Part shown: positions 1 to 64,000 of the stretch, one piece after another | How the letters are laid out: every line of letters begins with the position of its first letter | Position numbering within the stretch: the first letter of the stretch is position 1 | DNA from: Coemansia sp. RSA 487 | Lineage: Eukaryota > Kickxellomycota > Kickxellomycetes > Kickxellales > Kickxellaceae | Reading direction: 5' to 3' | Length of the DNA stretch: 64,000 bases | Assembly (NCBI GenBank): GCA_027577595.1 | Contig: JANBRJ010000071.1 | Span: 26,404 to 90,403 of the forward strand | Made by a program: the position numbers and the translations under genes | Notes under the pieces: model-generated | The model's input: the letters and a program-made list of their open reading frames with translations, nothing else | What the model was told of the DNA's origin: nothing | The model's database searches: none

Positions 1-601
1 GCCCTCGAGAACCACAGGCACGACATAGTCCGGCTGCTCGACCTCGCGGAACGAGCTATGGACCAGCGTCTCATCCAGGTCTAGAACAAGGCACTTGCGG
101 CCGCTGTGATTGCGCGCAATGGATGGAAGCAGGTACTGGTCATTTACGTGTGTGACAAGACGCTCGGATGACAACGTCGCAATGTTCCCTGGCGGAGATG
201 TGAGCTCCGCACGGAGCCCATTGTCATCGTCGCTGTCCAGATCGTCTTCGTGAATGCTCTCTGGATCGGCAGAGCTCGTCTCGAGCGTCAGCTTACGCGA
301 CACATTCTCATACGACTCGTTGCCAAGGTAGAGCTTGGAAAGAGTATTTGTTGGCGTCGCACTTGGCGCTCCTTGTCCAAGCTCTGCCTTGTCTTGATGC
401 TGAGCGTTGTTATCGTTATTGTTCCTGCGAATACCGCCTGCAGAGGAATTGGTAAAGTCGCCAACGGACGTGGGTGGCGTACGGTATTCCGAGTTGCCAG
501 GGGAGCTGATATCCGCGTCGGTGCCAAAGTCGGAGTACGCAGTATTGTATGCACCAAACTCGCTTGTCTGAGAAGTTGTGCCGGTGGCTGCAGTCGCACT
601 T

Positions 602-636
<35 letters not shown>

Positions 637-1662
637 CGCCGCTGCGTTTCTACCGGAAATGCCAGAGTTGGGGCTTCCAAAGTCCTCGTAGTCTACAAGA
701 CCCCTGTTCGAGCTGGACACGAACCAATCACCATCTCCGGAACCCTCGCGCGTGCGCCCGACAACAGGCAGGTCGTCATCCTGGGCAGAAAGTTTAGAGC
801 CATCAGTAGAGCGATCCCCAGGCGTTGCTGGACCGACAGCAGTGTCGTCGGTGACACTAAGGCGATTCTGTGCCTGTGTGTGGGCTTGGAAATGCCGTGC
901 ACCAAAGCGGTCATGCTCGTTCTCTTCAAACTCCTCGCCCTCGTCAAAGGGCAAAAGCCGCTCCTGAACAGCCGCAGCTGCAGATGAACCTTGCTGCTGC
1001 TCTTCTGGCGATTGGTCGCGAGCATCGTTGCGCATGCTGCCGTAGGTAGGCCCGCGCCGGAACAATGAGACAGGCGAGCAACACGAAAGGAGGTTGGAAA
1101 TGGCGGCGCGTCGACTCTGCGGCCGGTGGTGAAAGTCCATCGACGGCGAGTGGTTAAAGTCCATGCTTTGGGCACCACGACCACGGCTGTTGCGCGGCTT
1201 GTGCCAGTGGTTGTCTGGTTTTCGTACAAGCTTGTTTCTGCGCAGGGGCGGGGAGGATGGTGGCAGAGCTGCGTTAGCCACATCGTCATCAGAGATGCGT
1301 CTGTTTATTGTGGGCATACTGCTTGTGAGCGCGGTTGGCGAGGCAGCAGCATTCCGTATGCTGCGCACACGGAAGGCCGAGACAAACTTGTTATTGCGGC
1401 CGCTGTTATTATTGTTGCTGCTGCTGTTCGGGTTGGGCGATGACGGGCTTGTGCGGTCGCCGTTTGGCCGAGCACCCAGAAAGGCGGTAGCGGCGGATGC
1501 AGGGGACGGCGAGGCGTCCGTCGCATGGGTCGGCAGCGCGGTGGTGGTGCTCGAGTCGTTCTCCAAAGCTAGACCCCTGTCCTGGCGTCCGGCCTTGCGA
1601 CTGCTGCTGTTTGAGCGTGACAGGAGTGACTGACCCCGCTCTACAAGCCAGGTACAAGGCAT
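1..1662 (-). CDS. SCP/Psr-type CTD-like phosphatase, 5' part only
   Basis: The reading frame is open from an ATG at 1662 down to the window edge (554 codons, no stop seen). The first ~500 residues are low complexity: Ser/Asn-rich, acidic patches and an 11-Ala run coded by a GCN repeat at about 601-633. The last ~40 residues hold the haloacid dehalogenase signature DLDETLVHSSF, in which the first Asp is the nucleophile. This is typical of SCP/FCP-type serine phosphatases, and the long disordered N-terminus resembles yeast Psr1/Psr2, plasma-membrane phosphatases in the sodium stress response. The rest of the catalytic domain lies outside the window. The true 5' end is uncertain: the frame is open upstream of the ATG to about 1858, and a separate exon near 3.6-3.8 kb could be spliced on. 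Family call is firm; orthology to Psr1 is inference. Confidence 0.8.
601..633. repeat. GCA/CAG trinucleotide repeat inside CDS
   Basis: About eleven tandem CAG-type units, read on the minus strand as a poly-alanine run in the phosphatase N-terminus. Such runs change length easily by slippage. Confidence 0.9.
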
Positions 1663-3625
1663 GCAAGGGACAACAACAGATGTGTGTATGGGGGGAGACG
1701 AGGGAATGGGGGAGTTTTGATATGGCGTGAGTGCGTGTGTTTTGCGGTTATTTCGACAGAGCCAGAGTCGGGGTGGGGGAGAGCGAACAGAGATGCGGTT
1801 TTGCAAGTGAATAACCAAAGGTGTGGAAAAGCAACAAATAATATAAACACAGGGCAGTTATCAGTAGACAGTTGAAGAGAGGATATTAAAAAAGGCACAC
1901 AGAGAAAGTAATAAAAAGAAAGAGTATAAGATGATGACTGTTTGTGCGTTTCCCGTTCCCTTCTCCCAGCCGAAAGAAAAAAGCAAAAGGGATTGGCAAG
2001 AGATGGGAGAGGAATACAGGCTGGAAAAAAAAACGAAAAGGGGACTTTTTGGCCGGAAGTGCAAAGCTGCTTTATTTCCTTTCAGCAATAGATGCACACC
2101 GATGATGGCAAGCAGGTTTTCTTTTTACTATTTTGGTCGTCTATTTTGCTTGCGTCAAACAGCGAAAAAGGACGAGCCAAAAACAAGCAAAACCCAGGCA
2201 AGCGAGCTGAGCTTTAGGCCATGCAGACTGGCATTTGTTGCATGCATTGAAAAAACATTATTTTTCTTTTGGAAAAAAGCAAAAACGCCTTCAAAAAGAA
2301 AGCCTGCTGTAGATAAGGAAGGGAATAAAAACGAGCAAAGGCGAAGGATGTGCCTTTTTGGCAAAGACGGGCGCAAAAGCAACCGCCACAGCCGCAATTG
2401 AAAGCGGCCAGCAAAGGCCAAATGGAAAACCCAAAACAAAAACAACAAACAATAACAGCAATCAAGGGCAAATAACAACAACAACAAACGGAACGGCTAG
2501 AATAAGTAGAAGCAAAGGATTTGCAACCAGTACAGTCAAAGAGAACGCTTTTTGTTGAGCTAAGAAGGAGACAAGGGCGGATAAGATGAAAATCCACGTC
2601 TGCTGGCAGATGGAAAAGAGCATCTTTAATTGAAATGGCTCTGCAGGCGCAGGGGAAATCAGAAGATTATTAGGAACTGTGCATTGGGCTTTGAAACAGG
2701 GCAAGGGGTTGGCTGCTTGGCGCATCAATCAAGCAGGTCCTGGAACGCAGGAGAGCTGCGAATCGGAGCCTCAATGGAAAATTTTCCATCAGTGCAGAAG
2801 TCCCATTTGTTGCAAAGGCGTTTATATCTAATCTGCTGTGTTCCTAGCTGTGACAAACTGCTTTATTTCTGCGCAGAGCGAGTGTGTTTTCCACTGCAAA
2901 CAGACTGGGCCGTAAAGATGCGTGTGCTTATAAGCCTGCATGTGTGTAAAAGCACAAACAAGCTAGGTGCTCTACAGCGCCTCGTTTTATGCTGTTTTAG
3001 GATGCCAGTGCCGACACCATTGTCGGTTCTCTCTTCCGCCACCGCTATGCGCAGGTGAACAAATGCCAGGAAAAGGTAAGGCTGCGTGTGCTGTGTGGGA
3101 TGCGGCACGCACGCGTACCAAAAGGAGAACTTTCTGCTGTCCAACGGGCTGGACAACGTCAGTGCGGCAAATGGGCGGGGAGAGAGTGAGCAGTAACAGA
3201 AAAAAACAGAGCACCCCACTGCATCAAAACAAGAGCAGCACAGCTGTGTGGCCAGGGGATCAACAGGCATTGCAGGTGGCGGCGGAGCTGGTTATTATGG
3301 CAGAAAAAGAGGGAGCAGGCTAGCGGGGTTTCGCATTGGCTTTTTCACCTGGTTCAAGGAACGCGCGTCCTTTGTTGGGCGATATGAACTAATCAGGAAG
3401 GCGTCAACAAAGTGGATCCTAGACCTCATTTGGGAACGGCTGGGCGGAAAGTGAAAAAGGAGGGCGGGTTTTTTCCAGGACCCTCTTTTTCCAAATCTGC
3501 CTTGACGATTGGGAAGGGAGGGGAAGAAGGTTTTGTGAAGGCAAGGGACAGAAAGGATACGACGCCCCCACGGCGCTGGTAGGAGCACAGTCTATTTGTT
3601 ACTTGTGGAGAAAAGCAATTCTTAC
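1663..3625. other. Non-coding stretch, possible long intron or 5' region
   Basis: Nearly 2 kb of A-rich, low-complexity sequence with no ORF that looks like a protein. If the small upstream exon is joined to the phosphatase, most of this is an intron; otherwise it is its promoter and leader. Confidence 0.5.
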
Positions 3626-3785
3626 CTTTGAGTTTTCTGAAGCGTAGTCCAGCCTTGGAGCCCTTGATTGCGGCAGAGGGTCTTGAAAAGGTGATGTCAA
3701 CGGCGGGAGCCAGACTCGGCACACGTGCGCCAAGGCCAGGCTCGTCGATTGCGACGGCGCTGTTGCTTACGTCGGTGCTTCCCAT
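3626..3785 (-). other. Possible 5' coding exon of the phosphatase gene
   Basis: From an ATG at 3785 the minus strand reads 53 codons and then reaches AAAG|GTAAGAAT at 3626/3625, a good 5' splice donor. The peptide begins MGSTDVS and has no recognisable domain. The only downstream coding sequence on this strand is the phosphatase, 2 kb away, where an acceptor-like CTTGTAG just upstream of residue 10 could receive it. That intron would be far longer than the 365-bp one seen elsewhere in the window. It could instead be a chance ORF or a short separate gene. Confidence 0.3.
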
Positions 3786-4889
3786 GGTCAATGTTCTATT
3801 CTAACAAGAGTTGTGAGGATGTAATGCGAGTGTATGTGGCAATGTTGAGTGCAGCGTATATCTGTCAAGATAGGAGAAAAAGAGCTCTCTAGGGAAGCAT
3901 TCACAAGCAAATTCGAGTTTGTGCCGACAAATGAAAGAAGTAGAAAATGTCAAAGCACCAAACAGTGTTTATCTCGACAGCAAACGCGAAAAGAGAAAAG
4001 AAAAAGAGTGTTGATGACAACCTCAAAAAGGCAGGGGCTGTGCTGCATTGCGTTTCAGGCAGAACCAGAGGAAAATCAAGGCCATGGAAGGCCCGAATCC
4101 AGCCCGTGAATGAATGCATAGACGAATGTCTTTTCTGTGCATTGCATGAGATTGCACACTCAGTCGCAGATAACACATTACCTCAATTGATGTTTAATAT
4201 TGGCAGCGGTTAAATTGGGCTTCGGGAGAAAGAGGGGCTCTATATGTCGTTTGGTCGTTGGACACGTCTCCGGCGGTGTGCTGGTCTGTATCCTGTGGAA
4301 AACGACGGCAATGTAAAAAAGCAGGAGCAGTGCGTCTAATACAGCGGCACTTTAAATGGATCCCGTCTTCTTGAGAAAGCCCTTCTTTTTCTGCTGTTCT
4401 AGCTGCTATTGCCTCGGTCTCGCAAGCACAGAAAACACAAGGCTTGTGCGACGCAGATTTTCACAAGGCTCGATGTTTTTGCGCAAAGTAACAGTATAAT
4501 TAGCTGTATGGGGTATAAAGAATATGGCAAGGAAACAATAGAATTGAAAAAAGGAAGCAATGGAGAGGAAAGAAAGGCGGTTGACAGGATACAGAAACTG
4601 GTTGGAACTGGGTGTCAGTCGTCTCTTGCTTTGAGAAAACGATAACAGAAAATCGTTTGGAAGGTAAGGGGGCAAACAAGAGCAAAGACACCAGTAAATT
4701 CCAAATGCCGACTGATAAAAAACAAAAACAATCCAAGCAAGGCAAGGCAAAGCAAAGCAAACATCTGCCTGTGCGTCTTTTCACCATTTCGCCGCTGCTT
4801 TTTTAGCAAGAATTCAGGGCTTTTCTATATACACAAAGGCTATTAGCATTAAAGGGTGTGTGAGCTTTTTGTCCTGAAATTAGAGCCTC
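3786..4889. other. Intergenic, nothing recognised
   Basis: About 1.1 kb between the possible phosphatase exon and the METTL25-like gene. It is A/T-rich with imperfect short AAGCA/AGGCA repeats near 4735-4760. I see no gene. Confidence 0.5.
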
Positions 4890-6473
4890 CTATACAATCT
4901 GAAGAAAGCCTTTTTTGTCGCAACAATTGCTCCCTGTCTCCCCCTTTCCCTTTGTGTTCCTCCTGGCACCGGTCGTGTCTGCGCGCTGGGCCACAAGAAC
5001 CACATTCCGCGGAGACTCGACCACATCGAAAAGCGCAAAAGCCTGCACCAACCCATCGGTGCCACAGCACTCGCGCAGATATAGCGCCCGATCAGCCACA
5101 AGCATGCTTTCGACCAGCGGCCCCGCCATCGACATGAGCGTCCACGCTGCAGCCACCTGCTGCAGCCCGTGCCTCATCTCACGCTGGCACTCGACGCACT
5201 GCGCAACCGTCGGCCTCCAGGCATGCTGCATCTTGTCCAGCGCTGCCAGCACATATACCGCAAACTCCTTGCCCGCGCCTGCATCATCGTGCGCAATGTC
5301 GCTTAGCTGCAAGGCAACGTCTTCACGCGTCATCACAGCTCTAAGGTCGTTGTCTTTGACCCGACCAACAACTGGAATTATGTCATCTGCCGAAAGCTGC
5401 CCATGCGAGACCATCATATACTGCAGCAACGCTCTATGATAGCTACGCTTGAATACGCCTACAGCACCGGCTGCATCCCTCTCCCACCTATTTGTCGCTT
5501 GACAGGCAGTCTTGAGCGCGTTGGTTCCCAAGCTCACGTTTCTGAATGCGCTTTGCGACAGAGGGAACCCTGTGCTCGGCTCCGCTTGACTTGTCGTTTC
5601 CACGCCCGGCGCCGGCTCCGATATAAAGTTATAACAGCAGGGCACCAGAACAACAGCGGCTGCATCCGACTCTGCAAACGCTTTGAGTATTGCGCTTGAC
5701 AGGTCGCCACAGGCATGCAGCCCACACAGCATCCAACGCGCTTCACGCCTGCTCTGGCATGCGGCCTGCGCGGCAGATACAAGCTCGCCAGTGTTTCCCA
5801 TGTCGACCCGCAGAACTTGGTGCTCCAGACGCTCCCGGAGACCCTCTTCCCACATGTATCCTTCTGCCCGAGCTCTCCTGCTTTTGAGTTTCTTGACCAT
5901 GCTCCGATGGAATCCCTCGGCCCCGTGCTTCTGGCCCTCGGAAAAATCCACTGCCAAAACAGACAGCCTGCTCAGCCAGTTCGAGTACGCCAGAACCCGG
6001 GATAAGTAGCCCTGCCCTGCACCAACATCCACAACCAGCCTACTTCCGGTTTCCTTTGCCACGCTGTCAATCAGCTGTGAAAGCTCGACCACCTCCTTGT
6101 GCTTCTTGCCGCTCATCCCGTCCAAAAAGAACTCTACTATCTTCGTCTGTCCACCATCCTGCGCCGGCGCTGGGTCTCTTGGAAATCGCAGCCTGAACGT
6201 AGCGTCAATGTACCTTTTCAGCGACTCTGGTGCATTCTCTGGTACTGTGCCACACGATGCCATCGGAACAAGGCTGTTGATATCAAACTGAGGCGAGTCA
6301 AAGAACCGGCGCCACTCCTCGGGCACCCGGTCCCATTGTGATGACACAAAGAACGCTGCAATGCATATTTTTGGCAAGAATGTGTATTCCTTGTATGTGG
6401 CCACAAGCTCCCTTGCATACTGCTCGATCGAGTCAAACCCAGCCGGAAGCTTAACGCCACTGTCATCCACCAT
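4890..6473 (-). CDS. METTL25/RRNAD1-family methyltransferase-like protein
   Basis: A 527-aa protein with a SAM-binding Rossmann motif VVDVGAGQGYLSR at about residues 147-159, followed by the family-specific GLHACGDLS and PCCYNF motifs at about 250-285. This combination marks the METTL25/METTL25B (RRNAD1) group, found in most eukaryotes. Human METTL25 proteins resemble rRNA adenine dimethylases in fold, but their substrate is poorly defined, so no precise reaction is assigned. The C-terminal tail (last ~25 residues) is basic and low complexity. The start is the ATG at 6473, just downstream of a (TA)n tract. It is a single exon. Confidence 0.85.
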   Translation of the reverse strand: MVDDSGVKLPAGFDSIEQYARELVATYKEYTFLPKICIAAFFVSSQWDRVPEEWRRFFDSPQFDINSLVPMASCGTVPENAPESLKRYIDATFRLRFPRDPAPAQDGGQTKIVEFFLDGMSGKKHKEVVELSQLIDSVAKETGSRLVVDVGAGQGYLSRVLAYSNWLSRLSVLAVDFSEGQKHGAEGFHRSMVKKLKSRRARAEGYMWEEGLRERLEHQVLRVDMGNTGELVSAAQAACQSRREARWMLCGLHACGDLSSAILKAFAESDAAAVVLVPCCYNFISEPAPGVETTSQAEPSTGFPLSQSAFRNVSLGTNALKTACQATNRWERDAAGAVGVFKRSYHRALLQYMMVSHGQLSADDIIPVVGRVKDNDLRAVMTREDVALQLSDIAHDDAGAGKEFAVYVLAALDKMQHAWRPTVAQCVECQREMRHGLQQVAAAWTLMSMAGPLVESMLVADRALYLRECCGTDGLVQAFALFDVVESPRNVVLVAQRADTTGARRNTKGKGETGSNCCDKKGFLQIV

Positions 6474-6477
6474 GCTT

Positions 6478-6483
<6 letters not shown>

Positions 6484-6513
<30 letters not shown>
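6484..6513. repeat. (TA)n microsatellite
   Basis: A run of about 15 TA units immediately upstream of the METTL25-like start codon, in the position of its promoter or leader. Confidence 0.9.
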
Positions 6514-6517
<4 letters not shown>

Positions 6518-7310
6518 ATCGTTCTTTTGAGCAAAGTAAAAAAGACGTGTGCTGTGTCGCCAAGAAACAGACATACAAACAAAATTAGAAGAATCTACAA
6601 ACTTTATCATTTCTGTCAATGCTATAATATCCCGTTTACTTGATATTCTTTTGCCATTTGGTTCTACGATTTTGGAATAATGGTTTTGCCACTTGCGCCA
6701 TAAATCGCTTGATCATAATAACTGCTAAACTCCACATAACCAAACGCGTTTAAAGCACACTAACAATGGCTGTACTAGTCTCATCTTCATACTTGTTGTG
6801 CAGCTAATTCCCTTGTAGAGAGCAAAGACAGACAAAACTAAGAGTAGACAAAGCCTTTGCAAATCCAATAAAAATTTGCAGAATAAAAAGAGTATGAGTT
6901 ATCTTCTTGAAGAACTAAACATGGAGGACAATGCATGCCCTTGGTATCAAGCTATTCACCCTATTTTTTACCATCTAAATATAGTAATATTAAATTATTA
7001 TTATTATTATTATATCCGAAATATACGTCGTATCATATTTGGCATGGTGCTACAAGCACAGCAATATAAATAAATAGAATATCCGGTTGTTTATTGCTTT
7101 TTTGTAGTTCCCACAGCATTTTCCATTAATCACCCATTCAGAATGTGACTTTAGACAGCACAGCTCATAAAAACTGTGCTCAATTGTATTTCTACCCAAA
7201 TCGCGCTCTTGCTTTACTCTATCTATTTTCTCCATTTCAATCGCTCACATATCTAACAACACTGCCACACACAGCATTATCAAGGATTAGCACTTTATAC
7301 TCCTCTTATA
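6514..7310. other. A/T-rich spacer, start of accessory island
   Basis: No credible gene. It contains a (TTA)n run at about 6995-7012. Base composition drops sharply in G+C compared with the neighbouring METTL25-like gene. Confidence 0.5.
7166..7173 (+). promoter_or_regulatory. TATA-like element of small-paralogue gene 1
   Basis: CATAAAAA about 145 bases before the ATG at 7311. The two sister genes have CATATAAA at 139 and 148 bases before their ATGs. The shared spacing suggests a common core promoter layout. Confidence 0.45.
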
Positions 7311-7529
7311 ATGCCAGTTTATGAAGATATTAATGAGCAAGATATTACTGCTTATGTTGACAATTGGAAAAAGCAGCTCAAACGCGACTTTGAGCTTCTA
7401 CTAATTGACGAAGATAAAAAAACATACAATATACGTCTAATATTTGAAAATGATAGATATTTTAATTTTAAGGTTTCCAAAGCAACGAAGGATAGGATTA
7501 TAAGTAGGCCAAGGAAAAACTCACTCTAA
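7311..7529 (+). CDS. Small orphan protein, tandem family member 1
   Basis: A 72-aa protein I do not recognise. It begins MPVYEDINEQDITAYV and then has NWKKQ. It shares with the ORFs at 8369 and 9758 the pattern Y-x-D-I-[ND]-x-x-D-I-[TS]-x-x-[VI]-x-x-W-[KR]-K in the first ~21 residues, then alternating hydrophobic and charged residues suggesting several beta strands (for example YNIRLIF and YFNFKV), and a basic tail. It has no signal peptide, membrane segment or cysteine. The predicted form is one N-terminal helix packed on a small sheet. Conservation of length and motif in three copies argues that it is a real gene although short. Function is unknown. Confidence 0.7.
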   Translation: MPVYEDINEQDITAYVDNWKKQLKRDFELLLIDEDKKTYNIRLIFENDRYFNFKVSKATKDRIISRPRKNSL

Positions 7530-8368
7530 GCCCTGCTCCAAAGTTTTATATTGTGTGGATAGTTTGCTACTATCATTTACTGGCTACCATTATTGTGAAT
7601 ACCGCAAAAAGCCGACTTACTGTGGATTCCAACTGCTTTCAGTTGTTTTGCCTTGTTTTTTATTTGGTATATACGGATGAATATTTTTTACGGCCAACCA
7701 AACAGCAACGACAACGGGTAACATTACACGTATTTAAGAAGGGTTTCCCATTAATAGTTGCTAATAAATTCAAACCCATAGATATAACCCTAGCCATACC
7801 TCGTCAGATAATAGCTTTCTATTTTTAAAGTACCCCTCTATAGCTCTATAGGCCGCATTCTCTCAACAAAACCTGTGCTTATTGCATAAATCGATATTAG
7901 GACACAGCTAGAAAAGACAGACAAACATTAGAAATGTAATCAAGAGTGGAGACACAGCACATTTTTTACAAACATTGCAGAAAGGACTTCTTTGTGGAAA
8001 GGGTAAAGCAGTCAGCACTTTAACATAATCGCCATGTAATTGGGCCCTTTTCCACTTTATCTTGGATTTCCAAGCAGATAAAACATAAAACCACAAGAAG
8101 TGTTACATTTCGTCATATATATGTATGTATGTATAGTTAACAATAAATGTTGCACGACAAAGCAGGAAAGTGATGTGTCAAATATCAGTCAGCATTTTAT
8201 TACAAATGCAAACGTTGACATAGATATGACATATAAAAAGACAAGTTTTCCGTCTGTCCATTTCTCAGAATTCGTACCACTACTTACCATTCCACAACAA
8301 GAATACAATAATATCAACACCAGCACAAGTTATTCCTATAGTTTTGCAGAAGTGCCAATACACCACCA
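7530..8368. other. Spacer between small paralogues 1 and 2
   Basis: A/T-rich. A 91-codon ORF at 7553 has no recognisable features and is probably chance. A short (ATGT)n run lies at about 8119-8131. The promoter of gene 2 lies in the last 140 bases. Confidence 0.5.
8230..8240 (+). promoter_or_regulatory. TATA-like element of small-paralogue gene 2
   Basis: CATATAAAAAG, 139 bases before the ATG at 8369. The ~25 bases that follow resemble those after the matching element of gene 3 (a shared GTTTTCC/GGTTTCC and GTC pattern). Confidence 0.5.
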
Positions 8369-8593
8369 ATGGTTACATATGTTGATATAGATGGTAACGA
8401 TATTACCGACGAGGTCAACTATTGGAAAAAGCTAACCTATCGTGGCCATGTTGTGGTCGAATATTATAATAACAGAAAGCAATGTTTACTAAAGCTGGAG
8501 AATAGAAATGATGGAAGATATTGTTTTAAAGTTGTGGTTACTGCACAAATGCTGAATATTATATTGGGTAGAAAACGCAGCAAAACATTGTAA
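8369..8593 (+). CDS. Small orphan protein, tandem family member 2
   Basis: A 74-aa protein of the same unknown family as the ORFs at 7311 and 9758. It begins MVTYVDIDGNDITDEV, followed by YWKK; the N-terminal motif is the most conserved part. The C-terminal half has strand-like segments (CLLKLE, YCFKVVV) and ends in a basic tail (GRKRSKTL). Unlike gene 1 it has two cysteines. It is complete, starts at the first ATG and has no visible intron. The tandem same-strand arrangement points to origin by local duplication. Divergence in the second half is high, so the copies are old or fast-evolving. Function is unknown. Confidence 0.7.
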   Translation: MVTYVDIDGNDITDEVNYWKKLTYRGHVVVEYYNNRKQCLLKLENRNDGRYCFKVVVTAQMLNIILGRKRSKTL

Positions 8594-8804
8594 AGATACT
8601 TTAGAGGGGATGTGCTTTACAAATATCCAGCTGGTATGGTAAACACCATGCAACACTTAAAGTATTTACAAGTTGTTTTAAATAATGTTTTAGTGTCTAA
8701 ATAACAACAGCTACGCATTTTTGTGTTGGGGAGAAATGAAAAATAATGTGGATTGTTGGAGTAAAAATGCTGTGAAATAAGCGAGAAACCCCTTTCTTTG
8801 AAAT

Positions 8805-8972
8805 ATGGAAGCGGAAGCCAAGTGTAAAATAAAGCGTTGTCTATCGGTTGACCCCAAGAAAAAACGGCAATTTCAAAGCAAGCTACTAAATTATACTGTT
8901 GACGGCTTTGCTCATATTAAACCGAAACCATACGTGTGGTATTGTGATGCCAATATGACTAGCAAGCTATAG
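8805..8972 (+). CDS. Very short ORF of uncertain status
   Basis: A 55-aa ORF from ATG to TAG. It is Lys/Cys-rich at the start (MEAEAKCKIKRCLSVDPKKK) and later reads PYVWYCD. It does not carry the motif of the neighbouring small family. It could be a chance ORF, a fragment of a longer lost gene, or a real microprotein. No domain was recognised. Confidence 0.15.
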   Translation: MEAEAKCKIKRCLSVDPKKKRQFQSKLLNYTVDGFAHIKPKPYVWYCDANMTSKL

Positions 8973-9609
8973 CTCTTTGACAGAATCCAGCAAACAAATT
9001 TAATCTCGTGGACATATCATATGTTTCATCAGCTATAGACTTACACTCCCTGCAACGGAAAGGTAAGCACGCACTATTATGTGTAGGTAAATGTTTTTCT
9101 GCAAAAATCCCTACAAAATCCTTTGATACAAAACGTTAACAAATAAATTGCAAATGTCAAAACAATTGCTTGCTTGCTTGTTTGAACACCAATTGGGTAG
9201 CTTCAAAGGTGCACGCTTCTGGGATACAAAATAAGAATTTTCAATGAAAGACAAGTGAACGGTTTTTACATTAGAAATCCAGTGCTTGAACATCCTTAAA
9301 GCCAAAGCCCCGTTGACTTTTATGTTAAATATGATCACGCACTGTCATTCGCCTATTCCAAAAGTCACATTACCATTATTTGCTTGCCTAGGTAATTTGT
9401 TTGCTTTTCTGCTAAAGCTATACAAAGAAATAACAAGGAATTTATGAAGCCTTCGGTAAAGACTAAAGCTGTTGGGGTGGATTTCTTTTGCAAAATCCTT
9501 TATCAGCATTTGTATTTCTTGCTGAAAATATTAATAAAAATTGGAATGCATGCTGCCAGCATGGCGTCCTAGCTTGGACGTAAAAGTTTACAAAACCCAG
9601 CCTTCCAAG

Positions 9610-9620
9610 CATATAAATAG
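9610..9620 (+). promoter_or_regulatory. TATA box of small-paralogue gene 3
   Basis: CATATAAATAG, a good TATA box, 148 bases before the ATG at 9758. It is matched in position by similar elements upstream of the two sister genes. Confidence 0.55.
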
Positions 9621-9757
9621 CCATGGTTTCCTGCTCGTCAACGTCTTGGGTTTCTCTCCATCACTTGCCCACTATTACATACTTGTAGCCAAATACTACA
9701 GATACAAACGCACAAGCACTATATACATTAGAGAATCTATCACTCATCAACCTCACA

Positions 9758-9964
9758 ATGGCCAAGTACACCGATATTAACGGCAAAGATATTTCCAAGA
9801 AAATTGCTAACTGGAGAAAAAATACTAGCGGTATTGCCTACACTGTAATCCCGAAAGGCAGCGATTACAAAATAACCCTAGAGAGCGATGATGGCAAAAC
9901 TGAAATTTGCGAATTTACTGTTAGTGCGAAAACGAAGAAGCTGATTTTACTATCCGAGAATTAA
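9758..9964 (+). CDS. Small orphan protein, tandem family member 3
   Basis: A 68-aa protein, the third tandem member of the unknown family. It begins MAKYTDINGKDISKKI, followed by NWRKN. The second half has strand-like YKITLE and EFTVSAK and ends in LILLSEN, so it lacks the basic tail of genes 1 and 2. It is slightly more G+C-rich than its sisters and has the clearest TATA box and a good start context (CACAATGGCC). It has no signal peptide or membrane segment, so a cytoplasmic or nuclear location is likely. Function is unknown. Confidence 0.75.
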   Translation: MAKYTDINGKDISKKIANWRKNTSGIAYTVIPKGSDYKITLESDDGKTEICEFTVSAKTKKLILLSEN

Positions 9965-10365
9965 GCATTTACCATACAGAGCCGTTTTCAGCGGCTAGGT
10001 GGATAATAACTAACTATATGCTATCGTGATTTGAGTAGTACATCTGTTTTCATTTATTCACCAATAAATATCAAGTATTTTCTAATACTGCATTTGGATG
10101 AAAAGAAGTGCACGGGTACTATGTCGAAATATGAGCATCAATCGGGAAATCAATCCATTGTCGGTTGATCCGCCCTGCTTGTCCTATAATTAAAAGTGTT
10201 TGCTTAGCGATCGTCAGTTTCGCAAGCGTTTGAATCGGCTGTTGCTGCTAGAAGGCAAAATTTCAAATTGCAGCTTTTCTCTGTTTTATTTGTTTTTTTT
10301 TTTTTACTTTCACAGCAGCCAAAAGCCACAAGTACTTTTTCTACAGAATATTGCAACTTTATTGT
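9965..10365. other. Spacer before OGG1
   Basis: A/T-rich and non-coding as far as I can see. It contains a poly-T run near 10290-10302. It would carry the 3' end of small gene 3 and the OGG1 promoter. Confidence 0.5.
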
Positions 10366-10482
10366 ATGCGGCTGTTGGGTATCGAACAACGCTTTCAATA
10401 CAAGACGCTTTCTTCCATATCCTTAAGCGTTCGGAATACTAGGAAGATCCACACATTTAGTACAAGCTATTTCATATATAAA

Positions 10483-11721
10483 ATGATGGTTAACAGTTTA
10501 ATAAAGAAGGAAAGCGAAGGTATCGACATCCAGGTTCCGTGGAAAGATCTTGAGGTAAGCCCGAGCGAGTTACGTCTGAATCAAACGCTCATGTGCGGCC
10601 AGGCATTCCGCTGGAAATCAACGGGCGAAAATGAGTGGACTTGCGCACTTTGGGACACCGTGGTGGACCTCAAACAAACGTCCGAAACAGTACTCTATCG
10701 GTCTTTGGGGCACAGGCTAGCTGGCTATTCCGAAAAACCTGGGGGTTTGGCGGATGAACTGCACGAGTACTTTCGACTGGACGAAAACCTTGGATTGCTT
10801 TGCGATAGATGGGCATCGGTGGATCCGGACTTTGATAGTCTGCGACAGACCCAGCTAGGGGTTCGTGCTCTAAAGCAGCCAGTTGTCGAAAACATGTTTA
10901 CGTTCATTGCGTCATCCAACAACAACATCAAGCGGATAACAATGCTAATCGACAAGCTGTGCCAGCAGTACGGCCATCCGATTGATACAGCCAAAGGCAC
11001 ATTTCATACGTTTCCTAGAGTGCAGGATATTGCACAGGATAAGGACATCGAGGGCTCGTTTACAAAGATGGGATTTGGATACCGCGCAAAGTACTATGCC
11101 AAGACGGTTGAGCGTCTATCAGCCGAGCACGAAGACCCAGAGCAATTTTTGCTTGGTCTGCGTGCAAACACCTCATGGGAATCGGTCAAGGCGCAGCTCA
11201 TGCAGTTTAGCGGCGTTGGACCCAAGGTGGCCGACTGTATTTGCCTCATGTCGATGGACAAAATAGACGCAGTTCCTGTGGATACACACATCTGGCAGAT
11301 TGCAAAGAGAAGATATGTCGATCGTATTTTAGCGTTGCGATCCGACAGCGTGCTTAGCAGCCAGGCGATACAGATAGCTGACGACAAAAAAGATTCAGTA
11401 ATCGGGCTTGCAAGAGAGCTGTCGACGGCAAAGCTGCCTACAACAAAGACGTACGAGACGGCGCAGAAACTGTTTGTTGATCTTTTCAGCCCGCATGCAG
11501 GATGGGCGCAACTGCTTTTATTTTCAGGAGATCTGGATAGTTCAAATGGCATCAAGAAGCCGGCTAAAAAGTCAGCAAAGCCAGCCAAGACAGAAAACCA
11601 GCCAAAGCGCAAAGCTAGCGTCAAGACTGTTGCTCCAAGCAATGCAGATCGCGCTCTAGACGAAGCCAAATGCAGAGTGCCTATGCTTCGAAGCAGAAGC
11701 AAAAGAAGCAGAGCTGATTAG
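10483..11721 (+). CDS. OGG1: 8-oxoguanine DNA glycosylase/lyase
   Basis: A 412-aa bifunctional base-excision repair enzyme that removes 8-oxoguanine opposite cytosine and nicks the strand. An N-terminal OGG domain (CGQAFRW at about 42-48) is followed by the HhH-GPD domain. The hairpin FSGVGPKVADC carries the Schiff-base lysine at residue 248, and VPVDTH carries the catalytic Asp at 267. These match human Lys249 and Asp268 almost exactly in numbering, which supports the ATG at 10483. The frame is also open upstream with another ATG at 10366, which would add a 39-residue basic, Ser/Thr-rich leader resembling a mitochondrial presequence. The C-terminal ~60 residues are Lys/Arg-rich and probably a nuclear signal. 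The gene is convergent with PGS1, only 60 bases apart. Confidence 0.95.
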   Translation: MMVNSLIKKESEGIDIQVPWKDLEVSPSELRLNQTLMCGQAFRWKSTGENEWTCALWDTVVDLKQTSETVLYRSLGHRLAGYSEKPGGLADELHEYFRLDENLGLLCDRWASVDPDFDSLRQTQLGVRALKQPVVENMFTFIASSNNNIKRITMLIDKLCQQYGHPIDTAKGTFHTFPRVQDIAQDKDIEGSFTKMGFGYRAKYYAKTVERLSAEHEDPEQFLLGLRANTSWESVKAQLMQFSGVGPKVADCICLMSMDKIDAVPVDTHIWQIAKRRYVDRILALRSDSVLSSQAIQIADDKKDSVIGLARELSTAKLPTTKTYETAQKLFVDLFSPHAGWAQLLLFSGDLDSSNGIKKPAKKSAKPAKTENQPKRKASVKTVAPSNADRALDEAKCRVPMLRSRSKRSRAD

Positions 11722-11781
11722 AGTTTTCTATAATAATAAAATGCCAGTCTATAATAAAACTAGGAAGGAAAAAAGGAAAAG

Positions 11782-13404
11782 TTACATCTTTTTGGAAATA
11801 AATGGTTTCAGTGCATAAAGCCATAGAGGAGCCGAACGGATGCGGTTCTTGAGCTCGGTCTCTGTGACCATTTTTGAGTGCGACAAAAGGCAGAGAGCCT
11901 CCTGGTGGATGTCATTCTGCAAGTCCTTGTTGCCGGGAATCAATGTGACCTGGGCTTCTAAATCGCAGTAGATGGACCTGTAGCCGTAGTTGGAAGACCC
12001 GATCATGGTCGCTTGAGGCAGCTTGCTGTCCAGGTAGCACCAGACGCCCTTCCCGTGGTACGTCCACTTTGGCCGGGCATACTCTTCGATGGCAATGTCC
12101 TTGCGACCATACTGCTTCCGTGTGTAGCGCAGAAACTCGTGCTCAATGATGCTGTACATGTCTGGGATGTACTTGGAGACGCCGGCAGCGGTGTAAAAGC
12201 CATTGGCCTCTGGCGACGCAACCAAAAGGTCCCAGCGGCTGGAGCTGTCGAGAACAAGCTTTTTGCAAATCGGTGAAAAGTTAAAGTACGCAGAGGCCAT
12301 CATGTTGCGGCAGCCGTAGCGGCGAGCAAAGGAGTCGGAGAGGCTGAAGAACTCGGTCAAATGCGCTTCGTCCTGGGTGATCCCGAGCTGGCGCATTTGA
12401 ACGGTCGGGATCACCAGCGTGTCGTGCTCGCTCAGCGTAGCTGGATCGACTGCGTGCCGCACCTGCGCGCCCTCGAGAAACTCGGCCATGATGGCATTGG
12501 CATCGCGGATAAAGTCGCTTGGGTTGCGCGACGGGTCTGGCGTATTGCCAGGCAGACACATCCCCATGTCGCTGCTGGCTGCTCCCTCGCCTAGCGGATG
12601 TGTTGACGCATTTTTGCCGACCAGGTGGAACGAAAATCTGCTTATAGCATGGACCAGCCCGGCAAAGTAGTCTGCCAACGGCCGGTCTCTGAACCGCATA
12701 TACCGATCCTGTCTGTTGGTAAAGTAGTCTCTGCTAAGGTTGGCACCGCTAATAATCACGTCGTCATCAAACAGGTACGCCTTGATGTGCTGCAGCCCAA
12801 ACGTCTCGTTGTATCTCTGCGGCCACGCCGTCTTGTTCAGCCCGCTAAGTGCTGGTGTATGGTAGAGCGCAACACGGACGTTTGCATGCCTTTTGACCAG
12901 CGGCGTCAGCAGCGATGCGGAGCTCTTACCAGCGCCATCGATCCGCGTGCCACGAAGGCAGTCCAAAAGAATAAGCACCTCAAGCCCCGGATTCTTATCT
13001 AGCGCCCTGTCCAGGTAACCAACGAGCTCTGTCTCCTCGCTGCCTATGTACAGACTGCTGAGAACAACTCTTTTTCGCGCACGCTCTATGCCTCGAAGAA
13101 TCTCGTTGTAAAATTTGCTTGGCTCTCGGATCACGGCGACGGGCTTCTTGATACGAAACACTGGCCGTTCTTTTGTCAGTGGCGAAAATATCTGGTGTGC
13201 TGAGAGTGCTGCTGGTCCTGCCAAGCTCTGTGCCGTGGTTGAGTGTTGTGCTCTGCTGTGGAACGGTCGCGATTTGGGTACCAGACAGGGCTTGCCAAAG
13301 CAATTACATAACAGTATGTGCATTGGCACTGGTACTGCACCTGCTGGCGGTACTGCTTTGAACGGCGGTCCAAAGAAGGCGCGCCTTGTCAGTGAACACG
13401 ACAT
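11782..13404 (-). CDS. PGS1: Phosphatidylglycerophosphate synthase (mitochondrial)
   Basis: A 540-aa phospholipase-D superfamily enzyme that joins CDP-diacylglycerol and glycerol-3-phosphate, the committed step to cardiolipin in the inner mitochondrial membrane. Two HKD motifs are visible: HIKAYLFDDD with ISGANLSRDY, and HGKGVWCYLD with MIGSSNYGYRS. The ATG at 13404 is preferred over an upstream in-frame codon because it begins a basic, Ser/Ala-rich leader (MSCSLTRRAFFG) fitting a mitochondrial targeting signal. It is a single exon. AATAAA-type sequences in the short gap to OGG1 could serve both convergent transcripts. Confidence 0.92.
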   Translation of the reverse strand: MSCSLTRRAFFGPPFKAVPPAGAVPVPMHILLCNCFGKPCLVPKSRPFHSRAQHSTTAQSLAGPAALSAHQIFSPLTKERPVFRIKKPVAVIREPSKFYNEILRGIERARKRVVLSSLYIGSEETELVGYLDRALDKNPGLEVLILLDCLRGTRIDGAGKSSASLLTPLVKRHANVRVALYHTPALSGLNKTAWPQRYNETFGLQHIKAYLFDDDVIISGANLSRDYFTNRQDRYMRFRDRPLADYFAGLVHAISRFSFHLVGKNASTHPLGEGAASSDMGMCLPGNTPDPSRNPSDFIRDANAIMAEFLEGAQVRHAVDPATLSEHDTLVIPTVQMRQLGITQDEAHLTEFFSLSDSFARRYGCRNMMASAYFNFSPICKKLVLDSSSRWDLLVASPEANGFYTAAGVSKYIPDMYSIIEHEFLRYTRKQYGRKDIAIEEYARPKWTYHGKGVWCYLDSKLPQATMIGSSNYGYRSIYCDLEAQVTLIPGNKDLQNDIHQEALCLLSHSKMVTETELKNRIRSAPLWLYALKPFISKKM

Positions 13405-13667
13405 TGCATTGGCTCTTGACGCTGTAAATAGTAAAAAAAATATTTGCTTACGAATGAATTTAAAGAAGAAAAAAAGCTTTTCTACTTTTGATCTCAATTT
13501 TTTTTTTTTTTCGTTTGCACCAGAGTAACATTTTTAGTTTTTAGTTTTTTTTATACGTATTTAGCATGTTGGAATATATTTGAAGTGGGTGATAATGCAG
13601 AAGCAATTACTTCGCTAAAGGTAAGAAAAACATTCAAAGTCTTTTTTGGCTGAAGCGGGCCAACGTA

Positions 13668-14147
13668 TTAATGGTCCTCTGCCCACTCGTTCTCCTTCCT
13701 GATCTGCTCCCTCTCCTCCTCTGTAAAGTCGTCGACAATGTTGAACATCTTGCGGATCTCCTCAGCAGTCTTGTTTCTAATCATGTTGGCAACAGTCTTG
13801 CAGCCCAGGTCAAGAAGAGGCTTGATGTCCATGTAGTTGGATGCAAGCAGAATCTCGAACAGCAGCTCCTGGTCGACATCAATGAACTTCTCATCCCAGG
13901 GCTCAATGTCGTCGGAGCGCTTGGGCAGGTCGTCGTACTCCTCGTTCAGGGCAGGAGGGTCGTCCATGTGGTGGGTGCAGTACTCGATAATCTTCTCTAG
14001 CACCTTGCCGGTGACGTTTGGCAGGGGGATGGCCTCGTCGGTCTCACCAACATCGTCGAGCAGGTTCCTAATCAGAGTGCTCTGTGTGGCAATCTTCATA
14101 TCCACGGCAAACTCCTTGTTGTCGGACGAGCAAAGCTTTACACTCAT
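13668..14147 (-). CDS. SKP1: SCF ubiquitin ligase adaptor Skp1
   Basis: A 159-aa protein, normal length for Skp1, which bridges cullin-1 and F-box proteins in SCF ligases. The N-terminal BTB/POZ-like fold includes LPNVTGKVLEKIIEYC. An acidic loop follows at about 65-85. The C-terminal Skp1 dimerisation domain has PLLDLGCKTVANMI, and the protein ends in ENEWAEDH, equivalent to the conserved C-terminal ENxW segment that contacts F-boxes. All expected parts are present, so this is the functional copy. A diverged paralogue lies about 1 kb away on the same strand. Confidence 0.95.
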   Translation of the reverse strand: MSVKLCSSDNKEFAVDMKIATQSTLIRNLLDDVGETDEAIPLPNVTGKVLEKIIEYCTHHMDDPPALNEEYDDLPKRSDDIEPWDEKFIDVDQELLFEILLASNYMDIKPLLDLGCKTVANMIRNKTAEEIRKMFNIVDDFTEEEREQIRKENEWAEDH

Positions 14148-15178
14148 TTGTTGTGCTGGCTGGTTGTTTGGAATAGTAGGCGTTGAAATCTCGAAAACAC
14201 GGGTTATACTACAAAGATGCAGAGTCTAAAATTGTGACAAGCGAGCGCAATTGTTTTATGAATGCTTTAATTTTAGTAGTATGATAAATTCAGCCAAAAT
14301 AAAATAAAAGAATAGTAAGGGGAAGAAGAAAGAGGATATAGTAAGGGAAGAGATTATTATTTTTAACCTGGTGAAAAGCACTCTTTCTCCTGACACAAAG
14401 GATCCCAGCTTGCCTCTCTGCAGCGGTGTAAGAGGAAACTGATGGAATTTTTGCAAAAAAAAAGATAAAAGGCAAATAGCACAAAGGCACACGTAAAAGA
14501 TACAATGTACAAGCAGAAACTGGTGGATAAGCAGTTCTTGTTTCCACTGGTATTGAACGACCCATATAACGACATAAACGCTTCTTTTAGCAAAGTCACA
14601 ACGAAAAGTCATCCTTTAAATATGTGGTCACCAAGTGCTGGTATTAAAACAGCCAAGAAGCACAAAGACGGGGAAGTATACTACTCATGTACTACATTAC
14701 GAAAAATATATAGGGCAAATTGAAGTGAACCATCAAACAAAAACAGAAGCAAAACAGGCATGAACTTTGGCAAACCGAACTATATACAGAATACAGAGAT
14801 AAATACCTTTGAAGACAAACTAGAGTAAATAAAAGCGGTGTGTTTCGGAAAAGAATGTTAACAGAAAAAGGAAGCTTGCCAAAGCTGAATGCTGGTTGTT
14901 GTGGGCAGATGAGGGGATGGATATACAAAGGATGTCAAACTCGAGCAAAAGCACAAAGCACAGCTTGTGTTTGGCATGGAAGCTTTTCTCGCTTTTATAT
15001 ATGCTGGTTTCTGCAAGCTGTGCTGCGCACAAAAACAGTTTGATTTGAGAAAAAAAAAGTCCATTTCTGGCGAGTTCGATCTTCTACGTGTAAATCGTCA
15101 ACCGCAGCAGCTCCTGGTGCCAGGAGAGCTTGATTTGCCAGCTGCTAGTCTTCTTCGCTGCAATATCCGTGTCAATGG
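14148..15178. other. Intergenic between the two SKP1 genes
   Basis: About 1 kb, A/T-rich. A 72-codon plus-strand ORF at 14505 shows no features. A TATATAT near 14995 is on the wrong side for a clear assignment. I see no gene. Confidence 0.5.
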
Positions 15179-15661
15179 TCACTGTAGCTGTGCCAGCTCC
15201 TTTTGGATCTGTATGCGCTGTTCATCGGTAAAATCGTCCTCGATGCCGTAGCGCTGGCGTATATCATCGACCGACAACGAGCGAATAATCTTGGCAATGA
15301 CAGTGCATCCGAGCTCAACAAGCGGCTCAATGCTCAAGTAATCGGCAGCAGAAAGAATCTCCAGCATCAGTGTATCGTCGACATCCATAAACCGCCGGTC
15401 CCATGCATCGACTACGCTGTCGCTCTGGACAAGGTCTGGTGTGCTGCTGAGGATGCGCGCATCATCCTTGTGGTGCGTACAGTATTCGATGATCTTGGCC
15501 AGCACCATGCCCCGCACGTTTGGCAGAATAATGGGCTCGTCGGTCTGGCCGACATCTTCGACTGTGTTTCGCACCAAGTCGCTGATGTACGCGGATGCCT
15601 TGTCGACCAGAAACTGCTGCCCGTCGTTGGATTCAAGCCTGATCATTGCTGTTCTATCCAT
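15179..15661 (-). CDS. Diverged Skp1 paralogue lacking the C-terminal ENxW segment
   Basis: A 160-aa Skp1-family protein, roughly half identical to the copy at 13668-14147 by eye. The POZ part is well kept (ILPNVRGMVLAKIIEYCTHHKDD), as is the start of the Skp1 domain (LSIEPLVELGC, IEDDFTDEQ). The end is different: IQKELAQLQ replaces the ENEWAEDH tail that packs against F-box helices. It may still bind cullin but bind F-box proteins differently, or not at all. Full-length reading frame and conserved core argue against a pseudogene. Skp1 families with extra diverged members are known in plants, worms and some protists, but I cannot place this copy in them. Confidence 0.88.
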   Translation of the reverse strand: MDRTAMIRLESNDGQQFLVDKASAYISDLVRNTVEDVGQTDEPIILPNVRGMVLAKIIEYCTHHKDDARILSSTPDLVQSDSVVDAWDRRFMDVDDTLMLEILSAADYLSIEPLVELGCTVIAKIIRSLSVDDIRQRYGIEDDFTDEQRIQIQKELAQLQ

Positions 15662-15970
15662 ATGTTTTTAAATGCGAAAACTTTTAATGAGCAGGTAAAA
15701 AAAAAGAGATATATGAAAGCGGGGGCTATTGCGCTTGGGATGTCAATACAAGCACGTTTTTTCCCTGGCAGCTGCAAAAGACAAAGGGCTTCCAGTTTGC
15801 CTTAGCTTTGAGAAAAAGGCACATTGCACACGAGCATGTCGTTAAAGACCCGCTAAAAGCATGCTGCAAAGCACAAACGAATGTTTCTTCCGCACAATGC
15901 GTTTCTGTTCTACATTTATCTGGTTTCTGCCGTGATGCAAAGAACATATACACGCAAAGACCATTGTGCA
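15662..15970. other. Short intergenic region
   Basis: 309 bases between the Skp1 paralogue start and the KTI12 stop, both on the minus strand. It should hold the paralogue promoter and the KTI12 3' end. Nothing specific seen. Confidence 0.5.
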
Positions 15971-16822
15971 TTACAAATTGATATTCATATAGTTCACAAA
16001 CAGCTCTGGGATCTTGTCTATCTTTAACGGCACCTGGCGGTTCAGCTTTGTGAACTGCATGCGCAGACGGCGAAGCTCGGACAATGTCAGACTGCGGCCA
16101 GGCAGCTGGACCTTTTCGTCTGTCCCTGGCACAACTATCTGGTACATGGGCACGCCGCTTTTCTGCACCTCCAACACTGCATTGATGATCTCCTGCGTCG
16201 CTCGATCGAGCTCAAACAAGTAGTTGGTTTCGGTCACCGGCTTCATTGCCGTGGCAAAGTTGGGCGCCGGTGCGCGTTGCTCGACAAGGGCGTCCCAGAT
16301 CTTGTCAAAGGGCAACGTATCGTCAGGGTCGTGCTGGATGACGGTGAATAGTGGGCTGTCCCACTTGGCCACAGGGTTAGGCTCCTCATACCTCATGGCC
16401 AGCTCCTCAAACAGATTCTCGTCGTATCCTTCGGCCCCTCGCGTCTGGTTAATTCTCCGTGCCTCAGCAACAGGGATCGCGCAATGGATCACGCACTGCG
16501 TCGTGCTTACCTCGCGACCGACACAGTACAGCTGATACCGCAGTCCTTTTATGTAGTTTGGCGCATCCACTATGAGTATCGTTTCTCGAGACACTGCTCG
16601 CTCGACCGCAGACAGCAGCGCCCCGCGCGCCATCTTCTCCTCACTGGCCCTGGCATATGCGCTATGCGACACGCCTAGCGTGCTGTCGCCAACTATCTGT
16701 ACGCTTAGCTTGCGGTGCTGGTACTCGGGCTGCGCTAGCCGTTCCTCGAAAAGATGCTTGAGCTCAAGAGACCTTGTTGTTTTGCCACTCGACGGCAGCC
16801 CCGACATCATTACCAGCGGCAT
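15971..16822 (-). CDS. KTI12: Elongator-associated protein Kti12
   Basis: A 283-aa P-loop protein. The ATG at 16822 starts MPLVMMSGLPSSGKTT, in which GLPSSGKTT is the Walker A motif at the very N-terminus as in Kti12 and the related PSTK kinase. Later motifs (IVDAPNYIKGLRYQLYC, RYEEPNP, WDSPLF) are Kti12-like, as is the C-terminal helical tRNA-binding region. Kti12 associates with the Elongator complex and is needed for wobble-uridine modification of tRNA. The upstream in-frame extension is A/T-rich and not needed. The gene is divergent from PRP45, with a 265-base shared promoter. Confidence 0.92.
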   Translation of the reverse strand: MPLVMMSGLPSSGKTTRSLELKHLFEERLAQPEYQHRKLSVQIVGDSTLGVSHSAYARASEEKMARGALLSAVERAVSRETILIVDAPNYIKGLRYQLYCVGREVSTTQCVIHCAIPVAEARRINQTRGAEGYDENLFEELAMRYEEPNPVAKWDSPLFTVIQHDPDDTLPFDKIWDALVEQRAPAPNFATAMKPVTETNYLFELDRATQEIINAVLEVQKSGVPMYQIVVPGTDEKVQLPGRSLTLSELRRLRMQFTKLNRQVPLKIDKIPELFVNYMNINL

Positions 16823-17087
16823 TTTTGTAATGCAATTTTCAGTCTCCTTAGTATAAGAAGTGTAGAGCGAAAAGTGAAAACACAAAGCAATGATAGAAAA
16901 GGAGAAAAACGCTTGAAGTCTAATCAAGGTTTGAGTTGATCTTGCACGAAAAAAAAAAGCCATTCTCTTTTCGTTCCGAAATTTTTTTGCTTTTAGCAAA
17001 TAAACCGCATTTTTTTAGTTATTCTCAAGAAAGAGCTTTCTTCTCATTACAAGCGTTCTATTTGTTTCTTACTGTTTCTTATAAATA

Positions 17088-18866
17088 ATGTCGTCAATTT
17101 CACAATTTCTTCCCGACCCAAAGCACTCTGCACCAAGGCGGCAGCAGGCTAAAAATACCGAGCTTCCCGTCGAAAGTGCATTGGTGGCGACCAACATGTC
17201 GCACATTCCGCCCTATGGAAAGCGGAAAGGATGGGTGCCCAAGACAGCACAAGACTTTGGCGACGGCGGCGCGTACCCCGAGGTCCACATACTCCAGTAC
17301 CCAAGGGGACTAGGGCTAAAGAAGGAGCAAAAGGGCAACGCTCTAGCAAAGCAAATAGACGGCGATGGCAACATTTCTTATGACGCGCTAGCCCAGTACG
17401 GGCGGAGAAGCAACGAGGTGGTTCATTCACAGTTTAAGGATATTGTGCCACTCCGCCAGCGCAGGGACTTTGACGAAAACCAGGACGCTATACCGGAGCG
17501 GCCAGACATGCAGCTAGTCAAGGAGACGGCGGAGAGGACAAAGCTAGCGCTGGAAAAGACCCTTGGTGGGCGAATCGACGGCACAATGGCCAAGGGCGTG
17601 AAATCAGCTGCGTCAAAGGAACCAACGTACGTGCGATACACGCCCGGCCAGCAAGGCGCAGAGTTCAATTCGGGCGCGCGACAAAGAATCGTCCGTGTAA
17701 CAGACATGCCTGTGGACCCAATGGAGCCGTCCAAGGTCAGGTTGCAGAAGAAAGCAAGAGCACCCGCAGAGCCGCCCGCGCCAGTCATGCACTCGCCGCC
17801 CCGGAAGATCACGGCTGACGAGCAAAAGGAATGGTCGATTCCCCCGTGTGTGTCCAACTGGAAGAACATCCACGGGTTCACGGTGTCGCTGGACAAGCGG
17901 CTGGCCACTGAAGGGCGCGGGATGGACGAAATTTCCGTCAACGACAACTTTGCAAAGCTGTCCGAAGCGCTGATATCCGCAGAGTCCCATGCGCGGACAG
18001 AAATATCGGAGAGAGCAAAGATACAGCAGGCGTTGGCGCAGCGCGAGAAGGAAACCAAAGAAGAGCGTCTGCGCTTGCTTGCGCAAAGAGCTCGCGAGGA
18101 ACGCGCAGCGGCATCTGCATCAGCAGCAACGCGGGATGACAGCTACGCGGCATCAACTCCTGTGGTTAGCACAACGCCTGAACAGCCCTCTGCTCATGAG
18201 AGAGCAAGCGAAGAAGAGCCAGGATTGCAGCGGCGGCGCGATCCAAGCCGCCGCACAGCAGCCGACTACTTTACAGACAATGGTAGAGAGAGCAGAAGAA
18301 GTGGGCGCAGTCGCAGCCCAAGCCCCAGCCGCAGGCACGGTAAACCTGACGAGACAGGGGAGCGCGAGAGAGACGAGCTGCGGCGCGAGCGGAAGAAGCA
18401 GCATGAGCGCGACCTGCGTCTCAGTCGAATGGGGAGCGACGCAAAGGCAAAGTATCTGCGCAAGACGGAGACGCGAGACATCTCAGAGAAGATTGCGCTG
18501 GGCATTGCGAAGCCGACTGGACCAAAGGAAGGGCTGTTTGACTCGCGGCTGTTCAACCAGCCAAGTGCTTCCAACACGTCGCTGCAGAACGACGAGGCGT
18601 ACAACTTATATGACAAGCCGCTGTTCAACACGGCAGGCAGATCGTCGAACTACAGGCCCCGCGGCAATGCAGACGAAGAGAATGGGCAGGATATCGAGCG
18701 GCTTATGGAAAGCGACAGGTTTGGAAACGCGCTAGGCGGCTCCAAGGGCGCACAACCATCTGGTGGACAGAAGCAGCAACGTAGTGGACCTGTTGAATTT
18801 GAGAAGGGCGATGTGTTTGGCATTGGTGAGTTTGTTGACAGCACCAAGAAGCGGGCCAAGCAGTAA
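17088..18866 (+). CDS. PRP45: SNW-domain splicing factor (Prp45/SKIP)
   Basis: A 592-aa protein of the SNW1/SKIP/Prp45 family, a core component of the activated spliceosome. The signature SNWKN lies at about residues 256-260 within the SNW domain (PPYGKRKGW near the start, PRGLG, IPPCVSNWKN, LDKRLA). The C-terminal third has a charged helical stretch rich in Arg/Glu and an RS-like patch (RSGRSRSPSPSRR), then the conserved KYLRK and DVFGIGEF motifs near the end. Longer than yeast Prp45 and close to metazoan SKIP in length. It is a single exon with a clear ATG. Confidence 0.95.
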   Translation: MSSISQFLPDPKHSAPRRQQAKNTELPVESALVATNMSHIPPYGKRKGWVPKTAQDFGDGGAYPEVHILQYPRGLGLKKEQKGNALAKQIDGDGNISYDALAQYGRRSNEVVHSQFKDIVPLRQRRDFDENQDAIPERPDMQLVKETAERTKLALEKTLGGRIDGTMAKGVKSAASKEPTYVRYTPGQQGAEFNSGARQRIVRVTDMPVDPMEPSKVRLQKKARAPAEPPAPVMHSPPRKITADEQKEWSIPPCVSNWKNIHGFTVSLDKRLATEGRGMDEISVNDNFAKLSEALISAESHARTEISERAKIQQALAQREKETKEERLRLLAQRAREERAAASASAATRDDSYAASTPVVSTTPEQPSAHERASEEEPGLQRRRDPSRRTAADYFTDNGRESRRSGRSRSPSPSRRHGKPDETGERERDELRRERKKQHERDLRLSRMGSDAKAKYLRKTETRDISEKIALGIAKPTGPKEGLFDSRLFNQPSASNTSLQNDEAYNLYDKPLFNTAGRSSNYRPRGNADEENGQDIERLMESDRFGNALGGSKGAQPSGGQKQQRSGPVEFEKGDVFGIGEFVDSTKKRAKQ

Positions 18867-19751
18867 CAGCGCAGTAATAAGTTTACTTTTGGAGCACATT
18901 TGTTGTGGTAAATAAATGCTTATATTTGCGAAACCGCTCTCCCCCCCGCATTTAGTATGGCTGTCCTAGGAAAAACGGCAGCTTGGGAAAGGAGGAGATG
19001 ACGTTTTTGTTTTTGTTTTTGCTTTCGTGGTCAAATCCATGTGCGCTCGGTTTGGAAGCGTTCAGTTCTCCGCACGCTGACAAGCATATATATTTCAGGA
19101 AAGCTATTTTTATATTTTTACATTTGCAATACTTTTTGATTTTTGATTTATTGGCAGAATTCAGAGGCTTTGGCTTGGTTCCGGAGCGACAACGGGCGGA
19201 CAAAGAAAGAATGAGCTGCCCGCCGCCTTTCCCTGAACCGAGGGCTGTTTGTGGCACACTAGACGAACAGTTTGTGTGAAAACGTTACGAATCAGCAGCA
19301 AGAGCGGCCTTGGACAATCATTGGGTTTTCTTTGTGGCTCATTCTTTCCATGGAACAATGATGGAAAAAAGGAGTGGGTGGCATCAGTTCTTTGCACATC
19401 CCCAAATGCGGGCGAAACCAGAAGGTTTGAGCATCTGGAAAACATGTGGGCGAAAGAAAAGCCAGCTATCAGTCTCGTTTTTTTTCCACTGAATTCTTTA
19501 TCGTCCTGAAACTCGGAATATCCCTTTTTCTCTTCCATTAAGTCTTTTTTTCCAACCTTTTACACACTTTTTTTATCTCTCGTTTTATTTTGCCTTGTAG
19601 GGCATAGTCATATCATTCTTTTTATACCATTTCTGCAGTATAAAGGGCACTTTTTACTGAGCCAGGATTGACAGCCACGCATTTTGGTGTTCCCGTCTGT
19701 AGCTAGTAAAGCTGGACACACGCAATATCCAAAACCACAGACCTCCTCAAT
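18867..19751. other. Intergenic, copper ATPase promoter region
   Basis: About 885 bases, with T-rich tracts and a (TTTTTG)n stretch near 19005. A TATAAAG lies at 19639-19645, 113 bases before the ATPase ATG. I saw no clear copper-response element by eye. Confidence 0.5.
19639..19645 (+). promoter_or_regulatory. TATA-like box of the copper ATPase gene
   Basis: TATAAAG, 113 bases upstream of the ATG, followed by a C/A-rich leader. Confidence 0.45.
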
Positions 19752-22700
19752 ATGGCTGGGGTGGCCTATACACAAAAGTGGAGCGTGCAGGGCATGACAT
19801 GCCAGTCATGCGTGCGGTCGATTGAAGCAGTGCTCCAGGATGTGGAGGGCGTTCAGTCAGTGTCCGTGTCGCTGGAAGAGAACAGCGCAGCTGTTGCGTA
19901 CGACCCACAGGAAGTTAGCGCGCAGGACATAACAGAGGCCATCGAGGGCTGTGGATTTGACGCACAAGCAGTGGCCGATAGTGTTCGGCACCAAACAACG
20001 CTCGGGGTGCATGGAATGACGTGCCAGTCGTGCGTCAAGAGCATAAAGGCTGCGCTCGGCGGGGTTGCAGGTATCGAGGCAGCCGATGTGTCGCTGGAAG
20101 ACAATGCGGCCACGGTCACCTGGGACCCGCATGCAGTCGATGGCGGAGTAGGCGCAATTGCCAAGACCATCGAAGATGCCGGGTTCGACGTCAGTGTGGA
20201 AGACGACCCCGCCAAGGAAACAACAGAGGTTGTGGCTGTGGCTGTTGACGGGATGACGTGCCAGTCGTGTGTCGCTTCGGTCACCATGGCGCTTAAGGAC
20301 ACGCCAGGCGTCGTGGATGCCAAGGTGGAGCTTGAGCCAAGAGGCAAGGCGCTTGTGACTATCGACAGAGCAGCAGTAGACATGGCCACGGTGATGGCAG
20401 CAATCGAAGACGCCGGGTTCGACGCCACGCTGGAGCCGGCTGCTAACAGCAGCGACTGGAGCCAGGCCAGCACATCGTCGGCCACTCTGGCTGTGAAGCA
20501 TCAGTCCCCCGAAGATACTGCATCCAGCGCTGGAGTGCTTTCGCCGCTGCTCCAATCAGGAAAGCCCGAGAGGAAGCTCCGCACACGCGGAATATCCACC
20601 AGCAGCGGACCCATCCGCTCAAGCTCGAGCGCAAAGTCCGGCGAGACACTGCTGGACCCAGGCGAGACGATACAGATCGAGGTGCGCGGAATGACGTGCT
20701 CGTCGTGTGTGGCCCTGATCGAGCGCACGCTTAGGTCACGTGACGGAATCCAGAACATTAGTGTTTCATTGCTTGCACAGCGCGCAAACGTGCACTACGA
20801 CAGCAGCATAATCTCGCAGGCGACAATTGTCCAGGCCATCGGTGACCTGGGCTTTGAGGCCAAGCCCATGGACGGCGGTACGCAGCGCGTGGCAAAGGTC
20901 AGTCTCAACATATATGGCATGACGTGCGCCTCTTGCGTGTCGTTGGTGGAGCGCGCGCTGAAGAGGGAGCCTGGCGTGGTTTCAGTGGCGGTTAGCTTGG
21001 CGCTGGAGACAGCAGCCATTGAGTACCGTCCGTCGGAGATCGGGGTGCGCCGGTTAGTCGCCGTGGCCGAGAGTGCCGGCTTCGACGTGCTCGTGGCTGA
21101 CTCCACGCAGGTCAACACGCAGCTGGAGTCGCTGCAGCGCACCAAAGACATCATTGCATGGCGGCAGCGGTTCTGGCGGTCGCTGTGGTTCTCCCTGCCT
21201 GTGATCTTCCTGGCCAAGTTTGCGCCGCACATCGATCCGCTGAAAAAGGTCTTTGGCTGGCAGATGGTTGCTGGCCTTCCGCTTGGCGTCTTCTTCCAGC
21301 TGCTGCTGACGACGCCGCTTCAGTTCGTGATCGGCGCACAGTTCTACCGCAACGCAATCAAATCCCTGCGCCATGGCAACGCCAACATGGACGTGCTTGT
21401 CACCACGGGAACCACGCTTTCGTACTTCTTCTCGCTGTTTATGCTCTCATGGTCGGTGCTCCACGGAAAGCATCCGCGGCCGCACTGCTTCTTTGAGGCC
21501 TCCGCCATGCTGATCACGTTTGTTTCGCTGGGCCGCTATCTAGAGAACTTGGCCAAGGGCAATGCGTCGGCGGCGCTGTCGACGCTAATGACGCTGACGC
21601 CCAACAACGCGACGCTGATTGTGTACGCCGACGATGGACGCATTGCCGACGAGAAGCAGATCCCGACCGAGCTGATCCAGCCAGGCGACCACTTGCGCGT
21701 GTTCCCCGGCGACCGGATCCCTGCCGATGGACACGTGGTTGACGGCGCCTCGCAGGTGGACGAATCGACAGTGACGGGCGAGTCGCTGCCTGTGGCCAAG
21801 AAGCAGGACAGCGAAGTTGTAGCTGGCACGGTGAACGGAACCGGATCGTTCGTCATGGAGGCATCGCGCGTCGGCTCAGACACGACGCTTGCGCAGATCG
21901 TCCACCTGGTTGAAGAGGCACAGACTGCTAAGGCGCCGATCCAGGCGTACGCAGACCGTGTAGCACAGTACTTTGCGCCGGCGGTTCTGGTGCTTGCGGT
22001 GGTGTCGCTGATTGCGTGGCTGCTGATTGCGTACACGGGGCTGCCGAAGCCGCAGATGTTCAAGGACGAGGCGCAGGCGACCGGGAGCTACGTGGTTGGA
22101 TGCCTGAAGATCGCCGTCGCTGTGGTTGTTGTTGCGTGTCCGTGCGCGCTGGGCCTGAGCACGCCGACTGCCGTGATGGTTGGAACCGGCGTGGGAGCGC
22201 AGCTGGGCGTCCTGATCAAGGGCGGCGATGCGCTGGAGGCCGCCAGCGACATTGACGTTGTTGTCTTTGACAAAACCGGCACTCTTACCAGGGGCAAGCT
22301 GGCTGTCGCTGACCTGAGCTTTGAGCGCCGCACTGCCAGTGGCCTTGCTCTCTCGCAGCGCACGCTTGCGCTCCTTGCCGGCGCAGCTGAATCGCGGTCG
22401 GAGCATCCGCTTGGCCGTGCCATCGTGGCACACGCGCAGTCTCTGCTCCTCCTGCCTGGCGAGCAGACGCTTCCTGCGACGGTGTCGGCCTTCGACTCTG
22501 TCCCCGGCCAGGGCGTGCGCTGCACAGTAACGCCCGAGTCGTCGTCGCGCGAGTACGCTGGAGATATGCTAAAGGAGGCACCGCAGGGCGTGGCTGTGCT
22601 CGTGGGGAGTGCCGATTTCCTGGCCTCCGAGGGCGTTGGCATCCCGGCCGAGTGCACGGCAGCCAAGGTAGCGCAGGAGCGCTCTGGCCGCACGGTGATC

Positions 22701-23708
22701 CTTGTAGCAGCGAACGGCGCGTACGCCGGATGGATCGCCCTTGCCGACGTGTTGCGCGCCGAGTCGGTGCCTGCCATTGCCACGCTGCAGAGCAAGATGG
22801 GCATCGAGTGCATCATGGTTACTGGCGATCAGCCGCTGACTGCCCAGGCAGTGGCCGCCGAATGTGGCATCCGCCGCGTCTACGCCAGCGTGTCGCCTGC
22901 CGGAAAGGCCACTATCATCCGCCACATCCAGCAAGAGACCAAGCCCGCCCGGCAAGGCCTGCTCTCCAGACTACTGCGCTGCGTCTGCTTCTGCTCAAGA
23001 CGCAGCCGCCGTCATCGCGCGCCGGCTGCCACCAAGAAGGTGGCAATGGTTGGCGACGGCGTCAATGATGGCGCTGCGCTGGTCGCCTCTGACGTGGGCA
23101 TTGCCATGCGCTCCGGCACAGATGTGGCGATGGAAGCTGCAAGCATGGTTCTGATGCGCGAGGATGTCACCGACGTCGTGGCAGCTCTGGATCTGTCGCG
23201 CACAATTTTCCGCCGCATCCAGTGGAACTATGTGTGGGCTAGCATATACAACATGCTGGGTCTTCCGCTTGCCATGGGCATTTTCATGCCTTTGGGCATC
23301 ATTCTGCCGCCTGTCTTTGCCGGCCTGGCCATGGCGATGAGCAGCGTCAGCGTCATGGTCAGCAGCTTGCTGCTCAAGCTGTACCGCCGTCCCATTTGTG
23401 CCGCGCCAGACTCTCTATCACTTCCTTTGCCCCTCAACCTAGTGCGTGTCCTCGCAGCACCGCGTGCTGCTGCTCCTATGCGCCGTTCGCTGGCCTCGAC
23501 TGATGGTCGTTATGATGGAGATGAGTTTTTCGTTGATGTGTCGGATATCTTGGACGACGATGAGGATGCTGTCGAGCTTGGGCCGGTTTCCATTAGCAAC
23601 AACATGCAGCAGCAAGGCTCTATGCGTGGCCAAACAGGCGGTTACTTTAACTTTTCACCTGTGTCGCCTAGCCATGCATATGAGCGTGTTCCCCAGAACG
23701 AAGCTTGA
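19752..23708 (+). CDS. CCC2: Copper-transporting P1B-type ATPase (Ccc2/ATP7-like)
   Basis: A 1318-aa copper pump that would move Cu(I) into the Golgi lumen for secreted cuproenzymes. Five N-terminal heavy-metal domains carry GMTCxxC: three GMTCQSC (about residues 14, 88, 167), then GMTCSSC (313) and GMTCASC (389). Yeast Ccc2 has two and human ATP7A/B six. The core shows TGES (about 675), CPCALG (about 797, membrane copper site), DKTGT with the phosphorylated Asp near 840, SEHPLG and GDGVND (about 1100). Two oddities: a ~70-residue Ser-rich linker between domains 3 and 4, and a basic Cys-containing insert (CVCFC) just before GDGVND. The symbol is by family, not proven orthology. Confidence 0.95.
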   Translation: MAGVAYTQKWSVQGMTCQSCVRSIEAVLQDVEGVQSVSVSLEENSAAVAYDPQEVSAQDITEAIEGCGFDAQAVADSVRHQTTLGVHGMTCQSCVKSIKAALGGVAGIEAADVSLEDNAATVTWDPHAVDGGVGAIAKTIEDAGFDVSVEDDPAKETTEVVAVAVDGMTCQSCVASVTMALKDTPGVVDAKVELEPRGKALVTIDRAAVDMATVMAAIEDAGFDATLEPAANSSDWSQASTSSATLAVKHQSPEDTASSAGVLSPLLQSGKPERKLRTRGISTSSGPIRSSSSAKSGETLLDPGETIQIEVRGMTCSSCVALIERTLRSRDGIQNISVSLLAQRANVHYDSSIISQATIVQAIGDLGFEAKPMDGGTQRVAKVSLNIYGMTCASCVSLVERALKREPGVVSVAVSLALETAAIEYRPSEIGVRRLVAVAESAGFDVLVADSTQVNTQLESLQRTKDIIAWRQRFWRSLWFSLPVIFLAKFAPHIDPLKKVFGWQMVAGLPLGVFFQLLLTTPLQFVIGAQFYRNAIKSLRHGNANMDVLVTTGTTLSYFFSLFMLSWSVLHGKHPRPHCFFEASAMLITFVSLGRYLENLAKGNASAALSTLMTLTPNNATLIVYADDGRIADEKQIPTELIQPGDHLRVFPGDRIPADGHVVDGASQVDESTVTGESLPVAKKQDSEVVAGTVNGTGSFVMEASRVGSDTTLAQIVHLVEEAQTAKAPIQAYADRVAQYFAPAVLVLAVVSLIAWLLIAYTGLPKPQMFKDEAQATGSYVVGCLKIAVAVVVVACPCALGLSTPTAVMVGTGVGAQLGVLIKGGDALEAASDIDVVVFDKTGTLTRGKLAVADLSFERRTASGLALSQRTLALLAGAAESRSEHPLGRAIVAHAQSLLLLPGEQTLPATVSAFDSVPGQGVRCTVTPESSSREYAGDMLKEAPQGVAVLVGSADFLASEGVGIPAECTAAKVAQERSGRTVILVAANGAYAGWIALADVLRAESVPAIATLQSKMGIECIMVTGDQPLTAQAVAAECGIRRVYASVSPAGKATIIRHIQQETKPARQGLLSRLLRCVCFCSRRSRRHRAPAATKKVAMVGDGVNDGAALVASDVGIAMRSGTDVAMEAASMVLMREDVTDVVAALDLSRTIFRRIQWNYVWASIYNMLGLPLAMGIFMPLGIILPPVFAGLAMAMSSVSVMVSSLLLKLYRRPICAAPDSLSLPLPLNLVRVLAAPRAAAPMRRSLASTDGRYDGDEFFVDVSDILDDDEDAVELGPVSISNNMQQQGSMRGQTGGYFNFSPVSPSHAYERVPQNEA

Positions 23709-23815
23709 ATATCCTTTATTTTCTTTTACTTTTAATCATATGTAATGCTGAACTGTTATAAATCCATTATACTCATTCATTCCACTTGTGAACAGCATTG
23801 ACAGCCGGAATATTA

Positions 23816-23817
<2 letters not shown>

Positions 23818-23846
<29 letters not shown>
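23818..23846. repeat. (ATT)n microsatellite
   Basis: About nine to ten ATT units in the spacer between the copper ATPase and the WD40 gene. Confidence 0.9.
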
Positions 23847-23849
<3 letters not shown>

Positions 23850-23956
23850 CGATGCACAGTAAATTGGCCAGAGTACCTTGTATCTGTATGCTGCCTTGTT
23901 CTTTTCTACCGTTTTTATATTTCTAGACCATTTCTTCCCCCTCTTTCTTTCAGACT

Positions 23957-25900
23957 ATGAGTAGCGGCTATACCCCAAAGATATCCTTTGAAACACCCGA
24001 GGGCAAATGGACATTGGTTTCGGAATTTACAACCGAGGAAGCAGCAAATCAGTTTGTGCCGCACATTGCACGGGACATTAATGGCGACGATCTGTGCATG
24101 GGAGCCAGCGGGTCTGAGTGCAACCCGCCGCCGCCACCCACGCCACCGGCAAACAGCGGAGGACTACGGTTCAGCGCAGCCAGCGTGGCCTTGGCGACGA
24201 GTGGCATAATGCTTACGGACACAAGCGGTGCCAGCATGCAATCAGGGTCGCCTAGCGGACTGTCGTCAGGTGCAGGAGCCAGTTATGCTGGTTCAAAGGC
24301 ATCGCAGCATGCACATACGGCGGCAGCGGCGGTGGCGGCGAATCGGCCAACGCATGTGTCGGTGTTCCGTACAAGTGGGCTTGATAGCGCAGGGAAGTTT
24401 CCGGCTGGTGGTGTTAGCGACGTTGGGGGCGCCAGTGTGGCTGGGCTTAGCGGAAGCAATACGAGCGAGCAGGCTGCTTCACAGCCGACGTCGGGAAAGG
24501 GCCTTGGGTTCAGACAGGGGCTGCTCCATTTTGCCAAGGGCAGCAATGGCAGCAGCGCTGGTGCCAACGCCGGCGGACAGCAGCCGCACGGCAAGGGAAT
24601 AGTGACAAAGTCTACTTCTGCATACGTCCAGCGGATAGTCACTAACGAGAATCTGGCCAAGTGGATCATGAGCGACAGCACCCAGACGACATACTTTTTG
24701 TTCAACGCACCGCGGTGTATGTCGCTGATCGGGCTGCAGCCTGAGGACAACGGCGAAACGTTGGCGCGCCTTGACCTGACGTCCAACACACCGCTGTGCC
24801 ACGACATCAACCAGGCTACGAGGAGCGAAAACCGCCTGGACATCATTCTTGGCTTTGTGCACGGAAACATCATCTGGTACGAGCCGATCAGCGGAAAGTA
24901 CGTGCGGCTGAACAAGAACTCTGGCTACAACCCTGCGATTGTGTGCGTGCGGTGGATCCCGAACTCGGATAATCTGTTTATAGCCGGGACGTCCGATGGC
25001 TGCGTGGTGATCATGGATAAGACCAAGGATGACTTCTACGTGCCTGTGCATGCACAAGCGAGCGAGCGCGTCGACTCGATGGACGCCTTTATCGTCACCG
25101 CCTCGCAGAAGCCACGGTCGAACCCGGTGTCATTCTGGAAGGTTGGTAACAAGCCGATCACCAGCATTGCGTTTTCTCCGGACGGCCTGCATGTCGCCAT
25201 CACCAGCGAGGATGGTGCGCTCCGGGTCATTGACTACCTGAACGAGATCCTGGAGGACGTGTACTTGTCGTACTTTGGCGGGCTCTCGTGCTGCGCATGG
25301 AGCGACGATTGCAAGTACATTGTGGCGGGCGGCAAGGACGATATGCTTACGATCTGGAGCTACTACGACCAGACCATCGTGGCACGCTGCCAGGGCCACG
25401 AGTCTTGGGTGCGCGATGTGGCGTTTGACCCGATGGGCCACGGGGAAGAGAACACGTACCGGTTCATGAGTGTTGGCGAAGATGCACGGCTTTTGATCTG
25501 GGACTTTTCTCTTACTGCGCTGCACCGGCCACGGGTGCCCATCCACCGTGCTGCAACTCGGCCTGGTTCATCCGACCACCACAACGGAAATCCCGGCCCT
25601 AGCTCTAACAATATCAGCAGCAACTACAACACAAGCAGCAGCTATATCGGTCCAAGGCTTTCAAGCGAGACGCATCTCCATGGCAGACCAGATATCGACG
25701 ACACGCCGTCTGGCGTTGTTCATAGCAGAGCTCCGCAGGAAAGCGTTGCGGTTTTACAGCCGCTGATGTCTGAAATCATCCACGATACTGTACTGTGCTC
25801 ACTGCAATTCTGTCAGGACCTGCTTGTTACTGCGTGTCGGCGTGGCATCATCAAGACTTGGAAACGGCCAGCAGCATTTGACTTTACGTCGCTTCTTTAA
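23957..25900 (+). CDS. WD40 protein of the WDR20/CreC family
   Basis: A 647-aa protein. The N-terminal ~220 residues are low complexity (Pro run PPPPPTPP, Ala/Ser/Gly-rich). The conserved part begins near KSTSAYVQRIV and includes IVCVRWIPNSDNLFIAG, VSFWKVG, ITSIAFSPDG, LSCCAWSDDCKYIVAGGKDD and GHESWVRDVAFDP, which form WD40 blades. The order and the NPVSFWKVG lead-in fit WDR20 and Aspergillus CreC, partners that activate deubiquitinases of the USP12/46 (CreB, Ubp9) type; CreC acts in carbon catabolite repression. The last blade (CSLQFCQDLLVTACRRGIIK) lies after a Ser/Asn-rich linker. A CTTTCAG six bases before the ATG resembles a 3' splice site, so an upstream non-coding exon is possible. Confidence 0.88.
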   Translation: MSSGYTPKISFETPEGKWTLVSEFTTEEAANQFVPHIARDINGDDLCMGASGSECNPPPPPTPPANSGGLRFSAASVALATSGIMLTDTSGASMQSGSPSGLSSGAGASYAGSKASQHAHTAAAAVAANRPTHVSVFRTSGLDSAGKFPAGGVSDVGGASVAGLSGSNTSEQAASQPTSGKGLGFRQGLLHFAKGSNGSSAGANAGGQQPHGKGIVTKSTSAYVQRIVTNENLAKWIMSDSTQTTYFLFNAPRCMSLIGLQPEDNGETLARLDLTSNTPLCHDINQATRSENRLDIILGFVHGNIIWYEPISGKYVRLNKNSGYNPAIVCVRWIPNSDNLFIAGTSDGCVVIMDKTKDDFYVPVHAQASERVDSMDAFIVTASQKPRSNPVSFWKVGNKPITSIAFSPDGLHVAITSEDGALRVIDYLNEILEDVYLSYFGGLSCCAWSDDCKYIVAGGKDDMLTIWSYYDQTIVARCQGHESWVRDVAFDPMGHGEENTYRFMSVGEDARLLIWDFSLTALHRPRVPIHRAATRPGSSDHHNGNPGPSSNNISSNYNTSSSYIGPRLSSETHLHGRPDIDDTPSGVVHSRAPQESVAVLQPLMSEIIHDTVLCSLQFCQDLLVTACRRGIIKTWKRPAAFDFTSLL

Positions 25901-26023
25901 CAGCGCGCTTTTGAGATCATCTCGTGTACTTTTTTTCCTAACCAAGCAACTATCGAATGTTTAATACTGGATTATATGAAGAAAAAACATGAATGAAAGC
26001 AAATAGTTGCTTTTAATTTTTTT

Positions 26024-27928
26024 TTACTCTGACCTCTTTGCGGTTCCAGAAACAATGTCATCGACACGCAAAAGTAGCGATGCCGAGTCAATGGCGGTCT
26101 TGATGGTCTGGAGCTTGACGGCCAGGGGCTCCCACACGCCGTAATCGTTCATGTCGACCGGAACGCCCTTCTCGCCATCGACGCCCCAGGTGGTTAGCCC
26201 CGCGGCGTGCTTGGCACGCAGCTCAGTCAGCGTGCGAATGGCGTTGCCACCGCCATTCTGGATGAGCGTGCGCGGGATGACCTCCATAGCCTCAGCGACG
26301 CCAGCGTACGGCCACTGCTCGACGCCGTCGATGTCGGACTTGGCACGCTGCGCAAGCTGCACCGAGAGCGCCATCTCCGTGGCTCCGCCTCCGGGGCACA
26401 GGAACGGGCTGAACAGCACGTTGCGCGCCACGCACATGGCGTCCTGCAAGTTGCGGTCTATCTCGTTGAGCGTGTCCTTGCCGGGCCCGCGCAGAAGAAT
26501 GGTGCACGCCTTGGGGTTGGCGCACTTGGTGAAGAACGAAAAGTACTCATCGCCGATCTTTTCGACGGAGAACAGACCACACCCGGTGCCGACGTCCTTT
26601 TCCTTGAGCTCGTCCGGGGAGCTGACGATCTTGGCTCCCGTGGCACGTGCAATTCTGTTGTTGTCGGTCTTGCGCATGCGGCGAAGCGCAGTGATGTTGT
26701 TCTTTATCAAAAAGTGCTGCGCAAGATCCGAGACACCCTTCTCGGTGATGATAATGTCGGGCTTGACGGCCGCGATCTTTTCGCACATGTGCTTGATCTG
26801 CTCCTCCTCGATCTCCAGGATGCGTGCCCAGTCGCTCTCGCGAGTGACCTCGATGTTGGTCTGCGACTCGCCCTTCTTGTACTCCAGCGGACAGTCCAGG
26901 AGCACGATGCGGGGGTTCTCGATACGGCGGCTCATCTTGGGGTGCACAACGTCCTTGTTGATCATCACTCCGTCCAACACACGGCTCTCCTCAATCTCGC
27001 CTCCAGGAACCTTCTCGATGCGGACAAAGCGTTTGATATCGACCTCGCGCACATCGGCTTCGGGAGCAGCACTCTTTTTGTCCTCGGCTGTAACAGCAGC
27101 AGTAGCAGCCGCCGCCGCCGCCTTTTCAGAGGCGGCAGTAGAAGCGCCAGCATCAGCACCAGTGCTTGAAGTAGCGACACTCATAGTGGCAGCAGAGGCA
27201 GTGTTGGTAGCTGCTGGAGCAGTGGCCTGCTTGTCTGTGCCACCCATAGCGGCCGCCGGTGCAGACGGGGCTCCGGAAGCGCCAGCAGTGTTTACGGCTG
27301 CATTCGCGGCAGCCGGAACGCTATCAACATCCATCTTGGAGCTATCGTCAGCCTTGGCAGCCTCAATATCGGCGGTGCGGAATGCGACCGTCTGGACCGC
27401 ACTCAGCGCCAGGTTGCACATAAGATCGTTCCAGCGGCTGACAAACTTGGTACCGATCGCTGACTTGATCAAGCCAAGCATCTGATCGCGATCGTTGGTA
27501 TCGACAGGAACTGCGATCGAGCGAAGAATGGTTTGCGCATCATCGAGGGCCTTCTGGAAGCCACGCAAAATGACCACCGGGTGGATCTTGCGCTCCAGGA
27601 AAGGAGCACTGATGGCAAGCATCTCGCCAGCCAGAATAATCACGCTAGTGGTGCCGTCGCCAACCTCGTCGTCCTGCGTACGGCTCAGCTCGATCATCGA
27701 CTTGGCTGCTGGATGTGCTACCTCGCACTCGCGCAGAATCGCAAACCCATCGTTCGTTAGAGTGATTCCTCCCATCGGATCCAAAAGCATCTTTAGCATT
27801 GCTCTTGGACCAAGGCATGTCCGAACCACATCGGCCACGGTCTTGCCCGCGGCAATGTTGGACATTTGTGCCTTGTGTCCGCTTTCGCGCTGTTTGCTTG
27901 TATTCAGAACAACTACTGGCGATTGCAT
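26024..27928 (-). CDS. CCT3: Chaperonin TRiC/CCT subunit gamma with large insertion
   Basis: A 634-aa group II chaperonin subunit, part of the eight-member ring that folds actin and tubulin in the cytosol. Motifs include RTCLGPRAMLKMLLDP (nucleotide loop), TNDG, GDGTTSV (catalytic Asp), KKGESQTNIEV and the C-terminal GIWEPL-like GVWEPLAVKLQT. The gamma identity comes from MINKDVVHPKM and the C-terminal region. Unusually, an Ala/Ser/Thr-rich insert of about 105 residues (about 186-293) replaces a ~7-residue loop of the human protein, making it ~90 aa longer than usual. The start is the ATG at 27928; TTGATTAG just before it resembles a 3' splice site, so a 5' UTR intron is possible. Confidence 0.95.
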   Translation of the reverse strand: MQSPVVVLNTSKQRESGHKAQMSNIAAGKTVADVVRTCLGPRAMLKMLLDPMGGITLTNDGFAILRECEVAHPAAKSMIELSRTQDDEVGDGTTSVIILAGEMLAISAPFLERKIHPVVILRGFQKALDDAQTILRSIAVPVDTNDRDQMLGLIKSAIGTKFVSRWNDLMCNLALSAVQTVAFRTADIEAAKADDSSKMDVDSVPAAANAAVNTAGASGAPSAPAAAMGGTDKQATAPAATNTASAATMSVATSSTGADAGASTAASEKAAAAAATAAVTAEDKKSAAPEADVREVDIKRFVRIEKVPGGEIEESRVLDGVMINKDVVHPKMSRRIENPRIVLLDCPLEYKKGESQTNIEVTRESDWARILEIEEEQIKHMCEKIAAVKPDIIITEKGVSDLAQHFLIKNNITALRRMRKTDNNRIARATGAKIVSSPDELKEKDVGTGCGLFSVEKIGDEYFSFFTKCANPKACTILLRGPGKDTLNEIDRNLQDAMCVARNVLFSPFLCPGGGATEMALSVQLAQRAKSDIDGVEQWPYAGVAEAMEVIPRTLIQNGGGNAIRTLTELRAKHAAGLTTWGVDGEKGVPVDMNDYGVWEPLAVKLQTIKTAIDSASLLLRVDDIVSGTAKRSE

Positions 27929-28350
27929 CCTAATCAAGTAAAGAAAAGTCTTAAAGATTAGAAACGAGTAAAAAAACACTGTATATAGATTACTTTTGAA
28001 AGCAAAAGAAAAAAAAAGGCAAACGAGTTTGGTTTTTGCTCAATTGCAACGTATGCAAATTTGCTTTCTTCTAAACAAAACAACTTTTTTGTGGTCTTGT
28101 GAACTGTTCTTCCCCATCCACATCGTTCTCTTCTGTTCTTCCGTCGTTGTTGTTTACTTTCATAACAGCCTGTGTTTTTTTTACTAGAGATAATCCAAAT
28201 CAAATTTATCAGATTATATATAAATGGATCACGAAAACTTGTTCAGCTGATCATGGATTTTTTCTCCTTTTTTAATAGAACTGCGGTTATGAAGAAACAT
28301 TTTTGCCTCTGCCCTGTTGCCGGAAATTTCTTTTCTTGTCTTCAAAGCAT

Positions 28351-28381
<31 letters not shown>

Positions 28382-28513
28382 ATATTTAAATCATTTAAAA
28401 CTAAGAGTAAACTTTTATACTGCTTATTTATCTTCTTTTTACTCTTTGGGTGTAGTTTGGTTTCGTATACGCTGTCCATAACTTTTTTATTACTGCGCTA
28501 GCACCTTTTAAAT
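27929..28513. other. Divergent promoter region of CCT3 and REI1
   Basis: 585 bases between divergent genes, A/T- and C/T-rich. A (TTTC)n microsatellite at about 28357-28380 lies nearer REI1. No further gene seen. Confidence 0.6.
28357..28380. repeat. (TTTC)n microsatellite
   Basis: About six TTTC units in the REI1 upstream region. Confidence 0.85.
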
Positions 28514-30046
28514 ATGGAGAGCGCCACATTGCCAACAAACGGGAACAATGACCCAGTATTCACATGTATGGCATGCCATGTTGCCTTCTACTCGGCGGAT
28601 CAGCAGCGCACACACTACAGGAGCAACTGGCATAAATACAACCTGAAGCGCAAGGTGGTCAATTTGCCATCAGTCGCTGCAGAGACATTTGCTCAGCGAG
28701 TGTTGGCACAGCAGGCTAAAGAAGCCGAGGCATCGAAAAAGGCAGCGTTTGCTGCTGATTGCAAGACCTGTAAGAAGAGCTATGGCTCGGAGAACGCCTT
28801 CAACAACCATCTGAATAGCAAAAAGCACAAGGAAGCCGAGGCACAGCTGCTGCGTCGTTTGCAAATGGACGAGGACGCCAAGGCCGAACAACATGCTATT
28901 GCCGAGTCCATTGCGGCTGAAAATAACAGGAATGCTGGTAACAACTCCAATGCAGCCAACGCGGATGCTGACGCTGGCACCAAATCCCCTGCTACAGCTA
29001 CGGCTAAGGGCGTGGTGACTGACCAGAGAGGCCTCAAGGTTAGCGAATTCCACATCAGCGATGACGATGAGGAAGACGAGGAAGACGATGAAGACGAAGA
29101 TGCAAAGTCCAACGACACCCAGAGCCAATCGCCTACTTCAATGGATGTCGACCAGCCCCAAAGCGCTGAAGATAAGGAGCGCGAGCAGTGGAAGCAAGAA
29201 AAGGAAATCAAGAAGCAGCTTAACCAGGCAACAACTGAAGAAGAAGTGGAGAAACTTTTGGAAAAGAAGAAGGCTGCTGCACCGCGTCTGGATCCTGAGT
29301 CGGACTGCCTGTTCTGCATGCACAAGTCGGACTCGCTTGAAAGCAACATTGACCACATGACGCTGGCGCACTCGTTCTTTGTCCCCGATCTCGAGTATCT
29401 TGTTGACCTGCGCGGATTGATAAAGTACTTGGCAGATAAGCTGTCTGTTGCCAATGTGTGCCTTTATTGCAACGGTCGTGGACGGATGCTGCAGAGCCTG
29501 GAGGCCGTCCGCAGACACATGCTGGACAAGGGCCACACGAAGATTGCCTACGACACGGAGATTGACATTCTGGAGATTTCTGACTTTTATGACTTTTCAT
29601 CTACGTACCCGGACGCCCACGAGCACGACGCTGACGAGGAGCTGGATCCCGAAGCGCTGCTGCAGATGGGCGGCCGCCGCAACATGCCTGGTGCTGGTAA
29701 CCTCGAGGAGGAGGATGGTGAGCTTATCCTCCCCAGTGGCAGCCGTATCGGCCACCGGTCACTGCAACGCTACTACAAGCAGACCATTCTTCCGGAGAGG
29801 CAAGAAAAGGAGAGCGTTGTTATCCATAAGATGCTGACCAACTACACTGAGGATCCCGAGTACAGCACGCAGGTCGCTACCACAAGCCGCAACCGTGCGA
29901 TGCTACTTGCCCAGCCAAAGGGCCACCGGGTGTGGAAAAGCATGGCTCAGTTCAGGGATCTCCGCAAACAGGAGAACTTTAGAACCAATGTGGGTATCCG
30001 CACCAACCGCCTGCAGAAGCACTACAGAGAACAAAACCCCCTCTAG
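28514..30046 (+). CDS. REI1: 60S ribosome biogenesis zinc-finger protein Rei1/ZNF622
   Basis: A 510-aa cytoplasmic factor needed late in 60S maturation for release and recycling of Arx1 and Alb1. Four C2H2-type fingers are visible: FTCMACH...H..H at about 16-41, DCKTCKK...H..H near 79-99, DCLFCMH...H..H near 261-283 and VCLYCNG...H..H near 315-340. The order, spacing and linking motifs (DLRGLIKYLADKL, DFYDFSSTYPD, LPSGSRIGHRSLQRYYKQ) are those of Rei1/ZNF622. A strongly acidic Asp/Glu tract lies at about 184-195. It is a single exon. Confidence 0.95.
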   Translation: MESATLPTNGNNDPVFTCMACHVAFYSADQQRTHYRSNWHKYNLKRKVVNLPSVAAETFAQRVLAQQAKEAEASKKAAFAADCKTCKKSYGSENAFNNHLNSKKHKEAEAQLLRRLQMDEDAKAEQHAIAESIAAENNRNAGNNSNAANADADAGTKSPATATAKGVVTDQRGLKVSEFHISDDDEEDEEDDEDEDAKSNDTQSQSPTSMDVDQPQSAEDKEREQWKQEKEIKKQLNQATTEEEVEKLLEKKKAAAPRLDPESDCLFCMHKSDSLESNIDHMTLAHSFFVPDLEYLVDLRGLIKYLADKLSVANVCLYCNGRGRMLQSLEAVRRHMLDKGHTKIAYDTEIDILEISDFYDFSSTYPDAHEHDADEELDPEALLQMGGRRNMPGAGNLEEEDGELILPSGSRIGHRSLQRYYKQTILPERQEKESVVIHKMLTNYTEDPEYSTQVATTSRNRAMLLAQPKGHRVWKSMAQFRDLRKQENFRTNVGIRTNRLQKHYREQNPL

Positions 30047-30398
30047 ATATTGTTTGGTTTTGTGACATTCTTCATTGCAATTCGCACCCCTCGCTATTAT
30101 TAAAAACACCCTTTCAAACAGACTTCTTCACTATTAATGTGTATTGTTGGTTTGATGTTAAAAGCACAGCTGCGCTGTTCTTTTCGAAGAGGAGATGACC
30201 GCAGCAAAATTCATTATCAAAAGGTAATGCGCAAAGGAAAAGCAAGCTCGCAAGCCTTTAAGAAAACTGCGATAGAATTATATAACGGGATTTCATGGAG
30301 TCGCCAACTTCCAGCTGGGTTTTCTTTCCATTACTATTTTTCTTTAAACATTATTTAAATAGCTTTTTAACCTACATTGGTTGATATTTAGAAAAAGC
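30047..30398. other. Spacer after REI1, start of second A/T-rich island
   Basis: 352 bases. A 73-codon ORF from 30137 has a GTAATG donor-like site but does not join in frame to the next ORF. Nothing else recognised. Confidence 0.4.
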
Positions 30399-30956
30399 AT
30401 GCATAAAGATAAGAAAGAGATTATTACTGTTTTATCCATCTACTATGCTGATTCGAATGACTTGGCATGCAAGCTTCCAGTATACAAGAAAGCCTTCACA
30501 GACAATATGCTTACTAAAAGCTCATATATTTCAGATGTAAAGAGAGCTGCAACTATGAAGCTATTTGGAAAAGCACAAGGTAAAATGCGTGAAAAGCTTG
30601 AACTGAGCTGTTCCAAGGAGTGCAATATTCCACACGACAATGCAGCTAGCTATTATCTAAGCCAACGGATACGCAACTTTAATGCGAATGTCATACAAAT
30701 CAAGTTCACTGGGCTTACGAATACAGAGTATGTGAAGGTATTTTTGAATGAGTACATGTCAAAGGTGGTACTCCATTTGGGTTTCGGACTGAATAACCCA
30801 AAGTTCTATTGCCATAATACAAGGGTATTCAAATCCAAGAAAGTACAAGACAACTCTCTTGGACAAGGAGATGTTATTGAAGTAATAGATGGAGGAAAGA
30901 AAAGGCGCAAAAAGAACAAGGAAAGCCCCTTACGTCAGCGTATTTTGTTTGAATAG
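30399..30956 (+). CDS. Orphan protein with a possible ubiquitin-like C-terminus
   Basis: A 185-aa ORF using the ATG at 30399. The first ~90 residues are Lys-rich and unrecognised. From about residue 95 the pattern resembles a SUMO-like beta-grasp: VIQIKFTG, EYVKVFL, a helix, a PKFYCHNTRVF strand, then SLGQGDVIEVIDGG followed by a basic tail KKRRKKNK. The LGxGDVIEV ending is the classic last strand of SUMO and Rad60/NIP45-type SUMO-like domains. The Gly-Gly is followed by ~20 residues, as in a precursor or a non-conjugated Ubl. Codon use is A/T-rich like the surrounding island. No membrane segment. The Ubl assignment is tentative; Rad60-like is only one option. Confidence 0.5.
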   Translation: MHKDKKEIITVLSIYYADSNDLACKLPVYKKAFTDNMLTKSSYISDVKRAATMKLFGKAQGKMREKLELSCSKECNIPHDNAASYYLSQRIRNFNANVIQIKFTGLTNTEYVKVFLNEYMSKVVLHLGFGLNNPKFYCHNTRVFKSKKVQDNSLGQGDVIEVIDGGKKRRKKNKESPLRQRILFE

Positions 30957-31087
30957 CTTTTGTAATTTTGAACCAGTTTGCTTGGAAAATATGATAAAGG
31001 CAATTGTCAATGTGATAAATACAAAGTAGCAAGTTTTGACAATAGATGCTGCAACAATTTATAGCTCCTTGCACGATGTGCTGTACA

Positions 31088-31205
31088 GAACTAATTGCAC
31101 TGAATAGGAAGGATGTATACATGTCGGATGGTGAAAGGGTTGCGGTGGCAATAATGCATCTTGCGATTCAAGAAAAAGTCGTTTGCGCGGGCGTAGCATA
31201 TGCGT
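31088..31205 (+). repeat. Left arm of a diverged inverted repeat
   Basis: This segment aligns without gaps for about 90 bases to the reverse complement of 31705-31823, about three quarters identical by hand count. Both arms share GGATGTATAC, GTGGCAATA and AAAGTCGTTTGCG. Both can also be read as similar peptides (IQEKVVC here, FQEKVVC in the other arm), so a pair of small protein relics is possible. Confidence 0.65.
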
Positions 31206-31704
31206 CAGTGCAAAACAGGAAAACACACAAGAGAAAACACAAATGGTTGGTACCATTGCCAAAAAGCAGTCACAGATGTTTACCTCTTCAGTTCTCAGTT
31301 GTACATGCATGAACAAAGAGTCAGAACACCACCCACTTCCACGGGCCTCATGCATAGTTCGTTGGTACACTCAAGGAGACTGTGGCAGAGCACTTCTTTC
31401 ATCATCTCTCACTGGTATGCAGCACTTTCCAGCCAAATGCCAGTGTGGCGCTGACACTGATATAGCCAGGCCGTTGAATGCTTCATAGATATTTATTGAT
31501 ATCTGCCAGTACTGCAGTTAGGTTCTTGTTCAAGGTAGTGATGGGATTTCTTCAGATTGCTAGGTTTTGTTAGGATCAGTGTTAACTAACCGCATTGAAA
31601 GCACAGACAGAGACTGAGAAGCCAATCCATTTTAGTGTGAAATAATAGGTATGTGCCGAGCAGCTTTCTTCGCAAAACTTGGTTTGCGTCTGGAAGCAAG
31701 AGGC

Positions 31705-31823
31705 GCAAACATAACGCCAACCGACGCAAACGACTTTCTCTTGGAACGCAAAATGCGCTATTGCCACCACAAACCTTTGACCACTTATCGCGTATACATC
31801 CTCCTTATTTGAAGCAATTAGCA
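31705..31823 (-). repeat. Right arm of a diverged inverted repeat
   Basis: Reverse complement partner of 31088-31205, separated by about 500 bases. Sharing is strongest at GGATGTATAC and GTCGTTTGCG. Origin is unknown: two copies of a dispersed repeat in opposite orientation, or decayed small genes. Confidence 0.65.
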
Positions 31824-31961
31824 AAATCTGGCACAATATAATTGGGGCTTTTACATGACATAATGTTTGTGCGAAAATAAAAAATAAAAAATAAACCACA
31901 GAAAAAAAATAAAGCTTTATAGCCGCAATGATGTAGGGTGGAAAAATACGAAGCTCCCCTG

Positions 31962-34900
31962 CTATTCTTCATCGACAACCAGCTCATCTACATAGGCCCG
32001 GAGGTCACTAATCTTCTTGTCCAAGGCCTTGTTTTCCTTCGAGAGACTCTGTGTCTGCTTCTCTAGCGGCTGAAGTGCGCCTCCAAGCTCGCTGCGCAAT
32101 ATCGATGTGACCTCATTAGCTGTGACGCCCTTATTCGAGCTCATACCAGCTACAGACCGCTGAATACCCGAGATGTCGGTCTTTAGAGTAGACAGCTGAG
32201 CAGTCAGCGCCTGGATGTGCTCCTCAAGGCGAGATATCGTCTGTTTATGCGTCTGGTTTTCCCGCTCGCTCGCAGAAAGCCTCGATTCCAGTCTCTCGAC
32301 AGCCTCGCTGCTGTTCTTGGCCTTATTGATGTCGCTGCGCAGGCGCGTCTGCTCTTCCTCGATCTGCTTTTGCCACTCGGAAGATATAGCCGGCAATCCA
32401 TGCGACTCGGGAGCATGACTGGTGCGTGGTGTGAACGACGGCTTTCTACCAACTGGTGGCGGGCTCGTAGCATCTGATGGGGATGACTTTGGTGCACCAA
32501 AGCTGCGCACACCACCAGCGGCACTGGGGCTAGCTGTGTCTGCGGCACCGTTAGGCGTAGCGTCGTTGCTGTTGCCTTCGTCGTCGTCATTGTTGCCACT
32601 GGCACGGGCCTGAAGCGCAGCAAGACGCGATGCCATAGCAGATCCGACACGTCCGCTGGCCTTGAATCCGCCAGATGGGAGCTGTGGTCCGCCATGCTGG
32701 CTGAACCGACCACTGATACCTCTCGGCTTTTCCGGAAGTGCTGGCCGCGTGGCCTTTGCAATCTCGACTTCGGCCTCAGGTTCAGGCTCGACCGACTTGT
32801 CCTTTTGAAGCGCCGAGCGAAGGGACTGTGCCTGCGACTCCTCAGAGCCCTTCTTCAGACCCTCGGCAGTTGGCATCTGGCGCGGTCCACGACGGACCAG
32901 TCGTTTGACATTTGAAAGAGCGGGCGATTTGACGGGATCAAGTGCAGAGCCACCGTTGTTGACCAGCTCTGTATCATCATCGACAGCAGCTTGAGCGTCC
33001 TGGACATTTTGCTCCACGTTAGCAAATTCATCCTCGATACGGGAGGCCTCTGTCGTCGGGTCGGCTGAGGCATCGATATGTCTTTCGCTTGGCTCTTGCG
33101 ACACGGTTGCAATATCAGGGGCTTCGGCACTATCGTTTGCATCCCTTGGCTCGGGCTCAGGTACGCTTGTTGGAGGAGCAGCACCACTAGCGCCGGAATC
33201 GGCGGTCTCGGGCTCAGCAGAGCTTGATGCAGTCAGCTTCCTTGAAATAGGTACCGCTGGTGCTGGCATGGGCTGAGGGGAGATGCTGATAGACTCTTCC
33301 GACGATGCCGACTGCATGGGCCTGCGTGGAACACGGTTGAGCTGGGCCAAAAAATTGGGCTGCTGCTGCTGCTGCTGCTCCTCCTTTGGCTCCTCTTTTG
33401 GTGCTGGACGCTGGACGCTGCGGAGCTTGGGGATCACAGGCGCCTGTGCGGGTGCTGGTACAGGTGCAGCAGCCAGAGGCTCGGCCTCGCTGCTCTTACG
33501 AGGTGCTGACTTGCGCAGCGCAGGCATACCACCTGCTGCGAATATAGACCCAATGCCGCCCTGCTGAACACCATAGGCCGCAAGCTTGAAGCCCTTAGGC
33601 TTGGACGATGCCTCGCCAGACTCTTCGCCCTTTTCGTCAGCTTCGGCGCTCTCGTCGATCAGCTCGACCACGTTTCCAGGGAAGTAGCCCTTCTTGCCAT
33701 GGTACTCACCCTTCCAGCGGTCTTCGTTCTCGGTTCCTTGGCTGATTATCGTGACGACGTCGCCCTGCATGAGGTTGAGCTCCTCTGGGGACTCTGCTTC
33801 ATAGTCCTCAATAATCTTGGCAAGCTTGGGGCCGGGGCGGGGCTTTGGCTCGGCACTATCAGCCTCGTCTGTATTCTCAGCGCCTGCTTCGTCCCCGGCC
33901 TGGGGCGCATGATCCTCGTCTTCGGCGATAGCGGCAGAGACCTGCTCGTTGCCGTCTTCGTATTCTGCAGAAATATTAGATGCAGATTTCTGGATGTCAG
34001 GCAGAGGCTGGACCGGAGCAACAGAGACGCTACTAGCAGTCCCGATGCTCGAGACGGACGGGCGGCGTGGAGCAGCTGGTTCTTGCGGAATGCCAGCAAG
34101 AGGCTGTGGCGGCATGGCAGCGGTCGGGAGGGGCGGTAGCTTTGCCGCGCCCATCGCAGGAATTGGAGGCATAGAGCGGCCAGCAGAAGTTGGCGGCGGC
34201 GGCGGACTGTTCATGTTTCCTGGCTGAGGAAGTGGTCTGCTGGGAATAGCTGGAGAAATAGAAGACTCGTCAACGGGCTCCTAAAATGCGCGGGATACAA
34301 GAGTATAAAAATAAAATAAAAGAGCACAAAGCACAATATAGAAATTAGCAGTAAAGAAGAGAAAGACGAGAAAGAGGAGAGAATGCCACAAAGAATATAA
34401 AACCTCTTCCCTTCTTTCCTTTGGCAAGAAGGCGGAGAGTGAAGAGGGTTCTGTTCACAGCAATGTGTATTTATAAAAGAGCAGCCATGACACTGAAATC
34501 GATAAATACTGCAGACACATATCGATCGTTAGGGCTGTCAAGCGGAAAACAGAGCAGAACAAAACAAGCATATATAGGCAATGGATAGTGGTTTGCCATG
34601 CAGACATTCATTCATCCATCAAAAATGCAATATCGTGGTGCTTACCTCATCATCGAGCATGGCAGGCGGCTGGTCCATGCGGGGAGATGCCGACTCGGCA
34701 ACACCCTCCAGCTGGCCTTCCTTATGCTTGTGTTTCTTGGATCCAAAGAGACGGCTGATGCGGTGACTCGACTTGGTCTTGTCCTTTTTGCCGTCGTCAG
34801 CGCCTTCATCGCCTGCTGACGCCTTTTCGGGTAGCCGGGATATGTCGGTTGATGCGCGTGGCGGCAGGGGTGGGGTGCGCGAGGGCAGCGAAGGCGGGGC

Positions 34901-35452
34901 ACCGGGTGGTCCGCCTCCAGGAGCAGTGCCGCTAGTAGTGCCACGCCTGGATAGCACACCTGGGACAGGTGGGAGAGAAGGGATTGGCGGTGGTGCATTC
35001 GAGGCACCGTGGACAGGAGGGACTGGTAGCGGGCGCGACGCTGCTGCCTGTGCATTTGTCGAGTGCTCTTCAGCATAGTTTACCGGGAACATTCCAATGT
35101 TCCCGTTAAGACGGCCCAGATACCAGCCGTCGACCTCCTTCTTGATCTCGACAATGTCGCCGACCTTGAGCGAAAGATCATCCTCGTCGGCGGCATCGTA
35201 CTGCTTGATGATGCGCACCTCGCGCTTGAGCTTTGGTTTGGACTTTGGCTTGCTTTCAGGCTTGGGTTCGATCTTTCTAACAAAGTTGGAAGGGAACCAC
35301 CCTTGCTCATTTGTGCCCTCTTTGTGGCCGACCCACCAGCTTGCGTGCTCGTCACTGGTGACCTGGATAATGTCACCAGGTGATAGGTCGAGCTCGTCGG
35401 CCTTGGTCTTGGCGTACGCGTGGTGTGCTTCCACGCGGAACTTTTCCGACAT
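31962..35452 (-). CDS. Three-SH3 coiled-coil adaptor, CD2AP/CIN85-like, one intron
   Basis: Two exons: 35452-34646 and 34280-31962, joined in phase 0 to a 1041-aa protein. SH3-1 is at about 5-62 (WWVGHKEG, GWFPSNFV), SH3-2 at about 77-132 (DDLSLKVGDIVEI, GMFPVNYAEE), and SH3-3 at about 421-477 (EELNLMQGDVVTI, KGYFPGNVVELI). Between and after them are long Pro-rich and disordered regions, including a poly-Gln run, and the last ~150 residues form a coiled coil. Three SH3 domains, a Pro-rich middle and a C-terminal coiled coil is the layout of CD2AP/CIN85 endocytic adaptors; yeast Sla1 also has three SH3 domains, but I see no SHD1 domain here. A role linking actin and endocytosis is inferred. 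Confidence 0.85.
33360..33381. repeat. CTG/CAG repeat coding a Gln run
   Basis: About seven CTG units on the plus strand, read as poly-glutamine in the SH3 adaptor. Confidence 0.85.
34281..34645 (-). other. Intron of the SH3 adaptor gene
   Basis: GAG|GTAAGC at the donor (34646/34645) and GCATTTTAG|GAG at the acceptor (34281/34280). Length 365 bases. Without splicing, exon 1 reads into a stop soon after the donor; with splicing the frame continues through a Pro-rich stretch into SH3-3. It is the clearest intron in the window. Confidence 0.85.
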
Positions 35453-36369
35453 TTGTCCAGGTTTGCTTGGCTTTGCGCTAACTAGTGAATAGAAAACCGT
35501 CGCCTTCCGCCCACCTTTTTTTCTTGGTGCTCAGAGGGAAAAGGAGGGATATGTTTGTGCGTATGTCAGAATGTGGCGAGAAATGCAGAAAGTCAACGCA
35601 ATTCAAGCTGATAGATAGAGAGTTGTGCCGTAACAAACAAACAAGCAAATTACTGACAAGTTGATATCGGAGGAAGCCGGATAAATACAGGCGAGATAGT
35701 TGCTTGCAGTGCTGAATGAGCGGCGGTGGAATGCGACAAGACAGGCCTTGCTTCTGGCGTGCTGGTTGAAGAGATGAGTGTAAAGAATGGTGAAATTGGA
35801 AGAAAGGGCTTGCAAACAATAAAGAACAGGAATGCGAAACTTCCAGAAACAAAATTGAAAAGGCGCGGGAGAAAGAGCTTGAACAAATAGGTTGCAGAAT
35901 AAGAAAAAAGAAATAAGCTTGACAAAAAGAATATAAAGACAAACCTCCCTTAAAAAACAAGGAGAGCAGAAAGGCAAAGTTGAAAGCGGGGGGACATGTG
36001 GATAGTTTAAAAGTGCACAATGAGAATTGAAGGTTTTCGAGCCAAACTAAGAGAGCTTCTTGCTGCGCTTGCGCAATAAAGCGCTCCATTCTTTTTTTGG
36101 TAGCGCCAAGCATTAGGATATCCATTTGCGTGACCGTCTGTTATTTAATTGAAGGAAATACAGGAGTCAAAGATACACTACGGCACAGCAGTAGTACGGA
36201 GCCAGTCCCTTGAGAAGAGGACCTCCCCCGTCTTTGGTTCCTTTTTGTGGTCCAGCAAGCCAGCTCCTTCCAACCCTCATCCCGATGGAACCAAGAAATG
36301 CATGACACTCTTTTTCCCTGTACGGAGAACAATATTCCATGCAAACGAAAAAAAGACAAATAGTCACAT
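35453..36369. other. Upstream region of the SH3 adaptor
   Basis: About 900 bases. A 215-codon minus-strand ORF at 35478-36125 is Phe/Leu/Ser-rich with no domain and looks like a chance ORF in C/T-rich leader or promoter sequence. CCS1 3' sequences lie at the far end. Confidence 0.5.
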
Positions 36370-37152
36370 CTACAAGCGTTTACCCTCGTCCACCATCCGC
36401 TGCTCAGCCCACAGCGTGTTGCCTGAGCATGCGCACACCTGCTTCTCGTTCTCGAACAGCCCAGCGCTGCGAGCAATGACGCCTGCGAGGATTCCAGGGC
36501 CACTTCCGCCATCGGCTTTGCTGCTTGGGCTGGTGCCCTTCCCCAAGTCGTCTGCGCCATCAGCCACAACCATCGAGCGCCCAATGACCTCCCAAACCTT
36601 GAAGCGGTCTGTCTCGAAGGCCATGTCGCCCCAGCCGTCTGCAACCACCAGGTTCCCAATGTCCCCACGATGGCCTCCAGTGCGTGCATCACCATGGCTC
36701 ACGCCATCGGGGTTCCAATGGGCGCCGCATGACTCCGGGACGCCGCTCAGGTCGCCGCGCTCGTGGATAGCCACCGCATGCTTGCCATCAGCAATCCCGC
36801 TAACAGTGATATCGACGAAACACGTGTTGTCGTCGACTTGCACGAACCTGGCGAGTCCGCGCGTGGCCCCGGCGCCGTCGGCTAGCGCCCGGCCTTCCTC
36901 GAAGATACATACGGCTGCGCCGATGTTGCCCGACGCGCCTGATCCTGTCCCACGCACCACGGCGGCCCGTCCGCTGCGCTTGATTGCATTCAGGATCGCC
37001 AAGGGCCCGGCGGTTCCTTCGACCACCACCTGCTTATCGCTGAGCGATACGTCGATCTTGTCAACGCCATTGACGCCGCCTAGCACCTTTGTGACGTCGT
37101 CAACGCAGTCCTGGCACGTCATGTCCACAGCCAGTTGCACTTTGATACCCAT
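36370..37152 (-). CDS. CCS1: Copper chaperone for superoxide dismutase
   Basis: A 260-aa three-domain chaperone that loads copper into Cu/Zn superoxide dismutase. Domain 1 has the MTCQDC copper motif (about 11-16). Domain 2 is SOD-like (HAVAIHERGD, ESCGAHWNPDGVSHG, GGHRGDIGNL, GKGTSPSS). The positions of SOD1 copper ligands His46 and His120 are Ala here, while the zinc ligands appear kept, so the domain should not act as a dismutase. Domain 3 has the CxC motif in KQVCACSG near residue 240. The start is the ATG at 37152 (MGIKVQLAV); an upstream in-frame ATG would add 26 residues. It is divergent from the xylulokinase gene. Confidence 0.93.
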   Translation of the reverse strand: MGIKVQLAVDMTCQDCVDDVTKVLGGVNGVDKIDVSLSDKQVVVEGTAGPLAILNAIKRSGRAAVVRGTGSGASGNIGAAVCIFEEGRALADGAGATRGLARFVQVDDNTCFVDITVSGIADGKHAVAIHERGDLSGVPESCGAHWNPDGVSHGDARTGGHRGDIGNLVVADGWGDMAFETDRFKVWEVIGRSMVVADGADDLGKGTSPSSKADGGSGPGILAGVIARSAGLFENEKQVCACSGNTLWAEQRMVDEGKRL

Positions 37153-37657
37153 TTTTCTATTGTGGCTTCCGAATGAACGCGAATTAATAGGGACTGTGAA
37201 AGTAAGGAAAGGCGAATTTAATATTTTCAATTAGAAGATAGAGTAAAAAGATGAGCGGGGGAGGGGAGGCTGAAGAAACGAATTTGTCAGCGTCATGTTT
37301 GCTGCTTTGATCTCGACTGAAAGAAAGATTGGTTAGCCGCTTCTTTTCCTCCTTGGGGGAGATGACACATCAGATAACATGGTACACAAGAAAAGCTATC
37401 CAGGATCCGTCTATTTGTGCTACCGTGTGGGATTTTATGGAACATCTGGAAGCACGAGCCAGCAAAACTTTTTATTGCAAATGTCGGCTCTGCTTTGTCT
37501 TCTGCATGCTGTTGCATATTGACAGTGACGTATCCACGTTTTTCGTTCCACGCACATCTTGCTTTCTTTTCTCTTCTCTCTTTCATTTCCTGTTCTATTA
37601 TCGCACCAACACATCCAAACAAGCTGTTTATTATTTCTGGGTTTACTCAATAGCAAG
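37153..37657. other. Divergent promoter region of CCS1 and xylulokinase
   Basis: 505 bases with no further gene. T/C-rich tracts lie just upstream of the xylulokinase start. Confidence 0.55.
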
Positions 37658-39340
37658 ATGACAGCAGCAAGCACCACCGGCCCTCTTTTCCTGGGACTGG
37701 ATCTGAGCACGCAGCAGCTCAAGGGCATGGTGATCAACAAGGGCTCTGTGGTAGTCTGCGAGATAAACATCATGTTTGATGACGAGTTCCCCGGGTACCA
37801 GACGCAGAACGGGCGACACGTGGCTGGCGACCGTGTCACGGCGCCTGTGCTGATGTGGGTGGAGGCCATCGACCGACTCATGGACAAGGTGAGCCAAGCG
37901 GGGCTGGCAGACCGTATCCACGGAATCAGCGGCGCTGCGCAGCAGCACGGTAGCGTGTACTGGCGCCCGGCGGGCGTCCAGGCAGTCGAGAACCTGAAAG
38001 GCGATGTGCCGCTTGCCGAGCAACTGGCTGGAGCGTTTGCGCTGACAGACTCGCCTATCTGGGAGGATTCGAGCACGCGTGTTCAATGTGAGGAGTTGGA
38101 GGCCCTAGCTGGAGGTGCCGCCCAGCTGGCTCAGCTCACAGGGTCCGTGGCGTACGAGCGGTTCACCGGCACGCAGATCGCCAAGATCAAGGAGACGCAG
38201 CCAGAAGTGTGGGGCTTGGTAGCGCGCATCTCCCTGGTGTCGTCGTTCATTGCGTCGGTGCTAGCGGGCCGTGTCACGCCGATCGACGCTGGTGATGCGT
38301 CGGGCACCAACATCTACGATATCCAGAACGGAACGTGGGCCCGCGGGCTCTGTGACTCGATCGATCCGACGCTTATTGACCGCCTGGGCGCAGAAGTCGT
38401 TATGGCCGACCAGTGCGTCGGTACGATGGCGCCCTACTTTGTGGAACGCTACGGGTTTTCTTCATCGTGCGCGGTAATTGCGTTCACAGGCGACAATCTG
38501 TCTGCGTACGGCGGGTTCGAGAGTCTGTTTGCGTCTGCAGCGCACGCGCCCGCTGTCGTCAGTCTGGGCACCAGCGACACGGTTCTCTTCCCGCTCGAAA
38601 AGTATCCGTACACCGGCGACGCTACACGCATACCCGTGGAGCATCTGGGCGGACACGTGCTGCAGCACCCAACCGACCGGAGTCGCTACATTGCAATGCT
38701 GTGCTACAAGAACGGATCGCTTGCGCGCGACTGGGTCCGCAGAGCCGCTTTTGGCGATGGCTCGTGGGATGAGTACACAAGGGCTGCGATGGATGCATGT
38801 CCGATGGCGCCACACAAGTTTGGGTTCTACTACCTTCAGACCGAGATCCTGCCCCGTGCCAAGGGCGTCCACCGCTTCGAAGCCACCGATGACCACAGCT
38901 TCCAAAGCGTCAAGCAGTTTGAAGAGGGCGCCGATGCGTGTGCGATCATCGAGAGCCAGATTCTGGCAATGCGCGCAGACTACTCGCACAAGTCAGACGC
39001 CCTGCCGTCGGCGGTCGCTATCACTGGCGGCGCATCCAAGAACCCTGCCCTTCTGAAAGTCATTGCCGATGTGCTCAACGTCTCGGTCTTTGCAGTCTGT
39101 GCCCAAGGAAGCTCTAGCGATGCAGATATGCAGAGTCCGGCCATGCCAGCATATGGCGGTGCTGTCAGGGCGTTGGGCCACTGGCGTAGCTCTAGCGGCA
39201 GCAACGGTGCCAGCGAGTCTGGCGGATACGTGCTGCAGAAAGTATGCTCGCCAGACGCCCAGGCACATGCGCTGTACTCGCAGTCGCTAAATAGATACGA
39301 GCAGCTACGCAAACAGGTCAGCAGGGGAAGCCAGGAGTAA
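37658..39340 (+). CDS. XKS1: D-xylulokinase
   Basis: A 560-aa FGGY-family sugar kinase that makes D-xylulose 5-phosphate for the pentose phosphate pathway. The N-terminal half has FLGLDLSTQQLKG, ISGAAQQHGSVYW and DSPIWEDSST, the last being the xylulokinase-specific active-site segment. The C-terminal actin-like half has VSLGTSDTV and ITGGASKNP. The ATG at 37658 is chosen because the upstream in-frame stretch is hydrophobic C/T-rich leader translated by chance. It is a single exon. Confidence 0.92.
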   Translation: MTAASTTGPLFLGLDLSTQQLKGMVINKGSVVVCEINIMFDDEFPGYQTQNGRHVAGDRVTAPVLMWVEAIDRLMDKVSQAGLADRIHGISGAAQQHGSVYWRPAGVQAVENLKGDVPLAEQLAGAFALTDSPIWEDSSTRVQCEELEALAGGAAQLAQLTGSVAYERFTGTQIAKIKETQPEVWGLVARISLVSSFIASVLAGRVTPIDAGDASGTNIYDIQNGTWARGLCDSIDPTLIDRLGAEVVMADQCVGTMAPYFVERYGFSSSCAVIAFTGDNLSAYGGFESLFASAAHAPAVVSLGTSDTVLFPLEKYPYTGDATRIPVEHLGGHVLQHPTDRSRYIAMLCYKNGSLARDWVRRAAFGDGSWDEYTRAAMDACPMAPHKFGFYYLQTEILPRAKGVHRFEATDDHSFQSVKQFEEGADACAIIESQILAMRADYSHKSDALPSAVAITGGASKNPALLKVIADVLNVSVFAVCAQGSSSDADMQSPAMPAYGGAVRALGHWRSSSGSNGASESGGYVLQKVCSPDAQAHALYSQSLNRYEQLRKQVSRGSQE

Positions 39341-40045
39341 TCGGGTGTGCTCCATGAGCAAGCTTTATGATAGTTTGAACCGTCTTGGTATCATTTTTTT
39401 GTTGGCAATTCGAGAGCTAACTGATGCTAGTGATTAATACCAGGCTTGGCCTTTCGAAATTTCCCACACTTTTCAGATCTGACCCAGAAAATCCAGAAAT
39501 GGAAGATCATTGTTCCAAAGTTCAGGCATGTGCTTTATTTTTCACTGGAATCGTTGCGCGAGGCTTCTTGCTTTTTGTTTTGGCCAACCGGCGGCGTTCT
39601 TGCAACAAGCTCCGCCGTAGCGACACTTGCAATCACAAGCATCAGGCGGAAAAAACAAGAGCGATTTGCCAATGAAAAAGAGCACTTTATCTCTGGCAGC
39701 TTTGGCACACTGTTTGTGCTGCAAATTCCATCTCATTTGCTGCCCAACGCGACCAAAACGACCCGCCTGTCTATATAAAAACCCACACATGTTGATGTTG
39801 CCACTGGCGGCTTTCTCTTCCTCCAACAGTTCTCTTTTTTTCGTCCATTTAACTCTTCAGCAGCTCTTTTGCCTTGACTCCTATCCAATCTGAATTACTT
39901 ACACGTATCGCATAGTTCTTATCTCGTTCGAATACAAAACTGCCACATCTTTGATTAGACTGCTCTCGCTTACTAATCGCACACAATTAGCCAAGCAAAG
40001 ATAAAGAACAAGAGTTCCCTTGTTCACACGACAGTAATTAAAGCA
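39341..40045. other. ECM31 promoter region
   Basis: 705 bases, no gene seen. A strong TATA box lies at 39772-39780 and a C/T-rich leader follows. Confidence 0.55.
39772..39780 (+). promoter_or_regulatory. TATA box of ECM31
   Basis: TATATAAAA, about 274 bases upstream of the ECM31 ATG. Confidence 0.5.
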
Positions 40046-41074
40046 ATGAGCATGATGCCCACGCCGCTTATCTCCATCGCAAGAGCGAGCGCAAAAGCGG
40101 CAGCAACAAGAAATGGCGCTGCATTGGCATCTCTGCGTGCATACAGCGCACGCCCCACCTCAACACAGGAGGGCACGGACAGGCGGAAAGTGACGACGCA
40201 GACAATCAGAAAGCTCTATGCCGACGGCAAGCCTATAACAGTGATGACTGCCTACGACTACCCGACATCAGTCGCCTGCGAGCGGGCCGGCGTCGACATG
40301 GTTCTGGTCGGCGACTCGTTGGCGATGGTTGCGCTCGGCCATGATGACACGTCGCAGATAACCATGGACGAGATGATCCACCACTCCAGAGCCGTGGCCC
40401 GTGGCGCGCGCAGCCCGTTCTTGGTCACAGACCTGCCGTTCGGCACGTACCAGTCAGACACCACTGCTGCAGTCAACAACGCTGTGCGCATGATCAAGGA
40501 GGGCCGTGCAGAAGCTGTTAAGCTGGAGGCCGGGCGCCGCGGCGCTCCCAAGGTAGACGCAATTGCGATTGGTGCTGGAATCCCCGTTGTCGGCCACATT
40601 GGGCTGACGCCACAGACTGCTGTTGCGCTAGGCGGGTTCCGCGTGCAAGGCAAATCGGTACGCAATGCACAAGCCTTGGTGGACGATGCGCTGGCGCTGC
40701 AGGACGCTGGGTGTCTTGCAATTGTGCTCGAGGCAATGCCCTCGCTTGTAGCTGAGACTATCACGAAGCTGCTCCGTATCCCGACCATAGGTATTGGTGC
40801 CGGTCCGTCGACATCTGGCCAGGTCCTGGTTCTATCCGATATGGTCGGTATCTTTGACCGCTTCACACCAAAGTTCTGCCGCAACTTTGCTGACCTCGGC
40901 CCACGCATGGTCTCGGCTATTGCCGAGTACAAGGACGCTGTGCGCTCGGGTGCGTTCCCCGAAGAGGGCATCCATACATATGTGATGCCCGCTGCTGCTG
41001 AAGATAGCTGGCGTGCGTACGTGCAAAGGCAGTTTTCCATTGAACTGGGCACGACCAAGGTTTCGTCGTCTTCT

Positions 41075-41106
<32 letters not shown>

Positions 41107-41155
41107 AATGCCAAAGGCTGCAGCAGATCCAGACACTGCTAAATCATCATCCTAA
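40046..41155 (+). CDS. ECM31: Ketopantoate hydroxymethyltransferase
   Basis: A 369-aa enzyme adding a hydroxymethyl group to ketoisovalerate, the first step to pantothenate and coenzyme A. PanB motifs: VMTAYDYPTSVACERAG, VLVGDSLAMVALGHDDT (metal-binding Asp), VKLEAG and VVGHIGLTPQ. The first ~40 residues are basic and Ala/Ser-rich without acids, consistent with a mitochondrial presequence. The C-terminus carries a Ser run and a nine-Ala run coded by GCT repeats (about 41080-41106), then a Ser-rich end. An internal Met at residue 3 could be used instead of the first. Confidence 0.93.
41080..41106. repeat. (GCT)n repeat coding poly-Ala
   Basis: About nine GCT units near the 3' end of ECM31. 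Confidence 0.85.
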
Positions 41156-41827
41156 CCTAAGCATCTCCATTATGAATAGCTCTTTCGCTGAATGCAGACA
41201 ACATTGCTTTAATTGATACCAGTTCCTAATCAACAAAGGATATATTGAAAGCATGAGTATGATATCAGGCCAAGCGAAGCCCCAGGCGCTTAAATTAATT
41301 CCAACAGACAAAAGCCATTTTATGCAAGGGTTTTGATTTCTTTCACTCTGTATTTGGAATTTCACCTCTGTTCCCCTCTGTGCTGTGAAAATACAAAACG
41401 TGCAGAAACAGCAGCAGCAGCAGCAGCAGCATTTTCAGGGAAACGTCATCATTTTTCTTGCTCGCTGTCAGTCCGACAACAAGGTAAGAAACTCAGAAAG
41501 AGAGATTGCCGAGTCAGCTAGCTATCAAAAACAGAAGAATAGGCGAAATCCATTTTTCTATCTTGTCATGGATATCCATTATGCGCTTGCTATCGATGGA
41601 TAAGCGTCCGCTCAAGCACGGGATCAGCTAGATCCAGCAGTGAATGCGTGTGTGCAACCTTCTATATATTGCACGACATGCCATCCAAGCCTCAATCACT
41701 CTTCTTTCTCTTGTCTCTCCTTTTTCTTTCTCATCGCTATTAAATCATTTAACCTCTTGCCATATTATTAAACTTTGCGTATCTGATAAAGCTATACTCA
41801 CCTTTTTATTGAGCTCCAGCAAACATC
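41156..41827. other. GDB1 upstream region with CAG repeat
   Basis: 672 bases. A (CAG)n run of about eight units at 41405-41430 is non-coding here, and a TATATA-type element lies near 41663. No gene seen. Confidence 0.55.
41405..41430. repeat. (CAG)n microsatellite, non-coding
   Basis: About eight CAG units upstream of the glycogen debranching enzyme gene. Confidence 0.85.
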
Positions 41828-44800
41828 ATGCCACGTTTTGCAACGCCGGACCAGCCAAATGCTCCGCCATTTATGATATGGAACCTTGACCTCAACGAGG
41901 ATGGCACAACTCCCAGGGAAAAGTCCTTTATCCGCCTGCCCTCAGTGCTTACCCAGTCGTGCGCTATCCGCTTCCGTGTGCTAATCGGATCCACCGCTTC
42001 CATCGATACGGTGTTGCACACAAACTATCCGCTCGATGGCTCTGCATACGAGCGCACAAAGTTCCACACGAAGAGGTTCAATTTTAACAACCAGACCGAG
42101 CTGATCTGCGAGTTTCGTATCCAGCGGCCGGGTCCATATCAGTACTACATAAGTTACAAGAGCCTCGACACGAACAACGCTGCAGACAGCTGCGAGGACG
42201 TTGCCAGCGACAGAGACGTAGCCCCCACTGTCGAGCGCATCTACCGCGACTTCAAGCAGCACGCCACACCCATCTCGTACTTTCTGGTTGATCCGCAGCT
42301 GACGCTCGCTGGTCAACATCTGCCGCTGGACGGCATTGTTCTGCAGTCTGTCAGCCCAAAGTGGCTCGGACTTATGAACAGCTGGTCGCCCCACCTTGCT
42401 GCCAGCCACAAGACGGGATACAACATGCTTCACTTTATCCCGATGCAGCAGCGCGGCGGCTCCGACTCGCCATACTCGCTCTACAACCAGCTCGAGCTGT
42501 CAGATGATCTGTTTGACAAGAAACTGACTGCCAAACAGAAGAACGCAAAGCTCCGTGAGACGCTTCTCGAGATGACGCACAAGCGCCACCTTCTGTCTGT
42601 GACTGACATGGTTTGGAACCACACCGCATACAATTCTGATTGGCTCTCGAGCCACCCCGAGGCTGGATTCAACTTGGAAAACTCGCCACATCTACGCAGT
42701 GCATACGAGCTGGATAAGGCGCTGTCTGACTTTTCTTCCAACCTTATCGACTACGGACTTGATCGCATGGTAAACTCTGTTGAGGACGTAGAGAGGCTTA
42801 TGCAAGGAATGGACGAGTATGTTATCAACCCACTACGTCTCTGGGAGTTTTATGCTATTGACGTCGAGGCGGCTGTTAACGAAGTCAGCGATGCCTGGGA
42901 TGATGCGGCGGATGTGCACGTCGTCTCTTCCAAGGACCAGGAAGCCTTCGATTCACTGTCGGGCGATGCTCGCAATGAATGGCTGTGTGCGTATGCCATT
43001 GGCAACCGCCCACACACTCTTAGCAAACGTGGTGGTCGTACAATCGACCCACTTCGCACGGCAGCCATCCTCCGCATACTTCTGGGTGCCGAGGGCACTA
43101 AGGAAGATGCTCTTGAGCGACTGCGCAAGCTCCTGGACCTGATCAATCTGCCATACTATCGCGAGTATGACGCAGACGTTGCAGCAATCCACAAAAATAT
43201 CAGCGAGCGTGTAAAGTACGAGCGGCTAGACAGAGGCAGCTGGAAGTATGGCAAGCCCGTTGACAGCAAGTACCAGATCGTAGATCCTCTATTTACTACA
43301 GTGGAAGCGGCCGATCCGGGCTTCTCCGATGACTGTCTCCACCTTGCCAACAATGGCTGGATCTGGGGCGGCAATCCGCTGGACAACTTTGCCGGCCCCC
43401 AGTCCAAGGCTTATCTCCGGCGCGAGGTTATCGTTTGGGGCGACTGCGTCAAGCTCAACTACGGTAAGAGCCCTAGCGATAATCCCTGGTTGTGGGAGCA
43501 CATGCGTACATACACGCTTGATATGGCTCGCGCCTTCCATGGATTTCGCATCGACAACTGCCATAGCACACCAATCGAGCTTGCAGAGTACCTTTTAGAC
43601 GAGGCACGCAAGGTCAATCCAAACCTGTATGTGGTTGCTGAGCTGTTCACTGGGTCCGAGGACACAGATCGCATCTTTGTGCAGAGACTGGGGATAAACT
43701 CGCTGATCCGCGAGGCAATCCAGGCGTGGGACTCCAAGGAGATGTCCCGCCTGGCGCACAGATATGGCGGTCGTCCAATCGGCTCGCTTGCTGTGGACTG
43801 TCTTGGCGAGCCAGGGTTCTTCACCGACGACGAGCACGGTGGCTCCCGCGTCCACGGCATTGTTGCGCCTCTAAACGCGTCATTGCCGCATGCGATATTC
43901 TTTGACTGGACACACGACAACGAGTCGCCTGCTCAGAAACGCACTATGGAAGATGCGCTGCCAAACAGCGCAATAGTTTTGATGACAGCATGTGCTTCAG
44001 GGAGCAACCGCGGCTACGACGAGCTATATCCTAAGCATCTAAATATTGTCCATGAGCAGCGCCACTATGCTGTCTTAGACGACCCACTGAGTGTTGGCAT
44101 TGGCAAGGCCAAAGCCAAGCTGAACAAGCTGCATAGCGAGCTTGCGCAGTACCAGGAGGTGCATGTGCACCATGAGGGCGAGTATGTGACCATCCACCGT
44201 GTGCATCCGGTGACTCGCGAGGGCGTATTAATGGTTGCGCACTGTGCGTTCAATGGAGCATCGGAGCATGCGCCATTTGATAACCCAAAGCTCTATGGAA
44301 CATCAGTGACATCCGATTTTGCTTTCCGACTTTACTCGGCAGCTTCAAAATCAGGATCTGGAAATTATCAGAAGCAAGATGGTGATGGTATCTTGCATGG
44401 CCTTCCAAGTAGACTTGTCGAGCTCGACCCTCCAGTGATCCAGAAGCGCAGTGATGATCGCGGGCAGTACACAGAACTGCAGCTACCAGGAGGGTTTGGG
44501 CCTGGCAGCGTCCTTGTGGTTCGGACCAAGCTGGTGGGATTTAAGCCCAACCTCGACTGGAAGATCCGCACATGCGCCGACGAAGCGGTTTCTAAGCTTT
44601 CGTTGGGTGCGCTGAATGTAGCTCTGTACCGCTGTGACGCCGAGGAGCGTGATACCGTCGGAGATGGTGTCTACGACGTTCCTGGATTGGGGGCACTTAC
44701 GTATTGTGGGCTACAGGGCTGGTACACGCATCTGCGCCATATCATTCCAAATAACGACCTAGGACATCCACTCTGTGACCACCTGCGCCAAGGGTATTGG

Positions 44801-46555
44801 GCTCTAGACTACATAGCCCAGCGCTTACAAAAGTACAGCACATATTACCCGGACCTCGCACTGTTGGCGGCTTGGTTTGAGGAGCGATGGGACTTGGTCA
44901 AGAGCGTGCCAAACTTCCTCATGCCGCGTTACTTTGCGCTGACGGTACACACCGCATACCAGGCGTTGATCCGGCGTGCGCTAGAGCTCCTTCCCGGCCC
45001 TGTCGTTTCGAGCTCGCGCTTTACAATTCAGCTTGCACTGACATCTGTCCAGCTTCTTGGCCATGTAAAGAGCTCTAGTCTGCGTCCGCTAGACGCAAAC
45101 AAACTTGAGCTATCGATGAGCGCTGGGTTGCCGCATTTCTCCACGCACCATATGCGCAGTTGGGGAAGGGACGTGTTTATCGCATTGGATGGATTGCTCC
45201 TGACTACCGGCCGCTTTGACGATGCTCGCAGCCACATTTTGGCGTTTGGAAGTACGCTTAAGCACGGTCTCATCCCAAACCTGCTGGACTCTGGTCGCTA
45301 CCCACGGTATAATGCGCGCGATGCCACCTGGTTCTGGTTGCAAGCTGTGCAGACATACTGCAAAGCTAGCAAGGAAGGATTAAGCTTTTTGAAGGCACCT
45401 GTTGAGCGTCGCTTTCCAGACGGCGAGACGTTTGTCGAATGGGACAGCGACAGCGCATTTAGCAAATCGAACACTGTCGCTGAGCTGATCCACGAGATCA
45501 TGAGCCGACATGCTAGCGGGATCAACTTCCGCGAATGGAACGCTGGCCCAGCTCTTGATACAGAGATGCGCGACGAGGGATTTGACATCAAGATCGGCGT
45601 CGACTTTGAGAAAACAGGGTTTGTCAGCGGTGGTAGCAGTTGGAACTGCGGCACCTGGATGGACAAGATGGGGTCGTCGGAGAAGGCAGGCATAAAGGGC
45701 GTCCCAGCAACTCCTCGTGATGGTACGGCTATTGAGATTGTTGGATTACAAAAGTCGGCACTACGCTGGATCACGGTACTTTGCAAGAGTGGCAAGTTCC
45801 CGGCAGACAGCATTGTTGCTAGCGACGGATCTACGGTAATGTACTCAAAGTGGAACGAGCTTGTACAGCAGCAGTTCGAGAAGCACTTTTGGGTTCCTCT
45901 GGACGCAAGTAACGATGCAACCTACCATGTCAACCCAGCCGTGGTCAACCGCCGTGGTATATACCGCGACACATATGGGTCGTCGACTGAGTGGGCCGAC
46001 TACCAGTTCAGGCCGAATATTTCTGTGGCCATGGTCGTCGCGCCAGAACTATTTGATTTGGATCACGCCCTGGTCTGCCTTTACAAGATTGGCACGGTAC
46101 TTACCGGTCCTATGGGGATGCGCACGCTAGACCCAGCAGACATGCGCTACCGGCCCAACTACGACAACTCGGATGACTCGTCCGATCCGCTAGTGGCTCA
46201 TGGAATAAATTACCACCAGGGACCCGAGTGGCTCTGGCTTACAGGCTACTTCCTGCGTGCACAGCTGATGTTCTACCGCAAACTGGTTTCCAAGCGTTCA
46301 TCTCTCGGCCCCGAGTTGTCCCATGCGCTACGCACGGTGTATCACAACCTCCACGCAAACATGGTGAATCTGAAGCATCACATTTCCAACTCTAGCTATG
46401 CTGGTCTGCCCGAGTTGACCAACAAGGACGGCAGCCACTGCCGTGATTCATGCGATACACAGGCGTGGAGCAGCGGATGCATGCTGATGGCGTTGGATGA
46501 TATGATTCAGCTTGAGCGGGATGTGCACGAGACGCTAGCACATATTGCCGAATAG
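41828..46555 (+). CDS. GDB1: Glycogen debranching enzyme
   Basis: A 1575-aa bifunctional enzyme, the normal size for eukaryotic debranching enzymes: 4-alpha-glucanotransferase in the N-terminal half and amylo-1,6-glucosidase in the C-terminal half. In the GH13-type half, DMVWNHTAYNS, the nucleophile segment FRIDNCHSTP and VVAELFTGSED (acid/base Glu) are visible, plus FDWTHDNESPAQKR. In the glucosidase half, SWGRDVFIALDGLLL, the CGTWMDKMG motif and the C-terminal DTQAWSSGCMLMALD are visible. It is a single uninterrupted exon with a good start (ATCATGCCA). Confidence 0.97.
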   Translation: MPRFATPDQPNAPPFMIWNLDLNEDGTTPREKSFIRLPSVLTQSCAIRFRVLIGSTASIDTVLHTNYPLDGSAYERTKFHTKRFNFNNQTELICEFRIQRPGPYQYYISYKSLDTNNAADSCEDVASDRDVAPTVERIYRDFKQHATPISYFLVDPQLTLAGQHLPLDGIVLQSVSPKWLGLMNSWSPHLAASHKTGYNMLHFIPMQQRGGSDSPYSLYNQLELSDDLFDKKLTAKQKNAKLRETLLEMTHKRHLLSVTDMVWNHTAYNSDWLSSHPEAGFNLENSPHLRSAYELDKALSDFSSNLIDYGLDRMVNSVEDVERLMQGMDEYVINPLRLWEFYAIDVEAAVNEVSDAWDDAADVHVVSSKDQEAFDSLSGDARNEWLCAYAIGNRPHTLSKRGGRTIDPLRTAAILRILLGAEGTKEDALERLRKLLDLINLPYYREYDADVAAIHKNISERVKYERLDRGSWKYGKPVDSKYQIVDPLFTTVEAADPGFSDDCLHLANNGWIWGGNPLDNFAGPQSKAYLRREVIVWGDCVKLNYGKSPSDNPWLWEHMRTYTLDMARAFHGFRIDNCHSTPIELAEYLLDEARKVNPNLYVVAELFTGSEDTDRIFVQRLGINSLIREAIQAWDSKEMSRLAHRYGGRPIGSLAVDCLGEPGFFTDDEHGGSRVHGIVAPLNASLPHAIFFDWTHDNESPAQKRTMEDALPNSAIVLMTACASGSNRGYDELYPKHLNIVHEQRHYAVLDDPLSVGIGKAKAKLNKLHSELAQYQEVHVHHEGEYVTIHRVHPVTREGVLMVAHCAFNGASEHAPFDNPKLYGTSVTSDFAFRLYSAASKSGSGNYQKQDGDGILHGLPSRLVELDPPVIQKRSDDRGQYTELQLPGGFGPGSVLVVRTKLVGFKPNLDWKIRTCADEAVSKLSLGALNVALYRCDAEERDTVGDGVYDVPGLGALTYCGLQGWYTHLRHIIPNNDLGHPLCDHLRQGYWALDYIAQRLQKYSTYYPDLALLAAWFEERWDLVKSVPNFLMPRYFALTVHTAYQALIRRALELLPGPVVSSSRFTIQLALTSVQLLGHVKSSSLRPLDANKLELSMSAGLPHFSTHHMRSWGRDVFIALDGLLLTTGRFDDARSHILAFGSTLKHGLIPNLLDSGRYPRYNARDATWFWLQAVQTYCKASKEGLSFLKAPVERRFPDGETFVEWDSDSAFSKSNTVAELIHEIMSRHASGINFREWNAGPALDTEMRDEGFDIKIGVDFEKTGFVSGGSSWNCGTWMDKMGSSEKAGIKGVPATPRDGTAIEIVGLQKSALRWITVLCKSGKFPADSIVASDGSTVMYSKWNELVQQQFEKHFWVPLDASNDATYHVNPAVVNRRGIYRDTYGSSTEWADYQFRPNISVAMVVAPELFDLDHALVCLYKIGTVLTGPMGMRTLDPADMRYRPNYDNSDDSSDPLVAHGINYHQGPEWLWLTGYFLRAQLMFYRKLVSKRSSLGPELSHALRTVYHNLHANMVNLKHHISNSSYAGLPELTNKDGSHCRDSCDTQAWSSGCMLMALDDMIQLERDVHETLAHIAE

Positions 46556-47394
46556 ACGACTAGACTACAGTGGTGATGAGCCGATGTTTTTCCGTTTATA
46601 ATATATGAATCGTGTTTGAACCTGCAACACAGTGGCCAAAGTAGTCAATTGGCATAAAAGCGTCGCAAATGTTGTTTTTGATCGCGGTTCAGCAAAAAAT
46701 ACAGCAAGCTGCGTAGTTGCAAACAGTGGGGAACAGCGCAGACGCTACTGCGTTAAGCCAAAGACCAAGAAAGAGAGATAGAAAGTCCAAAGTAAACGAT
46801 CTGATAGTGCCTACATAGCACAACCACACAAAAATCACAACTTTATTTGTTAAAAGGTGCGATAAAGAAAGCAACGTCTGCAGAACACAGCTACAGAGCT
46901 AGCATCTGGTGGTGGATGGTGTACTGGCTAGAACAACTACTGGTGGGTCTCCATATGAGAAATAATAGCGATTAGCCAATGTCTATTCTATTTAGCCTTT
47001 TATAAAATAATAAGACAATGGCACATACGTGCTGTTTCTACAAACGCTACATGTTTATCATATCTCGGTGTCATACCACAGGTAAAAAGAAGCAATAGAT
47101 ATGTTGACAGTAAAATAGCATTGGCTCGCCACTATATTTGCACCTCCTCCTTTCTTTTCATTTCGTGTGAATTGTGATACTTTTGAGTAGGAATATGAGC
47201 TGGGTGACGTTTTGGTGGTTACTGCACGTGCATGCTTCCTAAAAGCAAAAAGAAATTTTGCAAAGGCACATGAATGCGACTACGTGTCACCACAACCCCA
47301 AGCGCTATAGTATTTTTCTTCTTTATTTGTCTTCAATTTTCGCATTATTAATAATTGTAGCAAGTAGCTAATACTTTCATAAGGGACTGGTGGG
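46556..47394. other. Intergenic, nothing recognised
   Basis: 839 A/T-rich bases between GDB1 and the SNARE gene. Only chance ORFs. Confidence 0.5.
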
Positions 47395-48045
47395 ATGACG
47401 AGCGAATACAACGCAGCGCAGCGTCTTCTGCACAAGATAAAACAGAACGTGAGCGACTTTGATCTTAGTGAGGGTGACAACAACAAGGCGGCTGTGCAGG
47501 GAGCAATTGCAGTGGATCTGCAGACGCTCGAAAAGCGCATAGGCGAATATCGGATCCTCGGACGGCAAGAGGGCAATGAGCGCAAGCGCAAAATGATGCT
47601 TGAGCGGGCAAGCGCGATGACTGATGAGCACTCCCAGTTGGGGCGGCGGTTTGAAAAGATGAAGCAGCTAAAGACCGAGCGGCAAGAGAACGCGCAGAAC
47701 AGAGCCGAGCTATTCCAGCGGAACCCAACGGCTGGAACCAGGGAACCGATGGATACGGCAATTGATATGGGTGTGCAAAACGAGGAAGCGTTCTGGGACC
47801 GCAGCGAGAATGCACTGGATGGATTTATTGCGCAAGGGCTGGCGTCGCTGGAAAGTCTGCGAGAACAGCGCGGGTTTCTGGATAATGCGCGCAGAAGGAT
47901 ATTGAATGCTGATAGTACGCTGGGATTGTCGCGCACGGTTATCACGTACATTAATAGAAGAACTACGCAGGATAAAATCATTTTGGTGGCTGGAATGGTG
48001 GCTACGTGCTTTGGGATCTATCTCATTATCCATTATCTTGGATAG
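47395..48045 (+). CDS. BOS1: v-SNARE of the ER-Golgi step (Bos1/membrin)
   Basis: A 216-aa tail-anchored Qb-SNARE. The N-terminal helical region (about 1-110) is followed by PMDTAIDMG, then the SNARE motif with ALDGFIAQGLASLESLREQR and LGLSRTVITYINRRTTQDK, and a C-terminal membrane anchor (IILVAGMVATCFGIYLIIHYL) ending near the last residue. The LGLSR...I.RR..QDK pattern is typical of Bos1/GOSR2. It would mediate fusion of ER-derived vesicles with the Golgi. Confidence 0.88.
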   Translation: MTSEYNAAQRLLHKIKQNVSDFDLSEGDNNKAAVQGAIAVDLQTLEKRIGEYRILGRQEGNERKRKMMLERASAMTDEHSQLGRRFEKMKQLKTERQENAQNRAELFQRNPTAGTREPMDTAIDMGVQNEEAFWDRSENALDGFIAQGLASLESLREQRGFLDNARRRILNADSTLGLSRTVITYINRRTTQDKIILVAGMVATCFGIYLIIHYLG

Positions 48046-49066
48046 GCCACAATAATATTATTTGTTTTACATCGTTGTTGCATATATTATCATTATCCTG
48101 ATGGTGGTAATTTCTAATATTATAAGCGCTGAAAAAAAAGCAAGGCAAGAGTGGGTTTATCAAATACAGCGAAATGAAGAGCAGTTTATGTGCATTGGAG
48201 CAGCGGAACATTCGGTCAGCATCTCTGGAGCTACTTTCTTTGCTATATATCAGCTTTCCAATAGACAAGAATCAGGCTGGTTTCAGGAAAGGTTCAAGTT
48301 GAAAGGAGAGAAGAGGGGAGGAAAGTATGTTCGGTGTTGGGGGAAGGGGGATTGGATGTGAGGAAGTAACAGGGTATCATCCACCTTTGTTATCATTTCG
48401 GGATTTGGCTCAGCATAAACCATCCAATCATGCATTGCATGGATTTCTGTGAGTGTGAATACCGAGCCAAAAATCACTATGGGCGCAAAATGCTCCCATT
48501 GTCGATCCCCATTTTGCAATGTTACTTTTCCGTTTTTGGAGATTTTGTTGTTGTTGGTCCCCTTTTCTTTCATATTTATTCATCCTCCCCAACGTTATCT
48601 TGCGGGATTAGGGTGGTTTGTGAGCATTGCAGAATGCAGAGAGCCGCAGAAACGCAATAGCAAGCGACAGAAAGGAAAGAAGCGGCGGAATGATGGACAA
48701 TAGAAGAAACGAGAATAAATGCAACTGGCTCCGTTGCATTTTCCACCTGTGCGTAAAACGTCAAAATGATATATACTAGACAGTAGGAAGGCAGCATGCG
48801 TCCAATTCTTGACCGAGTATAAAAGAAAAGAATTCTGGCACAAAAGACGACGGGATCCAGCGTTTACTCCATTACATTTTCCATCGCAGCCAACATCATT
48901 TTTCTTTAACATTTGTGCTTCTCTTTATTGCTGGAATATCAAAAAAAATCCTGGCTTCGTCTCAAGATATATATCTGCTTCATTAGTTAAATACTACATC
49001 TACCGAAATTACATTCAAGCTTGCGGCACTTCAAGTATATTTAATATAAATCCACTCAAGTGAAAA
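48046..49066. other. Upstream region of MET6
   Basis: About 1 kb with no gene. A TATA box lies at 48818-48825. I saw no Cbf1-type CACGTG site by eye. Confidence 0.5.
48818..48825 (+). promoter_or_regulatory. TATA box of MET6
   Basis: TATAAAAG, about 249 bases before the MET6 ATG. Confidence 0.45.
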
Positions 49067-51379
49067 ATGTCGTCAGTTAAGTCTACCATCCTTGGGTTCC
49101 CGCGTATGGGCTCTGACCGCCAGCTGAAGAAGCTCGTGGAGGGGTTCTGGGCCGGAAAGGTCACTGAGGCCGAGCTTGCTGAGGGCAGCAAGAAGCTCCG
49201 CGCCGAGCACTGGGCGCTCCAGGCATCATACGGGCTGACTGAGGTCCCCGTGGGCGACTTTTCCTACTACGATCAAGTACTCGACGCAGCGTTTGCTGTT
49301 GGTATCATCCCCAAGCGCTACCAGCAGCTCGACAGCACCGGAACGCAGGCGTACTTTGCCATGGCCCGCGGCCTACAGAACAAGAGCATCAACGTGGATG
49401 TGCCATCCCTTGAGATGAAGAAGTGGTTTGACACCAACTACCACTACATGGTTCCCGAGATTTCGGACAGCCAGACGTTTGTGCTGCACTCGACCAAGGT
49501 TGTTGATGAGTTCAACGAGGCAAAGGCACTTGGACACGCTGCTCGCCCCGTCGTGCTTGGGCCGGTGTCGCTTCTGGCGCTCAGCAAGGCCGCCAAGGGG
49601 TCGTCATCCAAGCCAATCAGCCATCTGGCCAGCCTCATCCCCGTCTACGTCGAGCTTTTCAACAAGCTTGCAGCAGCCGGCGCCAAGTGGATCCAGGTCG
49701 ACGAGCCTGTGCTTTCGCTCGACCTTGACGCTGCAGTGTATGAGCCAGCATTCTCGCAGGCTTACACTGAGCTGTCCAAGATTGCCGGCCTCAAGCTCCT
49801 CCTTACAAGCTACTTTGACCGCCTCGGAAGCAACCTGTCCTGGGCTGCGACGCTTCCGGTGCATGGTATCCATTTGGATCTCGTGCGCGGTGCTGCCGAT
49901 CTGGATGCGGCGCTCGAGAAGATCCCTGCTGACAAGGTCATCTCTGCTGGTCTCATCAACGGCCGCAACATCTGGAAGGCAAATCTTGAGAAGCAGCTTG
50001 CCGTCCTGCAAAAGATCGTGGATGCACGCAAGTCTGCTGCACCTGTTTGGGTCAACAGCTCATGCTCGCTGCTGCACTCGCCACACTCGCTCAAGCCCGA
50101 GGCCGGCCACCTTGACGAGGAGATGCTTGGCTGGCTGTCTTTTGCCGAGGAGAAGATTGAGGAGGTTGCCATCCTTGCGGCCGCTGCAGTTGACCGTACC
50201 TCGGTCGACTCCAAGCTCAAGAGCAACGCTGAGAAGGTCGCGAGCCGCCAGACATCCGCGCGCATTACTCGCCCTGCCGTGCAGCAGCGCCTGGCATCCC
50301 TGGACAGGACGTTCTACGAGCGCAAGGCGCCATTTGCTGAGCGCCAGAAGCTGCAGCGCACAGCTCTTAGCCTGCCGCTGTTCCCAACCACCACCATCGG
50401 ATCCTTCCCACAGACAACTGAGGTCCGCCGGGCTCGTGCGCAGTTCCGCAAGGGCGCCCTGAGCAAGGACGAGTACACGCAGTTCCTGGATTCCGAGACG
50501 CGCAAGTGCATCGAGTGGCAGAACGAGATTGGTCTGGACGTGCTTGTGCATGGCGAGTTCGAGCGCACTGACATGGTCGAGTTCTTTGGCGAGCACCTCG
50601 AGGGCTTTGTATTCACCAAGAAGGGCTGGGTGCAGTCGTATGGGTCGCGCTGCGTCAAGCCGCCCGTCATCTTTGGTGATGTGTCGCGTCCGCATGCGAT
50701 GACCGTTGACGTTGCGCGATTTGCGCAGGGATGCAGCAAGGACAAGCCCGTCAAGGGCATGCTTACCGGTCCCGTCACCATCCTGCAGTGGTCGTTTGTG
50801 CGCGACGACCAGCCGCGCTCGCAGACGGCTGGCCAGATTGCGCTGGCTATCCGCGATGAGGTCGTTGATCTCGAGGCTGCTGGCATCAAGGTCATTCAGG
50901 TAGATGAGCCTGCCATCCGCGAGGGCCTTCCCCTGCGCAAGGCTGACTACGACGCCTACCTTGCCTGGTCGGTCGATGTGTTCCGCCTGGCCACAACTGG
51001 CGTCACGAACGAGACCCAGGTGCACACGCACTTCTGCTACAGCGACTTTAACGAGATCTTCACCGCCATCAAGAGCCTCGACGCCGATGTCATCACTATC
51101 GAGAACTCCAAGTCCGACCTGAAGCTTCTCGGTGCGCTCGAGACCCACGGATATACCGCTGAGATTGGCCCCGGTCTCTACGATATCCACTCGCCGCGTG
51201 TGCCGTCCGTGGAGGAGATGGCGGCTCGTTTTGCTGCTCTGCAAAAGTACATCCCTGCTGAGAACCTGTGGGCCAACCCCGATTGCGGTCTGAAGACCCG
51301 TGGCTGGGCCGAGGTCAAGGAGTCTCTCGAAAACCTTGTTGCTGTTGCTGTTTCTGCTCGCAAGAGCCATACCGCCTAA
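49067..51379 (+). CDS. MET6: Cobalamin-independent methionine synthase
   Basis: A 770-aa MetE-type enzyme that transfers a methyl group from methyl-tetrahydrofolate polyglutamate to homocysteine. The N-terminal barrel starts LGFPRMGSDRQLKK. The catalytic C-terminal barrel has TIGSFPQT, VHGEFERTDMVEFFG and the zinc site HTHFCYSDF, with the last zinc cysteine in NPDCGLKTR. Codon use is strongly biased toward C-ending codons and the gene has no intron, consistent with high expression. Confidence 0.97.
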   Translation: MSSVKSTILGFPRMGSDRQLKKLVEGFWAGKVTEAELAEGSKKLRAEHWALQASYGLTEVPVGDFSYYDQVLDAAFAVGIIPKRYQQLDSTGTQAYFAMARGLQNKSINVDVPSLEMKKWFDTNYHYMVPEISDSQTFVLHSTKVVDEFNEAKALGHAARPVVLGPVSLLALSKAAKGSSSKPISHLASLIPVYVELFNKLAAAGAKWIQVDEPVLSLDLDAAVYEPAFSQAYTELSKIAGLKLLLTSYFDRLGSNLSWAATLPVHGIHLDLVRGAADLDAALEKIPADKVISAGLINGRNIWKANLEKQLAVLQKIVDARKSAAPVWVNSSCSLLHSPHSLKPEAGHLDEEMLGWLSFAEEKIEEVAILAAAAVDRTSVDSKLKSNAEKVASRQTSARITRPAVQQRLASLDRTFYERKAPFAERQKLQRTALSLPLFPTTTIGSFPQTTEVRRARAQFRKGALSKDEYTQFLDSETRKCIEWQNEIGLDVLVHGEFERTDMVEFFGEHLEGFVFTKKGWVQSYGSRCVKPPVIFGDVSRPHAMTVDVARFAQGCSKDKPVKGMLTGPVTILQWSFVRDDQPRSQTAGQIALAIRDEVVDLEAAGIKVIQVDEPAIREGLPLRKADYDAYLAWSVDVFRLATTGVTNETQVHTHFCYSDFNEIFTAIKSLDADVITIENSKSDLKLLGALETHGYTAEIGPGLYDIHSPRVPSVEEMAARFAALQKYIPAENLWANPDCGLKTRGWAEVKESLENLVAVAVSARKSHTA

Positions 51380-52328
51380 TCATTTATTTAATTTTCTAAT
51401 TTCTATTTGATACGACTGGGATCTGTAATCTAAAAGCCATCGTTTACATTTCAATTTGATTACTTTTGTGAATGTTGAGCTTTTTGGGCTGCATCATTGA
51501 AGTGTTGCACAAAGAAAAAAGTGGATGCTATTCGTTTTTTTTTTTTTCGGAAACCTTCTATTATTGCTAGTTTCTTGTGCATCTTGACACAAGAAGCAAG
51601 TTGTACCTAAACCATTGTGCTGAACGCATTGCGCTTTTTCTTGCCTCTTTGCTGCGCACTCAGGAAACAAGCATAAATAATGTTGCACAATAGCTATCTT
51701 GTGACACAGACATGGTTAACATTTCCTCATCTTCTTCATGCTTCTTTTTCTGCAAGAGATTAGAGGATGCGGAAAATACCCTCAATGTAAACAGAGCCTG
51801 CGATGTATGCGCATAAAATGACACAACTCAAGCCATGCGTTACAAACCCCGTGCGTTTGTCGCTAACATTCGGTTACTCTATGGTTAATTTCAAAAAGCA
51901 GGTTGCCTGTGTCCATTGGCTTGACGTGAAAACAAGCCAATCCGACAACTCAGAGGAGTCCCTTTTTTGAGCACCCAAAGCAAACAACAAAAGGTTGGCC
52001 ACAAAAGGAAATCTCAACCAGCCAGAAGAGAATAAACCTGCTCGATGATGCAGTTGCGAAATTTTCGACTCACGCTCGCCGCCGATCTTTCGCATTTGTT
52101 TTCTTCTTATTTTTGCTTTGTGGTAAATAAAAGACGCACTGCTTTCCCAAAAGACGAACAAACTGCCGGTTCCCTCTTTCTTCTTCGCTCTTTTTTATAC
52201 TGCAAGCTAAATCTCCCCTCCTTCCCCACCCCCCACACATATTCCCTTCTCTTTTCTTTTCTTTTTCTTGTCGTATTTCTCCTGATCGTGCGCTTAAGCT
52301 CTTTCTGTGTCATATCGCTGTTGTAGTC
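51380..52328. other. Upstream region of the CSC1-like gene
   Basis: 949 bases with no gene. A C/T-rich stretch of about 100 bases lies just before the ATG, probably the leader. Confidence 0.55.
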
Positions 52329-55300
52329 ATGGCAGACGACAAGAAGGACGACACAAGCGGTGGGGTTTCCACCTTTGTATCGTCACTCGTGTTCAACGTA
52401 GCTGTTGCCGTGTGCATATTCATCGTTTTTACCATCCTGCGCCCTCGTTTCAAGCGCGTGTATGCGCCTAGAACATATGCTGTCAGCAAGGAGCGGCGCT
52501 CAGAGCCCATCAGCGACAGACTCCTGGCGTGGGTCCCCATGGTTCTCCGCGTGCCTGACGAGAAGATAATCGAGCGCGTCGGCCTAGACACGTACATGTT
52601 CTTGCGCTACATGCGCTCCATGTTTGTGATGTTTGTTGTGCTGAGCCTTCTCTCGGTCGTCACCATTCTCCCAGCAAACATCACTGGCGGTAACGGCGTC
52701 AAGGGCATGGCCATTCTAACCATGGGTAACGTCAGACCCGATAGCAAGACGCTGTGGGTCCATATCGTGTTCTTCATGGTGTTTGTCGTCTGGGTGCTGT
52801 GGAACATCTTTGGCGAGTTTAAGGTGTATACGCGTCTGCGCATCTGGTGGCTAACCAACCCAAAACACGCAAGCAGGGTCGGCGCGTCCACCATCATGGT
52901 CTCAACCCTCCCACAAGCTCTTATTGGCGACGACGATAGAATCAGCTCGGTATTCAACATGTTTCCTGGTGGCGTACGCCAAGTCATTGTCAACCGCAAC
53001 TGCACTGAGCTCGAGGATATTGTAGAGGAGCGCGATTCTCTCGCAATGAAGCTTGAAGGCACATTGACGTCATACGCCGTAAAGTGCGAAAAAGACTTTA
53101 AAAAGGCAACCAAGAAGGGCGCCACATTCAAGGAGCCCAAACGGCCGACTATGCGCAAGAGCAAGATCCCTTTCAAGGGACCCAAGCTCGATGCGATCGA
53201 GTACCTTTCCACAGAGATTGCAAAGCTGAACAAGCAGATCTCCGAGGCTGGCGGAGAGGAGGAAAACTACAAGCGCCAGTCGACCGCATTCGTGTTCTTC
53301 AACAAGCAGATCGCCGCGCACATGGCCGCACAGACTGTGCTGGACTACAAGCCATTTTCGATGAACTCTGTATCGCTGGATGTCCACACCGACGATATTA
53401 TCTGGAGCAACCTCAATCTGAACCCCTACGACCGACGCATGCGCGGCTATCTTTCGTTGGCTGCTACAATTGGCCTTGTTATCACATGGACGCTGCTTAC
53501 GGCTGCGATTTCGGCTCTGGTCAGTGTCGAGAAGCTCTCAAAGACGATCCCTGGTTTAAAGAGCTTGGCCGACTCTGAATTCTTTGGTCTCTTTACTGGT
53601 ATTATCCCCTCGGCTGTTCTCGCAGCGGTCATGGCTCTGCTCCCTATCATCCTTCGCTTGCTTTTGCGTCTGGAGGGCACCCCACGGCGTAGCGAGATCG
53701 ATATGCGGCTGCTAAACAGGTTCTTCTTTTTCCAGGTGTGGAACGTTTATCTGGTCACCATATTTACATCGTCCATCCTCAGCATTGCCGAGAGCGCATT
53801 CAGCGACCCTGGCATCATCCTGGAGCAGATTCAGGAGCAAGTGCCGGCATCAGCAACGCCCATCCTTACCTACATTCTTCTGCTGGCGTTTACCGGCGCT
53901 GCCAAGGAGATTCTGCAGGTGGTACGTCTGGCTCTGCGCTACGTGCTTCCATTGATATTTGCCAAAACACCGCGCAAAATCTGCAATGCTGAGACGCCCG
54001 CTGCGTTTGACTGGGCAACCAGCATCCCGATGCACTCGCTTGTATTCTTGATGGGGTTCTCGTACTCGTTCATTGCGCCAATAGTCAACTGCTTTGTGGC
54101 CGTGTACTTTGGCCTTTTCTACCTTGTGTATCGGTACCAGTTCCTGTACGTGTACAACGATGCAAACTGGTCGACGGGTGGGCTTTCCTTCCCCGTGTCG
54201 ATCAAGCAGACCCTGGTTGGCGTGTACATTTCGGAGATCTATATGCTGCTTATGATGGTGGCCAAGCTGGTCAAGAACAAGCACATTGACGGCAACGCGG
54301 TCCTGCGTGTAATCTTTCCTGCACTAATCTTGCTGCTCACCATTGGCGCACACATATACATCAACGATGCGTACATGCCAATCATCAACTACCTGCCCAT
54401 CCGCGGCGCTGTTGAGATCGAGGAGAACCCAAAGATCGCCACGACATACCCGGACTTTACTGGCGACGGCGAGCTTAATGGCCCGACGCTGATGGACTCT
54501 GGCTCGAGCACGACGCCTGAAAGCGAGATCCGCAAACGCATCTACGCTGTGTACGGCACGCTTGTCCCAAAGAAGATCATCGACTTCATATTGAACAGGA
54601 TCCCCAGCATTTTGGACCCGCGTAAACAGTCGTCGCCTAACAACACAACGGAAGATCTTGCAGACGAGGAGGAAAATGGCGCGTTTAAATCGGGCTCCGT
54701 TGCTAATTCACGTACGGTTGACAGCGCGTTCATCCCTATGCCCACCCCTCACCACTACAGTGAAACAGAATCCAGAGGCGCCTTTGAGGATCTTAACATG
54801 AAGCGGGCCAGCGGAAACACCAACATTCTGACAATTGATTCGAACACCCAGCAAAAGCAGCCACCAGCCATAGCTGAGCCTGCATCGCCAGCACATGCTG
54901 CAGCTGATGGTGTTTCTAATCAACAGGACCCCTCACCCCAGTTCATTGGTGGACTAGCACCCACCGGCACCACGCGGAGCATTCACTCGTACGACTCCAC
55001 AACGGAACTCCGCCAGCGCCGTCGTATGCCCACTGCAAATTCGCAGGCAGCTGCGCAAAGAAAGAGCCGCTACAGCATGTATGACAACGAGCTTCTTGCC
55101 AGTGCTGGCGAGAATGCGCTAGCTAAGGCTTTTTCAAACCCGGCGCTGCGTGCCAAGCCAAAGTGCAACATCTGGGTTCCCTTGGACAACCATGGGCTTT
55201 GCAACGAGCTATATAACACTGTGCAGCGCCTGGGCGAGGGCACTATTCGGATTATCAGTCGTGAGACTTGGATCGATGAGAAAGCAAAGGTCAAGGCCAA

Positions 55301-55358
55301 CGTCGAGTTTGATCCTGATTGCTCAGACAGCGAGGATATTGCGCCGACCAAGATCTAA
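52329..55358 (+). CDS. Osmosensitive cation channel of the CSC1/TMEM63 family
   Basis: A 1009-aa membrane protein of the DUF221 family (yeast Csc1, Rsn1, Phm7). A first helix lies at about 18-39, followed by VYAPRTYAV and two more helices (about 95-180, with ILPANITGGN in the loop). A large cytoplasmic domain follows (DPxxxIWxNL-like DDIIWSNLNLNPYDR near 360), then a block of about eight helices including FFFFQVWNVYLVT and TPAAFDWA. The tail (about 710-1009) is disordered but ends in a conserved short domain (KCNIWVPLDNHGLC). TMEM63/CSC1 proteins are mechanically gated calcium-permeable channels. Which yeast member it corresponds to is unclear. Confidence 0.92.
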   Translation: MADDKKDDTSGGVSTFVSSLVFNVAVAVCIFIVFTILRPRFKRVYAPRTYAVSKERRSEPISDRLLAWVPMVLRVPDEKIIERVGLDTYMFLRYMRSMFVMFVVLSLLSVVTILPANITGGNGVKGMAILTMGNVRPDSKTLWVHIVFFMVFVVWVLWNIFGEFKVYTRLRIWWLTNPKHASRVGASTIMVSTLPQALIGDDDRISSVFNMFPGGVRQVIVNRNCTELEDIVEERDSLAMKLEGTLTSYAVKCEKDFKKATKKGATFKEPKRPTMRKSKIPFKGPKLDAIEYLSTEIAKLNKQISEAGGEEENYKRQSTAFVFFNKQIAAHMAAQTVLDYKPFSMNSVSLDVHTDDIIWSNLNLNPYDRRMRGYLSLAATIGLVITWTLLTAAISALVSVEKLSKTIPGLKSLADSEFFGLFTGIIPSAVLAAVMALLPIILRLLLRLEGTPRRSEIDMRLLNRFFFFQVWNVYLVTIFTSSILSIAESAFSDPGIILEQIQEQVPASATPILTYILLLAFTGAAKEILQVVRLALRYVLPLIFAKTPRKICNAETPAAFDWATSIPMHSLVFLMGFSYSFIAPIVNCFVAVYFGLFYLVYRYQFLYVYNDANWSTGGLSFPVSIKQTLVGVYISEIYMLLMMVAKLVKNKHIDGNAVLRVIFPALILLLTIGAHIYINDAYMPIINYLPIRGAVEIEENPKIATTYPDFTGDGELNGPTLMDSGSSTTPESEIRKRIYAVYGTLVPKKIIDFILNRIPSILDPRKQSSPNNTTEDLADEEENGAFKSGSVANSRTVDSAFIPMPTPHHYSETESRGAFEDLNMKRASGNTNILTIDSNTQQKQPPAIAEPASPAHAAADGVSNQQDPSPQFIGGLAPTGTTRSIHSYDSTTELRQRRRMPTANSQAAAQRKSRYSMYDNELLASAGENALAKAFSNPALRAKPKCNIWVPLDNHGLCNELYNTVQRLGEGTIRIISRETWIDEKAKVKANVEFDPDCSDSEDIAPTKI

Positions 55359-56634
55359 GCGTTCAGACTTTTCTATAATTTCTTTGTTCTTTTAATGGAC
55401 CCTTATTATTTCTAGTTATGTGGCTGTACAAGCCATAGCAAAGAGAGGGGAGGGGGATGGGAGGCGCGGTTGAGAATGACAGACTGCATATGCTGTGGCT
55501 AAAGCTACGACGTCAACAGTAGATGTCATTCGAGCACTAACACATCTCCATAGTATATCCCAATCGATGAATGCCGTGGGTAATAAAAATAAACAAATTG
55601 GTGGATCAGTGCCAAAGAAAAAACATTCGTCAATGGCTTGGATTGTTTGCAACATTTTGGTACCGTGGCTTTTGTTGTTCTGTAGCTCTCTGTGCGTCAT
55701 CTGATAGTACAAGGCGCAACAAAATATCAAAAAAAAAACGTGCTGCCCTATCTGAACTTTTTCAGAGAAGGAGGGAGAAGCATGTTTTTTTGTCAGTGTC
55801 TGAGAATTGTGAATTGGAAAAGTCGACGAGATTTGGCTTTGGTAGCTCCTTTCGCTTGTTTTATTACTCTGAGTGTACAGAAATAAAGTGGAGATTTTCC
55901 TAAAAGGACAAATGAGCGGAAACGCTGTTTTTAGCAAATCTTCCAATAATAAGCTCCTTTCTAATACGAGAAAGGTACAAAAATAGCGGAAGAAAAATGG
56001 GAATGATAGGGAAGGAGCCCCTGAGAAAAATTCACCCCTTCCCCCTTTCGTGACAAACATACACACGTCGCATGCAAACGATGGCCATGTGGAAATTCAA
56101 AAGAACATAGACGTTTCTTCTCCATTATTGCGCTTGTTTAGGACACAGGTTATTGCCCTTTCTTCCGTGTCCGCCTTATTCGTTTTGCGTTTCGGCACTG
56201 TGAGAACTTTTTTCTTTCGCCAGGCCTTGAAGACTCACCTGAATTTATCGATCTTCATGATGGAATGAATGGTAAAGTCCGAGGTATTGTGGTCAGCAGT
56301 TTTTTTGGCAGGTGAAGTAAAAAGAAACATTCGAGTTGTTCTTTTCTATCTGAACGTAGAGCTAACCAGGAAAGGTTAGAAAAATGACGCTTCCTTATCC
56401 AGCTTTAAATCATTTGCCCACTCCAAATATAAAAAGGAATGGAAGCGAGACATCCTTTCCACTCCCTTTTACAACTCTTTTCTTCAGAGCTATTTTCTAC
56501 ATTTTATTTTTTTTCCAGTGTCCAACCCAGATACAATTCAACACTTCTCCCAACCACCTTTTCTCTAGTACAACCACAGTACATTTTCTTTCTTTCTGCT
56601 GAACTAAATAAAAGAAACAGAAAGAGCAAGCACA
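55359..56634. other. Upstream region of cysteine dioxygenase
   Basis: About 1.3 kb, A/T-rich with no credible gene. A TATA-like box lies at 56427-56434. Confidence 0.5.
56427..56434 (+). promoter_or_regulatory. TATA box of cysteine dioxygenase
   Basis: ATATAAAA, about 208 bases before the ATG, followed by a C/T-rich leader. Confidence 0.45.
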
Positions 56635-57396
56635 ATGTCGCCATCTTACCAAACCCCGTCATCTGCTTCATCCGATACTCTGGCAAACGCCCTTGTATCG
56701 ACAACCACTGATACTCCAAATGTCAAAACACTGCAGGACCTCATTGCAGCACTCAACCAAACGATGGGTGACAACGGTCTTGGTGATGATCCTCGCACTG
56801 TTCGCCAGGCCAAGAAGCTCATGCAGTCCTACGTCTCACACAGCAACGACTGGTCGCAGTATGCTGTCTACCACGAGGGTGCCCGGTACACCAGGAGCCT
56901 GGTAGACGATGGCAATGGCAAGTACAATCTCTTGATTCTTGTGTGGGGCGAGGAACAAAGCAGCCCCATCCACGACCACGCTGGGAGCCACTGCATGATG
57001 AAGCTGCTGGCCGGCGAACTCAACGAAGATCTCTACGCTTGGCCTGCCTCTACACCCGATTCCACAAACCTTCGTCTTAAGCGCACAGCACCTCTAAAAA
57101 CTAACAGTGTTGCATACATGAGCGACAAACTTGGGCTCCATCGTATCGCGAACCCGTCAAAGGGCACAAAGGCTGTTTCGCTTCACTTGTACTCGCCTCC
57201 ATATGAAATGTGCAAGGTTTTTAACGAAGAGACGGGCGCCTCAGTGCAGTCGAGCTGTTCTGCTGAGCGGCTCAGAAACCCGGTGGCCGTGTCTGCATCG
57301 CACCCGTCTTCTCCGTTCATCTACACATGCTCGACAACCAGTACACCTGTGTCTGCAAGTCTGCTATCTCCATCATCCGCCATCACATCAATGTAA
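56635..57396 (+). CDS. Cysteine dioxygenase type I
   Basis: A 253-aa cupin that oxidises cysteine to cysteine sulfinate using non-haem iron. SPIHDHAGSHCMMK holds two iron-ligand histidines and the cysteine that can form the Cys-Tyr cofactor; GLHRIANP supplies the third histidine; SLHLYSPPYEMC supplies the tyrosine. LLAGELNEDLYAWP also matches the family. The C-terminal ~45 residues are Ser/Thr-rich and extend beyond the mammalian enzyme of about 200 aa. It complements MET6 as a sulfur amino-acid gene in the window but is not clustered with it. Confidence 0.93.
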   Translation: MSPSYQTPSSASSDTLANALVSTTTDTPNVKTLQDLIAALNQTMGDNGLGDDPRTVRQAKKLMQSYVSHSNDWSQYAVYHEGARYTRSLVDDGNGKYNLLILVWGEEQSSPIHDHAGSHCMMKLLAGELNEDLYAWPASTPDSTNLRLKRTAPLKTNSVAYMSDKLGLHRIANPSKGTKAVSLHLYSPPYEMCKVFNEETGASVQSSCSAERLRNPVAVSASHPSSPFIYTCSTTSTPVSASLLSPSSAITSM

Positions 57397-57614
57397 TACA
57401 TCTTCCACCTTTCATATTCTGCTAATGTCGTGCTGGCTCACTTGATATTCCCCTTTTTCTTTATTGTCATATTTACATTGTATTTCTCAAGTAGTAACAT
57501 CTTTTGGTTTAGAATATCGGTATATGTGTTATGCAGGGGGGGGAAACAAGTGGACATGTACGTAAAGAGAACGCTATATGCATAGACGAACTATTGATTT
57601 TCAGGATGGGTTCA

Positions 57615-58547
57615 TCAAGATCTTGCCACTGGAAGACCCATCTGCGCCTTCCTTTTGTTGATGTTTGTCAGAGCCATCTGCCACGAAACAAGGACCTTAA
57701 ACATGTGGAAGAACGAAAACTCTGGCCAGTACACATCGACAAACTGGATGTATGCCATCTTTGCCGACTGCCACAGCATATAGTTGCTGAATCTGATCTC
57801 ACCCGACGTGCGCACCAAGATATCAAGATCAGGCCCCGGAATCTTCAGCCTCTTCTCCAAAGCACTCTCGTCGATGCTGGACGCTTTGAGCACTCCTGCC
57901 TCCACATCCTCGACAACCTTCCCAATGGCCGACGATATCTCGTCGGTTGCAGAATAAGGAAAGCACACGTTGAGCGTCATTACGTTTGCATCCTTCGTCA
58001 CTTCTTCGGCGTACTTTGCAGACTTTACCACCCGTTCAGGAAGCAAGTCCATGTTTCCGGCAACTCGGATCCTCAGATACCGGTTGTTTTCAGAGATGCT
58101 TCGGTTTGCCAGCTCTATAAGCTTTTCTTCGGCTAGATCCATCAGCGCAGAGACCTCCTCGGATGACCGGTTAAAGTTGTTGATCGCAAAGGCAAATACA
58201 CTGACGTTGCTGATCCCAAGCTCCTTGCACCACTCTAATACAGTGGATAGCTTCTTGAACCCGGCAAAATGCCCGCCACTGACTTTTTCCATGTGCGATT
58301 TGCGCGCATACCGCCGGTTCCCATCCATAATAAACGCAATATGCCCTGGAATCGGCCCCTGTTTCACAATAAGCACAAGAAGCCTTATAACCTTGGCCAG
58401 GCAAAAGCTGCACACGGACTGACATTGCTTTTTGAATGGCAAACGTAATTGGAAAATGTCTGTGCCTGCTATTGCAACATACGAGACTATGGTGAGCATG
58501 GGTACGGCGTACGAGTACCACTGTTGTAAAACTACGTTTGCCATCAT
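57615..58547 (-). CDS. RER2: cis-Prenyltransferase (dehydrodolichyl diphosphate synthase)
   Basis: A 310-aa enzyme extending farnesyl diphosphate to long polyprenols for dolichol and protein glycosylation in the ER. GHIAFIMDGNRRYARK holds the catalytic Asp; GFKKLSTVLEWCKELG, ILVRTSGEIRFSNYMLWQ and VYWPEFSF follow. A hydrophobic N-terminal ~60 residues may anchor it in the membrane. The usual xENxxR motif reads INNFNR here, with Asn in place of Glu but the following Asn and the Arg kept. There is no RxG motif at the C-terminus, fitting the subunit that needs a NgBR/Nus1 partner. Symbol by family (RER2 or SRT1). Confidence 0.9.
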   Translation of the reverse strand: MMANVVLQQWYSYAVPMLTIVSYVAIAGTDIFQLRLPFKKQCQSVCSFCLAKVIRLLVLIVKQGPIPGHIAFIMDGNRRYARKSHMEKVSGGHFAGFKKLSTVLEWCKELGISNVSVFAFAINNFNRSSEEVSALMDLAEEKLIELANRSISENNRYLRIRVAGNMDLLPERVVKSAKYAEEVTKDANVMTLNVCFPYSATDEISSAIGKVVEDVEAGVLKASSIDESALEKRLKIPGPDLDILVRTSGEIRFSNYMLWQSAKMAYIQFVDVYWPEFSFFHMFKVLVSWQMALTNINKRKAQMGLPVARS

Positions 58548-58711
58548 TCTTCAAGGCAGAGAAAAACGAGAATGATAGAATTTAAATTGACATTAAAAAG
58601 TGTATAAAAATATTTGAAAAGAGAAGGCGATTGTTTATCATTTTTTTTTTATTTTTAGTTTTGCAGATAATTGATGTAAATGAAGCATGCGATTACTTAT
58701 AAAGCTTTTAT

Positions 58712-59308
58712 TCATACCATGGGTTTTGCGCACTTTCGCTTTTCAACAGCCTGAGTCTTTGGGTCCTGCATTTCCTCCCACGAAATGGGGATCATGCTGT
58801 TACCAGCATCGCTCTGTGCGAACACAACGCCATGCTCGTTCTTGGTGGTGGAGAGGTAGTACGACCGCTGATCGCCGAGTGAGATAATCTCTGCACGGAT
58901 AATGTCGCCTGGACGGAACGAAGAGATCATTTGCACCAGATCCTTTTCGGTGGCCCTAATATCTTGGACCCGTACGACCCCTTGAAACTCCTCTTGGCAG
59001 GGTGCAGAATCAACCATCATGATAGCCACCGATGCTGCCCGTGGATTGATCCGGACGACACGCGCAAGAACCTCGCTGCCGATCACAGGAATCGCGTACT
59101 TTGTGTTGCGCCGCTCGACATAGATTGTGGGCTTTTCTTGCGTCTGGCTTAAGTCGTCCTGGGATGTCTCTGAAGGTTGTTTGGTTTTACGCAGCCCTAG
59201 AATGGACGCGTAAATCATACCATTCCGTGCATATGTTCCTGAGCCGGGTTCATATTCCTGCGTAAGACCGAGACGGCGTCCTGGAGTAACAACAACAGCA
59301 CTAGACAT
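58712..59308 (-). CDS. CSL4: Exosome core subunit Csl4
   Basis: A 198-aa RNA exosome cap subunit. The N-terminal domain has VTPGRRLG and YARNGMIYASILG; the S1 domain follows (about 68-150, IPVIGSEVLARVVRIN, FRPGDIIRAEIISLGD), and a short C-terminal zinc-ribbon-like region has lost most cysteines. Normal size for Csl4/EXOSC1. It lies 164 bases upstream of the cis-prenyltransferase on the same strand. Confidence 0.93.
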   Translation of the reverse strand: MSSAVVVTPGRRLGLTQEYEPGSGTYARNGMIYASILGLRKTKQPSETSQDDLSQTQEKPTIYVERRNTKYAIPVIGSEVLARVVRINPRAASVAIMMVDSAPCQEEFQGVVRVQDIRATEKDLVQMISSFRPGDIIRAEIISLGDQRSYYLSTTKNEHGVVFAQSDAGNSMIPISWEEMQDPKTQAVEKRKCAKPMV

Positions 59309-60558
59309 TATCTTCTTGTAGCTTAAATGTAGATGTATAATAGTTCTATAATATAGAAAAGAAAATAACTAGTAAAAAAATTTTTGTATGATTTTTTATT
59401 ATTAAAATTTTTGATTTGATGAGGACAACATTGGTATGGGCTAAATGCGCGTGAACAGACTGGTCAGCGGCTATACCAGTCGCAATGACCGACACCAACC
59501 ACATGCGTAAAACTAATTAGCAATTAGTAACTACGGAACCCCATGAAGTATACCAGGTTGGGCAACCCTAGAACCAACGCCGCCCCCAGTGGCAGACCTT
59601 CTTGGGCAATTTCAAGATCTTATAACGTCGAGGCAGATCTTTCGGAACCCCTTTTCCATCTTCTTTGTCGTCGCAGAGAATCTGGGTATCCCAGCCTCTC
59701 TTTCAACTTGTGGCCTGCTCTACTTCATTGCCTTTCGATGAGCCCGTGGCGGTTGTATTGATTCCTTCTCTTTCTCGAGCTAAGCGTCGCATCGTGGCAG
59801 CCAATTCCCCGCATACATATGCAGCTAATGCGATCGGATTGCGACCATGTGTAGCATCCTGGCATAAAGCTTTGCTGGTCGCAGCTCCTTCTCTCTGAAA
59901 TCCGCCGTACACATCTACCTGGCTTGAAGGGCATCAAAACGCATAACAATTTCCTGTAGGACATAAAATGATATCAGGTGCAGATATGTTGCTTACGGAA
60001 GAAAGCGCTGTCTAGTGGTATGAAAACAGATAAAACAAACCCCCTCTGATAATGTCCACAGAGTAAAGTGAGTATTACAAATCCAAATATTCATTTTTTA
60101 CAAAACAACCAAGACGGATTGCAAACTATCATCGAACTGGTCACAACATCTGTATGATTGATTTGCGTTTTTAAGGAATCCCAGCATCTTATCTCTGCAA
60201 TCAATAGGTTTTAGTGTTGTAATTCAATCTATAAACAATGAAAGAAAAGTAAACAAACACGGACAAGGTTTCCAAAAATACCTGTAAAATCATACATTCG
60301 TCATGGGCTTTATCACTGGCCCAAATTCCAAGCCTTTCATGCTATAGCAGATGTTGGAAAAGTCCCATGTATATCCAGCCTATATCAAATTCACATTCAT
60401 TGATTGGTATGGATTAAAAAATGTTTTCATGTTGTCAATTACAATTTCTCGCCCTTCTTGCTTCTTCCGAAAGTAAAGATTGGCATCCTTTAACACCTTT
60501 CACTAAATTATATTCTTTTCAAACCTACAGCAGAACCAGAAGCCAGTGAACAACCACC
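59309..60558. other. A/T-rich spacer with a GC-richer relic
   Basis: About 1.25 kb. Apart from the relic at 59547-59898 it is A/T-rich and non-coding as far as I can see. Confidence 0.5.
59547..59898 (+). pseudogene. Possible frameshifted coding relic
   Basis: This segment is clearly richer in G+C than its surroundings. One frame is open from 59547 to a stop at 59741 and reads protein-like (for example GIPASLSTCGLLYFIAF). Switching frame near 59736 continues DEPVAVVLIPSLSRAKRR to a stop at 59898. Together this looks like about 115 residues of a former gene with one frameshift. There is no start codon in the first frame and no recognised product. A chance effect of base composition cannot be excluded. 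Confidence 0.3.
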
Positions 60559-61047
60559 ATGAGCAGCCAACAGCCACCATCTGAAGGACTGGTCAACAAC
60601 CACCACCAGAAAACCAACACGGACTTTGTGACGACAGTTAATGCCAAGTTGGATATTATCAAAGAACGAAAGAAAGCGTTCGAGCTTCTCCAGCAAGTAC
60701 AGGTCAAAGTAGCTTGTATGGATATCCAAAAAATGCAAGAAGCGGAAGCGGTAGCCCAGGAAAATATGAAGAAAGCCCACAAAGAACTAGCCGCCAAGAA
60801 AGAGTTGATTGCCAATTGCATTGAAGCTCGTGCTGTCAAAACGACTGTACTGGAGGCCGAATTGAAAACCGAACAGGAGAAATTGACTGCACTTGTTGAC
60901 AAACACCTTCCCGACCTAACGGGCTACATTGGGGCAGTACAACTGGCGCCAGCTGCGGAGTGCCTTGCTTATATAGCCACCGCTATGAAAGAACTCTCTC
61001 TTAGCGAGGTATCAGGGAAAGCGATGTTAGGATCTCAGAGTCGATAG
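60559..61047 (+). CDS. Orphan coiled-coil protein
   Basis: A 162-aa protein not recognised. The Gln/Pro/Asn/His-rich start (about 1-20) is followed by a long, strongly helical, heptad-like region at about 28-125 (KERKKAFELLQQVQVKV, AHKELAAKKELI, ELKTEQEKLTALV), then a short Ala-rich helical end. No signal peptide or membrane segment. Start context is good (CACCATGAGC). It sits alone in the third A/T-rich island. It may form a homodimeric coiled coil; function unknown. Confidence 0.65.
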   Translation: MSSQQPPSEGLVNNHHQKTNTDFVTTVNAKLDIIKERKKAFELLQQVQVKVACMDIQKMQEAEAVAQENMKKAHKELAAKKELIANCIEARAVKTTVLEAELKTEQEKLTALVDKHLPDLTGYIGAVQLAPAAECLAYIATAMKELSLSEVSGKAMLGSQSR

Positions 61048-61499
61048 AGGCCAAATAATACTACAGCAGCCTTATCGAGGAGTACGAGGTGGAAACCCAT
61101 GCCGAACTTTCCAGTCGTTCGATCTTGTCATGGAAATCCCTAACAAAAAAGTGAAATATATCATGATTAATTTCAACAGCCTCGGTAATCACGCTGGAAC
61201 AAACTGTTTAGTAGTTTTTTTATATGGATAATGTGCGTGGTCTAGAGTGGAGTAACTGAGAGCAATCTCGGCCATGATCTGCTTAGGCGGTTCCCCCCAC
61301 TGGCTGTCGTATGGTTAAAGCAAAAGAGAATAAGGGCTAACCCATAGCATTGCTGTGGCAACAATGAACTACGGAGAAGAATATAACTTGTTATTGCTTG
61401 TGGCCAAATTATTGATTGAAGTATTTGCTCTGTTCATTTTGAATACGCCATGCTTCTAAATACTTTTTATTGAAGACATAAATCCTTTGGAAAAACATG
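61048..61499. other. Spacer before the broken ABC transporter
   Basis: 452 bases. A minor open frame continues past the coiled-coil stop but shows nothing recognisable. Confidence 0.45.
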
Positions 61500-64000
61500 C
61501 TATTGTCCAAAGTCGTTTGCCTTGACAAGCTTTGCAAAATATCCGTTCTCTGTAAGCAGCTCTCTAGGTGGACCGATTTCTGCTACTCTTCCGTTGTCCA
61601 CGACGATAGTCCGATCACTATTCATAATGGTTTCCAAACGATGTGCAATAGTAAGTGCTGTGCAGCCTTTAAATTCAGAGTGAATAAGCTCTTGCATACG
61701 CTGGTCTGTTTCCAAATCAACGTTTGCTGTAGCTTCATCTAGAACAACAATCTTACGATTGCGCATCAATAGCCTGCAAAGACCAAACAATTGCTGTTGT
61801 CCATCGCTAAACCTATCACCCGCAAATATGCTAAGCCCATGTGGTCGTACCTCCCGAGTAGCAGCTCTATATATTCGGGGCTTTGTTATGAACCGATACA
61901 AGAATAGGCACTTAGACCAGTTTGCCCCTTTCCACTTTTCGTCCCAATCGCTAGGTTCCTCGAGCGTGTCTTCATCAGTGTAATCTCCAATATCATCAGA
62001 ACCACGAGCATATGGTGGCTGAACATTGTCAACAATCCCACATTTAATAACTGCTGACCACATATCCTCCACACTATGCTTGACAAGTGAATCGAGGTTC
62101 TGTCTAAATGTTCCTTCAAGCATTGTTGGTTCTTGTGGGATAATGCCCAACTTTGGTCGCAGGTCGCCAATATTGAGCGAGAAAATGTCCTGGCCATCAA
62201 TTACAATAGATCCATTGCATGTGCTGCTGTCAATTAGATGAAATAAAGCTCGAGTGAGTGACGTTTTGCCAGCATCTGTTCTACCAACAATTCCAATCTT
62301 TTCATTTGGATTTACGGTCAAATTGACATTCTTTAGCACATGCTCTAAATCTTCACGATACTTCATGCTAAAATTGCGGAATTCAATCTTACCAGCAGCT
62401 GGCCACTGCTCTTCTGGTTTTGTTGCATCATCAACAAACATCTTTTCTCCATCCATATTTATATACTGCCTAAGTTTTTCGATCCTGTGCTTAAAACTCA
62501 AAGCATCAGCTTTTAAACCAATAATGTATTCTACATTATCCGCCAATCCATATGTCAAATTCATGTATGCATCGAACTTTATGGAGGATATTCCATGCCG
62601 AAATTGTCGGTTACGAATTAAAGTGAACATCGCATACAGGGAATAAGCAGGCCTATACGATATAAGATTTAATATTTCTATGAAATTGGAAAGTAAGCGT
62701 TGTGACAAATTGACACAATATTCCTTGTCCTTTTCATCCATATATCTTGCTGTAAAGTATTTCTCCACATCAAATATGTGAATAAGCCTCGTTCCATCCG
62801 CAATGATATCATCTACCTGCTCTTGATTAATCAATACTTGCGTTTCTACTTTTTCCAATGATAAGCGTGCCAAACTCTGTACTGATCCTGTATATTGATA
62901 ATACAGTATCTAGAATCTTAGTAGTATTTCTCTCCAAAAATTGTGGTATATCAGCAGACATTGCTTCAGTGTCATTATATGCTGAGGACATTTCCTGCCT
63001 TGTAGTGCTGTCAAATAATGCCAATGGTCCATGTATGAGCCTATCAATAAACATGGCTTTGATTCGAGGATCGAAATACATTTCTGATATATAGTCATTG
63101 ACATACCGCTTCAAGCTAAATATTAACTTCTCCCAGCCGCTTTTAAGCACCGCAATAAACAAGTATCTTTGAATCACACTGCTTGTTAGGTTGGAACCTT
63201 CTTTATATTTAATTATATCCAATATATAGCCATCGAGAATAAACTGTGAAATAGGATTTATGGCTGCTGAGGATAAAATAATAGCCATTGTAGGTCCACC
63301 ACATGTCTTTAATACAAACTTTGCATAATCCCAGTCACCCCAGTCCTTTTTAGCTATTTCTGGAATGGCATCGCTATCTTTATCAATCTCATTCACTATA
63401 TCATCTGCTGGATCTAATGCCTGGTCAGCATTACTATCATTATCGAGCTTGGGACAAGTGTTATCGCTATCTAATAAAATCTCTAGATTTTCTGTTAATG
63501 GTTGATATTTCTGTCGTGTGTTCTGCGAAACAGCTATATTGCTGTCATCATCAAGAGACACAATCTTATCAAAATATGGCAATAGAACCTGCAAATTAAC
63601 AGATACTATGCGAATTTTGCCAGCAAGTAACCCAGAATCCATGATAACATGGTCAAGGATGTGTCGCTTTACAAGTGCATCAACAGCAGATAGTTGATCA
63701 TCCAATATGTAAATATTAGCTCTTGAATAAACAGCCCGTGCAAGTGCAAGCCGTGCCTTTTGGCCACCAGAGATGTTGGTACCACACTCGGAGCCGGAAA
63801 TACGGCGCTGCCCGAGAGACCATACTGATGAGGTACCAGAAAAGACGAGAGAACACTTGCTTGAGTGCACGATAGGAGGCCTGGAGCTGCCAGCACCGCA
63901 GATGGGAAGCATTGTGGCAGCGTGGACTGACGAGCATGTCCGTAAGCGGAAACCTATGGTGGGCATATCGCAAACGGATAAGAGGAACGCTTTCGAGACA
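61500..64000 (-). pseudogene. Broken ABCC/MRP-type ABC transporter, 5' end missing
   Basis: From the edge inward: the end of nucleotide-binding domain 1 ([17 protein letters not shown] signature, then [11 protein letters not shown] Walker B), an acidic linker, a short transmembrane domain 2, then domain 2 (signature FSDGQQQLFGL, Walker B IVVLDEATANVD, H-loop TIAHR). The frame changes at about 62830-62909: one frame ends at 62827 and the next is open only from about 62909. Around that join part of domain TMD2 is missing. The second Walker A reads GRTDAGKTS, with Asp for the usual Gly. The 63740-64000 part is GC-richer and upstream of the signature no longer looks like an ABC domain. It is probably a pseudogene; a missed intron or sequence error is possible. 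Confidence 0.7.

Follow-up and report, generated by a model that had tools for sequence, protein, structure and literature searches.

The A/T-rich island and its three open reading frames

The window analysed here, i.e., the whole 64,000-nucleotide stretch of contig JANBRJ010000071.1 of Coemansia sp. RSA 487, contains an A/T-rich island in which three short, related open reading frames (ORFs) are found (Table 1). The GC content of the kb bins spanning positions 7001–10000 is 0.35, 0.35, and 0.38, and that of the other 61 bins ranges from 0.37 to 0.66. The island is flanked on the left by a methyltransferase gene, which we take to be METTL25-like, and on the right by the gene for the 8-oxoguanine DNA glycosylase OGG1. 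The GC bins and the Pfam domains of the flanking genes bear out the proposal, made in an earlier sequence-only reading, that an A/T-rich island separates two conserved genes. The six checked genes beside the island are each a single long open frame. Rfam gave no match over the island at gathering thresholds, and the four other island ORFs have no Pfam match at E ≤ 0.01. Relative to the METTL25-like start, a TA microsatellite covers bases −39 to −10.

Elsewhere in the window, two SKP1 genes adjoin each other, the second having the poorer match to the Skp1 dimerisation domain (E 6.3e-10 vs 3.1e-26). Near the contig end, an ABC transporter ORF has upstream of it a long ORF in another frame; the arrangement may reflect a gene that has introns, is broken, or is truncated where the contig ends.

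Table 1. Features of the window, with distances given from the first base of the ORF concerned.
Feature	Position	Strand	Remarks
Left flank, methyltransferase	4890–6473	−	Methyltransf_32 domain
TA microsatellite	6483–6512		
Strict TATA box (TATAWAWR)	7065–7072	+	−246 from copy 1 start
Relaxed TATA-like box (YATAWAWR)	7166–7173	+	−145 from copy 1 start
Copy 1 (A)	7311–7529	+	72-aa ORF, basic tail
Strict TATA match inside TA run	8116	+	−253 from copy 2 start
Strict TATA box	8232–8239	+	−137 from copy 2 start
Copy 2 (B)	8369–8593	+	74-aa ORF, basic tail
Strict TATA box	9612–9619	+	−146 from copy 3 start
Copy 3 (C)	9758–9964	+	68-aa ORF, basic tail absent
Right flank, OGG1	10366–11721	+	OGG_N, HhH-GPD
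SKP1, first gene	13668–14147	−	
SKP1, second gene	15179–15661	−	
Metal-pump P-type ATPase	19752–23708		five heavy-metal-associated stretches
Dispersed repeat, ~0.5 kb	about 46570–47135		directly downstream of a presumed glycogen debranching gene
Best further profile match	46620–46778		weak; part of the dispersed repeat
ABC transporter ORF	61500–62741	−	ABC_tran
Long ORF upstream of ABC transporter	62827–63966	−	no Pfam match at 1e-5

The positions, shared strand, and lengths first read for the three ORFs proved exact, and the tails differ among the copies as had been described. The start-to-start spacings are 1058 and 1389 bases. All three translations carry the N-terminal pattern Y-x-D-I-[ND]-x-x-D-I-[TS]-x-x-[VI]-x-x-W-[KR]-K. 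In a MAFFT alignment, the residues invariant in the trio are M1, Y4, D6, I7, D11, I12, W19, K21, K37, F53, V55, and I63, which look structural rather than catalytic. The proteins have a pI of 8.9–9.4. No hydrophobic N-terminus is evident by eye in the three sequences, and the proteins are probably intracellular.

Local BLOSUM62 alignment scores the three pairs at 73, 63, and 58, where shuffles average 23–26 (z 7.9–9.7), and in every pair the score was reached by 0 of 5000 shuffles. Among the 143 ATG ORFs of 55–100 residues in the window, the trio counted, the best non-trio score is 39. Most of the similarity falls within the first ~23 residues: in their best local alignment, copies 2 and 3 align over these residues only, and for copies 1 and 3 the best local alignment has long gaps beyond them. 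At the DNA level, similarity within the ORFs has z values of 7.8 for copies 1 and 2, 2.0 for copies 1 and 3 (modest, being reached by 11 of 200 shuffles), and 4.8 for copies 2 and 3. Upstream of the ORFs the corresponding values are 0.9, 0.5, and 3.8, the last reached by 2 of 200 shuffles, and downstream they are 2.0, 0.2, and −0.1. Thus, as copies 2 and 3 are alike in their upstream DNA, the promoter was probably duplicated along with the gene; copy 1 either lost this upstream similarity or never possessed it.

The observation of three related ORFs therefore holds, and the pairwise protein and DNA similarities support the view of them as three probable tandem paralogues; the related copies are adjacent, as in a tandem gene family. 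The comparison of dN/dS between copies that had been suggested was informative for one pair: by NG86 over codons 2–23, copies 1 and 2 give dN 0.45 and dS 1.44, and dS is saturated in both pairs that include copy 3. Either the copies arose long ago or the genes are fast.

Leaders and TATA-like boxes

The starts of copies 1, 2, and 3 are preceded by ATG-free stretches of 168, 143, and 135 bases. On the + strand of the island, ATGs are spaced 59 bases apart on average, and 6 of 60 gaps reach at least 133 bases, three of these being the trio leaders. By our own arithmetic, judged post hoc, the coincidence has a chance probability of ~0.0006. The − strand has 8 ATG-free gaps of at least 133 bases among 73 ATGs, so long gaps are not rare there.

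A TATA-like box lies at −137 to −146 in all three copies, two of the boxes being strict and one relaxed. Of 21 other window genes, one has a box within −160 to −120, at −151, the gene presumably being PGS1; in this comparison the start is the first ATG of a long ORF, some starts may be wrong, and the labels are our own. The + strand of the island has four strict TATA sites in all, those of Table 1, the TA microsatellite aside. Both the TATA and the leader tests were selected after inspection of the sequence. The three 600-base upstream regions have two 8-mers in common (one word and its reverse complement) vs 1.55 in shuffles, which is no excess, and 30 common 7-mers vs 19 in shuffles, whose maximum is 40. 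TATA-type promoters fit regulated genes. The boxes do not choose among the roles of regulator, inhibitor, or part of a self/non-self or stress system, all of which are speculation for the trio.

Database relatives and predicted fold

The earlier statement that the signature belongs to no known family agrees with the sequence searches of Pfam, PHROGs, NCBIfam, and the PDB, none of which gave a significant match. It is nevertheless possible, at well below even odds, that the trio comprises diverged members of a known family lying beyond the reach of a profile built from three sequences. The profile does contain only these three sequences (Neff 1.9), and weak, non-significant matches to unrelated families are scattered through the results. 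Against this, Pfam gave nothing above its curated cut-off for any of the three copies, and PHROGs and NCBIfam gave nothing at E ≤ 0.1. In the PDB sequence search, the best match of the trio profile is an unrelated-looking halogenase at E 0.019, and the best E values for copies 2 and 3 as single queries are 0.25 and 0.25. Pattern searches of prokaryote contigs and of viral contigs (IMG/VR) produced 138 and 224 matches, respectively, of which tblastn confirmed none. In the literature on orphan genes, the fold, Kickxellomycotina, and SINEs, no title among those listed names such a family.

The strand-rich second half that had been read from the letters is also present in the AlphaFold2 models of copies 1 and 3, which agree in the order of their elements. 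The model of copy 1, made from the three-sequence alignment, has helix 13–21, strands 26–31, 38–44, and 50–56, and helix 57–64, with a pLDDT of 83.2; the other four models of this copy have mean pLDDTs of 62–72. Structure prediction, proposed earlier as a check, thus gave a helix-strand-strand-strand-helix order for both copies, but with low confidence for copy 3 (pLDDT 63.6). With the copy 1 model as query, Foldseek found no PDB and no BFVD match at E ≤ 0.001. The top PDB match is a WNK1 domain at E 0.30. The best BFVD match by E value is a phage repressor (E 0.056, TMq 0.35), and the highest TMq among the 50 BFVD matches listed is 0.57, for the unnamed A0A6G5Y120 (E 0.09).

SRP14 and the dsRBM have an element order identical to that predicted for the trio, and both are among the weak Foldseek matches of the copy 1 model: S. 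pombe SRP14 has a TMq of 0.49 and the second dsRBM of ILF3 a TMq of 0.42. Like SRP9/SRP14 and dsRBD proteins, the trio proteins are small and basic, with a predicted alpha-beta-beta-beta-alpha order. These likenesses would suit small RNA-binding proteins working in the manner of a dsRBD or SRP9/SRP14, a reading that we consider unlikely. The two Foldseek matches are non-significant (E 0.56 and 0.97) and rank behind the WNK1 domain, and the trio, unlike these families, has no sequence match to them. Neither dsrm (PF00035) nor SRP9/SRP14 (PF05486, PF02290) appears in the Pfam matches at E ≤ 1 for any of the three copies, in a listing from which HMMER's filters drop most matches above 0.1. The genome's own matches lie on other contigs: SRP14 has one match, on C9, SRP9-21 has one match, on C54, and dsrm has two, of which one is over the cut-off. 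An hhalign comparison of the trio profile with the better of these dsrm matches gave a probability of 0.0. RNA contacts in dsRBDs are made through a GPxH loop and a KKxAK motif at helix 2, and on reading the three translations neither motif is present.

Coding character, further copies, and interpretation

We consider that the trio is a real tandem gene family, with a probability of about 0.8. Five signs, which are not fully independent, speak for genes: the peak of DNA similarity within the ORFs, third positions, leaders, TATA boxes, and ORF count. Over codons 2–23, differences are more frequent at third positions than at the other two (permutation p 0.00025), in a segment chosen for protein similarity, a choice that favours third-position excess. 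Over the whole alignment of copies 1 and 2 (72 codons), the excess is absent, with identities of 0.47, 0.57, and 0.50 at positions 1, 2, and 3. This absence, the low similarity beyond the N-terminus, and the A/T-rich codon use of copies 1 and 2 would fit ORFs that are dead or due to chance, in a spacer rich in A/T; GC3 is 0.29, 0.33, and 0.45 in copies 1, 2, and 3 vs 0.53–0.76 in six neighbours. Yet such ORFs would have to be three in number and related, to share a conserved start, and to follow promoter-like boxes and leaders free of ATG. In addition, mononucleotide shuffles have on average 0.78 ATG ORFs of at least 68 residues, and the island itself has five, i.e., the trio plus two ORFs overlapping copies 2 and 3. 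Chance or decay is accordingly a very unlikely origin for the trio.

In the organism's own genome (17.8 Mb, 184 contigs), protein queries and patterns found the trio alone. Two one-mismatch patterns had 23 and 16 matches there, and the reversed patterns 11 and 8. Among frames of at least 25 residues in the fetched loci (4843 frames, repeats counted), none beyond the trio scores above the profile inclusion threshold, the best non-trio score being 10.8 bits within the window and 8.6 bits outside it. A further 16.4 kb of the contig (C71:1-10000 left out) yielded 374 frames, of which 0 fit the profile. In the own-genome search, copies 1 and 2 retrieve each other only at E 0.04, and copy 3 as sole query misses both neighbours at E ≤ 10. 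Since single-copy queries barely reach the sister copies, remote copies could escape these searches.

The best further profile match (10.8 bits, E 0.11) scores above the best match in any of 20 shuffled windows and has a z of 4.8 against copy 3. As a query, however, this piece finds at least 107 places in the genome, itself counted, many with stops. It belongs to a dispersed repeat and for these reasons was rejected as a decayed fourth copy. Nine other fetched copies align to the window repeat, with main pieces 72–86% identical. The repeat shows resemblances to tRNA-like pol III boxes and has similar short repeats near both ends; ARAGORN, applied to 7 of the 10 repeat loci, gave no match, nor did Rfam on the window copy. 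The repeat may be SINE-like.

That the trio is what is left of a mobile element or virus, as the A/T-rich island, the weak profile match within the repeat, and the viral predicted structure with a TMq of 0.57 (though at E 0.09) might suggest, is highly improbable, for the three copies found are all at a single locus, the repeat DNA is no closer to the three ORFs than chance (z 1.7, −0.2, −0.3), and nothing was found in phages (copy 2 as query) or plasmids (copy 3 as query) or, with the alignment as query, confirmed in viral contigs.

For the tandem family, then, the following mechanism is proposed. Tandem duplication would have produced three protein-coding paralogues, each having a separate TATA-type promoter and a leader free of upstream ATGs. 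Induction of the TATA promoter would lead to the making of a product of ~70 residues with the predicted helix-strand-strand-strand-helix fold. The N-terminal arm (YxDI..DI[TS]) may cap the first helix and hold it in place, the invariant Trp sitting in the core, and the variable second half and tail may give each copy a separate target. The product is tentatively seen as a small non-enzymatic binding module that might act one-to-one on a protein partner, as an adaptor or inhibitor, being TATA-induced and having copy-specific targets. The proteins are short and basic, with invariant residues of structural appearance, and we therefore favour a binding module over RNA binding. A bolder version, in which a compact helix-three-strand-helix domain new in one fungal lineage gave rise to tandem-diversified inducible binders directed, for example, at stress or at non-self/foreign elements, seems to us quite unlikely.

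The trio is probably specific to a single lineage of fungi and evolves rapidly in all likelihood, relatives having been sought in Pfam, PHROGs, NCBIfam, the PDB, phages, plasmids, viral and prokaryote contigs, and the own genome, with no fungal collection among them. If translated, it would show cleanly and on a small scale how a short protein, which may be newly arisen, is retained, is duplicated together with its promoter, and diversifies; if not translated, it is one among many fungal orphan families. The signature and the promoter anatomy make the trio easily tested in sister species.

Lineage-specific, or orphan, tandem gene families are a known and common kind. Orphan and new genes as a kind are treated in the review 'De Novo Genes' (PMC12051474). 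The trio is very probably a real, small gene family of this ordinary type, and its sequence signature is new. It is unlike other lineage-specific families in that its signature is in no library searched and its three copies occupy one locus. It is like them in that its members have no family found for them, are small, diverged, and tandemly arranged, and lie in an A/T-rich island.
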